This document shows, one piece after another, positions 1 through 64,000 of a DNA stretch of 64,000 nucleotides. Source of the DNA: Candidatus Woesearchaeota archaeon (lineage in GTDB: Archaea > Nanobdellota > Nanobdellia > Woesearchaeales > JABGUJ01). The notes beneath the pieces are model-generated. The model was not told where the DNA came from. It saw only the letters and a program-made list of their open reading frames with translations, and did not search any database. Each line of letters opens with the position of its first letter. Positions within the stretch are counted from its first letter, which is position 1. The DNA lies in assembly GCA_018646625.1 (NCBI GenBank), contig JABGUJ010000001.1:503534-567533 (forward strand). The letters run 5' to 3'. A program made the translations under genes and the position numbers.

Positions 1-40
1 AAAACCTTTATATACTTATCTGGGCGTCTAAACGATCACT
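1..40 (+). promoter_or_regulatory. TATA promoter of the first gene
   Basis: A TTTATATA box at 7-14 lies about 27 bp before the ATG at 41. No Shine-Dalgarno motif lies between them, so the transcript is probably leaderless. Confidence 0.6.
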
Positions 41-1213
41 ATGGGATTATGGAATGTGTTAACTGCGCCAGCCAGATTTGCTGCACACGTAGCAGGTGGA
101 GCTGCAAGCAGGGCAGGAAATCACATGACTGGTAACATAGCTGCCAACGCCGCATTAAGTAAAGCCCGATTTCAATTAAGGTCTTACGAGGGTAAAGAGC
201 TATTTGATTCTAAACAACTTGCAGCACACGTAAGGCAATTCAAGAAAGTTCTTCACATCATGATGAAACACTATGGTGGTGTTAATAAACATGGTGAGTC
301 TGATTATGTTCACAGTTTAATTGCTAAAGCTAAAGGAAATAGTGCTCTCTTAGAGAAACTTCAAGCTGAAGCAGTTGCAACATTCACTGGTTATTATCAT
401 AAACTATTAGAGATTATGTCTCAAGTAGAGATAGATCAAGCAGATTTAACACTTCAAGAGAATGCTGCATTGATTAAAGACGAGAAAGGGATGGGCAAAT
501 TAATTGCAGATTTAGATGGTGTAAGAAAGGGCGAACATTTGACGTTTAATGTGGCTGAATTCAGTGAAGTTTTAGACGCTCTGAAAAAAAAGGTTGGCGG
601 TCAAGAAGTTAAAGACGCCCGTGTTGAAATAAAAGAAAGAACCAGGTTTGAAAAAGGTAAAGATGCTGTTCGTGGTTGGGCCAGATTTGTCGGGCACGTT
701 AGAGGAATTAATTTTGTAGCTCACAAGGCACGCAAGTTAAGTAAACAAGTAATGACTCACGATTATAGAAAATTTCATCAACATTTTAACGAATTACAAT
801 CCGAGATAGGGGCTAAACAGGTTACCCCTGCAACTCTTACCAAATTAAAATTTTTATTGAAGAATTATGAAGGTGTGAGAAAATATTACCATGAAATTGA
901 TCAAGATATGATCTTAATCATGCAGCTCGTTTTTGAAGGATTTGATGAGCTCTCGAAAGAATGCGTTGTACCTCTATACACTGCTTTGAGGAGCGTTAAA
1001 GGCGCGGATAAGCTCCTTGAAGTTCATAAACAAGTACTTGCGCTTCACCAAAAATACAATACGGAACTAGCGAGAGAAGAATTTGAAATAAAGGCAGTAT
1101 ACAAAGCTTTGCAGGAACTAGTTGCCGAGTGTGAAACGGTTGTCACAAATGCGAGAAATGAGAATGCTGGTATTATTAAACAGGTTCAACAGCAAATGGC
1201 TGGCGCAACTTAA
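41..1213 (+). CDS. Helical protein of unknown function
   Basis: A 390-residue protein that I do not recognise. It is almost entirely predicted helix, rich in Lys, Ala, His and Glu, with Ala/Gly-rich amphipathic segments in the first 40 residues and no clear signal peptide or membrane span. The ATG at 41 is chosen because the TATA box at 7-14 places the transcription start at or next to it. Its stop overlaps the end of the convergent primase gene by 4 bp. It could be a structural or membrane-associated coiled-coil protein, but no motif supports a function. Confidence 0.75.
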   Translation: MGLWNVLTAPARFAAHVAGGAASRAGNHMTGNIAANAALSKARFQLRSYEGKELFDSKQLAAHVRQFKKVLHIMMKHYGGVNKHGESDYVHSLIAKAKGNSALLEKLQAEAVATFTGYYHKLLEIMSQVEIDQADLTLQENAALIKDEKGMGKLIADLDGVRKGEHLTFNVAEFSEVLDALKKKVGGQEVKDARVEIKERTRFEKGKDAVRGWARFVGHVRGINFVAHKARKLSKQVMTHDYRKFHQHFNELQSEIGAKQVTPATLTKLKFLLKNYEGVRKYYHEIDQDMILIMQLVFEGFDELSKECVVPLYTALRSVKGADKLLEVHKQVLALHQKYNTELAREEFEIKAVYKALQELVAECETVVTNARNENAGIIKQVQQQMAGAT

Positions 1214-2637
1214 CTCTTTTCTTCTTCTCGTTTCTTTAACATATCTTCTTTAAACTTCTTATGTTTTTCTCGAGTTTGTCGTCTTTGTTCTTTCTCTTCG
1301 TCAGTTAACTTACGTCCTTTTGTACTTCCTTCTTCTCTAGGATTATTGGCGATTAATACTCTCAATTTAGAATACTGTGCTGGGTTCTTTATCTTCTTAC
1401 AAAGACCATCTGGTTTACAGAGTCCCAGATCAACATAATACATTTTATTATCGCAGTTAGGGGGCAAGATCTTTTTCTTCATTTGTTTATGATATCTTAT
1501 TTGCCCTTTCAACATAACTTCTCTTAGCTGATCGTCGTTCTTAGCATTCCATTTTTTCAGCATCTCATCAATTTGATCATACTCCCAACCTAAAGAAACT
1601 AAGAAGTTAACAAAAATGAACAAGAACCTTTTCTTACCATCAGGCATTCCTTGCATTGCGTGTTTAATGCATGGAGGAAAGAAATCTTCCGGAACTGCCG
1701 TCGAGGGAACAGAATACTCCTTCTCGTGGGTTATCTTATATTCTTCATCTTCTATTGCTGGTTTGAAGTCAAATGCTTGCTGAAACATTTTAGATGCTTC
1801 GCCTAGCTCAGCTACGCTTCTGTCTAAGTAGTCAAAGCTCGACGACGTTATAGTTCCAATCTTAGCTGTGGCTGTGTCGAACTCTAATATTTTACTTGGA
1901 TCAACAGGGATGGAAATCCATCCTGATTTTTCGTTTACAGAATAAACCATTCTACACAAATGTCTTGGTGAAATTAGTATTGTATCTATTTCAAGGAACA
2001 CAAACGGATTGAGCTCTCCTTCTTGAATTAGCTCTTCAGAGGGCTTGCCGGTCTTTTCAATTATGGTGCCTATTTGCTCACTTTCAAGTATTGCTTTACC
2101 TAATGGTTTTTTGATTAGATGTTTAAGATATTCTGCAACCCTTCTCGGGGCCTCAGGAAACATTTTTCGGGTATCTCGGCCGTTTATTTGCTCAGGAAAG
2201 GACTCAAATGGCACGCCCAGGTGAAAACCGTGATTACCTGAGAATTTAACTGATACAGCCTTTATACCTTGATATTTCAGAGCTTTGTATAGTAAATCTG
2301 CCGCCATTTGGCTGTATTCTAGCCATTTACAGTCTATATCCAAAACAAGATCCCAACCCTTTCTAATCTTCTCAACCTCACTTTTCTTCATTTCTGGGTC
2401 AAGTAGTAGTGGATTCTTCCATATCTCTTCACTAGAATGAAAGCTTGTAATGCCATTTTTCACCAATTCTAGTATATCTGCAGGATAATTTAGCACATCT
2501 GGGCGCCTGGCATAGCCCTTACCGCCATAGCTACCAACAACTTCCTTATCTACAGAATTGTCAAGAATTGCCTTTTGTACAAAATCTTGCCCGTAATGCT
2601 TCAGAAGGGCCTCTTTTGTTAATTTTTCAGGCTCCAT
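1210..2637 (-). CDS. priS: DNA primase, catalytic PriS region fused to the Fe-S domain of PriL
   Basis: This enzyme makes RNA/DNA primers at the replication fork. The N-terminal part carries the archaeal/eukaryotic primase signatures: a catalytic Asp pair in VLDIDCKW and the nucleotide-binding SGNHGFHLGVPF. The C-terminal ~110 residues match the PriL iron-sulfur domain, with Cys in PPCIKHAM and three more in the stretch PPNCDNKMYYVDLGLC...GLCKK, followed by NPAQYS. The family is normally two proteins; a single-chain form is known from Nanoarchaeum equitans. The 475-residue form starting at 2637 is preferred because GGGGTG lies about 11 nt upstream, overlapping an alternative ATG at 2655 (481 residues). 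No separate PriL gene is visible in the window. Confidence 0.93.
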   Translation of the reverse strand: MEPEKLTKEALLKHYGQDFVQKAILDNSVDKEVVGSYGGKGYARRPDVLNYPADILELVKNGITSFHSSEEIWKNPLLLDPEMKKSEVEKIRKGWDLVLDIDCKWLEYSQMAADLLYKALKYQGIKAVSVKFSGNHGFHLGVPFESFPEQINGRDTRKMFPEAPRRVAEYLKHLIKKPLGKAILESEQIGTIIEKTGKPSEELIQEGELNPFVFLEIDTILISPRHLCRMVYSVNEKSGWISIPVDPSKILEFDTATAKIGTITSSSFDYLDRSVAELGEASKMFQQAFDFKPAIEDEEYKITHEKEYSVPSTAVPEDFFPPCIKHAMQGMPDGKKRFLFIFVNFLVSLGWEYDQIDEMLKKWNAKNDDQLREVMLKGQIRYHKQMKKKILPPNCDNKMYYVDLGLCKPDGLCKKIKNPAQYSKLRVLIANNPREEGSTKGRKLTDEEKEQRRQTREKHKKFKEDMLKKREEEKS

Positions 2638-2655
2638 TGGCTTCAAACACCCCAT

Positions 2656-2929
2656 TTAGCCAGTAGAGTGGCTGTATATTTAATATTTTTTATAGCGTAT
2701 TTCGACTAAATATCTTTGCTTAACTCTCACTTATTGCTTATTTTCATGACTTTTTTAGCACTTTTCTAGCTCACTATGTGTATTTCATCAAAAAGTGAGA
2801 GTTCGTCAATATATTTTCAATATTGAAAAGAATAAAATGAGCGCCTATTTTGCGGAAAAGTGAGTATGGGGCCTAGATGTGCGGATATCTTAGAAAAAGT
2901 GTTGAAATGGCTTATTTTGACGTTTAAGC
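2656..2929. promoter_or_regulatory. Intergenic region with three AAAGTGAG-type repeats
   Basis: No gene is seen between the primase start and the end of the winged-helix gene. The stretch is AT-rich and holds repeat copies at 2722-2732 (minus orientation), 2791-2805 and 2856-2864 (plus orientation). It presumably contains the primase promoter. The repeats belong to the array running to 4060. Confidence 0.55.
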
Positions 2930-4060
2930 CTACTTCTCGTTAAGAATTAAGATCTGTTTATCGGCTACTTGTGCGTAGCTTACTTGCCCTTTTAGCTTCA
3001 TTTCCTTCAAGTAGCTGAAAAAAGACGTTCTACCGCACAAATTCTTCTCGAGTACGACTATTTCCTCTATATCGCTTGTAGAGTACTTCCCATCCTTCAA
3101 AAGAGCCTCAATCTCCTTTATAATGAATTTTTTCCTATTTGGACGTATCCTTTGGAGTATTTTACGCTCAAAGATGTTAGAACGCTCTTCTTCAGGCTTT
3201 TGATATGTTTGAACGGGAATTGAGAATTTTGGCGTTACAGGGGCTGAAAGCTCTGTTTTGGCAGGTTTTGCCTCTTCTAAAATGCCTATTCTGCTCTTGA
3301 TCGAGGAACTCTCACTTTTGGCCTCTTCCATGCACGAAATTGCAGTTCTTAAATCAGCCTTCAGAGCCTCTAAATCGCCCAAAATCGCCTTTTCGCGGTT
3401 TTTTTGCTCACTCTGAACTCTATTAAAGTGGTCTATCCACTGCTTAAGATTCACGATATCTTGTTTTGATAGTAATTTCTGCTGATTATGTTGGAAAGTG
3501 AGAGTTCGATGGCTGTTTTCTAGCCTTTTGTGATTATTATACACGAAATTCATCCAACTAACTAGATTAGAAATGTTATTTTGTTGCTGATTCAAGACGT
3601 TTTTTTGGTCATCTACATCGTTTCTGACTCTTAAAAACGCTTCTTTTATCAGATTCTTGAGGTCTGAGCCCCTTTCCTTATTTCGCCTTATTAGTGCTTT
3701 TAATACCATTTTAACTAGTTTTGAGACTTTTTTGTCACATATTTATCGAAAAGTGAGCGTTTTTATGATGTTTTTGGCTCATTATCTTTGATTTTAAGTG
3801 TGATGTGTGTTTTTACCCTTATTTCTTCTGAAAGTGAGGGTTCGCTTGGAACTTTTATTGATTGGGAGCTAAGGGGTCTTTGCAGACCCCTGCTTTTTGG
3901 TTTATTTTTAAATAATATGCGTAAAGTGAGAGTTAAGGTGAATTTCAGGTGCTCTTTTAAAAGATGCACCTGTGTGACTATGATCTGGATTATTTACTGT
4001 AGAATTCTCGATAAATGTCCTTTTTTCTTCGACTTTGTGTTCCATTTTTCGAAAAGTGAG
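2722..4060. repeat. Nine dispersed AAAGTGAG(AGTTCG) iteron-like repeats
   Basis: The core is AAAGTGAG, and the best copies extend to GAAAAGTGAGAGTTCG. Copies are at 2722-2732 (-), 2791-2805 (+), 2856-2864 (+), 3306-3319 (-), 3495-3508 (+), 3749-3757 (+), 3831-3844 (+), 3923-3934 (+) and 4052-4060 (+). An 8-mer is expected about once per 65 kb per strand, so nine copies in 1.3 kb is far beyond chance. Two copies lie inside the winged-helix gene, on opposite strands and in different frames, so the DNA sequence rather than a peptide seems to be conserved. Confidence 0.8.
2930..3709 (-). CDS. Coiled-coil protein with C-terminal winged-helix domain, candidate iteron-binding protein
   Basis: A 259-residue protein. 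Residues ~1-140 are long helices rich in Gln, Asn, Lys and Glu, typical of a coiled coil. A Pro/Ser-rich linker follows at ~145-175. Residues ~185-259 read as a winged helix: helix RKKFIIKEIEALL, helix STSDIEEIVVLE, recognition helix TSFFSYLKEMKLKG, then a two-strand wing ending QILIL. It lies between the primase gene and the gene-free repeat region, and two copies of the repeat sit inside the gene in opposite orientations. I infer that it binds these repeats and acts in replication initiation, segregation or its own control; no family assignment can be made by eye. Confidence 0.75.
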   Translation of the reverse strand: MVLKALIRRNKERGSDLKNLIKEAFLRVRNDVDDQKNVLNQQQNNISNLVSWMNFVYNNHKRLENSHRTLTFQHNQQKLLSKQDIVNLKQWIDHFNRVQSEQKNREKAILGDLEALKADLRTAISCMEEAKSESSSIKSRIGILEEAKPAKTELSAPVTPKFSIPVQTYQKPEEERSNIFERKILQRIRPNRKKFIIKEIEALLKDGKYSTSDIEEIVVLEKNLCGRTSFFSYLKEMKLKGQVSYAQVADKQILILNEK

Positions 4061-4829
4061 TTTTGGCATTTTGGCCTAATTTCTACTTTTTATGAATTGC
4101 TAACTATTTATAATTTTCGCTTAAAAGTCTCTATTTTAGGTTCGGACTTGGGTTCGAACCTAAGTCCGAACTAGGTTCGAACTGAACTTGGCTGAACTTG
4201 AACGTCGAATTCGGGTGTTTTGGCGTCTCTCCGTCTATAATCTAAATTCGCTTAGGTTCAAGTCCGAACTGAACTCCGAACTTGGTTCGTACTAAACCCC
4301 GAACCTAGTTAATAAAAGTCACGTCATCAAAGAAACACGAAGTCGCTAGAAAAATTTCGGGAGGGGAGTTTACAAAGCAGTTTGAAGATCTCAGAAGCAC
4401 GATTTAATAATTTCCGAGAAAACTACATTTTTTCCGAGGAAATTGAAAATTCTTAGTTCGGTTGAATTCAAATCCAAATTAACATTCTCTTTATTTTTAT
4501 TAATTAAAAGCTCTTAATTCGTAGTTGAACCTTGGCTTCCTCAGAACATTTTCGGTACTTTTTCAAGACTAAAATCTGAAGACCTTCCGGGATCTTTTCC
4601 GGGTTTTCGGAATTAATTTAATTGCAAAAATTGCTTTAGATCAATTCTGCTAAAAGAATTTAAGAAATGCCGTATTTCTTACGGGTTGAACTCTCTAAGG
4701 TGATTTTGGCTGAAATAGATCTACTAATTTTATGGTGCCTAAATAAATGACAGGCCGCCTTGACTACTTGCGGGTGACTAAAAACGCCAAATTTATATAC
4801 TTCCTTAAGTATTGAGGTGTGCGAAGATA
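3710..4829. other. 1.1 kb gene-free region, candidate replication origin
   Basis: The longest gene-free stretch in the window. Short ORFs here look like noise. In order it holds four AAAGTGAG repeats (3749-4060), a 30-bp palindrome (4141-4170), a cluster of GGTTCGAA, GTCCGAACT and GAACTTG motifs to about 4310, two TTTCCGAGRAAA copies (4411-4422, 4431-4442), an AT-rich stretch (about 4441-4515), and a TTCCGGG/TTTTCGG cluster (4585-4612). The trypsin-like gene promoter ends it, with a TATA box near 4792-4800. Repeats, an AT-rich tract, a neighbouring primase and a DNA-binding protein together suggest an origin; this is inference. Confidence 0.5.
4141..4170. repeat. 30-bp near-perfect palindrome
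   Basis: Outer arms TTCGGACTT and AAGTCCGAA flank an inner GGTTCGAACC, with one mismatched pair (28 of 30 bases symmetric). Partial copies of both halves recur at 4171-4190 and 4254-4310. It could be a protein-binding site in the candidate origin. Confidence 0.75.
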
Positions 4830-5753
4830 ATGAACAGAAGAGAATTCGGGATAGTTGCTGCCGCTATTCTGTTATTCGGATCTAAAGGATGCAAAAAACC
4901 AGATAAACAAGTAGAGAAAGAAGTACTTGATGACTTTCTTGATCCTTCTAAAGGTACAATCGTTAATAGAAAAGGGATTGAAAACACATTATTCGATATT
5001 ACTCGAAAAACTGAATCAAACGGCCGAGACATAACGGTGGGAAGAGCAACACATCTCGGCGGAAACTATTTTCTAACTGCTGCTCATGTTGTAGATGAAT
5101 ATTTCTCAAGTATGAGAGTTACACCACAATGGAGGAGAGGCTATCTTATGAATCAATCTGGTTCTTTTACGGTAGTTGAATATGATGAGAAAAATGACCT
5201 TGCATTATTAAAGTCAGAACATGATGTAGGGGACGGAGATGCAAAAATACATCTTAGTCCACATATTCCTAAACTAGGGGATGACATATCTACGTTTCTA
5301 AGATTGGTGGGTGCTCCTTCCCGCGAGGATTATAATCAAATAATTAATGGTCTGGACTTCTTCGATAAATCTAAATCTGCAAATGCGCTTGGGAGAATAC
5401 TGCTTCCCGCAAATTCTCTTCTTCTTGAAAAGAGAGGACAAGTTTTAGAATATCGTCAAGATATGTTTGCAGAGGTGGATGGGAGAAAGAAATTAATTCC
5501 AGGATCTGAATTATTCACTTCAAATATGTCGTATGATGGAGAAAGCGGAGGGCCTGTCTATCACAGAATTGGGACTAATGATTATCTCTTTGCAGGAATA
5601 CTCACAGGAGGCCTAGGTATAAAACACGAAATAAAAACACCTAATAACCCTCTAGGATATGAAACAATGCAACAAACAGGTACATTCTTCACACACAGAG
5701 ACCGAGTAGAGGAGCTGGTGAGAAGATACATTACTAGATCTCTAACCAATTAG
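4830..5753 (+). CDS. Secreted trypsin-like serine protease lipoprotein
   Basis: A 307-residue chymotrypsin-fold protease. The catalytic triad is visible as His in FLTAAHVV, Asp in EKNDLALL and Ser in DGESGGPVY. The N-terminus reads MNRREFG, then a hydrophobic stretch, then GSKGC: a lipoprotein signal with a twin-arginine pair, so Tat export and membrane anchoring outside the cell are likely. The ATG at 4830 is chosen because GAGGTG lies ten bases upstream; an in-frame TTG at 4812 is less likely. A TATA box at about 4792-4800 supports this. The substrate is unknown. Confidence 0.9.
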   Translation: MNRREFGIVAAAILLFGSKGCKKPDKQVEKEVLDDFLDPSKGTIVNRKGIENTLFDITRKTESNGRDITVGRATHLGGNYFLTAAHVVDEYFSSMRVTPQWRRGYLMNQSGSFTVVEYDEKNDLALLKSEHDVGDGDAKIHLSPHIPKLGDDISTFLRLVGAPSREDYNQIINGLDFFDKSKSANALGRILLPANSLLLEKRGQVLEYRQDMFAEVDGRKKLIPGSELFTSNMSYDGESGGPVYHRIGTNDYLFAGILTGGLGIKHEIKTPNNPLGYETMQQTGTFFTHRDRVEELVRRYITRSLTN

Positions 5754-5810
5754 AAACTCTTAAAAACTAATATTCTATCCAGCTTCCAATACAAAAGGGG
5801 GTAAACTAAA

Positions 5811-5990
5811 ATGGCTCATAAACTTGAAGGAAATAAACTGACAATAGAGTTAGATCTAAATAGTGAAAAACTATCGAAATCTGAGAAAACAGTCATGCTA
5901 GCAACATCTGGCGGATTTGTTTGGGAAGGAGATATAGGCATCTCATACAACATTGTTAGAAAGAAGGAAAATGTTTCAAAATCAGATTAA
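5811..5990 (+). CDS. Small conserved-looking protein, 59 residues
   Basis: A short gene preceded by AAGGGGG nine to ten bases before the ATG. The product starts MAHKLEGNKLTIELDL, has KTVMLATSGGF in the middle and ends in charged residues. The pattern K-x-G-N-x-L-T-I-x-L-x-L...KT-hhhAS-T/G-GF resembles a widespread small protein of unknown function in bacteria and archaea; that similarity is from memory and untested. Its last 20 bases overlap the htpX start, so the two are probably co-translated. Confidence 0.75.
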   Translation: MAHKLEGNKLTIELDLNSEKLSKSEKTVMLATSGGFVWEGDIGISYNIVRKKENVSKSD

Positions 5991-6822
5991 AACAGTGGTG
6001 CTCCTTGGAGCACTTTCTGGTTTACTTCTAGTAGTAGGTAACCTACTTGGAGGAATGAATGGATTGATCATTGCTTTCGTAATAGCGATAGGAATCAATT
6101 TCTTTTCATACTGGTATTCTGATAAACTAGTACTAAAGATGTACAAAGCTAAACCCATCACAGAATCACAATCACCTAAACTTTTTGCAATAGTAAAGGG
6201 ACTATCCAAGAAAGCAAAAATTCCTATGCCTAAAGTTTACATCATCCCAACGAATAATCCTAATGCCTTTGCAACTGGAAGAAATCCTGAACATGCCGCA
6301 GTAGCGTGCACTCAAGGAATACTACAAATGTTGGATAAAGATGAGCTTACAGGAGTAATCGCTCACGAACTTTCTCATATCAAACACAGGGATATTTTGA
6401 TCTCATCAGTGGCCGCAACCATTGCAACAGTTATTGCATTCGTTGCATCAATGGCAAGATTCGCTGCACTTTTTGGTGGCTTTGGCGGAAGAGATAATGA
6501 TAACTCTGGCTTCATTTACATAATCGTTCTAGGAATCTTAACACCAATCATTGCAACAGTTTTACAATTAGCCATATCAAGATCAAGAGAATACTTAGCT
6601 GATGAAGGTGCAGCAAAAATAACAAAGAAACCAAAAGCGCTTGCATCCGCATTGCAAAAATTAGAATCTGGTGCAAAGCACAATCCTTTGAGATTTGGTA
6701 ATCCAACTACATCAAACATATTCATATCAAACCCATTTAGAGCTGGCGGAATGATGAAACTTTTCAGCACTCATCCACCAACTGCTGAAAGAGTAAAAAG
6801 ATTAGAAAATCTAAAAATTTAA
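5971..6822 (+). CDS. htpX: HtpX-like membrane zinc metalloprotease (M48)
   Basis: A 283-residue membrane protease for quality control of membrane proteins. The zinc-binding HEXXH motif is HELSHIKHRD; a further glutamate ligand is likely in SREYLADEGAA. Two hydrophobic spans lie near the N-terminus (about 7-50) and two more follow the HEXXH site, with a Gly-rich cytosolic segment between them, the usual HtpX layout. The ATG at 5971 with GAAGG upstream is preferred over an in-frame TTG at 5953. The family length is about 280-300 residues, so the gene is complete. It is coupled to the 59-residue gene upstream. Confidence 0.95.
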   Translation: MFQNQIKTVVLLGALSGLLLVVGNLLGGMNGLIIAFVIAIGINFFSYWYSDKLVLKMYKAKPITESQSPKLFAIVKGLSKKAKIPMPKVYIIPTNNPNAFATGRNPEHAAVACTQGILQMLDKDELTGVIAHELSHIKHRDILISSVAATIATVIAFVASMARFAALFGGFGGRDNDNSGFIYIIVLGILTPIIATVLQLAISRSREYLADEGAAKITKKPKALASALQKLESGAKHNPLRFGNPTTSNIFISNPFRAGGMMKLFSTHPPTAERVKRLENLKI

Positions 6823-7631
6823 CTAACTAAATTGGCAAGCCTTCTATTGCCAAGTTCTGTTTCAATCATTTTCTTATATCCTGTAACAGGGGCCCTAAAA
6901 TTTCTAAAGCCCTGCAACCATTTTTGATGATTGGTTTCAACTAATTCTAAAGATCTATATGCTTTCACCATTGCAGAAATTCTTTCCGGGCTACCTTCTG
7001 GGTGTTTCCTAGAATACATAAAGTAACATCGCGCCGCATCATACTGTGCCCTGCCGGCATGATAATCTGTCCGTTTGATATCGGGAAACATTTTCACATA
7101 ATGTTCAAAGATTTGTGCTGCCTTAATCAGATCCTTTTTCTTACCATTAGTACCATGAACATAATCTCTGCCTGTATCATATACTTCAAAGTATTCCATA
7201 CCTTTTAACTCATATCCTACCATAGAATCTAATGCTTGTTCAACACGTTGTCCCAAAGCAGCATGAGCACCAACAATTCCATCACCAAGATTTGATAATG
7301 CTCCAGTTACAATATCATCTAATTCAAAAGAACCAACAGCATCTGAACCTTGATCTAAAACCTTAGGTTCATCTGCAATCTGAAGAATTTGCTTCGCGGG
7401 ATCAACCAAATGAGTATTTATCTCATCTTGATAATGCCAGGCTAAGATAGCTAAACCAACTGTGGCAACCACACCCAGCATAAAGCCGCGCTTTATTCCA
7501 TTCCTATATGTTTCTCTGGCGGTTCGGCCATACTCTGATCTAGTACGCATGTGCCGAATCCCATTTCTTCTGCCTAAAAAAGTCATGAAGCTATCACATA
7601 TTTTAGAACCCAAAAACGGCCCTTTAGTCAA
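6819..7631 (-). CDS. Single-span membrane protein with helical-repeat-like domain
   Basis: A 270-residue protein of unknown function. A basic N-terminus (RTRSEYGRTARETYRNGIKRG) is followed by one membrane span (FMLGVVATVGLAILAW, about 49-65). The C-terminal half has TPR-like helical pairs (AAQIFEHYVKMFP, AQYDAARCYFMYSRKHPE), suggesting a tethered protein-protein interaction domain. The start is uncertain. The TTG at 7631 fits a TATA box at 7663-7673 and AAGGGG just upstream; ATGs at 7586 and 7550 are alternatives. It overlaps the end of htpX by 4 bp, tail to tail. Confidence 0.75.
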   Translation of the reverse strand: MTKGPFLGSKICDSFMTFLGRRNGIRHMRTRSEYGRTARETYRNGIKRGFMLGVVATVGLAILAWHYQDEINTHLVDPAKQILQIADEPKVLDQGSDAVGSFELDDIVTGALSNLGDGIVGAHAALGQRVEQALDSMVGYELKGMEYFEVYDTGRDYVHGTNGKKKDLIKAAQIFEHYVKMFPDIKRTDYHAGRAQYDAARCYFMYSRKHPEGSPERISAMVKAYRSLELVETNHQKWLQGFRNFRAPVTGYKKMIETELGNRRLANLVS

Positions 7632-7672
7632 GCACCCCTTTTCAAGAAATATACCAACAATACTATATAAAA

Positions 7673-9898
7673 CTAACTAGAATACGATTCAGTCAAAACT
7701 CTCTGGATTTCCTTGGCTTTCTTTTCCCCTATCTTGTCAACTTCTTTTAATTCATCCAAGTTCGCATTTGCTATATTTTTGATTGAACCCAGTTTCTTCA
7801 ATAATGGCTTGGCCAAAGTAGGTCCAACACCTGGTAATGAACTCACCACATATTCTTGAACCTCTGCCAAATTCTCTGGTTTATCCAGGTGCGGATTAAA
7901 CTCTCCACTTGATCGTTCCATCTCCCGTTTTGCAATTATAGCCAGCAAACTTGCGGTCTCTTTATGACTTTTAGTTTGAAGTATTGGCACACCATAACTG
8001 ATAGTAATTGTTGCCAGCATACCTTTGATTGCGTTGGGGTGGATGTTTCTTTGAGTGTACATATCTTCGCTACCTTCAATTATTATCAAAGGTCTTTGGA
8101 AAGTATTCTTTAGTTCGCGAACCTGTACAAGCAGTCTATTGTCCAAAATCGAGCTCACGAAGTCAGGTACGGACTTGAATTCAACTCCGCACCTTGATGA
8201 TAATTTATAATCTCCAACCTTCAGCCTTCCTAGATTTATCTTGACCCCATTGTCAATTAATTCCTTAATTACTTGGCTACCTTTTTCTCTATCATCAACT
8301 GTTAGCTCAATCTGCTCACTGCTTGATATGAAATTGTTCAAGCTCATATTTCCTTTAGGAGTTTCATTAACTTCTGATCTTGTACCCAACTTCATCTTTT
8401 TCTTCAACAAATCCAGAGTTCTATACATACTCTTTTCCTTGTGATGAGCACTCCATCTATATCCTTCATCTCTAGTTCCTTCGGCCATCAAAACAACCAC
8501 TCTGCCCTTTTCCAGCCTGCCAGTTCTACCCCTTCTTTGAATACTTCGAATCACGCTTGGTACTGGTTCATAAAATATCACAGCATCCACTTTAGGAATA
8601 TCTAAACCTTCTTCCGCCACACTGCTTGCACAAAGTACATTGATTTCTCCATTCCTGAATTCATCCAGAATCTGCTTTTGCTCTTTTTGGCTTAAACCTT
8701 GGCCATTCTTTTTGGCCTGCCCAACAAAGATTTTGGCCTTAACTTCATCTATTTCTGAAAGAGTTTCATGGATCTTCACAATAGTATCACGAAACTGAGA
8801 AAACACAATTATCTTGCTTTTTCCATTCAAATGTTTTTGGACAACATCTTTCAACAAACCCATTTTTGGATGTTCAACATTAGCATCCACCATGTGTTGT
8901 ATTCTGACTTGCGCACTTTGAAAATCAGGATCTGCTATTAGATTCTTTACTGCTTTCACAGTTCCAGTGCTTGCGTCTCCAACCAACTTTTCCATATATC
9001 TCTGCAATGGTTGAATCCCTTGAGATTCCAAAAGCTCAATCGCATGTTGAACTTTTAATGCTTCAGCAGCTAATGAAACACACTCAAAAATCTCAGTACT
9101 TCTATCCCCTTGTGCAATATCTCCCTGAAATCTGCGCTGTAGTTTAAGAAGTTCAGTCTTGCTGAAGTTCTGAACTTGGTACGAACTTAGAAACCCTCTT
9201 TGTTTAATCATTAATAATTTGTTCTTGTAACACGTTTTCAAAAAAACTAAAGTGGACTTGAATGATTCAGGCAGCTTAACTTTTAACCAATCAACCTTCG
9301 TTTCTTTGATGTATGGCTTAACATCAGGATCTTGGTTTGTCTTTACTTCTATTTCTTCAATATGCAAATTTTGACAAACTTCATTTATCTTTTCCAGATC
9401 ACTTCCAGGTGATGCGGTCAATGCTAGAATCTTTGGATACCTGGCAACTTTCTCATATTGTTTAGCCAACCAAACATATGCATATTCGCCAGTAGCTCTA
9501 TGTGCTTCATCAAATATTATCAATGAGACATCCTTCAAATCTATCCTGCTAGATATAACATCATTTTCCAAACCTTGTGGTGTTGAAAAAATAAGCTGAG
9601 ATTTCTTAAACAACTCCTGTCTTTTTGCGGGCGCAACATTTCCTGTAAACAATATCATCTTTTCATGGTCAAAATCAAGATGCTGTTTAAACGTAGAAAG
9701 GTGTTGTTCAACTAGCGGCTTTGTTGGTGCCAGAAACATAATCTTAGAATCAGGATATTGTGATAATCTTTTTGCCACTAACATTATTGCAACATTTGTT
9801 TTACCTAGCCCCGTTGGTAGAACAACCAAAGTATTGCTCATGCTGGCCTTTGCCAATATCGTTTGCTGATATAATCGCGGCTCGAAATTTTTAATCAT
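7673..9898 (-). CDS. hef: Hef, fork-structure helicase/nuclease (XPF/FANCM family)
   Basis: A 741-residue protein that processes stalled replication forks. The N-terminal SF2 helicase has Walker A PTGLGKT (28-34), DEAH in IIFDEAHRA, SAT-like ALTASPG and the C-terminal RRGRTGRLEKG. The nuclease domain follows at about 540-640, with GDYKL, then GVEFKSVPDF where the family usually has ERKxxxD. A double helix-hairpin-helix ends the protein (LPGVGPTLAKPLL, VDKIGEKKAKEI). The start is leaderless behind a TATTTAAATA box. PCNA, its usual partner, is encoded at 57.8 kb. The missing Arg in the ERK motif is unusual, but the acidic residues and Lys remain. Confidence 0.95.
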   Translation of the reverse strand: MIKNFEPRLYQQTILAKASMSNTLVVLPTGLGKTNVAIMLVAKRLSQYPDSKIMFLAPTKPLVEQHLSTFKQHLDFDHEKMILFTGNVAPAKRQELFKKSQLIFSTPQGLENDVISSRIDLKDVSLIIFDEAHRATGEYAYVWLAKQYEKVARYPKILALTASPGSDLEKINEVCQNLHIEEIEVKTNQDPDVKPYIKETKVDWLKVKLPESFKSTLVFLKTCYKNKLLMIKQRGFLSSYQVQNFSKTELLKLQRRFQGDIAQGDRSTEIFECVSLAAEALKVQHAIELLESQGIQPLQRYMEKLVGDASTGTVKAVKNLIADPDFQSAQVRIQHMVDANVEHPKMGLLKDVVQKHLNGKSKIIVFSQFRDTIVKIHETLSEIDEVKAKIFVGQAKKNGQGLSQKEQKQILDEFRNGEINVLCASSVAEEGLDIPKVDAVIFYEPVPSVIRSIQRRGRTGRLEKGRVVVLMAEGTRDEGYRWSAHHKEKSMYRTLDLLKKKMKLGTRSEVNETPKGNMSLNNFISSSEQIELTVDDREKGSQVIKELIDNGVKINLGRLKVGDYKLSSRCGVEFKSVPDFVSSILDNRLLVQVRELKNTFQRPLIIIEGSEDMYTQRNIHPNAIKGMLATITISYGVPILQTKSHKETASLLAIIAKREMERSSGEFNPHLDKPENLAEVQEYVVSSLPGVGPTLAKPLLKKLGSIKNIANANLDELKEVDKIGEKKAKEIQRVLTESYSS

Positions 9899-10005
9899 CG
9901 CTTATTCATCGTTGGCTTTATTTAAATAGCTTCTTTCCTCACATGTCCAGTGACCAGTGACCTTCAAACAAAGCATTTAAATAAAACATAGTGCCTAAGC
10001 ATCGC
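9899..10005. promoter_or_regulatory. Divergent promoters with tandem CCAGTGA repeat
   Basis: TATTTAAATA-type TATA boxes face each way, at about 9917-9930 for hef and 9972-9987 for the rightward gene. Between them CCAGTGACCAGTGACC (9947-9962) is a direct tandem repeat and a possible shared regulator site. Confidence 0.55.
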
Positions 10006-10545
10006 ATGGCTTTTATCAGAATAAAAAAAATCAACGGCCAAGAGTATGTTTATCTCATAAGAAACAAATGGACTAAGCAAGGTTCAAGACAAAAGCTTTC
10101 AAAATACCTTGGTAAGTTGTACATACCAACCCTTGACAAACCTGATTTGAAATTTGAAGATTTCTCGGACATCGACTTTGAAAAATCTCTTTCTAGAGAT
10201 ATAGTGCGAGAATTAGTTAAATGGGAATTAGCAAGACATGGTTTTCAAGCAGTAAAAAAGAACTTAATGGTGAAAGACAATTGCTATGCCAACCTAGCTA
10301 CTAGAGATTTATATTTGGAAACTGAACGGGGCAGATCTAAAGCCGCAATTAAACTTTACAATGATTTCTTAGCAGAATATACATTAAGAAAATTATTAGA
10401 TTTCAAGACCGAAAAAATAGGTATGGAAATCGTTGGTCAAGAATTTGCGAGAGCATTCGTTATTGCGGGAATAAACGTACCTAAAGAAACATTCATCACG
10501 ATATTTCAAAAGATATACAACGATGGTGCAACAACTAAAATTTAA
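10006..10545 (+). CDS. Conserved-looking protein of unknown function
   Basis: A 179-residue protein. The N-terminal ~35 residues (AFIRIKKINGQEYVYLIRN...QKLSKYLGKL) look like the small beta-rich module that opens some archaeal proteins and IS1634-type transposases, but the DDE catalytic part is absent and the rest is helical. The ATG at 10006 is chosen over GTG at 9991 because the TATA box at 9972-9987 would start transcription next to it. It is transcribed away from hef. Function unknown; a stand-alone nucleic-acid-binding role is possible. Confidence 0.7.
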   Translation: MAFIRIKKINGQEYVYLIRNKWTKQGSRQKLSKYLGKLYIPTLDKPDLKFEDFSDIDFEKSLSRDIVRELVKWELARHGFQAVKKNLMVKDNCYANLATRDLYLETERGRSKAAIKLYNDFLAEYTLRKLLDFKTEKIGMEIVGQEFARAFVIAGINVPKETFITIFQKIYNDGATTKI

Positions 10546-10602
10546 CTACTAATGGGTGTCGAAAAGAGAAACACTTAAATACTGCTTCTTTACATAACTT
10601 GC

Positions 10603-11751
10603 ATGCCTAATCTATACACTACCTTTGATCATACTGTTAGTCAGAAAAGAATTCGCACTTTATACGGTGGAGTTTATGCAATGCTTGCAAAAGAGTTTGG
10701 TGCGAAACTTTTATCTCCCGATTTCTTCAAACATGTTCAAGCGAGAAATTTTGAAGATTCATTAGATCCTGTTGCTGAACTAGCTGATGCGGATTTTGTT
10801 TTTCATTCAGGCATGGATTTGCAGATGCAAGTATTTGATCAGGGGGTATTACCGCTAAATCTTTTTGCAGATCAAGAGGATTTTGATATGGATCAATATT
10901 CATTTCGGAGATCTGGAACTTCTGATATTGAACAAAGAACAAATAGATACTTATTTGCACACATTCCTGATAAAACTCATTGCCTATATGTTCCCCAAGA
11001 CTTCAAATGTACGGACATAACTGATAAGATGTCTGCCGTACAACTATTTGATGTTCTTAAAGTTCCATCACCACATTCTTTACCATTAAGTACAGTTCTC
11101 AAGTCATCACCTTATAGATTTGCAAAACACAGACGAGGTTCAAAATCACTACAAGTACATTATTTTGATGAAGATACTAATCCTTTTGGTGAATTTGGTA
11201 TTGATAACAGAGATTGGTTAGTTCAAGCAGAAGTGCCTTGTCCAACAAACTTTCCTTCATTTCTAAGGGTGAACTTTGATTTTGGTGCAATAACTGCAGT
11301 GGCTATTGAATATGATCCGACATTTGGAAAGGTTCCTGATCTGGCTAATGTAGATATTTTACCATTAACTCTGCATGGTTTTGAAACAAACCATAAATTA
11401 ACGGATTTGGAAAAACACATTCTTAATTCATATGGCATATCTGAAGAAAAGAGAGAAATTCCTGAGGAAGTTATGCGATACGCTAACTCTGTTATGGGTT
11501 GGTGTAACGGAATCGGTATACAGTGTGCGGGCATTGATTTTTTGAAAGATAAAGAAACCGGTGACTGGAATTGTGTAGATGTAAATAGATCTCCTGGTGC
11601 AATGATATATTATGTTCTAGAACGCACCAGAGACGTGAATCCATTATTCAGACAACCTTACAGGAGAGACGAGGATTTTACTCCTTTAAGGCGCGCAGCA
11701 ATTCATCAATACGTACGAGAACCTTTTGCGAAACTTATTGGTGCGGACTAA
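10603..11751 (+). CDS. ATP-grasp-like protein
   Basis: A 382-residue protein. The C-terminal region has the pattern of an ATP-grasp fold: GIQCAGIDFLKDKETGDWNCVDVNRSPGAM resembles the metal-binding end of RimK-type ligases (D-x-h...E/D-h-N-x-x-PG), with DVN in place of EVN. The middle has a Lys-rich segment and a DWLVQAEVPC strand that could line the ATP site. The usual reaction is ATP-dependent amide ligation; the substrate is unknown. The start is leaderless, about 20 bases after an ACTTAAATACT box. The assignment rests on one motif region. Confidence 0.6.
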   Translation: MPNLYTTFDHTVSQKRIRTLYGGVYAMLAKEFGAKLLSPDFFKHVQARNFEDSLDPVAELADADFVFHSGMDLQMQVFDQGVLPLNLFADQEDFDMDQYSFRRSGTSDIEQRTNRYLFAHIPDKTHCLYVPQDFKCTDITDKMSAVQLFDVLKVPSPHSLPLSTVLKSSPYRFAKHRRGSKSLQVHYFDEDTNPFGEFGIDNRDWLVQAEVPCPTNFPSFLRVNFDFGAITAVAIEYDPTFGKVPDLANVDILPLTLHGFETNHKLTDLEKHILNSYGISEEKREIPEEVMRYANSVMGWCNGIGIQCAGIDFLKDKETGDWNCVDVNRSPGAMIYYVLERTRDVNPLFRQPYRRDEDFTPLRRAAIHQYVREPFAKLIGAD

Positions 11752-12044
11752 CCAAATCTATATCCGTACAGCAGATTGCGAGGTGGTTTTCTATCTCCAA
11801 TTTTTTGAAGAGCTTTATCCCTGCCCCACACAATTTCTAGAATGTCGAATGTTTCCTCATACCAAGTATCTAGTCTCACTCTTACCGCATCTGCATTTCT
11901 TTGGCGTATATCTGCGTCAGGATCTCTGGAACACCTTTCATCTATACCTCTTCCGTCATCAAAACCTCTAAATCTGCGCAATGCTGCATTTTTTGCTTGA
12001 GCAACCAACATATACATCTGGGGGTCAGAACCATTGTCATACAT
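11748..12044 (-). CDS. Small charged protein of unknown function
   Basis: A 98-residue Arg/Asp-rich protein that I do not recognise, with conserved-looking blocks NAALRRFRGFDDGRG and RVRLDTWYEETFDILE. The ATG at 12044 is chosen because GGTGATT lies six bases upstream; GTG at 12056 would overlap that site. It converges on the ATP-grasp-like gene and overlaps its stop by 4 bp. A TATA-like AGTATATTTT lies upstream on the minus strand. Confidence 0.65.
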   Translation of the reverse strand: MYDNGSDPQMYMLVAQAKNAALRRFRGFDDGRGIDERCSRDPDADIRQRNADAVRVRLDTWYEETFDILEIVWGRDKALQKIGDRKPPRNLLYGYRFG

Positions 12045-12161
12045 ACCAATCACCAACTCTCTTTTCCTTAACAGTATTAAGACAAAATATACTTAAAAGA
12101 ACACCGACACAATTAATTACAAATTAGAAGCAATGTCATACCTAAGAAAAAACAAATTGAT

Positions 12162-12677
12162 TTATGTCAAATCAATATACTTATCATTTGACGTCTTCTT
12201 AACTAAATTATTAGATTTAAAACAGTCTATTATTCCGGAAAACAATTCTCTGATTTCTTTCATAACATTATCAAAGTCTGCAACATCTTTACTTGCAACT
12301 ATGATCATTAAATCATACTCGCCACTTAATTCATAGATTTCTGTAACTCGTTTGCAGTTTTTAAGAAATTTGATGAACTTATCAGTTTCTTCTTTACTAT
12401 AATTTTTCAATCTAAAGTTCACCAAATTAAGAAAAGAAAGACCCATCTTTGGGGGGTTAGTGACGGGTCTAAAAGAAGATATTACGCCCTGGTCCTTCAT
12501 CTTATTGATTCTGTAAACCACTAAATCTCTTTGAAGTGAAGTCCTTTCAGAAATAGAACTAACAGGCATTCTCGCATCTTCGCAAAGGCAACGCAATATC
12601 TTTTTGTCTTTAATGTCCAGAACGGACTTGCCACCAAGCTCGGCTCCTCCGCTTTTCTTAACCACTTTCCCAGACAT
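12162..12677 (-). CDS. Lrp/AsnC family transcription regulator
   Basis: A 171-residue regulator. The N-terminal helix-turn-helix is LDIKDKKILRCLCEDARMPVSS followed by YRINKMKDQGVI. The C-terminal RAM/αβ effector domain has the typical GEYDLMIIVASKDVADFDNVM. The ATG at 12677 is chosen over upstream in-frame codons because a TATA box (12698-12708) places the transcript start there. A perfect inverted repeat, CCGTAAAATACGG, lies between the TATA box and the ATG, pointing to autorepression. The preceding gene on this strand is the GHKL ATPase pair, a plausible second target. The ligand is unknown. Confidence 0.9.
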   Translation of the reverse strand: MSGKVVKKSGGAELGGKSVLDIKDKKILRCLCEDARMPVSSISERTSLQRDLVVYRINKMKDQGVISSFRPVTNPPKMGLSFLNLVNFRLKNYSKEETDKFIKFLKNCKRVTEIYELSGEYDLMIIVASKDVADFDNVMKEIRELFSGIIDCFKSNNLVKKTSNDKYIDLT

Positions 12678-12680
12678 GAC

Positions 12681-12708
12681 CCGTAAAATACGGACATAAT
12701 ATATAAAC
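12681..12708 (-). promoter_or_regulatory. Promoter and operator of the Lrp gene
   Basis: The inverted repeat CCGTA-AAA-TACGG (12681-12693) sits at the expected transcription start, next to the TATA box AATATATAAAC (12698-12708, read on the plus strand). Further TACGTA/TTACG elements lie at 12710-12724. Occupancy would block transcription initiation. Confidence 0.65.
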
Positions 12709-12734
12709 ATTACGTATATTACGAAAGAATAGTT

Positions 12735-14939
12735 CTATTCTGAAATGTGCGTTGCTACCTGTCTTTTCAATACACCCAGGTAGTGCTCTCTAAGATTTCT
12801 GCTACCGCAAGCTAAAGATACCATTTGAAAAAGTTCGCTGTAATCTCTAGCCTCTAGCTTATCCACAAAAGAGGAATATTGGGGGTGATTGCAGTTAACC
12901 CTTAAAGCAACATCCATTACTTTCAATTCAGGACTAAAAGCATGTATTGTAGACAACAATGGTTTTCTTGAGGAAATATTTTCTGTTTCATAGAAATGAA
13001 CACCCATGCGATCGATACCAGAAATCCAAGATGTCCCCGAGTCTGAAACATATTTGCCAAAACCGTTGTATGCTTCTCTAAGTGAATCTTCAAGACAATT
13101 TGTAGATAAACATCCTTGAAACTTCTTCACAACCTTATACTTTTTGTATCGACTTGGACCGTGCTTTTCTTCTGTTTGCATAAGTCTACTTACAGGACCT
13201 CTCTCTGATTCTCCTCCCACAAGATCATATAAATCATCCAACTTATTTTCACATTTTCTAACGTGAGATCTCCTCAACCTATATGCGACATAGCTTAACA
13301 AAGCAGCACCACCAATTATTTCAGCAGTTACGGCACCAGAAGTCAAAAGAAAATGAGTTTGGTCTGCCGCACTAGGCTCAACAACTTGGGATGCGGTCTC
13401 CGCAATAACTCTTTGTGTGTATTCAACCCTGCTTGCAGATTTTTGGACTGCTTCGGGATCTTTAGAAAATGTTGAGTAGAGATATGAGAAAATTGCAGAG
13501 CCTAACCATACACTTCCTGCCGCAAGGCCAGTTCTAAACGTACCTTTGCTTGCTTTAGCCAAATGCTCTCCAGCTTTTCCTGAACAACGATACCCTGAGT
13601 GTAATCCTAGTTGTCTCAATCTTCCAGCCAAATCCGAATCATCTACGATTGAACGATGAAAATATACTGTTGGTTCACGCATAACCAAAGTCGGCATAAA
13701 AGAAGGATAATCGTATAAATTAATAATGCCTTGCTCAGCGAGTGATTTCAGCTCATTAAAACTAATTTTATCTTTTGAATAATGTGCAACTTCAAATATT
13801 GCTTCATTTTCTAGAGTTGGAATTGATACCCCTGATAAGAGATACGCTTGAGCATGAGGAATAAATTCTGGATTTTCTTTTACAAAGTCTCCAAATGCAA
13901 CAAACATCTCGTCAATCTTTTCTCTAACATACTCGGCAACTTTAACTTTTTTTGCTTGAGCTATATTGGCATCAGTTCTAGATAAGTCAGTTCTAACATC
14001 TCTGTGATTAAGTGCACTCAAAATTGGGACCGATCTAACTAAGTCCAATCCATCTTTACTATCAAAGAGATCTTCTATTGTATGTCCATCTAGCTTAAAC
14101 CTAATTCCGTTATTATGAAGAACAAGATGACTTCCTTCGTAAATTGGGCCCAAGCGATCATGATTTCTAAACAAATCTCTGTGAGTATTATTTCTTAACA
14201 AGAAGGTTCCCTTACCATCTCTATCCGAAAAACCATATGAGAATATAACTTTTCTACGACCATCTTTATGAACGTCAAAAAGCTCTTCTGCTGTTTTATT
14301 AATCCTTTCACCATTTATGGTTATAGGAACTTCAGCTAGTTCACAATAATTTCTAATAAAATCAATTTCACGTTGATAATTCACATTTTTTCTCTTAACA
14401 GTTATCCTTGTGCCTTGCTCAGAAAAACTACTTTCTTTGTAGACTGCACTGTGCCCTAAAGCCCCATTAGTATCGAGATATTCAATGGATTTACCATCTT
14501 TATATGATTCAACTCTTATTGAACTGGGCTTTAATCTTTTTGTAGATGTGAAGCCAACACCAAACCCCCCTACATAACTAAGTGCAATTTCCCTTGCATC
14601 TCTCATCTCCTTGCCTGCTTTTTTATGAACATTGCCTAAAAGAAGAAGTTCATTCTCTATATCACGTTGTGTAAGACCTGTGCCGTTGTCTTGAATAACA
14701 ACCTCTTCTGCATCTATTTTAATATCAATACTTCCCTTCTCTGATGCATGAGTACCATATTTTTCAATAATGCTATCGAGCGCATTTTGAACTAATTCCC
14801 TACCTACTGCTAACGCGTTTGGAAACATTTCAAATGCAAGCTCTTGCAATGCTCTTTCTGGATCTATGCTTATCGCTAGTCCGCCAGCTGGCGAGACCAT
14901 AACATCCAAAGTATCCAATGAACTAGTTGAGTGCAGCAT
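12735..14939 (-). CDS. Membrane-anchored GHKL (Hsp90/MutL-type) ATPase
   Basis: A 734-residue protein with an N-terminal GHKL ATPase domain: N-box RELVQNALDSI (E48, N52), G1 motif DNGTGL (84-89) and G2 GGFGVGF (124-130). A transducer-like domain follows, with RTDLSRTDAN near residue 320. Two membrane spans are visible in the second half (FRTGLAAGSVWLGSAIFSYL and the stretch GAVTAEIIGGAALLSYVAY), with a ~150-residue tail after them. It is not Hsp90, MutL or topoisomerase VI-B by domain order. Its start overlaps the end of the upstream GHKL-transglutaminase gene by 17 bp, so the two are translationally coupled and probably act together. Confidence 0.85.
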   Translation of the reverse strand: MLHSTSSLDTLDVMVSPAGGLAISIDPERALQELAFEMFPNALAVGRELVQNALDSIIEKYGTHASEKGSIDIKIDAEEVVIQDNGTGLTQRDIENELLLLGNVHKKAGKEMRDAREIALSYVGGFGVGFTSTKRLKPSSIRVESYKDGKSIEYLDTNGALGHSAVYKESSFSEQGTRITVKRKNVNYQREIDFIRNYCELAEVPITINGERINKTAEELFDVHKDGRRKVIFSYGFSDRDGKGTFLLRNNTHRDLFRNHDRLGPIYEGSHLVLHNNGIRFKLDGHTIEDLFDSKDGLDLVRSVPILSALNHRDVRTDLSRTDANIAQAKKVKVAEYVREKIDEMFVAFGDFVKENPEFIPHAQAYLLSGVSIPTLENEAIFEVAHYSKDKISFNELKSLAEQGIINLYDYPSFMPTLVMREPTVYFHRSIVDDSDLAGRLRQLGLHSGYRCSGKAGEHLAKASKGTFRTGLAAGSVWLGSAIFSYLYSTFSKDPEAVQKSASRVEYTQRVIAETASQVVEPSAADQTHFLLTSGAVTAEIIGGAALLSYVAYRLRRSHVRKCENKLDDLYDLVGGESERGPVSRLMQTEEKHGPSRYKKYKVVKKFQGCLSTNCLEDSLREAYNGFGKYVSDSGTSWISGIDRMGVHFYETENISSRKPLLSTIHAFSPELKVMDVALRVNCNHPQYSSFVDKLEARDYSELFQMVSLACGSRNLREHYLGVLKRQVATHISE

Positions 14940-17900
14940 TTTGAGTATGTTTTCCTAATTTTGCAAAGTATTTTGAGCCAGGATTAACCAACCCATCATC
15001 AGTTGATACATCCAAAACAACATCAATGGCGAGTTTATCAATCGGAGTAGGGTTGCCATTTCCAAGTCCTACAATGAGGGGGTGGTTCATATTGAGATAA
15101 AGTGTGCCTGATTGATATTTTGCAAGACGAGGCGTTGAATTTCTTATATGATAATCAAACTTACCCGGCTTTACAGCCTTTGTTTTTCTTTTTATTTTTC
15201 TATCCAGAGCAAGAACCCCTTCCACTCTATCAACGAGTGATCGTTCCGGTTCACTAAGTTCTCGTTCATCTTCAAAAATATGAAAGTGAGAATCTTGATC
15301 CACGCTTGCAAGTTTGTATCCTAAAACAGATTCGACACATCCTCTTACAAACGATTGGGTTGTTGAAGTTAACGATCCCATGTCAAGAACAGGGATTCTT
15401 TTTTGAGTATAGTGGGGGGTGGTTGAAGTATTTTCATTGCTATATAGAATCTCTCCTTCTCTTTCACCAATCTCAACAAGATCAAACATTGATAAAGGCG
15501 CACCATAGTTGTGTGCATAAACTATTGGCTTACTCATCAAAGCTTGAATATAATCAGGAAGATGTTCTCTAATCATAGTCTTCTTGAATTTTTTCATTGC
15601 TTCTTTATTAAAACCCAAAGTACTGGAGTGCCCTTTTCTGCCAAATAATCTTTGCTCAAAAAACTTTAATTCAGACATATTTAACGAAAGAAGATCATAC
15701 TCTCTACTTAATTCATCATCTGAAAATAAATTAGAATCCAATCTGTATCTTTTTCGTAAAGATCTCTTTATTCTGTGTCTTCCAAATATAACACCTCCAA
15801 TACCTAGTAACCCGAGAGCCACAGGCCAATATGGTGGATCGTTTGTTTTTTTTGGATCAGTAACTTCAACAGGAACCCACATATCTTTTTCTGTAGAGTA
15901 CCACTCAATCCATGCATGACCTACATCACCAACAGCGCCTACAACAACTCTGCTTGGAACGCCGCTTTCTCTCAAAGAATAAGCAGCAACTTGCGCAAAG
16001 TCTAAACACACGCCCATCTTTTTCTCAAGATAAACTTGCATATTATTACGAACAAGTTTACTCATTTCTAAACCCAATCCGTCTAGAATATCTTTGGTGT
16101 AAGTCATCTCCTGCTTCACAGATGATACAATTCTATCAACAACTTGGTCTGTAGTAAGTGCACTTCTCTCGTTCCAATCAAGAGCGAAAGGGGATTTTAC
16201 ATCACGCAAGGTGCGTTTGTATTCCCACAAATCATCAAGACCGAACATCTTCATAGAAGTTATTGGATCTTTATCTCTTAGTGCCACAAAAACACCATCC
16301 GAATTAAGGTGGTCATACGTTCCAGTCTTCAAATAATGACCCATTCCATGAATTGCGTATACCAACTGTGTTTCTCTATGTGCTTTTGCGAATGCATCAT
16401 TTTCTTGAGTGGGAGGTTCAAAACTCACAGTCCGGGATACTTGTGGTACGACAATATCTACTAACGACGCAGGATCACGTTCGTAACGTGCAGGCGCCCG
16501 GCCAGTAACTATTTCAGAACCATGATCAACAAACAGATTAATAAAACCCTTGCCCAGGCCGGATGTAAAATCAACTACAGAACCAACCAGCCAAGAAGCA
16601 CCATCATACATTGTTTCTAGAAAGTTGCGACCATTCTCTTTCAAGCCTTCTTCAAAAAATAGTGCACCAGTGCCAACAAGGCTTTGGTCTGAATCTTTCT
16701 CTGATGTGCGAATTCTCTCTTGCAATTGTGAGTATGTAACATTTGGATCTAAATGTATATTCTCCTCAACTTGGACCACTTGAACTCCAGGAGTTCTTTG
16801 TGTTTTAGGTTTAATATCATAAAAACCCTCATACACACCTTTGCCAAAACCAAAAATCATTAAGGCGAGCGCACCCGCCGCAACAGCTCTTGTAGTATAC
16901 TTACCAGCATTAGACCAGAAATTTATAGAGTCTTTGCCAAATATCTTTCTTCCTAAACTGTAAATGGGTTTTGCGGCTAACAATGCACCAGCACAAAACC
17001 CGATAGTTAAAGGACCACAATCCTTAAGATAGTAGAACCCAATCGCTGCAGCTCCTAACTTCGCTGCACGCATCACGTATTTTCTATTAGTTATTGCTCT
17101 ATATGTAGTATCAACCGCTCTCTCTCCTAATGTAAGATCATCAATACCTCTAAAATTATTGGGTTGTAATCCCAAACTAGAAACTGTAAAGTCTCTATCG
17201 AAACCATCCACTCTTCTTTCAATTAAATTCATAACAGCAGAATGAACTTCGTCTTCTAAAAAAGCATTTCTACTGAGGACTGTGCGTAAATGTGGACTAC
17301 TTATTTCAATTTCTAAATCATTTCTAGAGATTCCATAATTTTGTACGAGAATGTCATGTTGTCTAACTCTAGCAACACCTTTTCTTGATCCTTCTCTATA
17401 ACTCACATGACCGGTAACATCAATCTCCTCGGCTAAATCACTATCGCTCATCACTACTGGAACAGAAATATCCCTTGGAACAGGAGTCTGATTAAGAACA
17501 AAAGAATGAGAATCATATTCTCTATTTATGGCTCTAGCAACCGTTTCGGGTTTGAATCCAAAAGGGTGAACATGGACGTTGTGTGTTTCATTAGGAACAG
17601 CGCTACACCACCGGTGCATCTCTTGAATGCCTGGAATAACGTAGTTCTCCGCAAAGTAAACATCAGAAAAGGCAACAACCCCTCCTTCAAGATCATAGTT
17701 GTCAACACGAACACTAATATCTTGTCCATAATCGTCCGTAAAAATATGATTCAATCGTCTAGCTGTAACTTCATCTGGCATCTGGAGATATATTGTAACT
17801 TCGGTGCCTTCTTCGATATCACTCTCAATAAACTTATCTGCATAACCAAATTTGAAATCAGAACTTACTACTGTCTTCCAGGCATCATGTCCCTCTTTTT

Positions 17901-18285
17901 TAGATTGAACTTCCACACCCATTAACGTATCATACTTAAACAAAGATAAGAAACCAATACCTTTTTCTCCAGGTCTTTTAGGATCAAACTTTTTGTCGCT
18001 ATTGAATGCCCTCAACAAAAGATTCAACGCATCATCTTTACTCATGCCAATTCCATTGTCAACATATCTTATTCTATAAACGCCACCATCGTTTACCTTT
18101 TCGAAGAACATATGAGAATCTGTAGCAAATGCCCCTAAAGCATTTTGAATCAATTCTCTCAACGCAGTTTCTTGCCTGTGATATTGATTTATTACGCTAT
18201 CCATTATGTTTCTGAGACTTCTATCATCTAGCTCATCAACATGAAATCCTTTAGAATGGGCAATTATTCTATCATCTAACGTCAT
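14923..18285 (-). CDS. GHKL ATPase fused to a transglutaminase-like protease, membrane protein
   Basis: A 1120-residue protein. The GHKL ATPase domain comes first: N-box LRELIQNALGAF (about 43-52), G1 DNGIGM (76-81), G2 GEKGIGF (106-112). Hydrophobic spans follow at about 410-435 and 465-485. A transglutaminase-like cysteine protease domain at about 640-815 has Cys760 (MGVCLDFAQ), His790 (DVGHAWIEW) and Asp810 (VEVTDP). A third span lies at about 820-835, then a ~280-residue basic cytoplasmic-looking tail. I infer an ATP-gated extracytoplasmic protease or peptidase, working with the overlapping downstream ATPase. The ATG at 18285 has GGAGA upstream and a TATA box at 18318-18329. I know no named family with this architecture. 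Confidence 0.85.
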   Translation of the reverse strand: MTLDDRIIAHSKGFHVDELDDRSLRNIMDSVINQYHRQETALRELIQNALGAFATDSHMFFEKVNDGGVYRIRYVDNGIGMSKDDALNLLLRAFNSDKKFDPKRPGEKGIGFLSLFKYDTLMGVEVQSKKEGHDAWKTVVSSDFKFGYADKFIESDIEEGTEVTIYLQMPDEVTARRLNHIFTDDYGQDISVRVDNYDLEGGVVAFSDVYFAENYVIPGIQEMHRWCSAVPNETHNVHVHPFGFKPETVARAINREYDSHSFVLNQTPVPRDISVPVVMSDSDLAEEIDVTGHVSYREGSRKGVARVRQHDILVQNYGISRNDLEIEISSPHLRTVLSRNAFLEDEVHSAVMNLIERRVDGFDRDFTVSSLGLQPNNFRGIDDLTLGERAVDTTYRAITNRKYVMRAAKLGAAAIGFYYLKDCGPLTIGFCAGALLAAKPIYSLGRKIFGKDSINFWSNAGKYTTRAVAAGALALMIFGFGKGVYEGFYDIKPKTQRTPGVQVVQVEENIHLDPNVTYSQLQERIRTSEKDSDQSLVGTGALFFEEGLKENGRNFLETMYDGASWLVGSVVDFTSGLGKGFINLFVDHGSEIVTGRAPARYERDPASLVDIVVPQVSRTVSFEPPTQENDAFAKAHRETQLVYAIHGMGHYLKTGTYDHLNSDGVFVALRDKDPITSMKMFGLDDLWEYKRTLRDVKSPFALDWNERSALTTDQVVDRIVSSVKQEMTYTKDILDGLGLEMSKLVRNNMQVYLEKKMGVCLDFAQVAAYSLRESGVPSRVVVGAVGDVGHAWIEWYSTEKDMWVPVEVTDPKKTNDPPYWPVALGLLGIGGVIFGRHRIKRSLRKRYRLDSNLFSDDELSREYDLLSLNMSELKFFEQRLFGRKGHSSTLGFNKEAMKKFKKTMIREHLPDYIQALMSKPIVYAHNYGAPLSMFDLVEIGEREGEILYSNENTSTTPHYTQKRIPVLDMGSLTSTTQSFVRGCVESVLGYKLASVDQDSHFHIFEDERELSEPERSLVDRVEGVLALDRKIKRKTKAVKPGKFDYHIRNSTPRLAKYQSGTLYLNMNHPLIVGLGNGNPTPIDKLAIDVVLDVSTDDGLVNPGSKYFAKLGKHTQNAALN

Positions 18286-18408
18286 TATTTTTTCTCCGAA
18301 GAAATAATGAAGACAATAATATATAAACCTTTCTAATTATAACTACTACACAGTGACTAACAAAAAACACCCCAAACCTTATAAATCTTGCAGTAGAACC
18401 AGTCTGGC
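18286..18408. promoter_or_regulatory. Divergent promoters of the GHKL pair and membrane protein operon
   Basis: The leftward TATA box is AATATATAAACC (18318-18329), the rightward CCTTATAAATC (18377-18387). The rightward start at 18409 would be leaderless. Confidence 0.6.
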
Positions 18409-18678
18409 ATGGCAATTCTAAAAGCAATGGGTTTATTTGACCTTTTAGCTGCCGCCTTAATCCTTATGGCGCACTACGGAATATTTACCTGGAGACCGTT
18501 ATTTGCTGCTGCTGCTTGGCTTTTCTTAAAAGCATACATATACAAAGGAGATTTTGCCAGCATCATAGATTTTTTCTGCGGAATATACATCATAATGTTG
18601 ATGTTTGGATTACACAGTATATTGACTTTTATTTTCGCAGTTTATTTAATACAAAAAGCACTAGTGAGCATGATATAA
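18409..18678 (+). CDS. Small membrane protein, three hydrophobic spans
   Basis: An 89-residue, very hydrophobic protein with about three spans and almost no soluble part. I do not recognise it. The start is leaderless behind CCTTATAAATC. The next gene starts on the base after its stop, so the two small membrane proteins form an operon. An overlapping ORF in another frame is discarded because only this frame has the promoter and a continuous membrane pattern. Confidence 0.7.
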   Translation: MAILKAMGLFDLLAAALILMAHYGIFTWRPLFAAAAWLFLKAYIYKGDFASIIDFFCGIYIIMLMFGLHSILTFIFAVYLIQKALVSMI

Positions 18679-18867
18679 ATGGCATACTTATACAAATTTT
18701 TAATGAAGAGCAAGAAAAACTGTTTCATCTTTTCTTTCTTAATGGCATTACTTGATTTCTTTATTGTAACTTTAATATTTCAAGATGAATGGAATCTTCT
18801 GAGAGCAGTCATCGTTGGACTAAGCGTTGCACTAATATTTCAACTAAATGCAATTTATCAGAAATAA
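18679..18867 (+). CDS. Small membrane protein, two spans
   Basis: A 62-residue protein with a basic N-terminus (LYKFLMKSKKN) and two hydrophobic spans (CFIFSFLMALLDFFIVTLIF and LRAVIVGLSVALIFQLNAI). Its ATG directly follows the stop of the upstream membrane protein. Function unknown; the pair may form one small membrane complex. It converges on the methyltransferase gene with no gap. Confidence 0.65.
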   Translation: MAYLYKFLMKSKKNCFIFSFLMALLDFFIVTLIFQDEWNLLRAVIVGLSVALIFQLNAIYQK

Positions 18868-19485
18868 TTATGCCTTTTTCGCCATAAAGTAAATAGTTTT
18901 TCTCCCAGAAAGTCCTTTAGAATTTTTCACAGAAGCATGAAACATGTTTAGCTTGCATTTTTTTAACAAACTTTTCAACTCTTCCTCCTTAAAGAACGAG
19001 TAAAACTTGGGCGCACCATTATATCTTGGATCTAGAAAAACACCCTCTCCATCTCCCCATTTGAAATTAAGATATATTATTCCTCCCTTCTTCAACACCC
19101 TAACTAACAGTCTCAAAGCAACCTCCACATCTGATTTGCTTAGATGTACTAAAGTCGCACAGCACCACACACCATCAAAAGTGTTTTCTTCAAAGTCTAG
19201 CTTTAGAATATCCTGAACTAGAAAGTTAACGCCCTTGGCATATTTTTTTGCATGTTCAATCAACTTGGAAGATAAATCAATACCGGTAGTATCAACTCCT
19301 TTATCATAAAACAACTTAGAATCTCTGCCAAAGCCACAACCTGCATCAAGAACCTTGCTGTGTTTGGGTAAGCGCATAATAAATTCATCAAACCTACTGG
19401 CGTCTGATAATTTCTCTGTTTGTTTCATATACTCTTCAACATGAGTATCATAGAAATTAATAGTATCTTTCAAATATTCTTTCAT
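18868..19485 (-). CDS. SAM-dependent methyltransferase (class I)
   Basis: A 205-residue methyltransferase with the Rossmann signature VLDAGCGFGRDSKLF (motif I), acidic TTGIDLSSKLI (motif II) and CATLVHLSKSDVE (motif IV region). It resembles UbiE/Tam-type small-molecule methyltransferases; the substrate is unknown. The start is set at 19485 because GGATGGT lies just upstream; ATG at 19494 is possible. Longer versions would run into the membrane protein gene in another frame. It ends an operon with the 107-residue membrane protein and the site-2-protease-like gene. Confidence 0.85.
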   Translation of the reverse strand: MKEYLKDTINFYDTHVEEYMKQTEKLSDASRFDEFIMRLPKHSKVLDAGCGFGRDSKLFYDKGVDTTGIDLSSKLIEHAKKYAKGVNFLVQDILKLDFEENTFDGVWCCATLVHLSKSDVEVALRLLVRVLKKGGIIYLNFKWGDGEGVFLDPRYNGAPKFYSFFKEEELKSLLKKCKLNMFHASVKNSKGLSGRKTIYFMAKKA

Positions 19486-19498
19486 AACTACCATCCAA

Positions 19499-19822
19499 TT
19501 ATCTAATATACCCAGCTTCTTGTGCCCATCTAGATAACTTATACGAAGCAAAGAACACAACCAACAAAAGTAATTTCTCGAAAGCATCATACCCTGCCAA
19601 GAACCCAAATAAGAATGCAACAATTGCAACAACTGCCACCAAAACACCTTTTTTCTTCTTGTACATTGCTCTGCCAACCATAAAGGCCACCAAAACAGTA
19701 ATTGATATTTTTACAGCGAGCGAGGTCATAAATATTCTTAACAAAAACCCAACTATAATTGCAGCCGCAAAAGCTAGTTCGACATATGATCCTGAAAAGT
19801 CAAATACTCCTTTCTTATCCAT
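19499..19822 (-). CDS. Membrane protein, about three spans
   Basis: A 107-residue hydrophobic protein of unknown function starting MDKKGVFDFSGSYVELAFAAA, with spans at about 15-33, 38-55 and 59-92. It overlaps the upstream protease gene by 8 bp and is followed within a few bases by the methyltransferase, so all three are probably one transcript. It may assist the protease, but nothing in the sequence shows this. Confidence 0.75.
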   Translation of the reverse strand: MDKKGVFDFSGSYVELAFAAAIIVGFLLRIFMTSLAVKISITVLVAFMVGRAMYKKKKGVLVAVVAIVAFLFGFLAGYDAFEKLLLLVVFFASYKLSRWAQEAGYIR

Positions 19823-20549
19823 ATTTCAACCCTGCCGCAAACCCTAGTATTGTAAAAACTAATGCCCCGAACAATGCCAACCATATGTTTGCTACATAAA
19901 CTAAGAATAATGCGCAGCCTAAGACCAATCCAAACTTGACTGCATACTGTAATCTTGAAAAGAAAAATACCACCGATCCATTAAGAGGAGGTATAGGTAA
20001 CATTTGAAAGAACGCATACCACACATTAACAACTATTGCCATATGAACAACCGGATTCTGCAAACCCGCCGTCCACAATATCTTAAACAATAACGCTAAC
20101 GCAAGATTAGCAAACGGACCCGCAGATGCAACGGCTGCTCTTTGCCTATGCATTGCCCAATATCTAAAATAACCAAGTCTGTGTCCTACCATCTCATGTA
20201 ATATAATGCCGCCAGGAACTAAAAACCAAATATGTCCTCGAGTAACAATACACAGAACTAATCCTATCAACACACCGTATATCCAGATTCTATACTCAAC
20301 CTTAAATCCAAGATCTAAACCCATAATCCTTGTTACACTCTGACTCGCAATTACTGCCAAAACAGAAACAATTAACGCGTTGATGAAGTTATACAAACCA
20401 ACTTTGGCATCAAACACCTCTTCTCCCCAACTTCGGAAAGAAACAATAAAGCCTATGATTAGAATACTGACAACAATAGCAACAAGCTCGTGCTTAGAAA
20501 ACTTAAAATTTGTCTTAATTGACTGCCAGAGCGATCTTTCGCCTATCAT
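19815..20549 (-). CDS. Site-2-protease-like membrane protein (M50), altered metal ligand
   Basis: A 244-residue polytopic protein. HEMVGH in IILHEMVGHRLGY matches the HEXXH zinc motif of M50 site-2 proteases, which cut within membranes. The second signature, usually LPxPPLDG, reads LPIPPLNG, so the third metal ligand Asp is Asn and activity is uncertain. About six spans are visible. The family controls regulators by intramembrane cleavage; the substrate here is unknown. The start at 20549 follows a TATA-like TTTTTAAAGC. Confidence 0.85.
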   Translation of the reverse strand: MIGERSLWQSIKTNFKFSKHELVAIVVSILIIGFIVSFRSWGEEVFDAKVGLYNFINALIVSVLAVIASQSVTRIMGLDLGFKVEYRIWIYGVLIGLVLCIVTRGHIWFLVPGGIILHEMVGHRLGYFRYWAMHRQRAAVASAGPFANLALALLFKILWTAGLQNPVVHMAIVVNVWYAFFQMLPIPPLNGSVVFFFSRLQYAVKFGLVLGCALFLVYVANIWLALFGALVFTILGFAAGLKYG

Positions 20550-20589
20550 GCTCTAATTATTAAGAATTCAGCTTTAAAAACCTTGCTAT

Positions 20590-20610
20590 AAAAAGAAAAA
20601 AAGAAAGAAA
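20590..20610 (-). terminator. T-rich terminator after the LivJ-type lipoprotein gene
   Basis: On the minus strand the stop is followed at once by TTTCTTTCTTTTTTTCTTTTT. Archaeal RNA polymerase terminates at such U-tracts. Nearly identical tracts follow genes ending at 48501 and 50064. Confidence 0.6.
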
Positions 20611-21726
20611 TTAAGCTTTAACAAATTCTCCTTTCCTTACAACATATTTGTCATAAGGCTTAGAAACTTCACCAAAGCTATCAAACTTAAAATTTCCTGA
20701 CGCACCATGATATATGTTCATTGCATACAAATAATTCTTGATATCTTCCCCCTTGCAGCTTCCGGACTTGCAAGCTTCCTGAAATATCTGAATGATATCG
20801 TATGTTTCGGGTCCATATGCATTCCAGCCTTCTCCGTACTCCGATTTATATTTTTTAGAGAATAAAAACAACTCCTCTGATTCTGGGACGCCTGGGGCAG
20901 TCACAACCAATCCGGAAGTTAATTCTTCCGCATACTCTAGAATGGTATCATCCTTGGATGCATCAGCAGCATAAACAGGAATATCCAGACCGATTTCATT
21001 CATCTGTTGAAGAATAATGCCTGCTTGCTTTGCAAACGCCAACATATAAATTCCATCTGGTTTAGTTTCCTTAATTTTCAACAACTGAGTTTTAACATCC
21101 TTTGTTTCCATCTCGAATGTTTCTGCGGCAACTACCTTGCCTGATTTTTCAAATTCCTCGACGAAAACATCCTTTAAACCAACTCCCCAATCCATATTAG
21201 GATAAATGACTGCAACGTTACTCAAATCGGCAGCCAACATCAACTTCGCACCTATTTTACCTTGGCCTGCATCTGATGGAACCACTCTGAAAGTATAATC
21301 TCCTGCTTCCTTAATCTTTGGATTGGTTGCCATTGGAGAAATCATAACTACTTTTGCAGCTTCTGTTATTGGTGCAATGGATAAAACTTCTGGAGAACAA
21401 CCAACGATAAGAAAACCAACTTTGTTGATGTTGATTAACTTCTGTGCAGCAAGTGAAGCATCTTTGCCGTTACATTTTCCATCTTCATAAATGACTTGCA
21501 ATTCTCTTCCATTAATTCCGCCTTGAGAATTAATTTCTTTCTCTACCATCATTATGCTTCTAACAGATGACACTGCCAAACTTGCTGCATCTCCTGTTAG
21601 GGGACCAATGTAACCAATTTTTATTGGCTTCTGACTTGCAACAACATTTCCTGAAACGTTATTACCGCAACCAACCAACAAAATACAAATCATGACAGCT
21701 ACCGCTATCTTCAATAAATTCTTCAT
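20611..21726 (-). CDS. LivJ-type (branched-chain amino acid) binding lipoprotein
   Basis: A 371-residue extracytoplasmic binding protein. The signal is MKNLLKIAVAVMICILLVGC with a lipobox ending LVGC, followed by NNVSGNVV. The mature part starts IKIGYIGPLTGDAASLA, the usual opening of type I periplasmic binding proteins for amino acids or related small ligands, and continues with LAAQKLININKVGFLIVGC. The ATG at 21726 has GGAGG eight bases upstream. No transporter permease or ATPase is encoded nearby. The divergent Lrp gene and the shared operator suggest joint control. It is one of three paralogs in the window. Confidence 0.9.
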   Translation of the reverse strand: MKNLLKIAVAVMICILLVGCGNNVSGNVVASQKPIKIGYIGPLTGDAASLAVSSVRSIMMVEKEINSQGGINGRELQVIYEDGKCNGKDASLAAQKLININKVGFLIVGCSPEVLSIAPITEAAKVVMISPMATNPKIKEAGDYTFRVVPSDAGQGKIGAKLMLAADLSNVAVIYPNMDWGVGLKDVFVEEFEKSGKVVAAETFEMETKDVKTQLLKIKETKPDGIYMLAFAKQAGIILQQMNEIGLDIPVYAADASKDDTILEYAEELTSGLVVTAPGVPESEELFLFSKKYKSEYGEGWNAYGPETYDIIQIFQEACKSGSCKGEDIKNYLYAMNIYHGASGNFKFDSFGEVSKPYDKYVVRKGEFVKA

Positions 21727-21813
21727 TTCGAACCTCCAAAACCTAAAACCCCTAAGAACTGAAATCTTGAAGCACACTCTGATATATTATACTATCTTAA
21801 GAAATTATTGCGT

Positions 21814-21854
21814 TTCGTGACAAAATTTATATATTAATACGTGTTTGTCACGAA
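21814..21854. promoter_or_regulatory. Inverted-repeat operator flanking the Lrp TATA box
   Basis: TTCGTGACAAA (21814-21824) and TTTGTCACGAA (21844-21854) are perfect 11-bp inverted arms, 30 bp centre to centre, with the TATA box TTTATATA (21826-21833) between them. This should be the binding site of the Lrp protein encoded at 21857; it could also affect the divergent lipoprotein gene, whose own TATA-like box is at 21781-21790. Confidence 0.75.
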
Positions 21855-21856
21855 GT

Positions 21857-22834
21857 ATGGCTTACAAGCTTGATTTAGTCAACAAGAAAATTCTCTATGA
21901 ATTAGATAAGAATGCAAGAATAAGCGACAGCCAACTGGCGAAGAAAGTGAACAGATCAAGGGAGGCAGTACGAAACAGAATAAAAAAACTCCAAGATGAT
22001 GGAATAATCTTGAATTTCATAACATCCATTAATCCAAGTAAGGTTGGTTGCATGTTTTTCAAAATGTACTTTCAACTTGCAAACATTCCAGAAGAAAGAG
22101 AAAAGTTCTACGAATACTTTAAACAACTTCCAGGATTATACTGGTTTGGAGGTAATGATGGTGTATGGGATTTTCATGCTGCATTTTACGCAAAGGATGT
22201 AGAAGAATTTAACAAATTAAAAAACAAAGTTTTCACAGACTTCAGACACATAATAATCAAAAGAGATGTTGGCGTTTTGATAAACACAAGACAGTATGTA
22301 AAGAAGTATCTATTGGATCACAACACCGAGTTCTTAGAACCAACAATGTTTGGTGACAAGATTGAGCACAACAAAATAGATGATTTAGACAAAAGGCTAC
22401 TATCTGCATTATTTCAAAATGCAAGAGCATCTTTAGTATACCTCTCTCAAAAACTAGGATGTTCTGTAGATATAATAAGAAACAAAATGAAGCGAATGCA
22501 TGAACTAGGAATCATTATGCAATACAGAATAGCGATTGATTATACAAAACTGGGATATGAAATGTTTAAAGCATTTGTCTACTTCCACAACCTCTCAGAA
22601 TTAGATGAAAAGAAACTCTTTCAGTATGCTAAGCAAAATAATAAGATAGTATACCTTATAAGACAACTCTCAGCGTGGGACGTCGAGTTAGAAATAATGG
22701 CGAAAAGCTATGAGGAATTCAATGAAATAATAAACGACATCCGTCATAAATTCGCAGAAGATATAAGAAACTATGAGTTCGCATTGATGAGAGATGATAT
22801 TTGGTCATTTGAAAACTTCAAACTATTAGTCTAA
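21857..22834 (+). CDS. Double Lrp/AsnC regulator
   Basis: A 325-residue protein made of two tandem Lrp/AsnC units. The first has a helix-turn-helix at about 5-50 (LDLVNKKILYELDKNARIS...REAVRNRIKKLQDDGI), the second at about 170-225 (LDKRLLSALFQNARASLVYLS...DIIRNKMKRMHELGI), each followed by an effector-like domain. Family members are usually one unit of ~150 residues. The ATG at 21857 is downstream of the TATA box and operator; TTG at 21845 lies inside the operator and is rejected. Probably autoregulated, with the divergent amino-acid-binding lipoprotein as partner gene. Confidence 0.9.
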   Translation: MAYKLDLVNKKILYELDKNARISDSQLAKKVNRSREAVRNRIKKLQDDGIILNFITSINPSKVGCMFFKMYFQLANIPEEREKFYEYFKQLPGLYWFGGNDGVWDFHAAFYAKDVEEFNKLKNKVFTDFRHIIIKRDVGVLINTRQYVKKYLLDHNTEFLEPTMFGDKIEHNKIDDLDKRLLSALFQNARASLVYLSQKLGCSVDIIRNKMKRMHELGIIMQYRIAIDYTKLGYEMFKAFVYFHNLSELDEKKLFQYAKQNNKIVYLIRQLSAWDVELEIMAKSYEEFNEIINDIRHKFAEDIRNYEFALMRDDIWSFENFKLLV

Positions 22835-23562
22835 ACAGAATTAATTTCGTAATCCACTCCTTTCACTCTTTCAACCTTGTTCTTATAGTGTTTAATCAAT
22901 CTAACCATTTCTTCTTCATGTCCTGCGCCAACAACTACTAAAACTTTAACATAATTCTTCATTAATGATGCAACTTTCTTAGCCATAATTTCGTTTCTTT
23001 CCTTAATTAGCACATTATACACATTAGGATATTTCTTTTTCAACTCAGCCGTTAATTTAATTATGATTTCTCTCTCTGGAACTTTACTCAGATCAAGATG
23101 AGTAACACCTAAACGTTTAATCTCTCTCTCCTTGAACAGAAAACCTCTAACGACGTCCTTAACAAACTGCCATTTCTCTTTTCGCGTTAATCTTTTAGTA
23201 AATTTTTGTAAAGTAATTTCAATATCTTGATCTATCAATGCAACGGGAATCTTTCGTTTATGTGCTTCCTTTATCGCAGTCAACATATCACTACCTGGTT
23301 TTACTCCTACACTTCTTCCTAACTTCTTCTGAACCCAGCCACCAATTTGTGTAAAGATATAACCTGTTAAACCAATATGTCTAATGTCCGCAATACTCGC
23401 TTTATGTTTACCTTGGTGCATCAAAGCATACAATCTTCTTTGATCTAACTCGACCGCAACCAAATCAGGATCTTCTTCCACAATTGCTTTTTTTATTTCC
23501 TTTATACTGGACTTAGCAATATGGGATGTACCTAGCAATGCAACATTTTCATATACTAACAT
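22831..23562 (-). CDS. TraB/GumN family protein
   Basis: A 243-residue protein starting MLVYENVALLGTSHIAKSS, with GTSH and the later VAVELDQRRLYAL and GAGHEEEMV that mark the TraB/GumN fold. These proteins are proposed membrane-linked peptidases or regulators, some controlling pheromone or surface-peptide shutdown. The C-terminal membrane region of longer archaeal TraB proteins is absent, so this is a soluble short form. It overlaps the end of the Lrp gene by 4 bp, tail to tail. Confidence 0.85.
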   Translation of the reverse strand: MLVYENVALLGTSHIAKSSIKEIKKAIVEEDPDLVAVELDQRRLYALMHQGKHKASIADIRHIGLTGYIFTQIGGWVQKKLGRSVGVKPGSDMLTAIKEAHKRKIPVALIDQDIEITLQKFTKRLTRKEKWQFVKDVVRGFLFKEREIKRLGVTHLDLSKVPEREIIIKLTAELKKKYPNVYNVLIKERNEIMAKKVASLMKNYVKVLVVVGAGHEEEMVRLIKHYKNKVERVKGVDYEINSV

Positions 23563-23702
23563 GACAATCTAATCTACATCTCGACATTATAAAGATTACC
23601 TTTAAAGTGTTAAATTCGTAGAGTACAGCCAACGAAAGCTTTAAATACTAAGTAGGTATACTCTTTCGTATATTAATCAACTCAAAAAGGAGGGGTACTG
23701 CG

Positions 23703-23990
23703 ATGTTAAGATTAAGGAAATTAACTGAAGCTTACGATATGCAAGTTTTCACTGATTCTGGTGACTATTTCGGAGATATCGAAGAAACTATAATAACCAA
23801 AACTAAGGTATTTGGATGGAGAGTGAGAGCCACTAAAGGTTCATACTTAGGAAAGGTTTTGGGTTCCGCAAAAGGAGTAATTGTCCCACATCAGCTTGTA
23901 AAAGCGATAGGTGCAATCATGATTATTTCCAAATCTGCTATGCCTAGCTACAATCCAGAAGAAGAAGCTTCAGCTGCAGAAATGGATTAA
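23703..23990 (+). CDS. PRC-barrel protein, possibly of the cell-division (CdpB) type
   Basis: A 95-residue protein with a single PRC-barrel domain: RKLTEAYDMQVFTDSGDYFGDIEE...GVIVPHQLVKAIGAIMII. An acidic tail follows (NPEEEASAAEMD). In haloarchaea stand-alone PRC-barrel proteins (CdpB) bind SepF and take part in FtsZ-based division; homologs are widespread in archaea. A strong AGGAGGGG site and a CTTTAAATACT TATA box precede the start, suggesting high expression. The division role is inference; RNA maturation is the other known use of the fold. Confidence 0.8.
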   Translation: MLRLRKLTEAYDMQVFTDSGDYFGDIEETIITKTKVFGWRVRATKGSYLGKVLGSAKGVIVPHQLVKAIGAIMIISKSAMPSYNPEEEASAAEMD

Positions 23991-23992
23991 TT

Positions 23993-25045
23993 TTATTTTT
24001 TCTCTATAATTTTTCTAAAACTTTCGATAGCTTCTTTGTCTGCCATCTTTTTAGCAGGCGATTTCATCAAGAAAGCACATACCTTCTCCGATTCTTTTTG
24101 CATCCCTCTATCAACTAATAGCTTTGCAACTCTTATTGCATCAACAACAGTCCCTGCACCATTAATACTGATTTCATCTTCTATAACTGCGCTAATCTTT
24201 ATTGGAGTTCTACCAAACATTTCTCCCTCAATTCTTAACTCTACTCTTTTACTTCCAGATGGCTTACCCGTATATTGAAATGTAACTTTTGGCTTAACTT
24301 CTTCGCAATCTATAAACGAACTTAATGCTTCACTTTTTGTTTTTTCTTTAGACTTTTTTCTATACAACAAATTAAAGTGATCCGCATTACCACCAATATT
24401 GTCCTGCTCAGTTTTAGATATCTGAATTCCCCTCATAGCTAGTGCTTCCAATAAAATTCTATTCAACATTGTCGCGCCCAGCTGACTTTTAGTATCATCT
24501 CCCAGGAGAACTAGACCTTTATCTTGAAAACGCTTTTGCCATGATTCGATAGTTGCCAAGGGGGTTGGGATGCAATTAATAAAACTACATCCTGCATCCA
24601 ATGCTGCTTCAGCATACATGCGAGTGGCTTCATCACTCCCTGTCGGGACGAGATTAAGCACAACATCTGCTCCTGTTTCTTTTAGTACTTTAGCAATATC
24701 GACAGATGATTCTGAACTTTCCTTCACAAAACTACCTTTCATCTGTTCAACAACGCCATCGGCTGTTGGTCCTCGATAAACTTTTGCTTCAAATTCAACA
24801 GGAGAGGTGATATCTTTTGTAACATTTGCACCTTGAGAGATCGCTTCATGAAGTTTCTTTCCAACTTTTCTTTCATCTACATCAAAAGCAGCCACAAAAT
24901 TGATATCTGACACTTTATAATCTCCAACTAATGGATTAATTAACCCTCGAGTCTCATCTTCGTTCTTTATGTAAAAAGATACGCCCTCTACTAACGCCTT
25001 GGTAAAACTTCCAACACCAATAATTGCAACATTTATTTTTTTCAT
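23993..25045 (-). CDS. Myo-inositol-1-phosphate synthase
   Basis: A 350-residue enzyme that isomerises glucose-6-phosphate to inositol-1-phosphate with bound NAD. It opens KKINVAIIGVGSFTKALVEG, an NAD-binding Rossmann motif, and has family blocks VVLNLVPTGSDEATRMYAEA, CSFINCIPTPLA, GLVLLGDDTKSQLGATM and NADHFNLLYR. Length is typical for archaeal forms. The ATG at 25045 lies one base past the upstream stop, with GGAGGTT before it, so it is co-translated with the methyltransferase. The product would feed inositol phospholipids; a CDP-alcohol phosphatidyltransferase is encoded at 57.1 kb. Confidence 0.93.
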   Translation of the reverse strand: MKKINVAIIGVGSFTKALVEGVSFYIKNEDETRGLINPLVGDYKVSDINFVAAFDVDERKVGKKLHEAISQGANVTKDITSPVEFEAKVYRGPTADGVVEQMKGSFVKESSESSVDIAKVLKETGADVVLNLVPTGSDEATRMYAEAALDAGCSFINCIPTPLATIESWQKRFQDKGLVLLGDDTKSQLGATMLNRILLEALAMRGIQISKTEQDNIGGNADHFNLLYRKKSKEKTKSEALSSFIDCEEVKPKVTFQYTGKPSGSKRVELRIEGEMFGRTPIKISAVIEDEISINGAGTVVDAIRVAKLLVDRGMQKESEKVCAFLMKSPAKKMADKEAIESFRKIIEKK

Positions 25046-25046
25046 T

Positions 25047-25898
25047 TTATGCAACCTCCAATACGTGCAATGTGTGAAACTCCGGGACTGTTTTTTGATC
25101 AAACCCTAACTCAATAGTATTTACAACACTAAACCCTTCTTTCTTAAATAAAGTATTCCAATTTTGAGGGGTTTGAAAATTGAATGGAACATTAACTTTG
25201 TTCTCTTCAAAATCGCTATAGTGGATAATCCTATTGTAAAAATGGTCGAAGAATATGTTGGCTAATCTTTGTTCCTCTTCTGACAAGGCTCCATATGCTT
25301 CTACACCATAAACTGACTCTATGATCAACACTCTGCCACCTTTCTTAGTAACTCTTCTGGCCTCTTCTAAAACTTGGACAGGATCATCGCTGTGGTGCAA
25401 GACTGTAAGTAACAACGTAGTGTCAAAACTACTATCTAAAAATGGGATTTTTTTATTCTGTTTAATTAATCCAAACGGTAAATTAATGTTGGAAATGTTT
25501 CCATGTTCATAAACATCAACAAGAATAACATCTCTTCCGTGGATGTCTTGCAGAATTTCTCCAACTTTTCCATCTCCACAACCCAAGTCCAGAACATCTC
25601 TCCCTTTAACATGGTTTTTTATTTGATTGAACATAAGTTGAGCACGATTACTAAGTTTTACAGGAATTCTTTGAGTCACTCGTTTTTTATCAAACATTAA
25701 GTGAACTTTCTTTTCATAATCTGAGATGTCTTGGTAAGTAGATGCGTTATTAATTGCAAAGTCCACCAATTCTTTAATCTCTTTTATTTCCAAATAAGTC
25801 AACACCTCTTTCAATGTTGTCTCAATATACTTTTTTACGTTACCATTCTTTAATATGGTTTTGATTTCAGGAATTTTGTTACCGAATGCGTTTTTCAT
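25047..25898 (-). CDS. SAM-dependent methyltransferase, first gene of inositol operon
   Basis: A 283-residue protein. The N-terminal ~85 residues are helical; the Rossmann core follows with VLDLGCGDGKVGEIL (motif I), DVILVDVYEH and TTLLLTVLHHSDDPV, then GGRVLIIESVYGVE. It resembles UbiE/Coq5-like methyltransferases of small molecules or lipids. The ATG at 25898 has GAGGTGG five bases upstream. It is directly followed by inositol-phosphate synthase and is divergent from a TrmB gene, so a polar-lipid role is possible but not shown. Confidence 0.87.
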   Translation of the reverse strand: MKNAFGNKIPEIKTILKNGNVKKYIETTLKEVLTYLEIKEIKELVDFAINNASTYQDISDYEKKVHLMFDKKRVTQRIPVKLSNRAQLMFNQIKNHVKGRDVLDLGCGDGKVGEILQDIHGRDVILVDVYEHGNISNINLPFGLIKQNKKIPFLDSSFDTTLLLTVLHHSDDPVQVLEEARRVTKKGGRVLIIESVYGVEAYGALSEEEQRLANIFFDHFYNRIIHYSDFEENKVNVPFNFQTPQNWNTLFKKEGFSVVNTIELGFDQKTVPEFHTLHVLEVA

Positions 25899-25945
25899 TT
25901 TCCACCTCAACAACTTTTTAGTTGTTACTTAACGGGTGTGACTAA

Positions 25946-26001
25946 AGTATATAAAGAATCTCTTCCCTTTAGGGGGGAGTAATGATAACCCCTTTAGGGG
26001 G
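25946..26001. promoter_or_regulatory. TATA box and twin CCCTTTAGGGG operators
   Basis: The TATA box AGTATATAAAGA (25946-25957) is followed by CCCTTTAGGGGGG (25965-25977) and CCCCTTTAGGGGG (25989-26001), 24 bp apart. These near-palindromes cover the expected start and leader of the TrmB gene and lie in the gap to the divergent inositol operon. G/C runs stand out sharply in AT-rich DNA. Confidence 0.75.
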
Positions 26002-26018
26002 ATATTGAACTTAACAAA

Positions 26019-26777
26019 ATGGATATTGAACCATTACGGAAGATAGGGCTCACGGAGGGCGAAATCAAGGTATATTTATCCTTAATCAGATTAGGTGAAA
26101 CAACATCTGGGCCGCTTGTGGATGAATCTGGAGTTTCTGTATCAAAAGTATATTCTATCTTGGATCGATTAGCGAAGAAAGGCTTAGTTAGTCATATTGT
26201 AAAAAGAAAAACGAAATACTTCCAAGCGGCAGATCCTAACCGGTTAGTTGTGTACATGCAAGAAAAAGAAGCAGAGTTGAAAGAACATGAAAAAAAGATA
26301 AAAGAAATGATTCCTCTTTTAGAACTTGAAGGTAATTCTGCAACAACTGCTGAGACTGCACAAATATTTGATGGTTTGAGAGGCATTCAAACTGCGAGAG
26401 AGAGAACTTTAAAAACAACAAAGAAAGGGGAAGACATGTGGATCATAGGCATTGCACGAACCCCCTACGAAGGAACCATGAATCCTTATTTTCAAGAATA
26501 TCATAAAAGAAGATACAAGAAAGGAATTAAATGTAGATATCTATTTAATGAATATGCTAGACGACCATTCGGAGAAACTTCTAAAGACTATCCTTTAAGC
26601 GAAGTACGTTACATGCCTGAGGGCTTAATCACCCATAGTTGGATGGAAATATATGCAGATACTGTGACCATCGGAATAAATAAAGGCAAATCATTTTCAA
26701 TTGTAATTCAGAATCACGAAGTAGCAAACTCTTTCAAAATCTATGCTCAACTTCTCTGGAGTATGGCCAAACCTTAA
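26019..26777 (+). CDS. TrmB family transcription regulator
   Basis: A 252-residue regulator. The N-terminal winged helix is LRKIGLTEGEIKVYLSLIRLG...VSKVYSILDRLAKKGLVSHI, followed by YFQAADPNRL and a coiled linker, then a ligand-binding domain of the sugar-sensing TrmB type. The divergent neighbours make inositol phosphate, so a sugar-phosphate or inositol ligand is plausible but inferred. Twin operators lie between its TATA box and ATG, consistent with autoregulation. Three further TrmB proteins are encoded in the window. Confidence 0.92.
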   Translation: MDIEPLRKIGLTEGEIKVYLSLIRLGETTSGPLVDESGVSVSKVYSILDRLAKKGLVSHIVKRKTKYFQAADPNRLVVYMQEKEAELKEHEKKIKEMIPLLELEGNSATTAETAQIFDGLRGIQTARERTLKTTKKGEDMWIIGIARTPYEGTMNPYFQEYHKRRYKKGIKCRYLFNEYARRPFGETSKDYPLSEVRYMPEGLITHSWMEIYADTVTIGINKGKSFSIVIQNHEVANSFKIYAQLLWSMAKP

Positions 26778-26932
26778 TCATTCTCTTCTTTAAATCTTTT
26801 ATAGTGTATACACTTTTCTTCACACTCTCCAGTAATGCAGCCTTTAGTTTCTTTTATTACTTCCCTCATCTTAACTGGTACACTGTCCTCTGTAAAGAAC
26901 ATACATCTCCCCATAAATTCACAAAATACCAT
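26774..26932 (-). CDS. Small cysteine-rich protein, 52 residues
   Basis: A short gene starting MVFCEFMGRCMFF and containing GCITGECEEKCIHYKRF, with Cys at 4, 10, 32, 37 and 41. The spacing suggests a zinc or iron-sulfur site. Its ATG follows the stop of the upstream basic protein after one base (TAAAATG), so it is translationally coupled. It overlaps the end of the convergent TrmB gene by 4 bp. No family recognised. Confidence 0.7.
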   Translation of the reverse strand: MVFCEFMGRCMFFTEDSVPVKMREVIKETKGCITGECEEKCIHYKRFKEEND

Positions 26933-26933
26933 T

Positions 26934-27935
26934 TTACCATGTATAATTTTCTAGATAACCGTCTCTTTGAAAGTTTGGATTAAATGTGGCATCATAATTT
27001 GTACTCGCTACCAAGTTCCAAAGAAATACTTCCATATGTGCTTTGTTCAATCTGCGTAAACTTCCATCTTCTGATTCCAACAAAACTTGACTTCTCAACT
27101 TTGAATAAAATTCTGCTATTCTTTTAGTTGGCAAAGGAAAAATCATTTGTCTCAACGGAACTTCATTTTTCTCGTGTTTTGCCATTCTATATGCTACTTC
27201 ATACATTGCCGCAACTTCATGTGCGCAAACTCTGTAAACATCAGAACCTTCTTGTGCATGTCTGCCTGTGAATCTTAATTCGCTAAACATTTTGGCACCG
27301 CAACAATGCTCTTGGTTCTCGTCTAAAGATTGTGATCTAAATCTGTACGGCGTAACAACTCTGTAAGGTGTATGGCCTGTTACTGGAACACCTTTCAGCA
27401 TTAATTTATATCTTCTAACTTTCTTTCTTCTTGATGGAACACTAACCAAAAAACTGCCACCATCTCTCGCCACTCTTGCAGCATCTGTATAATCTGCTTC
27501 AACATCAATTGATGTTGGAAAGTTGTGTGCATACGTAAACAACCTTGCACCTTCAAGAACTTCTACTAATGGTACAACTCTTTTTCTTTTATCATTTCCA
27601 TCTAATGGATTAAACGAATATCCTTTTTGATATCCTTTTCTAACATTATCAAACGCATCTTTTAATCTCTGCCGAGGACTTAATCTTAATCTAACACATT
27701 CATCTATACTTCTAAATCTTCGTGGTTTAACTTCCGGTCCATGTTTCTTAAACTTCTTTTCGCCACCCCAATGTTGGAATTGAAAAACATCTGCCGGTAC
27801 AACAAGAAACTGCTCAGCCCCTAATGCTTCAATCCTATCCACTAAATCCCTTTCTGCTCTAACTTCTTCTTTATCTTTCTTAATCTGAGCAACCGTTGCT
27901 TCTTTGAAATATGCTTTTTTTGGATAGTTCGCCAT
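26934..27935 (-). CDS. Basic protein of unknown function
   Basis: A 333-residue, Arg/Lys-rich soluble protein (for example PSRRKKVRRYKLMLKG) with a CC pair in QEHCCGAKM and a later CAHEVAAMYEVAY. The mixed helix and strand pattern and high positive charge suggest nucleic-acid binding, but I recognise no domain. The ATG at 27935 is preferred to GTG at 27941 because GGTGA overlaps the latter. The coupled Cys-rich small gene downstream is probably a partner. Confidence 0.75.
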   Translation of the reverse strand: MANYPKKAYFKEATVAQIKKDKEEVRAERDLVDRIEALGAEQFLVVPADVFQFQHWGGEKKFKKHGPEVKPRRFRSIDECVRLRLSPRQRLKDAFDNVRKGYQKGYSFNPLDGNDKRKRVVPLVEVLEGARLFTYAHNFPTSIDVEADYTDAARVARDGGSFLVSVPSRRKKVRRYKLMLKGVPVTGHTPYRVVTPYRFRSQSLDENQEHCCGAKMFSELRFTGRHAQEGSDVYRVCAHEVAAMYEVAYRMAKHEKNEVPLRQMIFPLPTKRIAEFYSKLRSQVLLESEDGSLRRLNKAHMEVFLWNLVASTNYDATFNPNFQRDGYLENYTW

Positions 27936-28125
27936 TTTCACCAGCTTCCGCTAAAACATCATTTTTAGAGAGTTTTAACGAATGTATTTACTTTATACGT
28001 GTTTTGCACATATTAATGCTCGTGGTGAGCTGCATCACCACACCTTGTGCGTCACTTAACAGTGGTAAAAACAGGGAAAGATTTATATACTACCTCTTCT
28101 AGTCTATATATAGGTGATAAAATCA

Positions 28126-30144
28126 ATGGTTTCTGCAAATGAACATCATAGGAACTTGTCTTCCGGCGCATATCGAAGGAATGTAGAAGAAGCAGAACCT
28201 AGGCGAGCCTCTAGAGTAATTTCCGCTGATGACGCAACTTACCGTTATGGCGATGATGACGCATTAGGCGCCGCAATGCAGCAAGCTTATCCTAATTCTC
28301 CTTCACTATCTAACAGAGTTGGTGGTTTCTTTGGTGGAATTGGTACTGGAGTATCAAATTGGTATCAAGATACGCGGTTCTACAAATGGCGACATCCCGA
28401 ACTTGCAAACGATGATGATCCTCAAAATATTGATGATGTGGTTAACGCGGCAGCGCAACCAGCTGAGGCAGCACAACAAACACCTGCGGAACAACCTCCT
28501 GCACCACAATCTATTGAACCCGGAGATGAAGCAGAAGATACTTCAGAAGAAGAAGGTTCAATAAGATACGAAAGCGCAGAACAAATTCCTAATCCTGGAA
28601 GAAATTATGAAGGCTTTTGGGAATTATCAGATTTTGACAGTGCTATCTCTAACTTCGGAATATATCTGCCACCTAAACTAGATAGTATGTTACGTCACAG
28701 GTTTCGTAGTCTTGCATTTACATCACTTGTTGGAACACAGAGAAGCGATTACAGAAAATTCAGAGATAGCGCAAAAGTTCGTTTTACTGGTGTATTGAAA
28801 CCTTTCCAATACGAAGGAAAAACAATTGATCCTAATGAAACTATTGAAGATTTCTTAGACACTGCCGATAGATTGCACACAATGATTTTTGAAGGCGCAC
28901 TTAATGCAGTAAGAAGAAGAGCAGGCCAACAAGGTTACGACGTAGAAAGTTATGATCAACAAGAAATAAAAGATATCGCAGGAGAACTTGACAGAGCATA
29001 CTTGCAAGCTTCTGACGTGGCAGTATGGGCTGAGAAACTTTCAGAGCGAGAGGGTTATGTTGGTGGTAAAGTTAGTAATAAAGTTAAAGCAAAGTTACGA
29101 GGAGTCTGTTTTTATGAAGATCCATCACAACTAAAGGAAAGAATTCTCCAAGCCAGAGAATATGTTTTGAATACTCTTGCCGAAGTAAATGACAATCACG
29201 AAGATCCAGGAACAAACTGGAAGATTATGGATTTTGTTAATACAATGTATAGATTTTTAGATGGTGCAATATCTATAGAACCTCTTGCAAGAAGTGCTTA
29301 TGAAAAAGTTGAGAGTTTAATAGAAGACTCACCTTTAAACGACGCGATTCAGAAATTAAATAAAGCATTAAAAAATCCGCAGGCAATCAAAGCAGGACTA
29401 TTTGATAAAATTGATTTGGGAACTAGAGATATTGATCCGGAACAATCACTAACCGACTTAATTGAATCTGCAGAAATAGCAAGAGGCGATGCACTATCCT
29501 TAGCATTAAACATCGTGAGAGAACGAGTAGTTAACAGAGCAGGCTATCATGCAGAGTCAAGAATAGATGATGAACTTAGAGATTACAGAGGAAAACTTGA
29601 AACAGTATTCGAACATGCAGAAGATGTTGCACATTGGTTGGCTGATGTTGAAGGCAGAACTGGTGCAAGAAACTGGACAATCAAAAAAGTCATTAGCAGA
29701 AAACTTAGAGCATATGGAGTGAACAATGCAATGAACCTACTTGATCAAATTCAGAATACGAGAGAACAGGTACTGAATACTTATGATAGAGTTGTTGGTA
29801 TTAGACCTGAGATTGTAGAAGAAGATGCAATATATCCTGATGAAGATCCTTGGGATGTTGGTCCTAGTAATGATGTTGTAGATGGAGAACTACTTACACC
29901 GGGAGATGAAGAACGACTAGAATTTGTATCTGGTTTATCTGATTCTCAAAACAACTCAGAACCAATTCAGGCCGAAGTGCTTCCAAGAGATTCAATACCT
30001 GATCCCTTTGATCCGGATTATCAAGCACCTGAAAGAGAACCTGTAGTTATTGACGTTACGCCAAGTTCTGATCCTGTAGATATATTTGAGGAAATAGTGC
30101 GAGATGTAGAACAAAGACAAAATGATGATAGAGGTAATAATTAA
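28126..30144 (+). CDS. Acidic helical protein with an internal duplication
   Basis: A 672-residue protein of unknown function. The N-terminal ~160 residues are low-complexity (Ala/Gln/Pro/Glu-rich) without a membrane span. Two related ~120-residue helical units follow at about 236-354 and 438-556, sharing GAL-x-x-VR-x-R...GY-x-x-ES, DVA-x-W and RE-x-VLNT. The tail is acidic and Pro-rich. The ATG at 28126 has GGTGAT eight bases upstream, and a TATA box (ATTTATATA) lies near 28080-28088. The next gene begins on the base after its stop, so it forms an operon with the transglutaminase-like membrane protein. Confidence 0.8.
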   Translation: MVSANEHHRNLSSGAYRRNVEEAEPRRASRVISADDATYRYGDDDALGAAMQQAYPNSPSLSNRVGGFFGGIGTGVSNWYQDTRFYKWRHPELANDDDPQNIDDVVNAAAQPAEAAQQTPAEQPPAPQSIEPGDEAEDTSEEEGSIRYESAEQIPNPGRNYEGFWELSDFDSAISNFGIYLPPKLDSMLRHRFRSLAFTSLVGTQRSDYRKFRDSAKVRFTGVLKPFQYEGKTIDPNETIEDFLDTADRLHTMIFEGALNAVRRRAGQQGYDVESYDQQEIKDIAGELDRAYLQASDVAVWAEKLSEREGYVGGKVSNKVKAKLRGVCFYEDPSQLKERILQAREYVLNTLAEVNDNHEDPGTNWKIMDFVNTMYRFLDGAISIEPLARSAYEKVESLIEDSPLNDAIQKLNKALKNPQAIKAGLFDKIDLGTRDIDPEQSLTDLIESAEIARGDALSLALNIVRERVVNRAGYHAESRIDDELRDYRGKLETVFEHAEDVAHWLADVEGRTGARNWTIKKVISRKLRAYGVNNAMNLLDQIQNTREQVLNTYDRVVGIRPEIVEEDAIYPDEDPWDVGPSNDVVDGELLTPGDEERLEFVSGLSDSQNNSEPIQAEVLPRDSIPDPFDPDYQAPEREPVVIDVTPSSDPVDIFEEIVRDVEQRQNDDRGNN

Positions 30145-31956
30145 ATGACACGTAATAATCCTAATAATCTAAGAAGAGGACACCCAGAAGCACAACCTAG
30201 AACGGCAGAAAGAGTTATCATGCCGCACGAAAGATATCCTGGACCTCAAGCAACACAATTTCAAAGTACACCTCCAAGATACAAACCTTCGTTTTGGGAT
30301 AAGCACGGCGATACTGTAGGAAAAGTTGGAGCTCTTGGTATTGCAGCCATAATTGGATTATATGGTTTTACAAGTTTATTCGCAGCAGATGTTACTTCAG
30401 AAGATCCTAGAGAACCTACTAAAGTTGCAGGTCCTCGAGTTCCAGGTCCCGTAGCTAAAGCATCAGAACCACCTGTTGCTCCTGAACCAGCACCTCCTAT
30501 CGCAACTCACGAACCTGACGTTACTGAAGCACCTGAAGTTATTAGTCCAGATCCTGATTTAGATGAAAGAGTTGCTGAAGCAGATCCAGAACCCGGAATT
30601 GTTCCAACAAGTCCTAATCCTTTAGCAAACTTACTTTACAATACTCACAGATTGAAAGATATTTTCTTATATAATGCAGTAATTGGAGACAACGAATTTG
30701 CATACACTAGTTTCATACCTCTTGGTACTGAACTAGAAGGCGCAGACGGAACTACTATTGACTTCGATGACGATTATTTCACATTTAAGGTTGCAATTGC
30801 AGGATCAAATAGACCTCTGCCTGAAAGGCTTCCGCCTAATTCTCCTGCAATTGAAGATTTTGCACAAGATCTTTCAACTTTTGTCAATAGATTAACAAGA
30901 TTCAACATTGACAATGAAGCAGATTTAGAAAGACTTGCAAATATGATTGCATTCAACTACAAATATTCTTTTGGCATTGATCTGGATACATCTAAAATTT
31001 CTTTTGAAGCTGATCCAGATACCAACGAATTCGCAGCAATAAAATATACTGGCGCAAATGCGAAAGTCGAGATAGAATACGAGGCTGCAGAATCAGTTGA
31101 TGTAGATGAAGCTGATCCTTACTTAGAGAGAACTCTTCCCGAATCTACAAGAACGGAAAGAGAAACACTTACAGATATTAATGGATTGCTACGGATTCCA
31201 TATTCTATGAATGAACAACACGTTCTTCTGATTGGAGCCAAAGATCTAAGAGTTTTAGAGAACATGGAACCATTCTCATACGAAATAGATGATCCGACAG
31301 TTAGTGTTCCAGAAGATTCTCCTGATGAGGTTGACTCTTTCAGATCGATTGAAATCGATTTTGGAATTCAAGACATCGTAGATTCCTATAACTTAGTTGA
31401 TCATGCTCAACCAAACAGCATACCTACTTCCGATGAAGAGGGGGCAGCGCATTTTATTAATCCTTTAAAGTATGTGTTTGCAACGAGAGACGCAAATTTA
31501 GGAGGGGTTGCAGATGCAATAACTGCTGGCCTAGAAAACAAAGTAGATCAAGCACAAGCTCTTTTAGACTTCACTCACACACTAGAATATGGTTCTTGTT
31601 ATCCTGCATATGCGAGAAATCCTATTGTGTCATTGGTAGGAGGGGCACGAGGTTGCGAGCTTGATGCAGTTGTAATGTATTCATCACTTTTAGCACAAAA
31701 AGGAATAGGTTCAATTCTTCTAGGCTATGAAAGCAGAACATTAGTGGCAGTTGAAGTGGCTCCTGAAGATGTAGATCCTGCTGTTGTGTTTAAATTACCT
31801 GGTGAAGACGAACGACAATTTGTTATTGTAGATCCAATATCTTATGGACCTGAATCTGTAATTGGTACAAATCATCTAACTGAGATGCCTGATGAAAATA
31901 TGCCTGCAGATCTAAATGCGCCTTATTATGTGTTTATGATAACTCCAGAACCTTAA
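30145..31956 (+). CDS. Membrane protein with C-terminal transglutaminase-like domain
   Basis: A 603-residue protein. A cytoplasmic-looking N-terminus is followed by one span (about 60-80: VGALGIAAIIGLYGFTSLFA), a Pro/Glu-rich linker and a large domain placed outside the cell. The C-terminal ~130 residues look like a transglutaminase core: GARGCELDAVVMYSSLLAQKG holds the Cys and FVIVDPIS the Asp, but where His is expected the sequence reads GYESRTLVAVEV. It may therefore be inactive or a binding module. It is in an operon with the duplicated helical protein. Confidence 0.75.
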   Translation: MTRNNPNNLRRGHPEAQPRTAERVIMPHERYPGPQATQFQSTPPRYKPSFWDKHGDTVGKVGALGIAAIIGLYGFTSLFAADVTSEDPREPTKVAGPRVPGPVAKASEPPVAPEPAPPIATHEPDVTEAPEVISPDPDLDERVAEADPEPGIVPTSPNPLANLLYNTHRLKDIFLYNAVIGDNEFAYTSFIPLGTELEGADGTTIDFDDDYFTFKVAIAGSNRPLPERLPPNSPAIEDFAQDLSTFVNRLTRFNIDNEADLERLANMIAFNYKYSFGIDLDTSKISFEADPDTNEFAAIKYTGANAKVEIEYEAAESVDVDEADPYLERTLPESTRTERETLTDINGLLRIPYSMNEQHVLLIGAKDLRVLENMEPFSYEIDDPTVSVPEDSPDEVDSFRSIEIDFGIQDIVDSYNLVDHAQPNSIPTSDEEGAAHFINPLKYVFATRDANLGGVADAITAGLENKVDQAQALLDFTHTLEYGSCYPAYARNPIVSLVGGARGCELDAVVMYSSLLAQKGIGSILLGYESRTLVAVEVAPEDVDPAVVFKLPGEDERQFVIVDPISYGPESVIGTNHLTEMPDENMPADLNAPYYVFMITPEP

Positions 31957-31990
31957 GTGGTGCGACTTCGTACCACAATATTTTTATACC
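31957..31990 (+). promoter_or_regulatory. Operator and TATA box of a TrmB gene
   Basis: The imperfect palindrome GTGGTGCGACTTCGTACCAC (31957-31976) begins right after the preceding stop codon and abuts the TATA box TTTTTATACC (31981-31990). The gene start at 32011 would be leaderless. Binding would block TBP/TFB access. Confidence 0.65.
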
Positions 31991-32010
31991 TTTATACTTA
32001 TTAATATTCT

Positions 32011-32739
32011 ATGGATCAAAAACATCTAGAAAGCACAGGATTAACCGCCGCAGAATCTAAAGTATATCTTATGCTTCTTGAACAAGGTGCCAGTCTAGCG
32101 GGAGTTATCTCGAGAAATACAGGAATACACCGAAGATCCGTATACGACGCTATTGAAAGACTAGTACAGAAGGGGCTTGTTTCTTACATTAAACAAAACA
32201 ACCGAAAATACTTTCAAGCAGCAAGCCCCGAAAGATTCTTAGAAATATTAAAAGAAAAAGAAGAGAACATAAAGAGTGTTTTACCAGAACTAAAACTTTT
32301 ACAGCAAATGTCCGAAGGTAAAAACGAAACTCTATTCTTTAGAGGAAGAACCGCACTAAGTACCGTTTTTGATGATCAAATAGAGAAAGAAGAAGACATT
32401 CTTGTATTCGGAACAACCCTTAAGTCATTTGATTATATGAAATACTACTTCCCCCATTATGACCGGAAAAGGGTTGAAAAAAAGATCAAAGTTAAACTCA
32501 TTCTCAACGAAGAAGATAGAGATTTATACCTCAAACTTAAACCAAAATTAACTGAAGCAAGATTCGTACCAAAAGAAGTTGTATCTCAAGTTGCTACTAA
32601 TGTCTATGGCAGAAATGTTGCCATCGTTAGCTGGCGTTTAGACAAAAACGATCCCGTGGCATTAATCATTAGACAAGATGAAATATCGGAGAGCTATAGA
32701 AGTTACTTCAATTTCATATGGAAGAGTGCAAAAAAATGA
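32011..32739 (+). CDS. TrmB family transcription regulator
   Basis: A 242-residue regulator with a winged helix (LTAAESKVYLMLLEQG...RRSVYDAIERLVQKGLVSYI), YFQAASPERFLEILKEKEE linker and C-terminal effector domain beginning ETLFFRGRTALSTVFDDQ. The following lipid-kinase-type gene starts within its stop codon (ATGA), so the two are co-translated. A palindrome upstream of its TATA box suggests autoregulation. The ligand is unknown. Confidence 0.92.
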   Translation: MDQKHLESTGLTAAESKVYLMLLEQGASLAGVISRNTGIHRRSVYDAIERLVQKGLVSYIKQNNRKYFQAASPERFLEILKEKEENIKSVLPELKLLQQMSEGKNETLFFRGRTALSTVFDDQIEKEEDILVFGTTLKSFDYMKYYFPHYDRKRVEKKIKVKLILNEEDRDLYLKLKPKLTEARFVPKEVVSQVATNVYGRNVAIVSWRLDKNDPVALIIRQDEISESYRSYFNFIWKSAKK

Positions 32740-33596
32740 AATACCTTCTAATTCTAAATCCAAACGCAGGATCTTCTCATAATTTCCTCAAGAATATTTT
32801 TGATCACTTCAAAGGTCATCTACTAGAGATAAAGAACACAACCGCACCCAAAGATGCAACTAAATATGCAAAAGCCGCCAAAGGCAAATATGATGTTGTA
32901 ATAGCAGCAGGCGGAGATGGAACTATTAATGAGGTTGTTAATGGTTTAGCTGGTTCAAAGAAGACAAAACTAGGTATTCTTCCTCTAGGAACTGAGAATG
33001 TTTTGGCAAAAGAACTACACGTTCCACTTAAACCCGAAGAGGCAATTAAAAGAATTATCAAAGGTAAGTCGAAGAAGTTTGATTTAGGATTGGCTAATAA
33101 AAGGTATTTTACGATGGTTGCGGGCATTGGTTTTGATGCGCAAGTAGCTGCTGATGTTCCATCTGATCTTAAGAAATTATTAGGCTCTTATGCATATCAT
33201 CTTACCGCCATTAGAACGTTTTTCACATTTATTCCATCAGAAATGGAAATAAAACTTGATAATCAAAAAATGTTAAGAAAAGGTTACATGGTCGTAGTCG
33301 GAAACATAAAACGTTATGGTTGGATCTTAGAATTAACAAAGCACGCAAAAGCTCAAGATGGATACTTAGATGTCTGTATATTCAAAAATAAAGATGTTTT
33401 TAACACAATGAAATATCTTGTATCTGCAACAACCACAAAAAACATACCAGATTTACCAAATGTCGAGTATTTTAAGGTTAAACAACTAACAGTCAAATCC
33501 AAAAAACCTGTTCTTGCCCACGTCGACTGCGAAGTATTAGGTAAAACACCCATAAAAATAAAAGTAGTGCCAAAGGCACTAGAAATAATATATTAA
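32736..33596 (+). CDS. YegS/diacylglycerol-kinase-type lipid kinase
   Basis: A 286-residue kinase-fold protein. It opens KYLLILNPNAGSSHNF, has the catalytic GGDGT motif in VIAAGGDGTINEVVNGL, then LGILPLGTENVLAKEL where the family has GT-x-N-x-x-A, and GIGFDAQV later. Members phosphorylate diacylglycerol, sphingosine or, in archaea, probably isoprenoid-glycerol lipids. The ATG at 32736 overlaps the TrmB stop (ATGA); an upstream ATG at 32718 is less likely. The regulator probably controls this gene. Confidence 0.9.
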   Translation: MKYLLILNPNAGSSHNFLKNIFDHFKGHLLEIKNTTAPKDATKYAKAAKGKYDVVIAAGGDGTINEVVNGLAGSKKTKLGILPLGTENVLAKELHVPLKPEEAIKRIIKGKSKKFDLGLANKRYFTMVAGIGFDAQVAADVPSDLKKLLGSYAYHLTAIRTFFTFIPSEMEIKLDNQKMLRKGYMVVVGNIKRYGWILELTKHAKAQDGYLDVCIFKNKDVFNTMKYLVSATTTKNIPDLPNVEYFKVKQLTVKSKKPVLAHVDCEVLGKTPIKIKVVPKALEIIY

Positions 33597-33598
33597 AT

Positions 33599-34681
33599 TT
33601 ATTCTCTAGGTTTTGGTTGAGAACCATAAATAGTCTCAAACATAACATATTGCGGACACTCTGGTCTTCTTTCACAACCAGGACACTTGTCCCTATACTT
33701 AGATTCCCAAGGATCTCCTTGACCTGTTGTTGCGCCAGCAAACAAATCAGCCATACTAAATCCCCTTGGTGGAACTCCTATATCATCAACTGGCAAATCA
33801 CCGAGATCAAATACCGCAGCACCTACCAAGTCGCCAAACACATCATCAAATGACGCATGTTCAAAACTCATTGAAGAGCCATCTTCACCCACACCAACAA
33901 TTCTGAACATAGAAGAGCCAAACTCTTCTGCCAGGCCTTGCATAAATGGATCGTAATCTCCACCTACTCGAGAATAAGCATACTTCAATACGTCAGATAC
34001 ATCAGCATAACGGGATGTATTTCTTACTACATAAACATTTTGCTCAGGATGTTCTGCGGCAACTTGTGTTTTATCATTAAAGTACGTAGGCCTAAGTCCT
34101 GTCTCAATCGTGAACTGACCTTCTAAAACTCTCAGAGGGTTGCTAGTAATTTCATGAATTGCATCATCCTGTGCTTCATAGTATACTTTTACTGTAGTAC
34201 TTCTAGGATCTTCAATTATTGGTTCGATTACTGTTGATTTCATTATGGCTTGCAAAAAAGATCTTTTACTTCCTGCTGCGATAAGATATGGTGCACCCAA
34301 CGATCTAACATCACTTTCTATTGCTTCTCCCAACCCAACACCTGCAAGATCTACTCTCTCTTGATCGGGATGATTTAGAACAGTTGGCGTAGTAGCAAAA
34401 GATTCTCCGCTAAATCCAACTGTACTTTCAAAAAGACCTTCATCTATCCAAACACCTCTCACGTCATTTTGTCCAGGGTTAAAATGAAATTCCACACCCA
34501 GATCTGAAACTTTAGCAGTTGCTTCTGCAACCAACTCATCAAGACCGACCGCATTAAAACGAGTAACATTGGCTTTTGCCAATCTGACCGCTTCAAGAAT
34601 TGTGTCAAGAGCATCATCTAACTTAGTAACATAATCTGTATCTCTTGGATCAAAATCGGAGATTATAGGTAATTCTGTCAT
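33599..34681 (-). CDS. Unknown protein with C-terminal CxxC pair, member A
   Basis: A 360-residue acidic soluble protein. The C-terminus has KCPGCERRPECP, a likely metal site. A central segment NTSRYADVSDVLKYA matches NESKYSDLNAVLSAA of the next gene upstream, so the two are distant paralogs. GGGAGG lies ten bases before the ATG. No family recognised. It converges with the lipid-kinase gene. Confidence 0.75.
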   Translation of the reverse strand: MTELPIISDFDPRDTDYVTKLDDALDTILEAVRLAKANVTRFNAVGLDELVAEATAKVSDLGVEFHFNPGQNDVRGVWIDEGLFESTVGFSGESFATTPTVLNHPDQERVDLAGVGLGEAIESDVRSLGAPYLIAAGSKRSFLQAIMKSTVIEPIIEDPRSTTVKVYYEAQDDAIHEITSNPLRVLEGQFTIETGLRPTYFNDKTQVAAEHPEQNVYVVRNTSRYADVSDVLKYAYSRVGGDYDPFMQGLAEEFGSSMFRIVGVGEDGSSMSFEHASFDDVFGDLVGAAVFDLGDLPVDDIGVPPRGFSMADLFAGATTGQGDPWESKYRDKCPGCERRPECPQYVMFETIYGSQPKPRE

Positions 34682-34718
34682 TTTCTACTTTCCTCCCAAT
34701 AACTAAAAAATAAAAAAA

Positions 34719-35777
34719 TTAATTTGGATCTTCGACTTCAGAAAGATATGTGTTAATCACTCTTCCTAAGAATGAAGATGCTTTCAAATCACTATCTGCA
34801 TATTCATCGAAAATCGATCCATCTGAAAAACCATCAAGATTGTATTTATTAACAACTTGACCAATTCTTCCCAGCAAAGGCGCAACATTAATTGTTCCCG
34901 TTGTTGCCCCTTCTGCGGTTATAGCCCTATATTGTGCATCTAAAGTATCCAGCTCGGCTAATCCTTCTTTTATCTGATCAACGCGTGTTCTTACTTGGTG
35001 ACGCATAGAGATTTCTTTTATCGCTGCAGATAAGACGGCATTCAAATCAGAATATTTAGATTCATTAGAGACATGATAATGTGAAACGTGATCCGCATAG
35101 AGTTCTCCATAAAATTGTTCAGGAGTCAAAACATGTGCGTGGTTTTCCGCATTCCCTTCTCTTAAGTTTACAACATATGTAGATGAAGAATCAGTATCTA
35201 AGTCTGCGGTCACAACCATGTCCGCTACGTATAATTTATCATCCAGTTGTATGTAAAGACGCGCATTATTTGAAGAATCGTCGGTAGGTAGTAAATGAGA
35301 TACTCTTGTGGTTGCATTAACTGCGGCTACATATTCTTGCCTTCTTTCTTGAAGAACTTCAGCCCTCGCTTCTAAAGGTGCGAGACCTTGAGCAATCTCC
35401 TGATTCGCTGCAGCTATAACAGTTTCAATAGTTTGGCTCTGGTCCGCTCTCATTGGCTCATTCATTCTGAGTGCATATGTGCCAGTTTCTGGTAGAGAAA
35501 ATAGTCCGAAGAAAGGGATTAACTCTACAAAGTCTACAAACTCCCCGCGTATGTCTCTGTCTGCTAGCCTAATTTCTGCAGTTTCAAGCGCACAATTAAG
35601 AAGAAATTCTCCTTCTTCTAAAATATCTGTTTCTGTTCTTGCGATAAGTCTATCAGTAAATTCAATTCGAGAATCGACTTCATCCACAAACCTCGTTTTA
35701 TGCGGATTTAATCCATCAAGTTTTCGTGGTATGTCTATACTAGTCTCAGCATCTAATCTGGTTCCCAAATCAGTCAT
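34719..35777 (-). CDS. Unknown helical protein, member B
   Basis: A 352-residue acidic protein, largely helical and coiled-coil-like (APLEARAEVLQERRQEYVAA), with a hydrophobic LIPFFGLFSLPE segment near residue 88. It shares the S-K/R-Y-S/A-D...VL...A segment with the downstream gene. GGAGGG lies seven to eight bases before the ATG, indicating good translation. Unknown function; the pair seems lineage-specific. Confidence 0.75.
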   Translation of the reverse strand: MTDLGTRLDAETSIDIPRKLDGLNPHKTRFVDEVDSRIEFTDRLIARTETDILEEGEFLLNCALETAEIRLADRDIRGEFVDFVELIPFFGLFSLPETGTYALRMNEPMRADQSQTIETVIAAANQEIAQGLAPLEARAEVLQERRQEYVAAVNATTRVSHLLPTDDSSNNARLYIQLDDKLYVADMVVTADLDTDSSSTYVVNLREGNAENHAHVLTPEQFYGELYADHVSHYHVSNESKYSDLNAVLSAAIKEISMRHQVRTRVDQIKEGLAELDTLDAQYRAITAEGATTGTINVAPLLGRIGQVVNKYNLDGFSDGSIFDEYADSDLKASSFLGRVINTYLSEVEDPN

Positions 35778-35886
35778 ATATATCCCTCCTAATAGGTATT
35801 TCTTGGCAAAACCAGTTAATTATTAATATTTAAAAGTTTCTATGTTTGTAAGAATTCATAAGAATCAGGCACTAAAACCCCTTAAT

Positions 35887-36951
35887 TCAATATAAGACGA
35901 AAGACCCATTTTTCACTGTCTTAATCACGATCTCTTTTCTAATGTCGCCAAAGGAATCAAATTTACTTAAACCGGTCACCCCTTCGTAAGTCAAGTTATA
36001 CAATTCATCTTTTATACACGTAGAATCTTCCCCACATACTGATAAAACCAAAGAAATGATCTGAACACCATCATACATTAATGCTGCAAAACCCTCACTC
36101 ATTCTACCATATTTCGCTTTATACTTTTCTTGATACACAACATTTAATGGATTATTAGACAACGGATCAAAATGGTAAGGATATACAACACCTTCTGCTG
36201 CAGAACCTGCAATCCTAATTAACTCCTCATTTTCCATAGTGGGTGTACCAAAAATTGTAAAATTCAATCCCAACTCTCTGGCCTGTTTCACCGCTAACCA
36301 ATTATAATTAACATACAATAAAGCATCAACATTGTACTGACTAACCTTCATCAACTCTGTGCGAAAATCATTTGCATCTGATTCAACAATCTCTTTAACC
36401 AAAACAGAACCATTAAAATTTCGTTCAAACTCGTCAACAAATCCATACCCGAAATCTGTATTGACTAAGATGATGCCTATATCATCAACCAAGGCAGATG
36501 AAGCTAACTTTTCTGCATAATAGAATGCATCTGGTTGAACTCTGAATACATAATCACCTGCATAACGTATTTTTGGTGAGACTGCAGAAGCTAATATGAC
36601 TGTTTTACTTTTTTCTGCAATGGGAGCCATAGCCAAAACATCGCTTGAGCACCAATCCCCTAAAACAACAGAAACTCCATTAACATAAACTAATTTATTC
36701 ATCGCAGTCGCCGCAGTCGCAGGTATACATTGACTATCTTCATATAATATTTTTAATTTAGAATCTCTTTTAGAATTTATTTCCTCAACAGCAAGATCTA
36801 TTGCTTCTTTTATGTATTCTCCATATTGTGCGGATGTGCCGGATAAAGGAAGAATTGCTCCTATTTCAACATAATCTTCTTTTACAACCTGTCCACTAAT
36901 ACTGCATCCAACAATCAGAGCCAAAGCTAACGCCAAAACAAAAATTCTCAT
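35887..36951 (-). CDS. LivJ-type binding lipoprotein
   Basis: A 354-residue extracytoplasmic binding protein. The signal MRIFVLALALALIVGC ends in a lipobox, followed by SISGQVV as in its two paralogs. The mature domain opens VEIGAILPLSGTSAQYGEYI, typical of amino-acid-binding type I proteins. The ATG at 36951 has GGTGG five bases upstream. It is divergent from a TrmB gene and no ABC permease or ATPase lies nearby. Confidence 0.9.
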   Translation of the reverse strand: MRIFVLALALALIVGCSISGQVVKEDYVEIGAILPLSGTSAQYGEYIKEAIDLAVEEINSKRDSKLKILYEDSQCIPATAATAMNKLVYVNGVSVVLGDWCSSDVLAMAPIAEKSKTVILASAVSPKIRYAGDYVFRVQPDAFYYAEKLASSALVDDIGIILVNTDFGYGFVDEFERNFNGSVLVKEIVESDANDFRTELMKVSQYNVDALLYVNYNWLAVKQARELGLNFTIFGTPTMENEELIRIAGSAAEGVVYPYHFDPLSNNPLNVVYQEKYKAKYGRMSEGFAALMYDGVQIISLVLSVCGEDSTCIKDELYNLTYEGVTGLSKFDSFGDIRKEIVIKTVKNGSFVLY

Positions 36952-36983
36952 CTCTACCACCAACAAAAGATATAAAAAACCAA

Positions 36984-37017
36984 TATTTAAATATCTGTAG
37001 TCCTATATAAGACTACA
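36984..37017 (+). promoter_or_regulatory. TATA box and TGTAGTC palindrome of a TrmB gene
   Basis: The TATA box TATTTAAATAT (36984-36994) is followed by TGTAGTC-N8-GACTACA (36996-37017), a perfect 7-bp inverted repeat covering the expected transcription start next to the ATG at 37020. It also lies in the gap to the divergent lipoprotein gene. Confidence 0.7.
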
Positions 37018-37019
37018 AA

Positions 37020-37751
37020 ATGAGATCCGAATTAGAACTTTTAGGATTAACGGAAGGAGAATCTAAAGTCTATCTTGCATTATTAGAGCTTGGTTCTAGT
37101 CTAGCTGGGCCAATTATAAAGAAAACCAAACTACATCGAGCAACAACATACCAAATCTTACAAAGACTTACAGAAAAAGGGTTAGTATCATTCACTATAA
37201 TGAAAGGTAAAAGACATTTTGAGGCTGCCGATCCTGAACAATTCTCAAGACAACTAAAAGAAAAGCAAGACATCTTATCACAGATCCTGCCTGAACTAAA
37301 ATTAAAGAAATCATTAGCAAAACAATCGCAAGAAATTACTGTCTACCAAGGAAGAAATGGAATTAAAACAGTATGTGGACATATAATTAAGCGGCTCTCG
37401 CCAGGAGGGACATACTATGATTTTGGAGTTTCAGGGCTGTTCAGAGATATAATGAAAGAGTACTGGGATAAATGGCAAACTATGAAACAGAAGAACAACA
37501 TCAAAGCAAAAGTTATATTCAATGAATCCATAAGGAAAAACAAATATCTACTACAAGACATAAAAAACACATCATACAAGTTTGTACCGGATGAATTCTA
37601 TTCTTCTACTGACACAATGATATTGGATGACACTATCATATTATTCATATGGACAGGACAACCGCCTTTAGCTGTAATGATAAAGAACAAAGAAAATGCT
37701 GAAGGTTACAAAAGACAATTTAACCTTATGTGGAAAAATGCAAAAAAATAA
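37020..37751 (+). CDS. TrmB family transcription regulator
   Basis: A 243-residue regulator: winged helix LGLTEGESKVYLALLELG...RATTYQILQRLTEKGLVSF, HFEAADPEQF linker, and effector domain from ITVYQGRNGIKTVCGHI. It is divergent from a LivJ-type lipoprotein gene, and a palindrome at its transcription start suggests autorepression. By context the ligand may be what the lipoprotein binds; this is inference. Confidence 0.92.
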   Translation: MRSELELLGLTEGESKVYLALLELGSSLAGPIIKKTKLHRATTYQILQRLTEKGLVSFTIMKGKRHFEAADPEQFSRQLKEKQDILSQILPELKLKKSLAKQSQEITVYQGRNGIKTVCGHIIKRLSPGGTYYDFGVSGLFRDIMKEYWDKWQTMKQKNNIKAKVIFNESIRKNKYLLQDIKNTSYKFVPDEFYSSTDTMILDDTIILFIWTGQPPLAVMIKNKENAEGYKRQFNLMWKNAKK

Positions 37752-37758
37752 AGGGTGT

Positions 37759-38331
37759 TTAACCCTCGATAATAGATTTTAACAACTGTACTAAAAGCTG
37801 CTTAATTCTGCTTCTCTCTTCTTTCATTTGAGAGCTAACTTCTTTAAGTTGTGCAACTTGCTCTTCAATTACCTGTTCCTTCTCTTCAACTGTAGAGTTA
37901 AGATAATTTATGGTATCAAGTTGATTATCTATTTGCGCTTGTTTCTGATTAATATCAATAGTCAATCCGCTTAACTCATCTAATTTTTCTTGTGCTTCAA
38001 TCTTATTCATGCTTCCAGAACATACTTCTACTGGCACGGTTTTTATCTCTGCATCACACATTTGCGGCGCTTTGCTAGCATGCACAATCAAATAAACAAA
38101 CAGAACAATTATTACAAAACTAAGAGCCCAGATTAGTGGCTTAGAAGAACTTTCTTTCTTCACAACCTCAATTCTCTTTACCGGCTCATGTTGTTTTCTA
38201 TATTCGTTCGCAACTGAGTTAATTAAGTGAGCGTCATGCCCGTGTTGCTTCAACTGTTGTTTAAGATAACCAAGATTAAAACCCTTTTTTATTCCTCTAT
38301 CGAAATAACGCTTAATTTTTTCTTCCATCAT
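37759..38331 (-). CDS. Membrane-anchored coiled-coil protein
   Basis: A 190-residue protein. A short N-terminal helical hairpin (IKRYFDRGIKKGFNLGYLKQ) recalls the small SHOCT-like/UBA-like modules of DPANN membrane proteins. One membrane span follows (about 64-82), then an outside segment with two Cys and a long coiled coil to the end. The ATG at 38331 is chosen for GGAGATC upstream and its ATGA overlap with the preceding gene. Function unknown. Confidence 0.75.
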   Translation of the reverse strand: MMEEKIKRYFDRGIKKGFNLGYLKQQLKQHGHDAHLINSVANEYRKQHEPVKRIEVVKKESSSKPLIWALSFVIIVLFVYLIVHASKAPQMCDAEIKTVPVEVCSGSMNKIEAQEKLDELSGLTIDINQKQAQIDNQLDTINYLNSTVEEKEQVIEEQVAQLKEVSSQMKEERSRIKQLLVQLLKSIIEG

Positions 38332-38786
38332 TTTGTGATCTCCAAGACCTCTTTTTGAGTAGTTTGACACACAGATTCTGACAAGCTTTTAAGACCATCT
38401 TTGATCTTTTGACCTTCAGATATCTGGTCATGAGTTTGAGGGAAAACAATCCACTTTTTCTCAGTTTTTGAAAACGGATTAACGAAATATAAACTAAAAT
38501 GCCTGCCTATCCCTACTATCTCTTTCCAGTGGGTAAGTGCATATTTAAAGTTTTCTTCGGTATTGTACACAACTAAACTAGAATGATCTGTTATCTTCTT
38601 CAAATCTTTAATCAAAGATACATCATCGAGGAACGGTTCTATGTGATATTTATGATCTTTATGTTTAAATTTCACATCTAATCCATACTTTTCTTCAGTG
38701 ATTTTAGAAATCTGTCTCATAACAAGATCTTTATTTTCAAGAAAACGCTTAAGCCAATCCCTAAGATATTCTCCTTCTTTGTTTAT
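38328..38786 (-). CDS. Unknown soluble protein, possibly starting at an AUA codon
   Basis: A protein with a C-terminal block SLYFVNPFSKTEKKWIVFP that I believe recurs in Woesearchaeota-type proteins, without known function. The first ATG (38720, 130 residues) has no Shine-Dalgarno site. The reading frame extends upstream through NKEGEYLRDWLKRFLENKD, which looks coding, to an ATA at 38786 placed behind a strong GAGGTGAGGT. No ATG, GTG or TTG occurs in this extension. I give the 152-residue version; the start could also reflect a sequence error. It overlaps the next gene by ATGA. Confidence 0.6.
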   Translation of the reverse strand: MNKEGEYLRDWLKRFLENKDLVMRQISKITEEKYGLDVKFKHKDHKYHIEPFLDDVSLIKDLKKITDHSSLVVYNTEENFKYALTHWKEIVGIGRHFSLYFVNPFSKTEKKWIVFPQTHDQISEGQKIKDGLKSLSESVCQTTQKEVLEITK

Positions 38787-38813
38787 GGTACCTCACCTCT
38801 AATGAGAAAAGAA

Positions 38814-39362
38814 CTAATTTGGTTTAAATACTTTACGAACAACTTCCTTGACTTTGGCCATAACTCTCCAGCCACCATACTCACCAAACTTAACATCATG
38901 GCATGCGCCCCAAGGATCTGCATATATCCATTTCTTCCCTACTTTAACATGTAAAAATTGATGTATGCTCGGGCCACAAATACTGTGTGTATTCACTATC
39001 TCATCTTCCTTAAACATTCCACTTTTAACCAACATAACCCTAAGAAGAAAACTTAATACCGTACATGCTAAAACCCCTTTATGGTGCCATATTTTGTGGG
39101 TATCTCTCCAAAAGTTTCTATGAAAATAAAGAAATGCACCCATAAATTTACTTTCATATCTATCAACAACAAATTCATAAGCACCTTTCAGAAAAGCCTC
39201 TTTTGTTTTATACTTCTTCTTTAATGCACTAATCTGTTTCATCATCTCAGCAGGAATCTCATCAGGAACAGGCTCATATCTCAAGTGAGGCATAACTAAT
39301 CGAGAAGCACCAAACATTATCACAAAGTATAGTATAGCCAGCCAAAGAATAAACTCAATCAT
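38814..39362 (-). CDS. Membrane-anchored transglutaminase-like cysteine protease
   Basis: A 182-residue protein with an N-terminal span (about 2-24) and a compact transglutaminase-type core: Cys100 (GVLACTVLSFLLR), His138 (HQFLHVKVGKKW) and Asp149 (YADPWGACHD). All three catalytic positions are present. Such small archaeal forms are thought to be peptidases. Its start overlaps the stop of the upstream gene by 4 bp. It is the smallest of three transglutaminase-like proteins in the window. Confidence 0.82.
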   Translation of the reverse strand: MIEFILWLAILYFVIMFGASRLVMPHLRYEPVPDEIPAEMMKQISALKKKYKTKEAFLKGAYEFVVDRYESKFMGAFLYFHRNFWRDTHKIWHHKGVLACTVLSFLLRVMLVKSGMFKEDEIVNTHSICGPSIHQFLHVKVGKKWIYADPWGACHDVKFGEYGGWRVMAKVKEVVRKVFKPN

Positions 39363-39787
39363 TTTTTTTGTATTGGTGGTAGGGCCACGATCTTACCATC
39401 AAGTTCCACAACCTTGTAGTCTTTGTATTTTTCCTTAGTCTCATCTAGATTTAGTTTAGAAAGTAGAAAGGGATTATTGTACTCATCAAATATAACTCTC
39501 TCGAAATCTGCATTAAGAAATTTCTCCATAGCAGAAAGTCTGATGTTAAATTCTCTAACTCGTACTATATCCTCTTTAAGATTTTCAGGGTCAATTTTCC
39601 GATATGGCTTAACAAGATTATACTTATCTCTAACATCCCATACAAAACATTCCCAGTACTCTCCAGATTTAACATCTGCTTTGGAACCTTTATGAATGAA
39701 ATTAACTCTTTTCTTGAAAAATGCAACTAGTTGAGCATCCTCACCGGATTTAGAATTTCGCTCAAACTTTAAAATCAAATTAACCAA
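39359..39787 (-). CDS. Unknown soluble protein, 142 residues
   Basis: A Lys/Asp-rich protein with blocks EYWECFVWDVRDKYNLVKPY and VRVREFNIRLSAMEKFLNAD. I do not recognise it. The start is a TTG at 39787 with GGGGTG eight bases upstream. It is coupled to the downstream transglutaminase-like protein by a 4-bp overlap, so it could act with it. Confidence 0.65.
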   Translation of the reverse strand: MVNLILKFERNSKSGEDAQLVAFFKKRVNFIHKGSKADVKSGEYWECFVWDVRDKYNLVKPYRKIDPENLKEDIVRVREFNIRLSAMEKFLNADFERVIFDEYNNPFLLSKLNLDETKEKYKDYKVVELDGKIVALPPIQKK

Positions 39788-39849
39788 CGGTCTCTCACCC
39801 CATCTAGAACTCTATTTATTTCCTTTATTAATCTTTCGCTTATAAGCCC

Positions 39850-40542
39850 TTAACCTAGGAAATTCCAGAGGCTAGTGATTATGAACATATATATTATAAT
39901 CCCCATAAGGAAGAACTCTACTTTTCCTTTTCTATACTTGGGAATGATATCTCTCACTACAATAAACAAAAGTGCACCACCCATAAAGCCCAATAAAGAG
40001 AAAAACATCTGTCTTGATACTGGCAGCATTATAGCCAACAATACTCCAATCATGGTTGCACACGCTTCGAAGGTAACCTTAACTTTGCTTTTCTTTACTT
40101 TAATCTCTGGGATTCTTATCATGGTTGTGTGAAGAAGAATAGGTATGAAGAAAACTAATCCGGCATAGAAATTTTGCTTACTAATATTCAATATAATTAC
40201 ACCAATGATTATATGATACAGAAACATTGCAATATCATGAACAAACGCAACCTCTCTTCTTAATTTGTGCGGCGGGGCGTGCTGATAAACATATTTCTCT
40301 GCAATGTGCAACAACGAAAACCCGAGCAAGACATAAACAAATATTAATCTCTCAGGTATCAACCTCAATCTAGTAACTCCTATAACAAAATCAGGAAGAA
40401 GAACAAGAAACAAATAAGTAACGGCCATTCCTGCAGCAAATGAAATGAGCTCGGTCTTGAACTTAAATTTATACATAGAAAACTTATCCGCTAAGACTTG
40501 CAAGACTCCAATAATTGCCGCGTATAGTATAGGAAGATACAT
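39850..40542 (-). CDS. Polytopic membrane protein, ZIP-like topology
   Basis: A 230-residue protein with about seven to eight spans. The layout and segments (LISFAAGMAVTYLFLVLLPD near the N-terminus and GALLFIVVRDIIP near the C-terminus) recall ZIP metal transporters, but the usual His-rich metal sites in helices 4 and 5 are not clear (HDIAMFLYHIIIG, HTTMIRIPE). Assignment as a ZIP relative is tentative. It sits just downstream of a small exported protein on the same strand. Confidence 0.6.
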   Translation of the reverse strand: MYLPILYAAIIGVLQVLADKFSMYKFKFKTELISFAAGMAVTYLFLVLLPDFVIGVTRLRLIPERLIFVYVLLGFSLLHIAEKYVYQHAPPHKLRREVAFVHDIAMFLYHIIIGVIILNISKQNFYAGLVFFIPILLHTTMIRIPEIKVKKSKVKVTFEACATMIGVLLAIMLPVSRQMFFSLLGFMGGALLFIVVRDIIPKYRKGKVEFFLMGIIIYMFIITSLWNFLG

Positions 40543-40545
40543 CTT

Positions 40546-40935
40546 TTATGACACTGGGTAGATATCTGTCTTAGGATGATTGGCTTTCCAAGATTCTAAA
40601 CTTGTTTGCTCAACATTAAGCTTTTCTCCACTGTTGTAAACACTAACCTTTACTTTACCGGTAAGAGATTTTTCAATTACAACAATTTCTCCACCTAGAA
40701 GTTTTGCAATCTTTCCTGAAAACTCGCTTTGAACAATTGCCAGATGATAACCGTTGTGACTCACACCTGCTACTTCCCCATTCTTTTCTCCCATTTCAAA
40801 TGGTAGGATATTTTTAAATGTAGGTTCAGCTACGGCCTCTTCACTCACAGTAATCTCTCCTGCAGTTATCAATATAGGGATAACAATTGCCAATACAAAA
40901 AAGAGAACCCTAAAATCCGCATGATTGCGTACTAT
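40546..40935 (-). CDS. Small exported protein, start codon unusual
   Basis: A protein with a hydrophobic N-terminus (FFVLAIVIPILITAG) and a ~105-residue beta-rich exported domain. The only standard in-frame start is TTG at 40893, which lacks a Shine-Dalgarno site and a basic signal-peptide head. Upstream, a TATA box (40968-40978) and GAGGTGG lead to an in-frame ATA at 40935. Alternatively, an ATG at 40922 would give a fine signal peptide if the T6 run at about 40899 carries a one-base indel. Function unknown. Confidence 0.5.
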   Translation of the reverse strand: MVRNHADFRVLFFVLAIVIPILITAGEITVSEEAVAEPTFKNILPFEMGEKNGEVAGVSHNGYHLAIVQSEFSGKIAKLLGGEIVVIEKSLTGKVKVSVYNSGEKLNVEQTSLESWKANHPKTDIYPVS

Positions 40936-41016
40936 TCAAACCACCTCTTTTCTTATATGATCTAAGGGGCGTTTATACCTTTATAAACTTAACTGATTTT
41001 AGCTAGTAAAACCGTT

Positions 41017-41670
41017 CTAGTGGTGTTTTCCAGAGTTCAGATGTTTATCTTTGTACACATAGTACGAATAAACCATTGTGGCAATAACAATTGCAATCAA
41101 AGGTACAACAAACAGTAGCACAAAGTACTTTGGAAATAGTAATGTTAACAGAATAAACAAAGAATATGCCCTCATCAGCAATCCGCCAAGCTTATGTGTT
41201 TTTGTCCACACATAATCTGAACTTAACGTCCACGGAGTTCTAATTCCAATAAAATAATTTCTTTTACACAGCCTCAAAAAACCACCAAGATAAAAGAAAA
41301 GAACAGACAAAGCCGGAATCAACACATAGTTTATGTTAATATGTACTCCAAAATTTGGTAGCAACGTCACTGCATACATAAACGCAAGAAACACAATAAA
41401 CAATACTTGAAAATCAACAAAATGTTCTTGAAACATCCTTATATTTTTTTTATATATTGCAATCCGTGGAATAAACCAGAATATGGCATAGATAATCAGA
41501 GTAATCACCGGAAACAAATATAATGCAATATACTTAGATCCATATGCATCTACTTCTCCTTGAGAATTCCAGTGCGTTGGAACTTCATTCTCTAATACAG
41601 GTGTAAGAAATATTGCCCCTATAAACATCGCAACAATAATAACGATAGGGATGACTTCTTTAATATTCAT
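41017..41670 (-). CDS. SdpI/DUF1648 family membrane protein
   Basis: A 217-residue protein with six spans. The N-terminal DUF1648 signature is VPTHWNSQGEVDAYGSK; the C-terminal SdpI block is RNYFIGIRTPWTLSSDYVW followed by THKLGG. In Bacillus, SdpI confers immunity to a toxic peptide and takes part in signalling; the archaeal role is unknown. A GAGAGGT site and TATA box (41692-41702) precede the start. Confidence 0.9.
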   Translation of the reverse strand: MNIKEVIPIVIIVAMFIGAIFLTPVLENEVPTHWNSQGEVDAYGSKYIALYLFPVITLIIYAIFWFIPRIAIYKKNIRMFQEHFVDFQVLFIVFLAFMYAVTLLPNFGVHININYVLIPALSVLFFYLGGFLRLCKRNYFIGIRTPWTLSSDYVWTKTHKLGGLLMRAYSLFILLTLLFPKYFVLLFVVPLIAIVIATMVYSYYVYKDKHLNSGKHH

Positions 41671-41701
41671 AAAACTCTCAAACCTCTCTGAGCTTATAAA
41701 A

Positions 41702-42187
41702 TTATCTTATCTCTAGCTTAGTAATCCACTTTATTCTTGCATCGCCAAGCAATGCTAAAGGAAATCCCTCAACTTTTGGCAAAGGTATCCGATTTTTCAT
41801 ATAAATCAACAAACTTCTTCTACAGTCCACTATTAATTTGGATCTTTTACTGCCATCGGCACAATGAAACACCACTCTCTTTGCACCTTTTTTCAAACCA
41901 ACTTGCTTAAGCACTTCTGCGACAGTAGTTCCTCGCCATTTAATTTTATTGACAGATTGATCAACAAACTTCATCGCCCTTATTTTCTCATAATTAAACG
42001 ATTTTGCTTCTTTGATTTTCCCACACACTTCTAGAGAATATTTATGAAGCATTATCTTAGGATAATCGCCTTCTTCTCTCTCATACTTTGTTTTTTCGGG
42101 AACAACTTTACTCTTCAAACCACTAAAGAGTTCGAATATATTCACAAACAAATTATTTATTGCCGAGAGAACAGAACTAACACTCAT
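41702..42187 (-). CDS. Molybdopterin-oxidoreductase-fold protein, stripped down
   Basis: A 161-residue protein. From YSLEVCGKIKEAKSF through IKWRGTTVAEVLKQVG and PLPKVEGFPLALLGDARI it follows the sulfite-oxidase-type molybdopterin-binding domain. The Cys that ligates molybdenum, expected just before W-x-G, is not there (VDQSVNKIKWRG), and the domain is shorter than usual, so it may no longer bind cofactor. The N-terminal 25 residues are hydrophobic, possibly a membrane anchor. Its start overlaps the NAD kinase stop (ATGA). Confidence 0.75.
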   Translation of the reverse strand: MSVSSVLSAINNLFVNIFELFSGLKSKVVPEKTKYEREEGDYPKIMLHKYSLEVCGKIKEAKSFNYEKIRAMKFVDQSVNKIKWRGTTVAEVLKQVGLKKGAKRVVFHCADGSKRSKLIVDCRRSLLIYMKNRIPLPKVEGFPLALLGDARIKWITKLEIR

Positions 42188-42879
42188 TTTGGAAAAAGAA
42201 TCCTTGCTTTATCTTTACTTACCTTAATTTCAACAACATCTCCATCCTTAATTCTATGTTTTTTTGCATTGTTATCTGATGTCATGAAACCCGGTACACG
42301 AGTAACTTTAACTTTAATCTTCTGACGTTCATTAAGAATTAAAGGTTTGATTAATTTAGTAGTATTATTGAAAGCAATTCCGACCCCTTTGCTAAACTTC
42401 TTTCGAGTTATTGAATGAAAATAGGCAGTACTTCCAAACGGTGTGGCAACAATCAACCCATCACCTATTGCGTCTTTCTCAACTAACTTGCCATCGACAT
42501 AAACACTAAATCTTAACGCACCCGGCATAATGTTATGGAGCTGAACTTCATTCAATCCAATACAATGAGCTTTCCTTTTACCCACTATCTTACCTTCAAT
42601 CTTAATTAAATCTTTAAAACCATACTTTCCTGTAGATAACGCCTTGAGTACATTACATATTGTACTACCTGGAGCACACGTATTACAAATCTGACTTCGT
42701 TTTATTGCAATCTTTGGAACTCTTGGATATTTGTGTTCTCCTAATAGCAGAGTGCCATCTCCCCCATAACAAATAACTGCCTCAGGATTTCTTCTAACTA
42801 GACTAAAGCCAAAATCCTTAACAGTACTTTCAATTTTTTTAGAGTGTTGGCCAATTATTGCCACTTTCTTTATCTTCAT
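42184..42879 (-). CDS. nadK: NAD kinase
   Basis: A 231-residue enzyme that phosphorylates NAD to NADP. It has the GGDGT motif in VICYGGDGTLLLGE, the NE pair in IGLNEVQLHN, and GDGLIVATPFGSTAYFHS, the second conserved region. It is a short archaeal form. The ATG at 42879 is preferred over GTG at 42885. It is co-translated with the molybdopterin-fold gene downstream. Confidence 0.93.
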   Translation of the reverse strand: MKIKKVAIIGQHSKKIESTVKDFGFSLVRRNPEAVICYGGDGTLLLGEHKYPRVPKIAIKRSQICNTCAPGSTICNVLKALSTGKYGFKDLIKIEGKIVGKRKAHCIGLNEVQLHNIMPGALRFSVYVDGKLVEKDAIGDGLIVATPFGSTAYFHSITRKKFSKGVGIAFNNTTKLIKPLILNERQKIKVKVTRVPGFMTSDNNAKKHRIKDGDVVEIKVSKDKARILFPK

Positions 42880-42914
42880 ACTCACTAACCTACGATCAAC
42901 AGTTTTAAAGCTTT

Positions 42915-44027
42915 TTATTCAGATGCATGTTTCCATGAATCTTTAAAATGTTGTATGTGTTGTTTCACTACCTCTTCATCTTCTACGAGTAATGTTTTCA
43001 ACTCTTGTGAAGAATAGTATGTCACAGACATCTTCGTTCCACATATGAAATAAGTAGCTGGTCCACAAACATATGGTGGTAAAAATCTATACTGAAAATA
43101 AAACTCTTGGGATCTCCCTTTGCAATATTCTCGATTTGCTTTGCTATCATTATTTATGCTTAAAAATGAAAGTCCTTTCCTAACTCTCTCTGACTGCCAC
43201 TTATCACCAACTTCTGCACCATATTGTTTGCGCAATCTTGTATCATATCCCATGTTTAATACTTCTTTACCTCCGCCTTCAAGAACTTCAAAGATTGCAT
43301 ATACAAAACCTTCTTTACCTGTAAATAATCTAGAATTTTGATTCCACAATAAATCGAATTGTTGACGAAATCCTTGTGCGAATTCTTTATTATCTATGAG
43401 AACACCAATCAACTCCTCTCCCCAGATAGAAAGTATTGCCTTATCGCCATACGAGTATGTTACTAGTGGACTTTTATATTCCTTTGACAAATATTTATAC
43501 TCTGAACTCTCTGTTGGTTCAGTTCCTAAGGTGAACATTATCTTATGGTTAATTCCATGTTTCTTTACATCTCTAAAGTATTGCTTTGCAAACACAGGCA
43601 TTTTCTCTCTCAATTGACCACCAGAACCAAACAAACAAACTTCTTCTCCTGTTTTAATAATATCTCTATACAAATTTTTCATTCCTTCCGTTCCTTTGTA
43701 AACTTCAACTTGTGTTTTCTCCCTAGAAATCTCTTTTAGTTTTTTCAACTCATCAATATTATCTTCAATACGTTTTCTTTTCTCATCGATATAACCTAAC
43801 AAGCTCTCAGGATCAGATGCTTGAAAATATTTTTTGTTACTTTTTTTAACATAACTAACTAGCCCTTTCTCTTTCAGCTTTTCCAAAGTATCGTAGATAT
43901 GAGTTCTATGCTGGCCCGAAAACTCCGCTAACCTGCTAACAGAGCAAGAACCATTTTTGAGCAAAGCTATGTAGATTATTGCTTCTCCATCTGACAATCC
44001 AATTTCTTTCAAAAAGCCTGTGTTCAT
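42915..44027 (-). CDS. Long TrmB family regulator with extra C-terminal domain
   Basis: A 370-residue regulator. Residues 1-240 follow the usual TrmB plan: winged helix IGLSDGEAIIYIALLKNG...RTHIYDTLEKLKEKGLVSYV, YFQASDPESL linker, and effector domain VEVYKGTEGMKNLYRDI. Another ~120 residues follow (from FAIFEVLEGGG-like VYAIFEVLEGGGKEVLN), absent from the other three copies here, perhaps a second sensor. The ATG at 44027 is leaderless behind a TTAAATATGG box. It is divergent from a LivJ-type lipoprotein gene. Confidence 0.88.
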   Translation of the reverse strand: MNTGFLKEIGLSDGEAIIYIALLKNGSCSVSRLAEFSGQHRTHIYDTLEKLKEKGLVSYVKKSNKKYFQASDPESLLGYIDEKRKRIEDNIDELKKLKEISREKTQVEVYKGTEGMKNLYRDIIKTGEEVCLFGSGGQLREKMPVFAKQYFRDVKKHGINHKIMFTLGTEPTESSEYKYLSKEYKSPLVTYSYGDKAILSIWGEELIGVLIDNKEFAQGFRQQFDLLWNQNSRLFTGKEGFVYAIFEVLEGGGKEVLNMGYDTRLRKQYGAEVGDKWQSERVRKGLSFLSINNDSKANREYCKGRSQEFYFQYRFLPPYVCGPATYFICGTKMSVTYYSSQELKTLLVEDEEVVKQHIQHFKDSWKHASE

Positions 44028-44064
44028 AGTATTATTAACACAGAAGCCATATTTAAGCCTTTTC

Positions 44065-44098
44065 GTCCGAATAAGGACTACATAGATATATATAGATA
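44065..44098. promoter_or_regulatory. GTCC-N6-GGAC operator and TATA box between TrmB and lipoprotein genes
   Basis: The inverted repeat GTCCGAATAAGGAC (44065-44078) lies between the leftward TATA box (44048-44060) and a rightward TATA-rich stretch (44081-44098). Its position allows one regulator to control both divergent genes. Confidence 0.6.
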
Positions 44099-44143
44099 TT
44101 TTCGCTTGAAATACGTACAAAAAGGCGATTGTTGGAGGAAATA

Positions 44144-45289
44144 ATGAGATTAAAATTCATATTAGCGGTAGCTATACTAATATTAATTGTTGGGTGCGGT
44201 AGCAACACGATATCTGGTAAGGTAGTTCAAAAGCAAACATTAGAGCCAATAAAGATTGGTGCAATTCTTCCTTTATCTGGTGCTGCGTCTTTCATAGGAG
44301 AACCTGAACTTGATGGTATGATTCTTGCAGTTGAAGAAATAAATTCTGATGGGGGAATTAATGGGCGAGAACTAAAACTAATTGTTGAAGACTCACAAAC
44401 TAATCCTGTGGCTGCAGTGAAAGCAGCAAACAAACTAATTAATCTAGATAATGTAGATATTTTGTATGGGACAACAACGGGAGCTAGTGGTGCTGTTGCT
44501 CCTTTTGCTCAAGAGAGCAACACTGTGTTCATATACGAATCAACAACTGTAAAGTTTGCGACAGAAAATGATTTGGTTTTCGGAACCTATCCTAATGCGT
44601 ATGACTTCTGCAAACAAGCCGCTCTTTTAGCAATACAAGAAGGAAAGAAAAGACTTGCTTTGATTGCACTAAACTTTGATGCATCCTTCGACTGTAAACG
44701 AGGAATTGAAGATGCAACATCCAACACTGACACCACTCTTGTATTCTTACAAATGTATGAGATGGAAGAAAAAGATTTCAGAACAAATCTGATGAGAGTT
44801 AAAGAAGAGAACATTGATGGTTTGCTTCTATATTCTTACTCAAAGAATAATGTTCCTCTCTTCCAACAAGCATTAGATCTAAACATCAATACAACAATGA
44901 TCTGTCCTTTATTAACTGCTAGCTGTCACGGTGTGGATGAGATTGATGCTCTGGCAAAGAACACCAAGATATTGGATGGTGCTTTAGGCACAAACATACC
45001 ATTTGATTCCAAGTCTGATGACCCTAAAATGCGAGCATTTGTTAAAAGGTTTAAAGAAAGATTCAACAAAACTTTGGGCGTGGAAGAAGCATTCACTTAC
45101 GATGATGTATATTTAATCAAAGAAGCTCTAACCAAATGTACAGCATTATCGACGGAATGTATCAAAGAATCTCTGCTTTCTACAACATTGGATGGGATCA
45201 GTGGAGAAATTGTATTTGACAAAGACGGGGTTGCAACCAGAGACATAGCATTTGTTAAGTTTGAAAACAAAGAATGGGTTGGGTATTAA
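44144..45289 (+). CDS. LivJ-type binding lipoprotein
   Basis: A 381-residue extracytoplasmic binding protein. The signal MRLKFILAVAILILIVGC ends in a lipobox followed by SNTISGKVV. The mature domain opens IKIGAILPLSGAASFIGEPE and continues with AVKAANKLINLDNVDILYG, the type I amino-acid-binding fold. The ATG at 44144 has GGAGG seven bases upstream. No transporter subunits lie nearby; the divergent TrmB gene probably controls it. Confidence 0.9.
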   Translation: MRLKFILAVAILILIVGCGSNTISGKVVQKQTLEPIKIGAILPLSGAASFIGEPELDGMILAVEEINSDGGINGRELKLIVEDSQTNPVAAVKAANKLINLDNVDILYGTTTGASGAVAPFAQESNTVFIYESTTVKFATENDLVFGTYPNAYDFCKQAALLAIQEGKKRLALIALNFDASFDCKRGIEDATSNTDTTLVFLQMYEMEEKDFRTNLMRVKEENIDGLLLYSYSKNNVPLFQQALDLNINTTMICPLLTASCHGVDEIDALAKNTKILDGALGTNIPFDSKSDDPKMRAFVKRFKERFNKTLGVEEAFTYDDVYLIKEALTKCTALSTECIKESLLSTTLDGISGEIVFDKDGVATRDIAFVKFENKEWVGY

Positions 45290-45301
45290 GACTTAGTCTT
45301 T

Positions 45302-45940
45302 TTACCACTTTCTTTTACCAAATGCAGAATGTACGGTACATCCTCGTATCAATGAACTTTCGCTAAAAAGTGCACCAGGATATTGTGCTCTCATTTTACT
45401 TTGTAATTCTGGGGATAGACTCATAACATCTGTGATTAAACAAGTATCCTTAGCAAACAGATTTGACTCAAAATCTTCTTTACTAGAAATATATCCTCCG
45501 TGTGTGTAGTAAACAACACTATCGATAAGAGTAACTGCATTAACACCATCAAGAGTATCAATCAATCCTGGCTTTTCCGCCATATCTCTAACTGTTGTAG
45601 CTCTATCTTCAACACCAAAGTGATTCGCATTTGTTTGTAATAAGTCAAAGCATCCCTCTCTGTTATTATCTACTAAATAAACATGATCAATTCCATTAAC
45701 ATCATCATAGTGTTTCTGCAAGTAAAGTAATGCCATAGGTACAACTGCATCTCCTGAAAACAAATCGGCAATAACTGCTCTCTCGGGTAAACTCCTAAGA
45801 ACAAATTGTATCATTTCATTTCTCCAGGCTCTGGGTTCTGGCGCGACTTTTCTTCCAAGAAATTTATCTCTATTACCTTCGATCTCTCTATAGAATTCAT
45901 CTAATCTGTGTTCCAATTCTTTTATTTCTAATGTTACCAT
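45302..45940 (-). CDS. Rossmann-fold protein, methyltransferase-like
   Basis: A 212-residue protein. VIADLFSGDAVVPMALLYL and VYLVDNNREGCFDLLQTNA fit motifs I and II of class I methyltransferases, followed by DRATTVRDMAEKPG and an acidic post-motif. No substrate motif is recognised. It overlaps the end of the upstream Cys-rich protein gene by 7 bp, so both are co-translated. Confidence 0.7.
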   Translation of the reverse strand: MVTLEIKELEHRLDEFYREIEGNRDKFLGRKVAPEPRAWRNEMIQFVLRSLPERAVIADLFSGDAVVPMALLYLQKHYDDVNGIDHVYLVDNNREGCFDLLQTNANHFGVEDRATTVRDMAEKPGLIDTLDGVNAVTLIDSVVYYTHGGYISSKEDFESNLFAKDTCLITDVMSLSPELQSKMRAQYPGALFSESSLIRGCTVHSAFGKRKW

Positions 45941-46224
45941 TTTTCAAACAGTACTTGATCGGGTCTTTCTGTTAGATCACCAAAACCTAGTAAATCGCAA
46001 AGATCTGCACCATCCATTGGTGCACACTCGAAATATCCTTGACAAGCTTCAGGACGATTATGATACTCATCACAAAAACCCAGCGAATCAAGATTAGGAC
46101 ATGCATTAACAATTCTACCACCAGGAAGAACCAAGTCAACAACTTCTTGAGTCTCGGGGTGAGATCCACAACAGTAGGTAGTTTTAGTATAAATATTGCA
46201 TTCTAAACAGTTACTTTCAGGCAT
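45934..46224 (-). CDS. Cysteine-rich YkgJ-like metal-binding protein
   Basis: A 96-residue protein with eleven Cys, including CLECNIYTKTTYCC at the start, CPNLDSLGFCDEYHNRPEAC in the middle and a C-terminal FEC...LCDL. The order CxxC...CC...CP-x-L...G-x-C-x-x-Y-x-x-RP-x-x-C follows the YkgJ (CxxCxxCC) zinc/iron-binding family. A second family member is encoded at 55942. It is coupled to the methyltransferase-like gene. Confidence 0.75.
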   Translation of the reverse strand: MPESNCLECNIYTKTTYCCGSHPETQEVVDLVLPGGRIVNACPNLDSLGFCDEYHNRPEACQGYFECAPMDGADLCDLLGFGDLTERPDQVLFEKW

Positions 46225-46226
46225 TT

Positions 46227-46742
46227 TTAATACCTATAACTTGGCCCGATAGAATCTCTTACCTGCACGTTATTAAATCGTCTATTGTAACGATGCATGT
46301 AATTACCTCTGTTATTGTTAGCAACAAATCCGGATACTCCTAATGATCCCTCTCTGCCATAACCTCTATTAGAATTTTGTCCTTGATAATTTTTAATATT
46401 AAATGTTCCATATCCTCTAGAGCCAAGAATGCCAACAGTACTTCTACCATCATTCAGCTTACTATTAAATCTCACAGAATAAGGGCTAGATCTGCCATAA
46501 CCATAAGAACCCAAAACACCTTCTCTGCCATAACCATGATTGGCTGCATTGTAATTCACCGCAACATAATTTAAGTTGTTTGCAGAAAACTTATGCGTAT
46601 TAGTATGCAAGTTTCGAGCTTGATTATTCATTCCTAGACGAAATTGAGAATTGCCTAACGCAACACTATTCATTCCGTAAGCAAAACTAAAAGTAGATAG
46701 AACTAAAAAAAACAGGGTTAAAAAAACAAAAATCTTTTTCAT
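46227..46742 (-). CDS. Secreted Gly/Tyr/Asn-rich protein with GYGRxGxLG repeats
   Basis: A 171-residue exported protein: signal peptide MKKIFVFLTLFFLVLSTFSFA, then a low-complexity mature part rich in Asn, Gly, Tyr and Arg. The motif GYGREGVLGSYGYGR is repeated as GYGREGSLGVSGF, with related GILGSRGYG. It shares this motif with the next gene and belongs to a run of five similar small exported proteins. A surface or matrix role is inferred. Confidence 0.8.
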   Translation of the reverse strand: MKKIFVFLTLFFLVLSTFSFAYGMNSVALGNSQFRLGMNNQARNLHTNTHKFSANNLNYVAVNYNAANHGYGREGVLGSYGYGRSSPYSVRFNSKLNDGRSTVGILGSRGYGTFNIKNYQGQNSNRGYGREGSLGVSGFVANNNRGNYMHRYNRRFNNVQVRDSIGPSYRY

Positions 46743-46745
46743 CGT

Positions 46746-47159
46746 TTACCATCGACCGCCTAAGAAACCAGTGCCAGTTCTATAGAATCCACGAGTTCTA
46801 GGTGCAGGATTATAACTTTTTGCTCCAAATGATCTGAAGTTTGCTCTTCCTGAATCGTAGTTTCTTTCTACTCCAGTCCATGCAAAGTCATTTTGTCTTG
46901 CTGGAACAGTATATCTTTTGTAACCGTCTCCATATCTTCCCAAAAATGCGTGCCTTCCATAACCACTGTCCATACCGTAACCTACGTTCCAAGTATCGAC
47001 TGGTCTTGCGTTGCCTGCGAATGGTGCTCCCATAGTACCTTGTCTGCCCCAACCATTATTGTAACCATAACCTACGTTCCAAGTGTCGTAAGCTAGAGCA
47101 ACAGTTGTGGTAACTAGCAAAAAGATAGCAGCCATAACAATTACCATTAGTTTTTTCAT
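46746..47159 (-). CDS. Secreted Gly/Tyr-rich protein with YDTWNVGYG repeats
   Basis: A 137-residue exported protein. The signal MKKLMVIVMAAIFLLVTTTVALA precedes two copies of DTWNVGYG followed by GWGRQGTMG or GYGRHAFLG, the same G-Y/W-GR-x-x-hhG motif as its neighbour. The rest is rich in Arg, Gly, Phe and Asn. The close spacing (3 bp to the next gene) indicates one transcript. Confidence 0.8.
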   Translation of the reverse strand: MKKLMVIVMAAIFLLVTTTVALAYDTWNVGYGYNNGWGRQGTMGAPFAGNARPVDTWNVGYGMDSGYGRHAFLGRYGDGYKRYTVPARQNDFAWTGVERNYDSGRANFRSFGAKSYNPAPRTRGFYRTGTGFLGGRW

Positions 47160-47173
47160 TTTCTATTTCCTCC

Positions 47174-47545
47174 TCAAAATGCGTAACCATAATCAGTTGA
47201 ATATACTCTGTTTCCCCATCTATCAAAGCCGAGAAATCTGTCGCTATTATAATTGTGAACTATTCCATACTGACTACCGTAGCCATAATTGCTACCAAAT
47301 CTGTTATATCTGTAACCTCTGTAATGTGTTCCTCTGTTGAATTTTTTGTATGTAACTCTGTAATCATGTGCAACACCTGTATGCCCTGGCATTGGTGTTA
47401 TTTCTCTTGCTTCATTGAATGTTCCTTTGTAAGTTCCAGGATAATACCAGTTCTCAGGAGAACTCTTATCAAATACAACGCCTGTTGCGAATACAGAACT
47501 ACAAAGAAGAATCAACATTGCTAGCATTAATATTACTTTTTTCAT
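47174..47545 (-). CDS. Secreted Tyr/Gly/Arg-rich protein
   Basis: A 123-residue exported protein. The signal is MKKVILMLAMLILLCSSVFA. The mature part has Tyr-rich stretches such as HYRGYRYNRFGSNYGYGSQYG and ends DYGYAF. No enzyme motif is present. It lies between two similar genes and is probably co-transcribed. Confidence 0.78.
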   Translation of the reverse strand: MKKVILMLAMLILLCSSVFATGVVFDKSSPENWYYPGTYKGTFNEAREITPMPGHTGVAHDYRVTYKKFNRGTHYRGYRYNRFGSNYGYGSQYGIVHNYNSDRFLGFDRWGNRVYSTDYGYAF

Positions 47546-47546
47546 T

Positions 47547-48011
47547 TTACATCAACCTCTTTCCGTAATGACCGTAACGACTGAATGATGCACTGTATGC
47601 AACATCGTGTTTAACCATTCCAACACCTCTTGAATAAAAAGGCGAATTGAAAGTCCAAGGGTTTGTTCTTTTTCCAACCCAAGTTGGTCTTTTGAAATTG
47701 TTTTTCTCACCACCAAATCTGGTGTTGAATAAATGTGATCTTGAAAATTTTTCATAAGGTACAGGATCAAAATAATTTACGTAGCCAAAGTTTCTTTTAT
47801 CATTAATTTGCTTCAACTTGTAAGCATCAACTGTCCTTTGTCGTTCATTTGCATTGAAATCTTCAGGCAGTTGCTTGTAGATTTGCATGCTTTTGTGAAC
47901 TGGTGAAAATTTAGGAGCAAAAACCACTCCCCCAACATTGTAAGCGAAGGCATATCCTGCCAAAACTAGCAAAAGAAGCCCTAAGATCATAAATCTGGCT
48001 ATTCTTACCAT
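47547..48011 (-). CDS. Secreted Tyr/Phe/Asn-rich protein
   Basis: A 154-residue exported protein with signal MVRIARFMILGLLLLVLAGYA and a mature part rich in Phe, Tyr, Lys and Asn (NFGYVNYFDPVPYEKFSRS). The ATG at 48011 is chosen because a TATA box (GATTTAAATACT, 48036-48047) puts the transcript start beside it; this is likely the promoter of the four-gene run. Function unknown. Confidence 0.78.
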   Translation of the reverse strand: MVRIARFMILGLLLLVLAGYAFAYNVGGVVFAPKFSPVHKSMQIYKQLPEDFNANERQRTVDAYKLKQINDKRNFGYVNYFDPVPYEKFSRSHLFNTRFGGEKNNFKRPTWVGKRTNPWTFNSPFYSRGVGMVKHDVAYSASFSRYGHYGKRLM

Positions 48012-48080
48012 TTGTACATAATATAGCACTAGAACTAGTATTTAAATCTTTCTAAATTTGACCACTATTCAGTGACAAAC

Positions 48081-48416
48081 CTATCTGAAGTGGTATGTTC
48101 GGCTTATTGTTGGCCGATATGCGTGGGTAGGAGATCTCCAGGCGCCATAATTACCAGGCCTAAAATAAGTATAAGTTCTCGAGCCATACCAATCTCTATT
48201 ATTCCCGCTATATCCCGAATAGAAGTTGTTTCTGTACATCCCTTCATAGGTGTTCCAACCAGGGCTGTAGCCTGCCATGTTTCTGTAATATCCATCATGA
48301 TATTTAGCATTCTTAAAATTACCATAATCGAAATCATAGTAGAAAGCGCTTGAAACAGTAGATAAAGCACTAAACAATATCAACAAAATAACCAAGACTA
48401 TTGTACCCTTTTTCAT
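48081..48416 (-). CDS. Secreted Tyr-rich protein
   Basis: A 111-residue exported protein. Signal MKKGTIVLVILLILFSALSTV precedes a mature part with unusually high Tyr content (FYYDFDYGNFKNAKYHDGYY) plus Asn, Gly and Arg. GGGGG lies seven bases before the ATG. It is the first gene of the exported low-complexity cluster. Confidence 0.78.
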   Translation of the reverse strand: MKKGTIVLVILLILFSALSTVSSAFYYDFDYGNFKNAKYHDGYYRNMAGYSPGWNTYEGMYRNNFYSGYSGNNRDWYGSRTYTYFRPGNYGAWRSPTHAYRPTISRTYHFR

Positions 48417-48480
48417 TTAGTCCCCCCTGAGTACACAAATGCCTTGAGAGTATTAAAGCTTTACTCTTCTATAGAATAAT

Positions 48481-48500
48481 GAAAAGAAAAAAGAAAGAAA
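48481..48500 (-). terminator. T-rich terminator
   Basis: TTTCTTTCTTTTTTCTTTTC directly follows the stop of the 117-residue membrane protein on the minus strand, almost the same as the tract at 20590-20610. Confidence 0.55.
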
Positions 48501-48854
48501 TTAAGCGTCTGCTAGTTGCTTAATTGTCTTCAAAGAAACAATTATTGCTGCTGGAGCTACAAACGTTACAATGTACTCCAAAATAGTTTGCAACACACCA
48601 CCTAGGTTTGGTATAACCATATAGTTTGCTGCACTTGCAGTCATCAATGCAATAGCTGCAACCAAAAACTCAGTTGTTTCTCTTGCTGTTATGTTAAGAA
48701 GTCCGACGACGATACCCAACACAACTAAAATAACTGTTACCGCAGATCTGATTGTTTCTGTTGTTGGAAATAAACCAATTATGATCGCTAACAATATACC
48801 AACTAGAAATGCGTAATGTCCTAGATTAGATCTAGAGCTCTGTTTCTTAGCCAT
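48501..48854 (-). CDS. Small membrane protein, three spans
   Basis: A 117-residue protein with a short basic head (AKKQSSRSNLGHY) and three to four hydrophobic spans, the middle ones Ala/Ile/Val-rich. I believe proteins of this plan are common in Woesearchaeota genomes, without known function. GGGGTG lies eight bases before the ATG, and a strong T-tract follows the gene, suggesting high expression. Confidence 0.75.
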   Translation of the reverse strand: MAKKQSSRSNLGHYAFLVGILLAIIIGLFPTTETIRSAVTVILVVLGIVVGLLNITARETTEFLVAAIALMTASAANYMVIPNLGGVLQTILEYIVTFVAPAAIIVSLKTIKQLADA

Positions 48855-48932
48855 TAAATCACCCCTTACTATTATACAACACTAGATAGAATTTCACTTT
48901 TTAAAGCTTGTGAAAAAAAGCCTCTAAAGCCC

Positions 48933-50042
48933 CTATAATACTGGATCCTTAAGACCATGCCCAGTTAATACACACACAACTTCGCCCTTCAAACCCAGTT
49001 TCAAAGCACCAGCATAACTTACTGCACCAGATGGTTCAGCAAATATTCCTTCGGAGGCCAATAACTTTCTTGCACCAACAATTTCTTTATCTGTTACCGA
49101 AACTGCAAAACCTTTTGTATTGCGCAAAGCCTTCAAAGCTTTTTCACCATCAACAGGTCTGCCGCAACAAATAGCAGAAGCAACTGTCTTGGGTTTTTTA
49201 ACTTCTTTTATTTCTGAATGATTATCAAATGCAGTAACTAATGGTGAACATCCTTTACCTTGCACCGCAACCAACCTTGGTAATTTTTTTATTAACCCAA
49301 CTTTTTTTAGTTCTTCTAATGATTTATACACGCCAGAAAATAAAGTTGCATTACCAACAGGAGTAACAATATAATCAGGCAGCATCCAGTTTAGTTGATC
49401 AACAATCTCGAACCCCACGCTTTTTTCTCCTTCACCTCTGTGAGGATAATCGCCAGACAAATAACATCCATACTTTTCTCTCATCTCTAATGTCTTGGTA
49501 ACAGCATCTTCGTAAGTTCCATTAATTACTTTAACTTTAGCACCGTGTGCTCTTATCTGTGCTAACTTATTAGCTGGAGCGAACTTTGGAATGAAAATGT
49601 GTGCATTTATTCCCGCTCTTGCACAATATGCAGAAACACTTCCCCCCATATTACCTGTTGTTGCACATGCAACATCTTTAACACCCAGTTCTCGAGCTTT
49701 AGAAATCTCAATAGTGGTCCCTCTATCCTTAAATGCACCACTTAGGCTAATTCCTTCGTGCTTAAACATATAGCCTTTTGTTTTAACAGAATCAATTAAA
49801 GGAGTTCCTCCTTCTTTGAAGCTTACAATATTACTCAAGTCTTCTGTAGGGTAAAACATCCAATACTTCCAATGATTAACCGGCTCATGAACAAAATTAC
49901 TTTTGATTATCTTCTTCTTAACAACTTTATAATCATATTCAATATCTAAACTCCCACCACATTTGGGACAGGAAAAGATAACACTATCATAAGAAAAAGT
50001 CCTCTTGCACACAACACATCTATACTGTTTTGGAACTGTCAT
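48933..50042 (-). CDS. thrC: Threonine synthase
   Basis: A 369-residue PLP enzyme that converts O-phosphohomoserine to threonine. The N-terminal zinc-ribbon-like part has YRCVVCKRTF and FSCPKCGGSL. PLP Lys is in LSGAFKDRGTT, followed by the phosphate-binding CATTGNMGGSVSAYC. This layout (zinc ribbon plus short fold) fits archaeal threonine synthases. No homoserine pathway genes are nearby. Confidence 0.9.
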   Translation of the reverse strand: MTVPKQYRCVVCKRTFSYDSVIFSCPKCGGSLDIEYDYKVVKKKIIKSNFVHEPVNHWKYWMFYPTEDLSNIVSFKEGGTPLIDSVKTKGYMFKHEGISLSGAFKDRGTTIEISKARELGVKDVACATTGNMGGSVSAYCARAGINAHIFIPKFAPANKLAQIRAHGAKVKVINGTYEDAVTKTLEMREKYGCYLSGDYPHRGEGEKSVGFEIVDQLNWMLPDYIVTPVGNATLFSGVYKSLEELKKVGLIKKLPRLVAVQGKGCSPLVTAFDNHSEIKEVKKPKTVASAICCGRPVDGEKALKALRNTKGFAVSVTDKEIVGARKLLASEGIFAEPSGAVSYAGALKLGLKGEVVCVLTGHGLKDPVL

Positions 50043-50045
50043 ATT

Positions 50046-50063
50046 AGAAAAGAAAAAAAGAAA
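50046..50063 (-). terminator. T-rich terminator
   Basis: A TTTCTTTTTTTCTTTTCT tract follows the DoxX gene stop on the minus strand, matching the other T-tracts in the window. Confidence 0.5.
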
Positions 50064-50465
50064 TTATTCAATCTGTTTATCCAGACTGAATTCTGCAGGT
50101 CCTTCCAAGGCCATAAACAACATAGCGCCAAACAAACCAACATCTTTCCAGAACGCATGTAGTTCAAAGTATCCTGGTATGATATTCATGCTAGTCAAAT
50201 ATGCAGCAAATATTATGCCTAAGAATAAGCAAGCAGCTCCTGCCCATGCAGATATTCTTGTAAACAATCCAAGTATTAGGAATATACCAATTATAACCTG
50301 TAATAGTCCAATTACCCAAACCATGATGTCTGGAGGAATAAATGAGATTATTTTTTCAACAGGTGGTACAGAGTTTTTGAACAATTTTGAAACTCCTGCA
50401 TAAACAAATACCAAACCTAAAAATAACCTTAGAATGAATCGAGCAGTGTTATCATAATCTCTCAT
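50064..50465 (-). CDS. DoxX family membrane protein
   Basis: A 133-residue protein with four spans. The DoxX signature is ARFILRLFLGLVFVYAGVSKL, followed by VIGLLQVIIGIFLILGLFTR and a C-terminal FWKDVGLFGAML. DoxX proteins are quinone- or thiosulfate-linked in some organisms and respond to redox stress in others; the role here is unknown. A second DoxX-like gene follows upstream. Confidence 0.88.
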   Translation of the reverse strand: MRDYDNTARFILRLFLGLVFVYAGVSKLFKNSVPPVEKIISFIPPDIMVWVIGLLQVIIGIFLILGLFTRISAWAGAACLFLGIIFAAYLTSMNIIPGYFELHAFWKDVGLFGAMLFMALEGPAEFSLDKQIE

Positions 50466-50516
50466 TAACCTTCACCTCTTTTTAACAATATTAGCTTGAT
50501 CCTTATATAAACCTTT

Positions 50517-50936
50517 TTACTTAAACAAGTTATCCAGACTTAAGGGAATATCCTTCGCAGACGCTAAAACGAACGCCGCGGCCAATACAATAAAGTCTTT
50601 CACTAAGAAAGCACCTAGTGTACTCAAGTAAGGAAAACCAGTTTTGAAAGATTCAACCAAAAACAAAGACACCAAACCAATAACTGAAATAACTATGGCA
50701 ACTATTGCGGCAACCTTTGTAAAAAAGCCAATAAAAAACATAACTGACAATAACAATGCAGCAACACCAACAATTAGAGACATTACACCTACGGCATTTA
50801 TTCCAAATCCATTAACAAAAACACCTAAAGAGCTAGGATCTAATAAACTTATTAGCCCAAACCATAATGAAATGATTCCAAAACTAATTCTTAAGAAAAA
50901 CATGCCGTACTTCTCACACCATTTACTGAATGCCAT
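50517..50936 (-). CDS. DoxX-like membrane protein
   Basis: A 139-residue, four-span protein: GMFFLRISFGIISLWFGLISL, VGVAALLLSVMFFIGFFTK and the C-terminal AFLVKDFIVLAAAF match the DoxX plan. The ATG at 50936 is leaderless behind a TTTATATAGT box. It is a paralog of its downstream neighbour but has its own promoter. Confidence 0.82.
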   Translation of the reverse strand: MAFSKWCEKYGMFFLRISFGIISLWFGLISLLDPSSLGVFVNGFGINAVGVMSLIVGVAALLLSVMFFIGFFTKVAAIVAIVISVIGLVSLFLVESFKTGFPYLSTLGAFLVKDFIVLAAAFVLASAKDIPLSLDNLFK

Positions 50937-50978
50937 CTTAACCAAAATGTCCCAAAAATACTATATAAACCTATTGAT

Positions 50979-51746
50979 TTAGATTATCGAGACATCTGCC
51001 TTAATTACACTCTCAATTCCTAGTTTTATGTAATTATCTCTTCTAAAATCTAGTCCCGAATCGATATCCAAAGGTACGCTTATTGCCAGAGTATCTCCGC
51101 CAGCAACATTTTGCATAATTCTTACATTGATCTTTTGCTTCTCGAGATGCAAATCTTTTTCTTTTCCATCAACCGAAACAATATTCTCATATCTATCAAA
51201 CTCTATGATTGCATCAGTATATGTTGCACCTGGAGGAACTTCCGCTTGAGAAATTATCAAAGGTGTGCCATCGATGAGCTTAACAATCTTGCCACCAGAT
51301 CCTCTATCTATCAATGATCTTTCTTTCCCTAATGAATTTCTAACAGTGATTTCTTTAATATTTAGTATAACATAGTCAACCAGACTTAGCATAGGACTAA
51401 TCTCAAGCTGAGCAAAGGCTTTTATCGAAGATGGTGCTTGTTTATCTGGACTAACAATGTTAAACGGAACTTTCTCTTCAGTATAAATCTCAATATCAAC
51501 TTCGTCCTCGCTTTCAATTACTTCAGCTTCCGCAACCTTTGTGGTTCCATTATAAACATCTTCTGGCTTTTCAATTATTACAACAGGTTCTTCTTCTTCC
51601 TGCACAATTTCATCTACGGGTTGTTCTACAACAACTTCCATAACTTCATTACTCTCAACAGGTTCATTAACGGAATATTCTTCCACTCCGCCACACCCTA
51701 CCATAAAAATAATTAAAACAATAATTGCAATCAATAATTTTTTCAT
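50979..51746 (-). CDS. DUF4382-like lipoprotein
   Basis: A 255-residue lipoprotein. Signal MKKLLIAIIVLIIFMVGC ends in a lipobox; an acidic Glu/Val-rich spacer (about 25-90) follows. The C-terminal domain (VDYVILNIKEITVRNSLG...VPPGATYTDAIIEFDRYENI) follows the plan of DUF4382 beta-sandwich domains of surface proteins. Extracytoplasmic; function unknown. It lies just downstream of DNA polymerase on the same strand but without a functional link. Confidence 0.8.
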   Translation of the reverse strand: MKKLLIAIIVLIIFMVGCGGVEEYSVNEPVESNEVMEVVVEQPVDEIVQEEEEPVVIIEKPEDVYNGTTKVAEAEVIESEDEVDIEIYTEEKVPFNIVSPDKQAPSSIKAFAQLEISPMLSLVDYVILNIKEITVRNSLGKERSLIDRGSGGKIVKLIDGTPLIISQAEVPPGATYTDAIIEFDRYENIVSVDGKEKDLHLEKQKINVRIMQNVAGGDTLAISVPLDIDSGLDFRRDNYIKLGIESVIKADVSII

Positions 51747-51761
51747 ACTCTTCGACCTCCA

Positions 51762-54086
51762 TTAAAATTGAAATAAACTTTTTTGTTGACTTCCTCTTAC
51801 AACATCATCAAAACTCTGATGAAGCAACGATAACAACGTGTCAGCTATCGGTTTTATTTGTTTTTCAACATAATGATCATAATCTAAAGGACTTGTGTGT
51901 TTCTGGATAGGCTCCGGCCCATTAACAGTAATATAATAACTGATTTTTCTACTCTCCAATTTATCTAACATCCTGGCTGCCTTAACATGTGGAGGTGTAG
52001 TTTTAACATATTCATCCAAATCTTTTGTCAACGACTTACTATATACTAATAAATCGTCATACTGTCCTGATCTCAAATCTTTAACATATTCTGAAATAAA
52101 CCCCATTATTTCCTTATCCTTAAAGAACAAGTTAAACAATTGGAACTGGAATTTCTTTGCGGCTTCTGTCCAATCACTTCTAACAAACTCCATACCCACA
52201 ATCTCTAGTTTCTCTTTTCCTTTATTATCAACACGCAACCCGGCATATCTTTTCTTTGCGCCATGAGCTGTTCCTCTAACAGTAGGCATGATGAATTTCT
52301 TGTAAACCTTTTCAAACTCTAATTCCATCATATTTTCTCTACAGTATTCATTGGTTACAAATTTAGAATAAAAGTCATTGATATAATTCTGAAGTTCAAG
52401 ACCTACCGCAAATGCTGAATCACTATCTTTAGTTTTAGAATCTACAAAGATAGAATCAGTATCTCCATATATGACGTCATATCCTTTCTCTTTTATTTTC
52501 TCTGAAGTTAGTTTATTCAAGAACTGACCAAAGTGAGTTATGGCATTAGCAATCTCTAGATTATAAAATCTGCATGACGGATTAGCCAACACGCCGAAGA
52601 ACGAGTTCATCAATATCTTTATAGCAAATCTTGCCAACTCATTACCTTTCTTCCTTGCTTCATCTCTTTGCTTCCACAATACATCAATGATATCTGGCAT
52701 TAATCCATCTGCATTCTTAAAAAAAGCACCATTTGGTGATTGAACAAATTTCTTTTTATCATAATCTCCTACAGGTTTATCTACGACATAAGACGCAGGA
52801 TCAATGTTAAACGACCTAATTATACTGGGATATAGACTCTTAAAATCCAGAACCAATAGATAGTCATACACTCCAGGCTTGGAATCCATAACAAAGCCAC
52901 CAGTTATTCGTTCTTCTCTTTCATTATATTTTGCAGAAGGACAAACAATTCCCTTGGACCGCGCCTCAATCAAATAGACATAGTCTAAACTTGCTACTGA
53001 TGCCCCGACCCTATCAAGTGGCATCCCCGTCAACAAACTTCGTTGTATTGTGAGTTGCAATGCATCGCTCTTGTATATTACATCATACGCCAACACCGAA
53101 TCTTTAAGATTATAGTCTGCGAGAGATTTCTTATCTTCCTTATACAATGTTTGAATTTCTTCATGTCTTGCATCCCCTACCAATAACTTTTCATCGCCTA
53201 AGAAAAACTTTGCAGCAGTATTAAGTTTATAATTATCTAATTTAATAAATGAATTCTTCAGTAAAGCAATTCCATCTAATACTTGTCTTCCACAAATATC
53301 TGCTTTCGATTCTCTAAAAAATGAAGTTTGAACAATTAATTTCGAATCTCTATCGTTTCTTCCAAACTTAAATGGTATTTTATGATGGTGCATCTTGTTT
53401 CTGATAACATCAAAATCGAATCCAATAACATTCCATCCTGTTATTATATCTGGATCCTTTTCCACTACTCGAGAAACAAACGCTTCCAACATTTTTTTCT
53501 CATTATCAAAACAGCTAACACCTTCACCACTTTCTTTGCTAACCATCAAAACTTCTTCATATCCTTCTATATACAAAGAGATACAAAAAATGTTGTGTGC
53601 TTTAGAGTCAGTCTCAATATCATACGATAATACTTTAAGATTCTCAGGAGTATAGTCACATCCATTGATCTTGGGGTCTACATATATTCTATCTACTTTT
53701 TCACCTGAAGAATACTCTCCCTCGATATTTACACTGCCTTTAACCCCATTATCCATCATAAATCTATAGGCAAATCTAATGTCTGCTTCAAAGGTCTTAA
53801 TTCCTTGATCTTCAAAATGCTCTCTAACTGTAGGAACATCTTTGGGGATATCGGTAACGAGCTTAACAACCGGTTCACCATCATAATCCACTAAAGAAAC
53901 ATCTTCGTGATCTAATCGATGAATTTTCGAAGCCCGATCAAGATCTTTCTTTAGAATAAAGAAATACGGCCGAAAAGAACTAATCGTAAGAAAACTTTCT
54001 CCATTCTCAAGTCTACCAAACAAATGAACCTTTGCTTTACCATTCTCAATTTGGTATGTCGGGTAAACAACAAATCCTTTAACCAT
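51762..54086 (-). CDS. polB: Family B replicative DNA polymerase
   Basis: A 774-residue polymerase with 3'-5' proofreading. ExoI is LSYDIETDS, ExoII TGWNVIGFDFDV, ExoIII region SLADYNLKDSVLAYD. Polymerase motifs are A: DFKSLYPSI, B: KILMNSFFGVL, C: YGDTDSIF. Length is typical of archaeal PolB. The C-terminus ends GSQQKSLFQF, which fits a PCNA-binding PIP box (Q-x-x-L-F-x-F); the PCNA gene is at 57.8 kb. Confidence 0.97.
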   Translation of the reverse strand: MVKGFVVYPTYQIENGKAKVHLFGRLENGESFLTISSFRPYFFILKKDLDRASKIHRLDHEDVSLVDYDGEPVVKLVTDIPKDVPTVREHFEDQGIKTFEADIRFAYRFMMDNGVKGSVNIEGEYSSGEKVDRIYVDPKINGCDYTPENLKVLSYDIETDSKAHNIFCISLYIEGYEEVLMVSKESGEGVSCFDNEKKMLEAFVSRVVEKDPDIITGWNVIGFDFDVIRNKMHHHKIPFKFGRNDRDSKLIVQTSFFRESKADICGRQVLDGIALLKNSFIKLDNYKLNTAAKFFLGDEKLLVGDARHEEIQTLYKEDKKSLADYNLKDSVLAYDVIYKSDALQLTIQRSLLTGMPLDRVGASVASLDYVYLIEARSKGIVCPSAKYNEREERITGGFVMDSKPGVYDYLLVLDFKSLYPSIIRSFNIDPASYVVDKPVGDYDKKKFVQSPNGAFFKNADGLMPDIIDVLWKQRDEARKKGNELARFAIKILMNSFFGVLANPSCRFYNLEIANAITHFGQFLNKLTSEKIKEKGYDVIYGDTDSIFVDSKTKDSDSAFAVGLELQNYINDFYSKFVTNEYCRENMMELEFEKVYKKFIMPTVRGTAHGAKKRYAGLRVDNKGKEKLEIVGMEFVRSDWTEAAKKFQFQLFNLFFKDKEIMGFISEYVKDLRSGQYDDLLVYSKSLTKDLDEYVKTTPPHVKAARMLDKLESRKISYYITVNGPEPIQKHTSPLDYDHYVEKQIKPIADTLLSLLHQSFDDVVRGSQQKSLFQF

Positions 54087-54126
54087 ATCTAAGAAATCCT
54101 CTTCAACATATTTAAAGCTTGCCTGA

Positions 54127-55461
54127 CTATTGAGCCACTGGTTGAGCTTGAGGTTGAATCGCGCCGCTTTCCAAATTCTCTTGTAACTGCTTTAATTCTT
54201 TAAACTTCTTAAAGAGCTTATCTGGTTTTTTCATACCGCCCACTTTATCAGTCAGATATTCTTTATCTTCCTCGGTAATCCATCCTCGTTCTAGAAGGTC
54301 ATCTACTTTTTTCTTATAGGCCGTTATGAACTTATCTCTACAGCCTGCAATAAATGTCAGATAATATGAAGTGAGTTCTTGATCAATACTTGGTTTAACA
54401 TCGGGTATCTTTCCATATGCAGCTGCTGCATCTACACACATTTTCGCGGCCTCATCTGCAAATTTTGTTCCAACTTTAATTGTGGTATGGACTATGGGAA
54501 TCAATATTGCATCAAAAAGTATGAATGCGAACACGGAGGCAATCGCACCGCCCGCCACTCTGAAGAATATGCCTGTCATTATCATCAAAGGCCCTGCAAT
54601 GATCATCAATAAAGTCCAGAAAATATTATAATTAAATTCTTCGGCAGCAATCCAATATATTATAATTATTATAACTGCAATAGCTGCCAATATTAGAAAA
54701 ACAACAGGAATACAAAGCAACCTACCAACTGTGCTGCATGCAGTCCCAACAAGTCTCATACCCATTGCAACACCGCGTTTAAACATAATCTCTAATTCAT
54801 GTATCATTCGTAATGATTTATTTGTGATCTCTTTACCAATCTCGTTAATCTTTCCCTTAACTTCGTCTTCTATTTTCTTAAGTTGCTTTTTAGCTTCTTG
54901 TCTCTCAGACCGACCCATCTTAGCTTTAATTCTTTCCCAAATACCTACAGGCAACTCAATCGCTTCTAATTTTTCATGATCTTCAACAGCTTTCTTGAAC
55001 TTGTCCATGTTTTTCATTTCAATCTTAAACGCATTCCCTATTGCATAATACTTCAAAGCCCTCTCAGATTTGATGGCTGTTACATCTTCTGGTTCCATAA
55101 ATTTATCTGCAATATTCTCCGGAATTATCTTCTTAGAAAAAACACTTATTGGAAACAACGCGACTGGTGGAAACGCAGCTATAAACCCGAACTTAATGAA
55201 ACCCAGTGTTGCCGGTAATGCGTTTCTTGAATTTTTTTTCATAGCATAAACAAAGAAACAAGCACCTCCCGCAAAGCTAACTAATGGCACACCCAAGTAC
55301 AAAGTAATCGCAGCCACAATTACTCCGAGAAGTATCTCGACTATAATAGTTCCGCGACCCATTGCTTTAATGTGGGATTTTCCTTTTTCGATTGCTAACA
55401 GAATGTGCTTTATCTTAACTTCTTTAAGATATTCTTTGTAGTCCTTTAGGCTGTCTGCCAT
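54127..55461 (-). CDS. Multi-span membrane protein of unknown function
   Basis: A 444-residue protein. Two to three spans lie at about 35-110, a charged coiled-coil region at about 125-220 (ERQEAKKQLKKIEDEVKGKI), three more spans at about 240-340, then a cytoplasmic C-terminal helix region ending in a Gln/Pro-rich tail. No family recognised. It lies just upstream of polB on the same strand. Confidence 0.75.
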   Translation of the reverse strand: MADSLKDYKEYLKEVKIKHILLAIEKGKSHIKAMGRGTIIVEILLGVIVAAITLYLGVPLVSFAGGACFFVYAMKKNSRNALPATLGFIKFGFIAAFPPVALFPISVFSKKIIPENIADKFMEPEDVTAIKSERALKYYAIGNAFKIEMKNMDKFKKAVEDHEKLEAIELPVGIWERIKAKMGRSERQEAKKQLKKIEDEVKGKINEIGKEITNKSLRMIHELEIMFKRGVAMGMRLVGTACSTVGRLLCIPVVFLILAAIAVIIIIIYWIAAEEFNYNIFWTLLMIIAGPLMIMTGIFFRVAGGAIASVFAFILFDAILIPIVHTTIKVGTKFADEAAKMCVDAAAAYGKIPDVKPSIDQELTSYYLTFIAGCRDKFITAYKKKVDDLLERGWITEEDKEYLTDKVGGMKKPDKLFKKFKELKQLQENLESGAIQPQAQPVAQ

Positions 55462-55498
55462 CTTTTAATAAAATAAAGTAAATAAAAATAAGAAAAAA

Positions 55499-55831
55499 TT
55501 ATTTCTTCTTTTTGCCTCTTTTCAATGCAATACTTAAACCTGCACCGATAGCCGCACCAACTGCTGCGCCAATTAAAGCTGCTTGTTCAGGATGCTTTGC
55601 AACATATTTTTTTGCTTTCTTTTCTGCTGCCATAAATTTCTTCTTTGCATCTTTCAAAGCCTTATTTGCTTTTTTCTTCATTGCTGCAAGCTCTTTACTA
55701 GTTTTGGCAGACCTTTTTACTGCTTTTCTCTTGACTGGCTTCCTCTTAGCAACTTTCTTTTTAGCGGGAGCTTTCCTTTTAGGTGCTGCTTTTCGTTTTG
55801 GAGCACACCTTTTTGCAGTTTTTTTCTTCAT
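55499..55831 (-). CDS. Lys/Ala-rich H1-like protein with membrane-anchor C-terminus
   Basis: A 110-residue, very basic protein. Residues 1-45 are histone-H1-like (PKRKAAPKRKAPAKKK and similar), residues 45-80 an amphipathic helix (AMKKKANKALKDAKKKFMAA), and residues 80-110 AKHPEQAALIGAAVGAAIGAG followed by a basic end. The last part resembles the C-terminal glycine-zipper span of ElaB/YqjD/DUF883 proteins. I infer a DNA-binding tail tied to a membrane. The ATG at 55831 has AGAGGTGA eight bases upstream. Confidence 0.78.
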   Translation of the reverse strand: MKKKTAKRCAPKRKAAPKRKAPAKKKVAKRKPVKRKAVKRSAKTSKELAAMKKKANKALKDAKKKFMAAEKKAKKYVAKHPEQAALIGAAVGAAIGAGLSIALKRGKKKK

Positions 55832-55941
55832 AATATCACCTCTGGAATTATGCTCTTTAACCTGATTTGGCACTATTTAAACCTTTTCAAACAGAATGGG
55901 CAATTACTAAGACTTATATACTTTGGTAAGAACAGGTGACG

Positions 55942-56454
55942 ATGAGATTCGCTTGTAACAAAACAGATCCGAAATGTAAACAGTGTGCTGAATGTTGCAA
56001 ATTTAGAGACAAACCGGTTCTAACAGATGATGAAGATTTTAATCTTAGAGAGGCAATGTTCAATAAATCTAAAGTAATCTACTTATTTCCTATGTCTCGT
56101 TACACGATATCCTTAACAGAAACCGAGAAACTCATATTAGAAAAAGAAGCAGACAAACAAGAAATTAAATTAAAGATTCTTCCCAAGAAATCATTCTACG
56201 ATGAAGAAAAAGACAAAGTATATGTTTTAGACTATTTTCTAGATTATGAAATTTGTCCATTTCTAAAAGAGAATAAATGTAACATATATTCATTACGTCC
56301 AGAGGTGTGCAAACTATTTCCACTTAAATCTCCAAATATGAAAAAAGATGTTGACGATTTTCTAACCGCACACCCAGTACATAATACCCTTTCATTCAAA
56401 GAATCAATAAAAAAAGTAAAAGAAAAATTAAATCCACAATCCAAAAGCATTTAA
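55942..56454 (+). CDS. YkgJ-type CxxCxxCC metal-binding protein
   Basis: A 170-residue protein. The N-terminal CKQCAECCKFRD and later CPFLKENKCNIYSLRPEVCKLFPL are the complete YkgJ signature for a zinc or iron-sulfur site. Family function is unsettled. The ATG at 55942 is leaderless behind ACTTATATACT (55913-55921 region). Confidence 0.88.
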   Translation: MRFACNKTDPKCKQCAECCKFRDKPVLTDDEDFNLREAMFNKSKVIYLFPMSRYTISLTETEKLILEKEADKQEIKLKILPKKSFYDEEKDKVYVLDYFLDYEICPFLKENKCNIYSLRPEVCKLFPLKSPNMKKDVDDFLTAHPVHNTLSFKESIKKVKEKLNPQSKSI

Positions 56455-56477
56455 ACTAATCTTACAACAATTACTAT

Positions 56478-57125
56478 ATGGCATCAGTAAACATGACCGC
56501 TGCACAATTAACACTTGCGAACTTCTCATTAGGTGAGTATTTTGATAGCATCAAACTGTTACTGATATTCGTAGTTGGAATAGTAATCTACGCATTTTTC
56601 ATCTTCAAATTCTATAGATTCTTGGCAAGAAGAGATATCCTTGAATTAAAACTACACAAACACCATAAAGGATTCAGTGGATTCATGGAACGGGTTGCTG
56701 CATTGGTATTGTATTTAGTAGAAAACATTCTATTGGCGCCATTACTAATATTCTTCTGGTTTGCAGTATTGTCTGTATTATTACTTTTATTAACTAAAAG
56801 TCCAAATCCTGAATCTATTCTATTAATCTCGGCGGCATTAGTAGCAGCAGTAAGAATCACATCATACTATAGTGAGAATTTATCACAAGATCTTGCAAAG
56901 ATGATACCTTTTGCTTTGCTTGGTGTATTCATCTCAGAAGTTTCATTTACAACTTTAGCATTTCCTTTAGAAACCTTTAAACAAATACCATCACTTTGGC
57001 AATCATTGCTATACTATTTGATCTTTGTAATTATGATTGAAGTTGTGATGAGAATCTTAAGAACATTGCTTGGACTAATAATTATATCAAATGTACCAAA
57101 AAAAGAAGATGACGAAAAAAACTAA
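56478..57125 (+). CDS. Membrane protein, about five spans
   Basis: A 215-residue protein with spans at about 24-45, 75-107, 115-127, 142-158 and 178-205, and a basic loop after the first span (RFLARRDILELKLHKHHKG). The topology recalls the membrane part of small ion channels such as MscS, but no MscS pore motif is visible. The next gene starts inside its 3' end, suggesting coupling. Confidence 0.72.
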   Translation: MASVNMTAAQLTLANFSLGEYFDSIKLLLIFVVGIVIYAFFIFKFYRFLARRDILELKLHKHHKGFSGFMERVAALVLYLVENILLAPLLIFFWFAVLSVLLLLLTKSPNPESILLISAALVAAVRITSYYSENLSQDLAKMIPFALLGVFISEVSFTTLAFPLETFKQIPSLWQSLLYYLIFVIMIEVVMRILRTLLGLIIISNVPKKEDDEKN

Positions 57126-57732
57126 AGACGAAGATTGTGCAGACTGCTGGTCACCTTCCGAAAGAAAGATAAAAGCTTTTTTCGAATTTACGAAGAAAGT
57201 ATTATTTTATCCCGTGGTTGTTCTGCTAGTTAAATTAGGCGTCACTGCAAATATGGTTAGTTATTTCTCGGCTTTTGTTGGTTTAGTTGCCACAGTTTAT
57301 TTATGGTACGACTTAAGAATTGCAGCCATACTATTATTGGTTTCTCTTGCAATAGATGGCATTGATGGTTCTGTAGCCAGGGCATCAAAAAAGAAAAGTC
57401 TTAGAGGGTCGATAACTGATTGTTTCTGTGACCAATTTGCGATCTCTGCTACAACTATAGGATTCATAGCTTTAGGACTTGTCGATCCAGTTATAGGTGC
57501 ACTATATCTTGTGGTTTATCCTACCGTTATTGCTTTTTCAATCATCAGGAATATAATTAAAAAACCCGCTTCTTATGTACTAAGACCGAGAATAATAGTA
57601 TTTGCGGTGTTTTGGTTATACGTAATTACTTCCTTAAACATATTCAATTATGTGATATTGCCGTTGTCGCTTATTCTACTTTACCAAGTAATAAGAGATT
57701 TTTATGTTTTAAGGGCACATCTAAAAAACTAA
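57109..57732 (+). CDS. CDP-alcohol phosphatidyltransferase
   Basis: A 207-residue membrane enzyme that joins a CDP-activated lipid to an alcohol headgroup. The complete catalytic motif D-x2-DG-x2-AR-x8-G-x3-D-x3-D is present as DGIDGSVARAS...LRGSITDCFCD. About six spans. Headgroup specificity cannot be read by eye; inositol phosphate is plausible given the synthase at 24 kb. The ATG at 57109 is used; ATG at 57091 is also possible. It overlaps the upstream membrane protein gene. Confidence 0.92.
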   Translation: MTKKTKDEDCADCWSPSERKIKAFFEFTKKVLFYPVVVLLVKLGVTANMVSYFSAFVGLVATVYLWYDLRIAAILLLVSLAIDGIDGSVARASKKKSLRGSITDCFCDQFAISATTIGFIALGLVDPVIGALYLVVYPTVIAFSIIRNIIKKPASYVLRPRIIVFAVFWLYVITSLNIFNYVILPLSLILLYQVIRDFYVLRAHLKN

Positions 57733-57749
57733 AAAAAAGAAGAATAAAA

Positions 57750-58493
57750 TTAATCGTTTTCTACTCGAGGAGCAAGTATAAAACTCAACAACACTTTATC
57801 CATAGCCTTATACTCTAGCTTTAACGGATAGTCTTTGTTAAATTGTATAGACACATTGCTACTTAGCTTACTTCCAGTAACCATTTTCTTAAGATATTCA
57901 ATTGAATACTTGGCCTTAAGTTCCTCAGAAGAGTCGCTGTTAACTTTTGTATCTTCATTATCTTCAATCTCAACTTTGGCTTTAGACAAGTCACCTTCTG
58001 CAGCAATCGTAAGTTTACCTTTCATTGCTTTGAATGCAACACTCTCTCCGACAACATCTACATCATCAACTGCTTCACTAAGCGTGCTTGAAGTAGTAGA
58101 AACTGTAACTGGAAATTGTAGATCTGGGATTCTTTGATCTTTATCTTCTAGTTCAATAATTGGAATGTAGAATGTTCTAGTGGATGTTGACTTAAGTTGT
58201 ATCTTTAACTTAGATTCTTCAACTTCCAATGAAATAGTATCATTCGGTTTAGCTCTCTTAAGAATCATTTTAAGATTACTCAAATTAATACCAATTTCAG
58301 TATCGCCTTCTACAGAATATTCGCTAAACGCACTCGATAACAATTTGAATATGACCATTGCAACGTTTGCAGGGTCCATTGCTACAAGCTCAACTGCGTT
58401 AGATGTAACTTTGAATCTTGCTTCATTTACAAGTTCTGAAATAACTGAAATGCTCTCTTTTAAGTACTTAGGCTCTGCTAATGTGAGTTTCAT
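57750..58493 (-). CDS. pcn: PCNA sliding clamp
   Basis: A 247-residue clamp that encircles DNA and holds polymerase, Hef and other partners. It opens MKLTLAEPKYLKESISVISELV and ends LLSFILAPRVEND, with typical VAMDPANVAMVIFKL and the interdomain region around RTFYIPIIELED. GGGGG lies nine bases before the ATG. Single clamp in the window; a homotrimer is expected. Confidence 0.96.
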   Translation of the reverse strand: MKLTLAEPKYLKESISVISELVNEARFKVTSNAVELVAMDPANVAMVIFKLLSSAFSEYSVEGDTEIGINLSNLKMILKRAKPNDTISLEVEESKLKIQLKSTSTRTFYIPIIELEDKDQRIPDLQFPVTVSTTSSTLSEAVDDVDVVGESVAFKAMKGKLTIAAEGDLSKAKVEIEDNEDTKVNSDSSEELKAKYSIEYLKKMVTGSKLSSNVSIQFNKDYPLKLEYKAMDKVLLSFILAPRVEND

Positions 58494-58616
58494 AACTATC
58501 CCCCTTTTCAGATCGATACAAATAGCATTACTCAGCTAGTTTATAAGCTTTATGGTGATACGCACCTAGTACCTAAATTAACGGCCTACACGCGATCTAA
58601 AGAAACTGCTTAAAAA

Positions 58617-59945
58617 TCATTCAAAACTTATTCTTTGCCCGTTTTTCATTAAATGGACACTTTCTCCCTGAACATATCCTTCCTCAACAGCTAGATTACA
58701 CATTGCAACTGCTTTTTCATCAGCACAGTGCGCAGGAATTATGTGATTTGGTTTTAACATGTTAACTAAATCTCTCAAATCTTCTCTTGATGCGTGCCCT
58801 GAAACATGAATATCTTTGAATACTCTTACGTGTCTATTTTTCAAAGCGTCTTCTAATATTTTTCTGTCTGCAACATGAACAGGACTAGGAATGATTTGAC
58901 TAGAAAATATAACATGATCTCCCGATCTTAGCTTAAAATCAAATTGATCTCTTGCCAATCTTGAAAGTACTGCCTTCTTTTCACCTTGGTGTCCCGTAAC
59001 TACAATAAGATATTTTTCAGGATGTTTAAGGTTCTTGAAAGCCTTCCTCATCTTATGAGCGAATCTATATATTTTCACATCTTTACTAAAATCAATAACA
59101 TTTGCTTCTTCACCCGCACTAACATATTTTGCAAGTGACCTTCCAAACAACAAAACCTTTCTGTCCATCTTCTTTCCAAAAGAAATTATGGATTTTAATC
59201 TTGCCAAGTGAGACGCAAATGTTGTGATAACAATTGCCTTACCTTCACTTTCTGTTCCCATTAAAACATCTTGCAACATATCTCTAGCAACTTGCTCTGA
59301 TGGCGTTTTTCTCTCGGCTTTCGCATAAATAGAATCTACAATTAAACAAACAACCCCATCTTTGCCAACTTGTTTTATTTTCTCAAAGTTTGGTTTTTTA
59401 CCGAGTACAGGATAACTATCAAACTTGAAGTCATTTGCATATACGACCGTCCCGTAAGGTGTATGTATCGCCACCATCACAGTCTGCGGAGTAGAGTGAG
59501 TCATGTTGATAAAATCAATACTAATCTTATCACTTATTTTATAAGAAGAATTTGGATGAAGTTCAACAATATCATTTTTAATCTTTTTTTTATCATCTCT
59601 TAAGATGGTACGCAGTACTGCACTTGCAAATGGCGTACAAATTATTGGCGCATTATATTTACTTGACAAATAAGGTAACGCTCCAATGTGATCCAAATGA
59701 GCGTGGGTAGGAATAATTGCTACAACTTTTTTCCTCCAGTCCTCAATATGTCTTATATCTGGTACTGCCCCTATGTTTAGTAATCTTTTTGCACTTATGT
59801 TTTTAACATCTGCATCGTCAACTTCCACTATATACTTATCTAGCAACAAACCCATGTCCATCACTACAACTTCATCATCAACCTTTATGGCGGTACAATT
59901 TCTTCCAATTTCATCATATCCACCAACAGTACATATCTCAATCAT
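58617..59945 (-). CDS. rnj: RNase J (beta-CASP ribonuclease)
   Basis: A 442-residue metallo-beta-lactamase/beta-CASP nuclease that degrades RNA 5' to 3'. Motif 2 is HAHLDHIGALPYL; motif 3 region is FINMTHSTPQTVMVAI; motif 4 YANDFKFD; the beta-CASP motifs are VTGHQGE, HVSGHASREDL and HIIPAHCADE. No N-terminal KH domains, so it is RNase J rather than aCPSF1. The ATG at 59945 follows one base after the stop of a 49-residue gene, so it is co-translated with it. Confidence 0.93.
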   Translation of the reverse strand: MIEICTVGGYDEIGRNCTAIKVDDEVVVMDMGLLLDKYIVEVDDADVKNISAKRLLNIGAVPDIRHIEDWRKKVVAIIPTHAHLDHIGALPYLSSKYNAPIICTPFASAVLRTILRDDKKKIKNDIVELHPNSSYKISDKISIDFINMTHSTPQTVMVAIHTPYGTVVYANDFKFDSYPVLGKKPNFEKIKQVGKDGVVCLIVDSIYAKAERKTPSEQVARDMLQDVLMGTESEGKAIVITTFASHLARLKSIISFGKKMDRKVLLFGRSLAKYVSAGEEANVIDFSKDVKIYRFAHKMRKAFKNLKHPEKYLIVVTGHQGEKKAVLSRLARDQFDFKLRSGDHVIFSSQIIPSPVHVADRKILEDALKNRHVRVFKDIHVSGHASREDLRDLVNMLKPNHIIPAHCADEKAVAMCNLAVEEGYVQGESVHLMKNGQRISFE

Positions 59946-59946
59946 T

Positions 59947-60096
59947 TTAGAAATCAAACAAAGACTTTTGTCTATCCTCTACCAATTTCTTTGCTTCTTG
60001 ATACGTTAATCTTTGTTCATTCATCATTTTTCTTATCTGGTCATCCTGTTCTCTCTCTGAATCTCTTTGCTTTTGCCACTGATCTACATCTTCCAT
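59947..60096 (-). CDS. Small charged helical protein coupled to RNase J
   Basis: A 49-residue protein starting MEDVDQWQKQRDSEREQDDQ, with RLTYQEAKKLVEDR near the end, a single amphipathic helix by pattern. CAGGG lies six bases before the ATG, and a TATTTAATT box near 60121-60130. Its stop and the RNase J start form TAAAATG. A regulator or partner of RNase J is possible. Confidence 0.65.
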   Translation of the reverse strand: MEDVDQWQKQRDSEREQDDQIRKMMNEQRLTYQEAKKLVEDRQKSLFDF

Positions 60097-60143
60097 GAAA
60101 CCCTGACATTTAGCTTCAATTAAATAGTTTTCTAAAGAAAAAA

Positions 60144-60312
60144 TGAGGGGGCAGGGATTCGAACCCTAGTAGGCACTAAGCCAACAGATGACCCACGGAA
60201 TGCATCATTGATCCCCATAAGAGACCTCATCACTCGAATGACTTGAGTTTGGACTCATTTAGTACCTAGGCACCAAACGAACTGTCCCGTTTGGCCACTC
60301 CGGCACCCCCTC
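60144..60312 (-). tRNA. trnL-CAA: tRNA-Leu(CAA) with two introns
   Basis: The 7-bp acceptor stem pairs GAGGGGG (60312-60306) with CCCCCTC (60151-60145), A73 discriminator at 60144, no encoded CCA. The D stem is CCG/CGG; the variable arm GGC-TTAGT-GCC marks a class II tRNA. Removing 60281-60249 (33 nt) and 60241-60190 (52 nt) gives anticodon arm ACAGA-CTCAAGA-TCTGT with anticodon CAA and an 84-nt tRNA. Intron 1, at position 30/31, has a perfect bulge-helix-bulge: helix GGAC/GTCC, bulges AG^T and AA^A, and an 11-bp intron hairpin. Intron 2 is at the canonical 37/38 with helix CTCA/TGGG. Confidence 0.9.
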
Positions 60313-60367
60313 GTACAAACTACCTTCCAGAATCTACATGTATTTTAAAAAGCTTTCTATGCACTAT

Positions 60368-60736
60368 TTACTTCCTACTTAAAGAATTCAGCTTCTCTTC
60401 AATCGCATCAAGCTCTTGCTCCAGTCTTGTCAAGTCCCCTTTGGGCTTGGCTTTCGCATGATGTGATTTCTTTGCACCTTTTTTCACAGGTTTACTAACT
60501 GCAACAATTGGTTCCTTTACTTTCGGCAGATGTTTCTTTAGATTAGAATTAAGAGTTCTAATTTCGCTCATTATTTTTTTCAACTCTAAATTTTTCTCTA
60601 CAATTGCAACCCTTGTTCTTTTTAACCCTTCAAGAGCTTGCAAAGATGTAACAGTATCTCTAAGATTTTCCAACACGCCTCTTCTAATTTCGTGTTGATT
60701 CTCTATCTGTATGAAATAAGTATCTTCTCCGCTCAT
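60368..60736 (-). CDS. Coiled-coil protein, last gene of a three-gene operon
   Basis: A 122-residue protein. It opens TYFIQIENQHEIRRGVLENL, then helices with heptad pattern to about residue 70, a basic KKGAKKSHHAKAKPKG linker, and a short C-terminal coil (LTRLEQELDAIEEKLNSLSRK). The opening matches the F-h-K/Q-I start of the two upstream proteins, so all three are probably related and may assemble together. Function unknown. Confidence 0.72.
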   Translation of the reverse strand: MSGEDTYFIQIENQHEIRRGVLENLRDTVTSLQALEGLKRTRVAIVEKNLELKKIMSEIRTLNSNLKKHLPKVKEPIVAVSKPVKKGAKKSHHAKAKPKGDLTRLEQELDAIEEKLNSLSRK

Positions 60737-60738
60737 TT

Positions 60739-60960
60739 TTATGGTTTAAACAAGGTTGCATCAATTGAATTAACTCTAGTTTCTATTTCTGCAACTTTTT
60801 CTTTCCAGCTTTCCACTTCTGTTGATTCTTGTGCTCTCAAATCATCAAGCTCTCCCAAAACAACTTTAGCGTCGCCTATCTTCTTTTTGATGAGACTAAT
60901 AACATCTAACACGTCCTTATACTCATCGATCTTAACAAAAATTGGTTGATTGTCCTCCAT
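60739..60960 (-). CDS. Short coiled-coil protein
   Basis: A 73-residue protein: PIFVKIDEYKDVLDVISLIK, then a helix to the end (VNSIDATLFKP). This is the same unit as the C-terminal ~75 residues of the upstream protein (CLFVKASEHEECIRDI...DKTVFEG). The ATG at 60960 has GAAGGGTG upstream, overlapping the previous stop. It forms an operon with both neighbours. Confidence 0.72.
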   Translation of the reverse strand: MEDNQPIFVKIDEYKDVLDVISLIKKKIGDAKVVLGELDDLRAQESTEVESWKEKVAEIETRVNSIDATLFKP

Positions 60961-60965
60961 GCGTT

Positions 60966-61943
60966 TCACCCTTCGAATACTGTTTTATCTATAAACACTA
61001 GTTTTCTTTCAATATCTTCCATTGTCTTTTTGAATTTCTCAAAAGTGGAATCCTTTAAGTTTTTAATTTCTGATAGCCTTAGAGATTTTTCTTCTCCTTG
61101 GTCTGCAAGAATATTAATCTCCTCGATGTCTCTTATACATTCTTCATGCTCACTTGCTTTAACAAACAAACATTCAGGAGTTCTTATCGCTCTACTAATC
61201 GGTTCTTCTTCAATTATTTCTGCTTTTAATTTTGCAGGTTCTTCCTTATATGCTTCACTCATTCCCCCAATGTATGGTTCGGCAGGAACATCTTCAACAT
61301 CTAATGGAGGTAATTTATCTGGAACAAATTCTACATTTTCACTAGCAGATTGAGGAGTATTATCTTCTTCTCCTTCGAAAACAGGAACAGGAGGAGCATC
61401 TAAATCATCTTCATGACTAACAGGTTGAACCGGTGCTTGTTCCATCACGGGTTCTTGCATTTCCTCAACTGGCGGTGGTGCTACAGGTTCTTCTTCCGCC
61501 ACAGGCATAGGAGGTAACTCTGGCTCGTCAGTCACAGGTTCATAACTAGGTAATGGTTGTGCTACACCATCCTCCTCAAACTCTGGAGGTGGAGGTAAAT
61601 CTTGAATTTCAGAAACATCAGGACTTGCTGAAGAAAACCCGCCCATCTCTGGCATTTCTTCATCATGTGCGCCAGGTGCTAGAGGCATTTCAGGTAACTC
61701 GGGGAATTGAGGTCCACCATAATCTCCTGCTGCTGGCTGAGGAGCCTCAGGCATAGGAGGTAAATCGTTTTGTAATTCATCTGGTAAAGGTGGAATGTCA
61801 GGTTGTTCCAAGTTAGAAGGAAGGGGCGGGATCAATGGTTCATCAACAGCATTAGGAGGAACTGCAGATTGGGTTGCGAGGTTTCCCGCAGGTGGGATAC
61901 CTACTTTGCCTGTTTTTGGCTTTAGAAGGTCCTTTATACCCAT
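60966..61943 (-). CDS. Pro-rich linker protein ending in a coiled-coil unit
   Basis: A 325-residue protein. After a short basic head (GIKDLLKPKTGKVG) it has ~210 residues of Pro/Glu-rich low complexity with repeated PPLP and PPMP blocks, then the coiled-coil unit at about 250-325. The linker suggests a long flexible tether, for instance between a membrane or large complex and the small coiled-coil partners downstream. GGGGTGG lies eight bases before the ATG. Family unknown. Confidence 0.75.
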   Translation of the reverse strand: MGIKDLLKPKTGKVGIPPAGNLATQSAVPPNAVDEPLIPPLPSNLEQPDIPPLPDELQNDLPPMPEAPQPAAGDYGGPQFPELPEMPLAPGAHDEEMPEMGGFSSASPDVSEIQDLPPPPEFEEDGVAQPLPSYEPVTDEPELPPMPVAEEEPVAPPPVEEMQEPVMEQAPVQPVSHEDDLDAPPVPVFEGEEDNTPQSASENVEFVPDKLPPLDVEDVPAEPYIGGMSEAYKEEPAKLKAEIIEEEPISRAIRTPECLFVKASEHEECIRDIEEINILADQGEEKSLRLSEIKNLKDSTFEKFKKTMEDIERKLVFIDKTVFEG

Positions 61944-62045
61944 TAACTTACCACCCCTTTTTTTTAGTATTTAAACAGACGTCATTATTTAAACCTTGTT
62001 GAGTATTCGCGAGTGAGAATTAGTGGATTTTGCTAGTACGGGAGC

Positions 62046-62300
62046 TCATTCGGTGAAACTAAAGAAGCATAGCACACCTGTATCCCTCTTTAGTTGGATA
62101 CTCTCCTTCTGTACATCCAAAACATGCTCTTTCAGTAACGCCAATTCCACTTCGTAATCCTTCGGGAGTTTGATAAATAATGTGCACTTTACCTTTTTTA
62201 CTTTGTTTATATTTTTCAGGGTGACTATCTTTGCAATTTCATCATCATCAAAAAACGTGTTTCTAATTTCTTTGTATTCTAAACTAACCTCGCTTTTATC
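62046..62300 (-). pseudogene. Possible frameshifted gene remnant
   Basis: The 438-bp gap between 61943 and 62382 holds coding-like sequence without a usable start. One frame (62046-62300) reads EYKEIRNTFFDDDEIAKI at its beginning. Another frame (62059-62187 from a GTG, open further upstream to about 62237) reads HIIYQTPEGLRSGIGV then ERACFGCTEGEYPT, with codon use more like this genome. Joining them needs one frameshift. The CxxC-x-x-G-x-YP ending vaguely recalls PurF tails. It may be a broken gene, or the 42-residue frame alone may be real. Confidence 0.4.
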
Positions 62301-62349
62301 TTATGAAATTAAATACTGTGTGGATTTCTATTCTGCAAACTTATGTATA

Positions 62350-62361
62350 GGTTTATAAACC
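62350..62361 (+). promoter_or_regulatory. Palindromic TATA box of the radical SAM gene
   Basis: GGTTTATAAACC is a perfect 12-bp palindrome about 20-30 bp before the ATG at 62382, so the start is probably leaderless. The symmetry could also serve a regulator. Confidence 0.6.
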
Positions 62362-62381
62362 TCCATTACTGAACGAATTAC

Positions 62382-63248
62382 ATGAAAGAGGCAATGTTTT
62401 GGGAAATAATGCATGGCGAACTAAAGTGCTTGCTTTGCCCCAAAAACTGTGCAATACCTTTAGATCAAACAGGGTTTTGTAAAGCCAGGAAAAACATAGA
62501 CGGAAAACTCTATTCTTTAGTCTTCTCACATCCTACTTCGCTCGCGGTAGATCCAATTGAGAAAAAGCCTCTGGCGCATTTTATGCCTGGAACAAAAACG
62601 TTTTCATTCTCAACGGTGGGTTGCAATTTAGGTTGCATGTTCTGCCAGAATTGGGAAATTGCGAGAGCCTCACCGGATGATAGACCTAAACGAACAATTT
62701 CTCCAGAAAAAATAGTTGAATTGGCGATTGAGAATAACTGCGACAGCATCTCTTACACCTATGTTGAACCAACAATATTCTACGAATATGTGTATGAAAC
62801 TGCTATGCTTGCACACGAAAAAGGATTAAAGAACGTAATGGTTACCAATGGATACATAAATCGAGATCCTGTGAGAAAACTTTACAAGTATATAGATGCA
62901 GTTAACATAGACATAAAATCATTCAGCGAAGACTTCTATAAACAATATTGTGCCGCATCATTAGCTCCAGTTCTAAAAACAATACGGGAAATAAAAAGAA
63001 TGAAAACAGTTCATATAGAATTAACTAATTTAATCATTCCTGGATTGAACGACAACGAAGAAGAAATAAAGCAAATGTGCGAATGGATTAAAGAAAAAAT
63101 TGGTGAGAAAACTCCGTTACACTTCTCGCGTTTCTTTCCACATCACAAAATGAAAGATAAAGAACCGACGCCTAAAGAAACTCTATTGAAAGCCAAAGAA
63201 ATTGCGGAAACTGCTGGTTTAGAACGAGTACAGCTAGGAAACATATAG
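62382..63248 (+). CDS. AmmeMemoRadiSam-system radical SAM enzyme, short form
   Basis: A 288-residue radical SAM enzyme. An N-terminal Cys region (CLLCPKNCAIPLDQTGFCKAR) precedes the cluster motif CNLGCMFCQNWEI and the characteristic SYTYVEPTIFYEY. These features match the AmrS protein that occurs with Memo and AMMECR1 proteins; neither is in the window. Typical members run to about 330 residues and end in a zinc-ribbon-like tail, but this one stops at VQLGNI, just where the tail should begin. Confidence 0.9.
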   Translation: MKEAMFWEIMHGELKCLLCPKNCAIPLDQTGFCKARKNIDGKLYSLVFSHPTSLAVDPIEKKPLAHFMPGTKTFSFSTVGCNLGCMFCQNWEIARASPDDRPKRTISPEKIVELAIENNCDSISYTYVEPTIFYEYVYETAMLAHEKGLKNVMVTNGYINRDPVRKLYKYIDAVNIDIKSFSEDFYKQYCAASLAPVLKTIREIKRMKTVHIELTNLIIPGLNDNEEEIKQMCEWIKEKIGEKTPLHFSRFFPHHKMKDKEPTPKETLLKAKEIAETAGLERVQLGNI

Positions 63249-63395
63249 AATTTCTCGGATTTTTTCGCAAAATATTCAAATAGCTAAGCGCAGCTAAATT
63301 TCATCCAACAGTTCACTACATACTTACAATCTTAAAAAAATCTTTTCGCTCTCCAACCAGTTAACCTTTTCTAAATAAAACAAACATCTTTCCTT

Positions 63396-63999
63396 ATGGT
63401 TCGGTGCTTGTTACTCGCTATGGTTGTCCTGGCACTAATCCACTCTCTACCAGTATCTGGCAACGTTGTGATAAATGAGATTTTCTACAACGCCCCAGGC
63501 TCTGACAACAACAAAGAGTTCGTTGAACTTTACGCTCACAACATGCCTTTGCTGGTAGATTTTACAATCATGGACGCCTCTTCTGAAGATACTCTTCTTC
63601 CAATAAGATTAACAAATTCAAGCTATGCACTCATAGTGGAAGACGGATTTATTTATGACAACATCTCCGCTTCGATATACTCCGCAGGCGCCACCATTGG
63701 AAACAACCTTGATAACTCTGGAGACATACTAACTCTTTTTACTCCGCAAGGAAACATTGTCACGACTGAAATCTATAATTCAACTTATGCAAATGGTAAC
63801 GGATTCTCATTAGAACGAATAAACGACATTTTTCTAGAAAGTTTGGTTGTTGGAGGCACACCCGGAAAACCTAACAGCGCACTCGTTCCAACCAATCACA
63901 AATGTAGTTTGCAGATTTTAACACCTAAACAAATCATTGACAAAAACGATAAATTAACCTTTTCTTTCAGAACCAACACCAACAATTTCATAATTGTAT
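63396..63999 (+). CDS. Exported lamin-tail-domain protein, partial
   Basis: The reading frame runs off the window edge. The first ~22 residues form a signal peptide (MVRCLLLAMVVLALIHSLPVS). A lamin-tail (LTD) domain follows: NVVINEIFYNAPGSDNNKEFVEL, then DNSGDILTLF and SLERINDIF. Such domains decorate large exported prokaryotic surface proteins, often with nucleases or repeats downstream. The remainder is unknown. Confidence 0.8.
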   Translation, partial: MVRCLLLAMVVLALIHSLPVSGNVVINEIFYNAPGSDNNKEFVELYAHNMPLLVDFTIMDASSEDTLLPIRLTNSSYALIVEDGFIYDNISASIYSAGATIGNNLDNSGDILTLFTPQGNIVTTEIYNSTYANGNGFSLERINDIFLESLVVGGTPGKPNSALVPTNHKCSLQILTPKQIIDKNDKLTFSFRTNTNNFIIV

Positions 64000-64000
64000 A

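Follow-up and report, generated by a model that had tools for sequence, protein, structure and literature searches.

The window, the whole 64,000-nucleotide stretch of woesearchaeotal DNA that was analysed, carries on its minus strand two tandem genes, here called L and S, whose reading frames overlap by 17 bp (Table 1). From its N-terminus, L is made up of an Hsp90-like GHKL domain with a middle domain, membrane segments, a transglutaminase-like (TG) domain, a further membrane segment and a C-terminal region predicted to be cytoplasmic. S has an intact Hsp90-like GHKL and middle domain, followed by a membrane hairpin and again a predicted cytoplasmic C-terminal region. Were S to start at its second Met (codon 14) instead, the overlap would vanish and the tandem order would be unaffected. 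Coordinates, motifs and HATPase_c_3 matches that pass the curated cut-off (1e-8 for L, 7.5e-7 for S) agree with the original prediction of overlapping genes that both encode intact GHKL boxes and membrane spans. A BRE/TATA-like element 5' of L is likely the operon promoter, and a second TATA-like element just 3' of S, likewise matched by eye, may serve the next gene, which encodes an Lrp/AsnC regulator; the position of the latter suggests that L and S form a two-gene operon. The pair stands alone in the window, without MoxR, VWA, DnaJ or ClpB-like partners, among ordinary cellular and housekeeping genes.

Table 1. Features of the L-S locus, in window coordinates.
Feature	Position	Strand	Basis
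Gene L, 1120 aa	14923..18285	-	ORF read
Gene S, 734 aa	12735..14939	-	ORF read
L residues 1-365: GHKL N-domain and Hsp90-type middle domain, SR motif S338-R339	17191..18285	-	
L residues 401-485: membrane helices ahead of the TG domain (426-444 and 467-485 clear, 401-420 weak)	16831..17085	-	helices in model
L residues 714-807: Transglut_core with Cys760, His790 and, at the usual Asp position, Glu807	15865..16146	-	
L residues 817-835: predicted membrane segment past the TG domain, then RHRIKRSLRKRYR	15781..15837	-	
L residues 836-1120: predicted cytoplasmic C-terminal region ending in the 'hhNxxHP' module (TLYLNMNHPLI)	14926..15780	-	
S residues 30-345: GHKL N-domain and middle domain, SR motif S320-R321	13905..14852	-	
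S residues 470-548: predicted membrane hairpin (~470-488, ~530-548), outer loop of 41 residues	13296..13532	-	
BRE/TATA-like archaeal element GAAAGGTTTATATATT, 5' of L	18318..18333	-	sequence match by eye
Further TATA-like element TTTATATATT, immediately 3' of S	12698..12707	-	sequence match by eye

The ATPase of the pair is specifically Hsp90-like, with an N-domain followed by a middle domain. The hallmarks of Hsp90-family N-domains (N-box Glu/Asn, DxGxG and GxxG) are intact both in L (R43-E44-L-I-Q-N48, D76-NGIG-M, G106-EKGIGF, G160-T161, then L337-S-R339-N) and in S (R47-E48-L-V-Q-N52, D84-NGTG-L, G124-GFGVGF, G176-T177, then L319-S-R321-T). Searched against the PDB, a 12-member family profile matched HtpG (3.5e-21), TRAP1 (1.3e-19) and Hsp82 (2.1e-18) across N and middle domains, and all 60 matches listed belong to the Hsp90 family. 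The SR motif of the family, invariant in 12 of 12 members, aligns on the catalytic-arginine motif of Hsp90 (LNvSRe). The middle domain searched alone gave weak matches, the best being Hsp90 at 0.011, and Hsp90 made up the majority of those listed. In Foldseek the best 50 matches to the model of L, which at full length is poor overall (mean pLDDT 44.6), were all Hsp90, TRAP1, HtpG or GRP94. An identity with MutL or topoisomerase VI B was rejected since all 60 listed profile matches are Hsp90, L alone giving MutL and TopoVI B weakly; matches in G021, G022 and G056 were MutL and were set aside. A sensor histidine kinase was rejected as well, since the GHKL domain is N-terminal in both proteins and neither a HisKA nor a response regulator match was found. 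Nor is the pair simply an odd Hsp90: the curated Hsp90 cut-offs are failed by a wide margin (PRK14083 52.3 bits against 455, HtpG 34.9 against 371), a Pfam search returned no PF00183 match for the Hsp90 C-terminal dimerisation domain, a different module occupying the C-terminal region, and no known system unites these parts.

The TG domain of L matches Transglut_core (PF01841) at E=6.6e-11, clearing the cut-off of 23 bits with a score of 42.9. Cys and His are invariant in all seven aligned TG sequences (L and six relatives), and the acid of the triad, four residues past a conserved Trp, is Asp in each of the six relatives and Glu807 in L (W803-V-P-V-E807). Thus, a TG domain with Cys760 and His790 stands as predicted, but Asp810, the third residue named with them, lies three residues beyond the aligned acid position and is probably not catalytic. 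The Glu at this position makes activity less certain for L than for its relatives. The five full-length relatives of a seven-genome subgroup described below have Cys, His and Asp without exception, and an independent fusion protein from genome G235 has them too. In a focused model of the domain (core pLDDT 80-94), Cys760 opens a helix and His790 lies in the next strand; the best PDB matches are the periplasmic domain of TgpA, the putative cysteine protease 3isr, TglA, the TGase 4xz7 and LapG (E 2.8e-4 to 1e-3, query TM-score 0.39-0.43).

Topology prediction places the TG domain of L very probably outside the cytoplasm, as had been supposed: in three separate groups the domain lies between predicted membrane segments whose basic flanks are cytoplasmic. 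The first membrane segment of L scores low (19-residue means <1.0), which leaves some doubt about the topology when L is taken by itself. The hhNxxHP module that ends L is common to the C-termini of S and related GHKL proteins and has no named match in PDB or Pfam. A degenerate zincin was considered for this module, as HExxH modules close three related GHKL proteins and the VWA partner also has HExxH, but profile-profile comparison (probability 0.1) lends the idea no support.

Co-occurrence of homologs had been set beforehand as the test that could refute the original prediction, and the pairing does recur. Among 353 genomes of the order, eight independent loci, L-S included, each hold two paired GHKL genes, one of which encodes a TG domain flanked by membrane spans. 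Seven of the 353 genomes have the TG gene of the subgroup with the most members, and a contig scan gave the same seven loci, all from Woesearchaeota/Nanoarchaeia MAGs. The joint lies inside one contig in five loci (G171, G310, G286, G280 and G191), where the genes invariably overlap by 4 bp and each TG gene starts at the 3' end of a membrane gene with intact GHKL; the pair of G314 is divided between two contigs in the same order, and G189, with the same joint, is near-identical to G191 and was left out of the count. The TG-bearing partner of this subgroup has a degenerate GHKL domain (hhalign to the family: probability 96.5, E 1e-9) that has lost the ATP motifs but in which a TKSR motif is still invariant, as would suit an asymmetric heterodimer. 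These pairs also stand alone, without MoxR, VWA, DnaJ or ClpB-like partners. The G235 fusion, of 1243 aa, has an L-like architecture (GHKL, TM 375-393, TG, TM 986-1004; Transglut_core E=3.2e-6), and its gene overlaps that of a GHKL-like partner. All other members are remote relatives of L and S (highest identity 23-24%); a contig scan with the L sequence alone returned no relative, leaving L without a close homolog, and its relatives were reached by genome search and the family profile. In a tree of GHKL domains the seven-genome subgroup is one clade (100/100). L, S and the G235 fusion sit on long branches that the tree leaves unplaced, so that it is compatible with a single origin of the TG-bearing arrangement as well as with several. 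The remaining TG matches within the order are to distinct proteins, often of 500-770 aa, on contigs without GHKL pairs, and the subgroup TG gene was not found in a 378-genome sample of the class that contained no known positive. The pairing looks like a conserved unit, a real machine rather than chance neighbours.

Two-gene GHKL pairs extend far beyond those with a TG domain. Adjacent GHKL pairs, usually overlapping or within ~130 bp and usually with one membrane-anchored member, occur in many genera of the order, next to genes for MoxR AAA and HExxH/VWA proteins, a DnaJ-domain protein or a ClpB-like AAA protein. In most paired systems of the order no TG domain was recognised, and control of a TG enzyme need not have been the founding function. 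The open-access literature yielded no paper that treats GHKL together with MoxR and VWA, nor any on transglutaminase in Woesearchaeota; an earlier mention of the wider pairs in subscription journals is possible.

It is appealing to propose that L and S together span the membrane as an Hsp90-type clamp, with an ATP cycle that governs a TG-fold enzyme outside the cytoplasm, a scenario to which we give an even chance. The two proteins would assemble into a membrane-held Hsp90-type ATPase complex, most likely an L-S heterodimer, with the GHKL and middle-domain arms of both in the cytoplasm and a TG-fold cysteine enzyme on the outer face, perhaps a peptidase or a protein cross-linking or acyl-transfer enzyme. 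Closing and opening of the clamp by ATP could then be relayed outwards via the membrane helices, such that the TG domain is switched, exposed or moved and may act on a cell-surface or envelope protein. More tentatively, and at somewhat less than even chances, the pair would represent a new class of machine in Archaea, that of gene-paired membrane Hsp90-type ATPases in which a cytoplasmic ATP clamp works an enzyme outside, here one of TG fold.

It is possible that control runs from the outside in, with the TG ectodomain as a ligand-binding or inactive sensor that steers the cytoplasmic Hsp90-like ATPases on intracellular clients. With Glu in place of the usual Asp, L could have a non-catalytic TG domain, and the GHKL pairs without a recognised TG domain adjoin intracellular chaperone-type genes (DnaJ, ClpB-like AAA, MoxR). 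However, an enzyme is to be expected from the Cys, His and Asp kept throughout the full-length subgroup relatives and in G235, and we regard such a receptor as unlikely. Those neighbouring genes, MoxR AAA with HExxH/VWA among them, and the Hsp90-like N and middle domains would equally suit a membrane chaperone or quality-control system that handles membrane or secreted proteins by folding, extracting or assembling them, the TG domain being an optional tool that trims or cross-links the client. Since L-S and the seven-genome subgroup lack the partner genes, and an Hsp90 C-terminal domain was not found, we consider this scenario doubtful.

The patchy spread of TG pairs, at eight independent loci among 353 genomes, could also be that of a conflict or defence system directed at viruses or other cells, in which the outer effector domain varies, and in PADLOC the GHKL part shows weak similarity to TmtA (best 1.1e-5). 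However, this similarity is limited to ~100 GHKL residues, as might be expected of any GHKL protein, and does not extend over the full length of the TmtA profile. With no weighty match in the defence library, none for L in phage or plasmid records, none for a related GHKL gene in viral contigs, and ordinary cellular neighbours, the role in defence or host contact that had been entertained for the pair is unsupported, and we hold a defence system to be very improbable. That unrelated genes came to overlap by accident would be in keeping with the distance of L and S from all other members, but hardly with GHKL pairs that recur in many genera and with GHKL and GHKL/TG pairs at eight independent loci; we give this explanation almost no credence.

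Control of the cell surface is a central question for DPANN archaea, many of which rely on contact with other cells. If true, two-gene membrane Hsp90-like ATPases in Woesearchaeota would offer a new setting for Hsp90 mechanics, in which an ATP-driven change crosses the membrane. The TG-bearing branch, with ATPase and enzyme in one polypeptide and an output that can be assayed outside the cell, makes the idea testable. The component folds of the proposed machine are already known; the system itself is new, as no known system joins the parts. Hsp90 chaperones are known as soluble or organellar dimers of a single gene product. Hsp90, HtpG and TRAP1 share with L-S the GHKL motifs, the N-then-middle order and, towards the end of the middle domain as aligned, the catalytic-arginine-like SR motif, whereas L-S is archaeal, has two different genes, membrane anchors and a TG domain predicted to lie outside, and no Hsp90 C-terminal domain was found in it. 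Sacsin-type Hsp90-like domains (PF25794, NF047352) have the same ATPase module, with weak matches below the cut-off (L 0.0017, one relative 1.6e-7), but the membrane and TG parts are foreign to sacsin. The wider GHKL pairs with MoxR AAA and VWA or DnaJ/ClpB-like genes have the same adjacent Hsp90-like genes, with extra cytoplasmic partners and no recognised TG domain. For TgpA we know of no GHKL ATPase and no Hsp90-like partner. As predicted for L, TgpA has a helix-anchored TG fold outside the cell membrane (PMC3507681), and it is the best fold match. Archaea are reported to lack HtpG (PMC1525184). In the LapD-LapG system a cytoplasmic nucleotide signal governs a TG-fold cysteine protease beyond the membrane (PMC3032545, PMC3032553), a likeness to L-S in logic, not homology, although LapG matches the fold of the TG model. 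A Pfam search of L-S found none of the LapD-LapG domains (c-di-GMP receptor, separate LapG protease). The signal sensed by LapD is c-di-GMP and its target protease is a separate protein, whereas L unites ATPase and TG domain in one protein and is paired with a second ATPase, S.

The pairing of a GHKL ATPase gene with a second one bearing a transglutaminase-like (TG) domain was central to the original prediction, and it is borne out by the positions of the open reading frames of L and S (see table) and by Pfam. L comes first and overlaps S by 17 bp, HATPase_c_3 lies above the cut-off in both, and Transglut_core is matched in L with E=6.6e-11, so that the domain matches lie well outside the range of chance. 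Both proteins have complete ATP-site motifs. Since L and the Lrp/AsnC gene that follows S have separate TATA/BRE-like elements, a two-gene operon fits. The source genome comprises 1.57 Mb in 4 contigs. Elsewhere in the window, a 382-aa protein (10603-11751) is without Pfam match, four genes are related to one another (26019-26777, 32011-32739, 37020-37751, 42915-44120; both members scanned are TrmB-type regulators), as are three others (20611-21777, 35887-36966, 44129-45289; the single member scanned is a Peripla_BP_6 substrate-binding protein).

Features of the window and of related loci (L064, L058, L068 and L060 are loci read in other genomes of the order)
Feature	Location	Strand	Remark
L, 1120 aa	14923-18285	minus	ORF at predicted place; first gene of pair
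S, 734 aa	12735-14939	minus	ORF at predicted place; second gene of pair
TATA/BRE-like element	just upstream of L		read by eye
TATA/BRE-like element	own element of Lrp/AsnC gene after S		read by eye
Independent GHKL-TG fusion, genome G235	L064 4658-8389		closest in architecture to L
GHKL proteins with terminal HExxH zincin-like motifs	L058 5640-7430; L068 6847-8943; L060 9608-12070		

Homologs that never co-occur would have refuted the original prediction; instead, the pairing recurs. In six genomes (G171, G310, G191, G280, G286, G314) the second gene encodes a degenerate GHKL domain, a membrane segment, TG and another membrane segment; that of G189 follows the same plan and, being incomplete, ends before TG. 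Complete copies measure ~740-780 aa, and three of five pass the Transglut_core cut-off (G171 8.3e-5, G191 1.1e-5, G280 5.6e-5); G310 and G286 fall below it, yet in the alignment they share the invariant Cys, His and Asp. Wherever the joint lies within one contig, the first 4 bp of the TG gene overlap the 3' end of a membrane gene with intact GHKL. A profile of this subgroup's TG gene matches in 7 of 353 genomes of the order, and a contig scan returned the same seven records, labelled Woesearchaeota or Nanoarchaeia MAGs. The near-identical G189 and G191 (branch 0.0085) were counted once, leaving six loci. The G235 fusion consists of GHKL (motifs intact by eye), a membrane segment, TG with Cys/His/Asp, a membrane segment and a C-terminal region; the contig end truncates its adjoining GHKL partner, in which the reading frame also shifts. 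With G235 and the window, TG-bearing pairs thus amount to eight independent loci, the only ones in GHKL-pair genes among 49 TG matches in 46 genomes of the order.

Of the triad originally proposed for L (Cys760, His790, Asp810), Cys760 and His790 stand, both being invariant across an alignment of seven TG domains. The acid position aligns instead with Glu807, three residues before Asp810. Some TG-like enzymes are known to use a non-canonical triad, such as the Cys-His-Ser described for vasohibins (PMC4866520), and thus Glu807 does not exclude catalytic activity. A focused model built from L residues 640-840 and four relatives (core pLDDT 80-94, pTM 0.67) matches the TgpA periplasmic domain, 3isr, TglA, 4xz7 and LapG in the PDB. 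Cys760 is the sole Cys of the outer segment. The predicted outer location of TG, also anticipated originally, has good support in L, short of proof: segments 426-444 and 467-485 stand out clearly and 401-420 weakly, and, with the latter counted, TG is placed outside by the basic loop 445-466 (5 K/R, 1 D/E) together with the basic tail beginning at 836. G235 and full-length subgroup members have one membrane segment before TG and one after, with basic residues past the second.

A search with L against 60 relatives found distant GHKL pairs, and a 12-member family profile found more across the 353 genomes. Many genera carry adjacent pairs, usually overlapping or at most ~130 bp apart, most combining a soluble partner with a membrane-anchored one; Pfam recognised no TG domain in the wider-family members scanned. 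Some share an operon with a MoxR-type AAA ATPase, a ~290-aa protein and an HExxH/VWA protein (G003, G309; partly G216, G294), whereas a DnaJ-domain protein accompanies the pair in G040 and a ClpB-like AAA in G083. The full five-gene operon is seen at L013 3016-12064 and L059 1-7924, and no published description of it was found. At L014 4635-19501 (G040) three pairs stand in tandem 3' of the DnaJ-domain gene. Near-identical pairs at L067 and L081/L082 come from MAGs assigned to different genera (SI047_bin129, SI075_bin52); given the short contig, mis-binning is possible. L, S and many relatives share a C-terminal hhNxxHP region, its Asn and His invariant in 11 of 11 aligned sequences. In three relatives HExxH modules occupy the corresponding position, which is suggestive of a link; profile comparison gave no support for it.

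The family profile best matches Hsp90 proteins (HtpG 3.5e-21, TRAP1 1.3e-19, Hsp82 2.1e-18), and all 60 matches listed belong to the Hsp90 family. The alignments span the N-domain and enter the middle domain, the family SR motif falling on the Hsp90 LNvSRe motif. Hsp90 is likewise the top match of a profile restricted to the subgroup GHKL gene; the middle domain alone matches weakly (best Hsp90 0.011), mostly to Hsp90. The L model is poor (mean pLDDT 44.6), its best 50 Foldseek matches all being Hsp90. Because L and S both fall short of the curated Hsp90 models, and searches of them turned up no Hsp90 C-terminal domain, the ATPase is Hsp90-like, not an Hsp90. Archaea are reported to lack HtpG, and a single Hsp90-like gene is mentioned for Methanosarcina mazei (PMC1525184).

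The ATP site of the subgroup's pairs survives in one partner; the partner that bears TG has lost it while retaining the TKSR motif, as would be expected of an obligate, asymmetric dimer. Given this asymmetry, we favour a scenario in which L and S would form a heterodimeric Hsp90-type clamp held in the membrane, whose ATP cycle would control the outer TG enzyme. An outer TG-fold protease controlled from inside is described for LapD-LapG (PMC3032545, PMC3032553), which offers an analogy to L-S rather than a relative.
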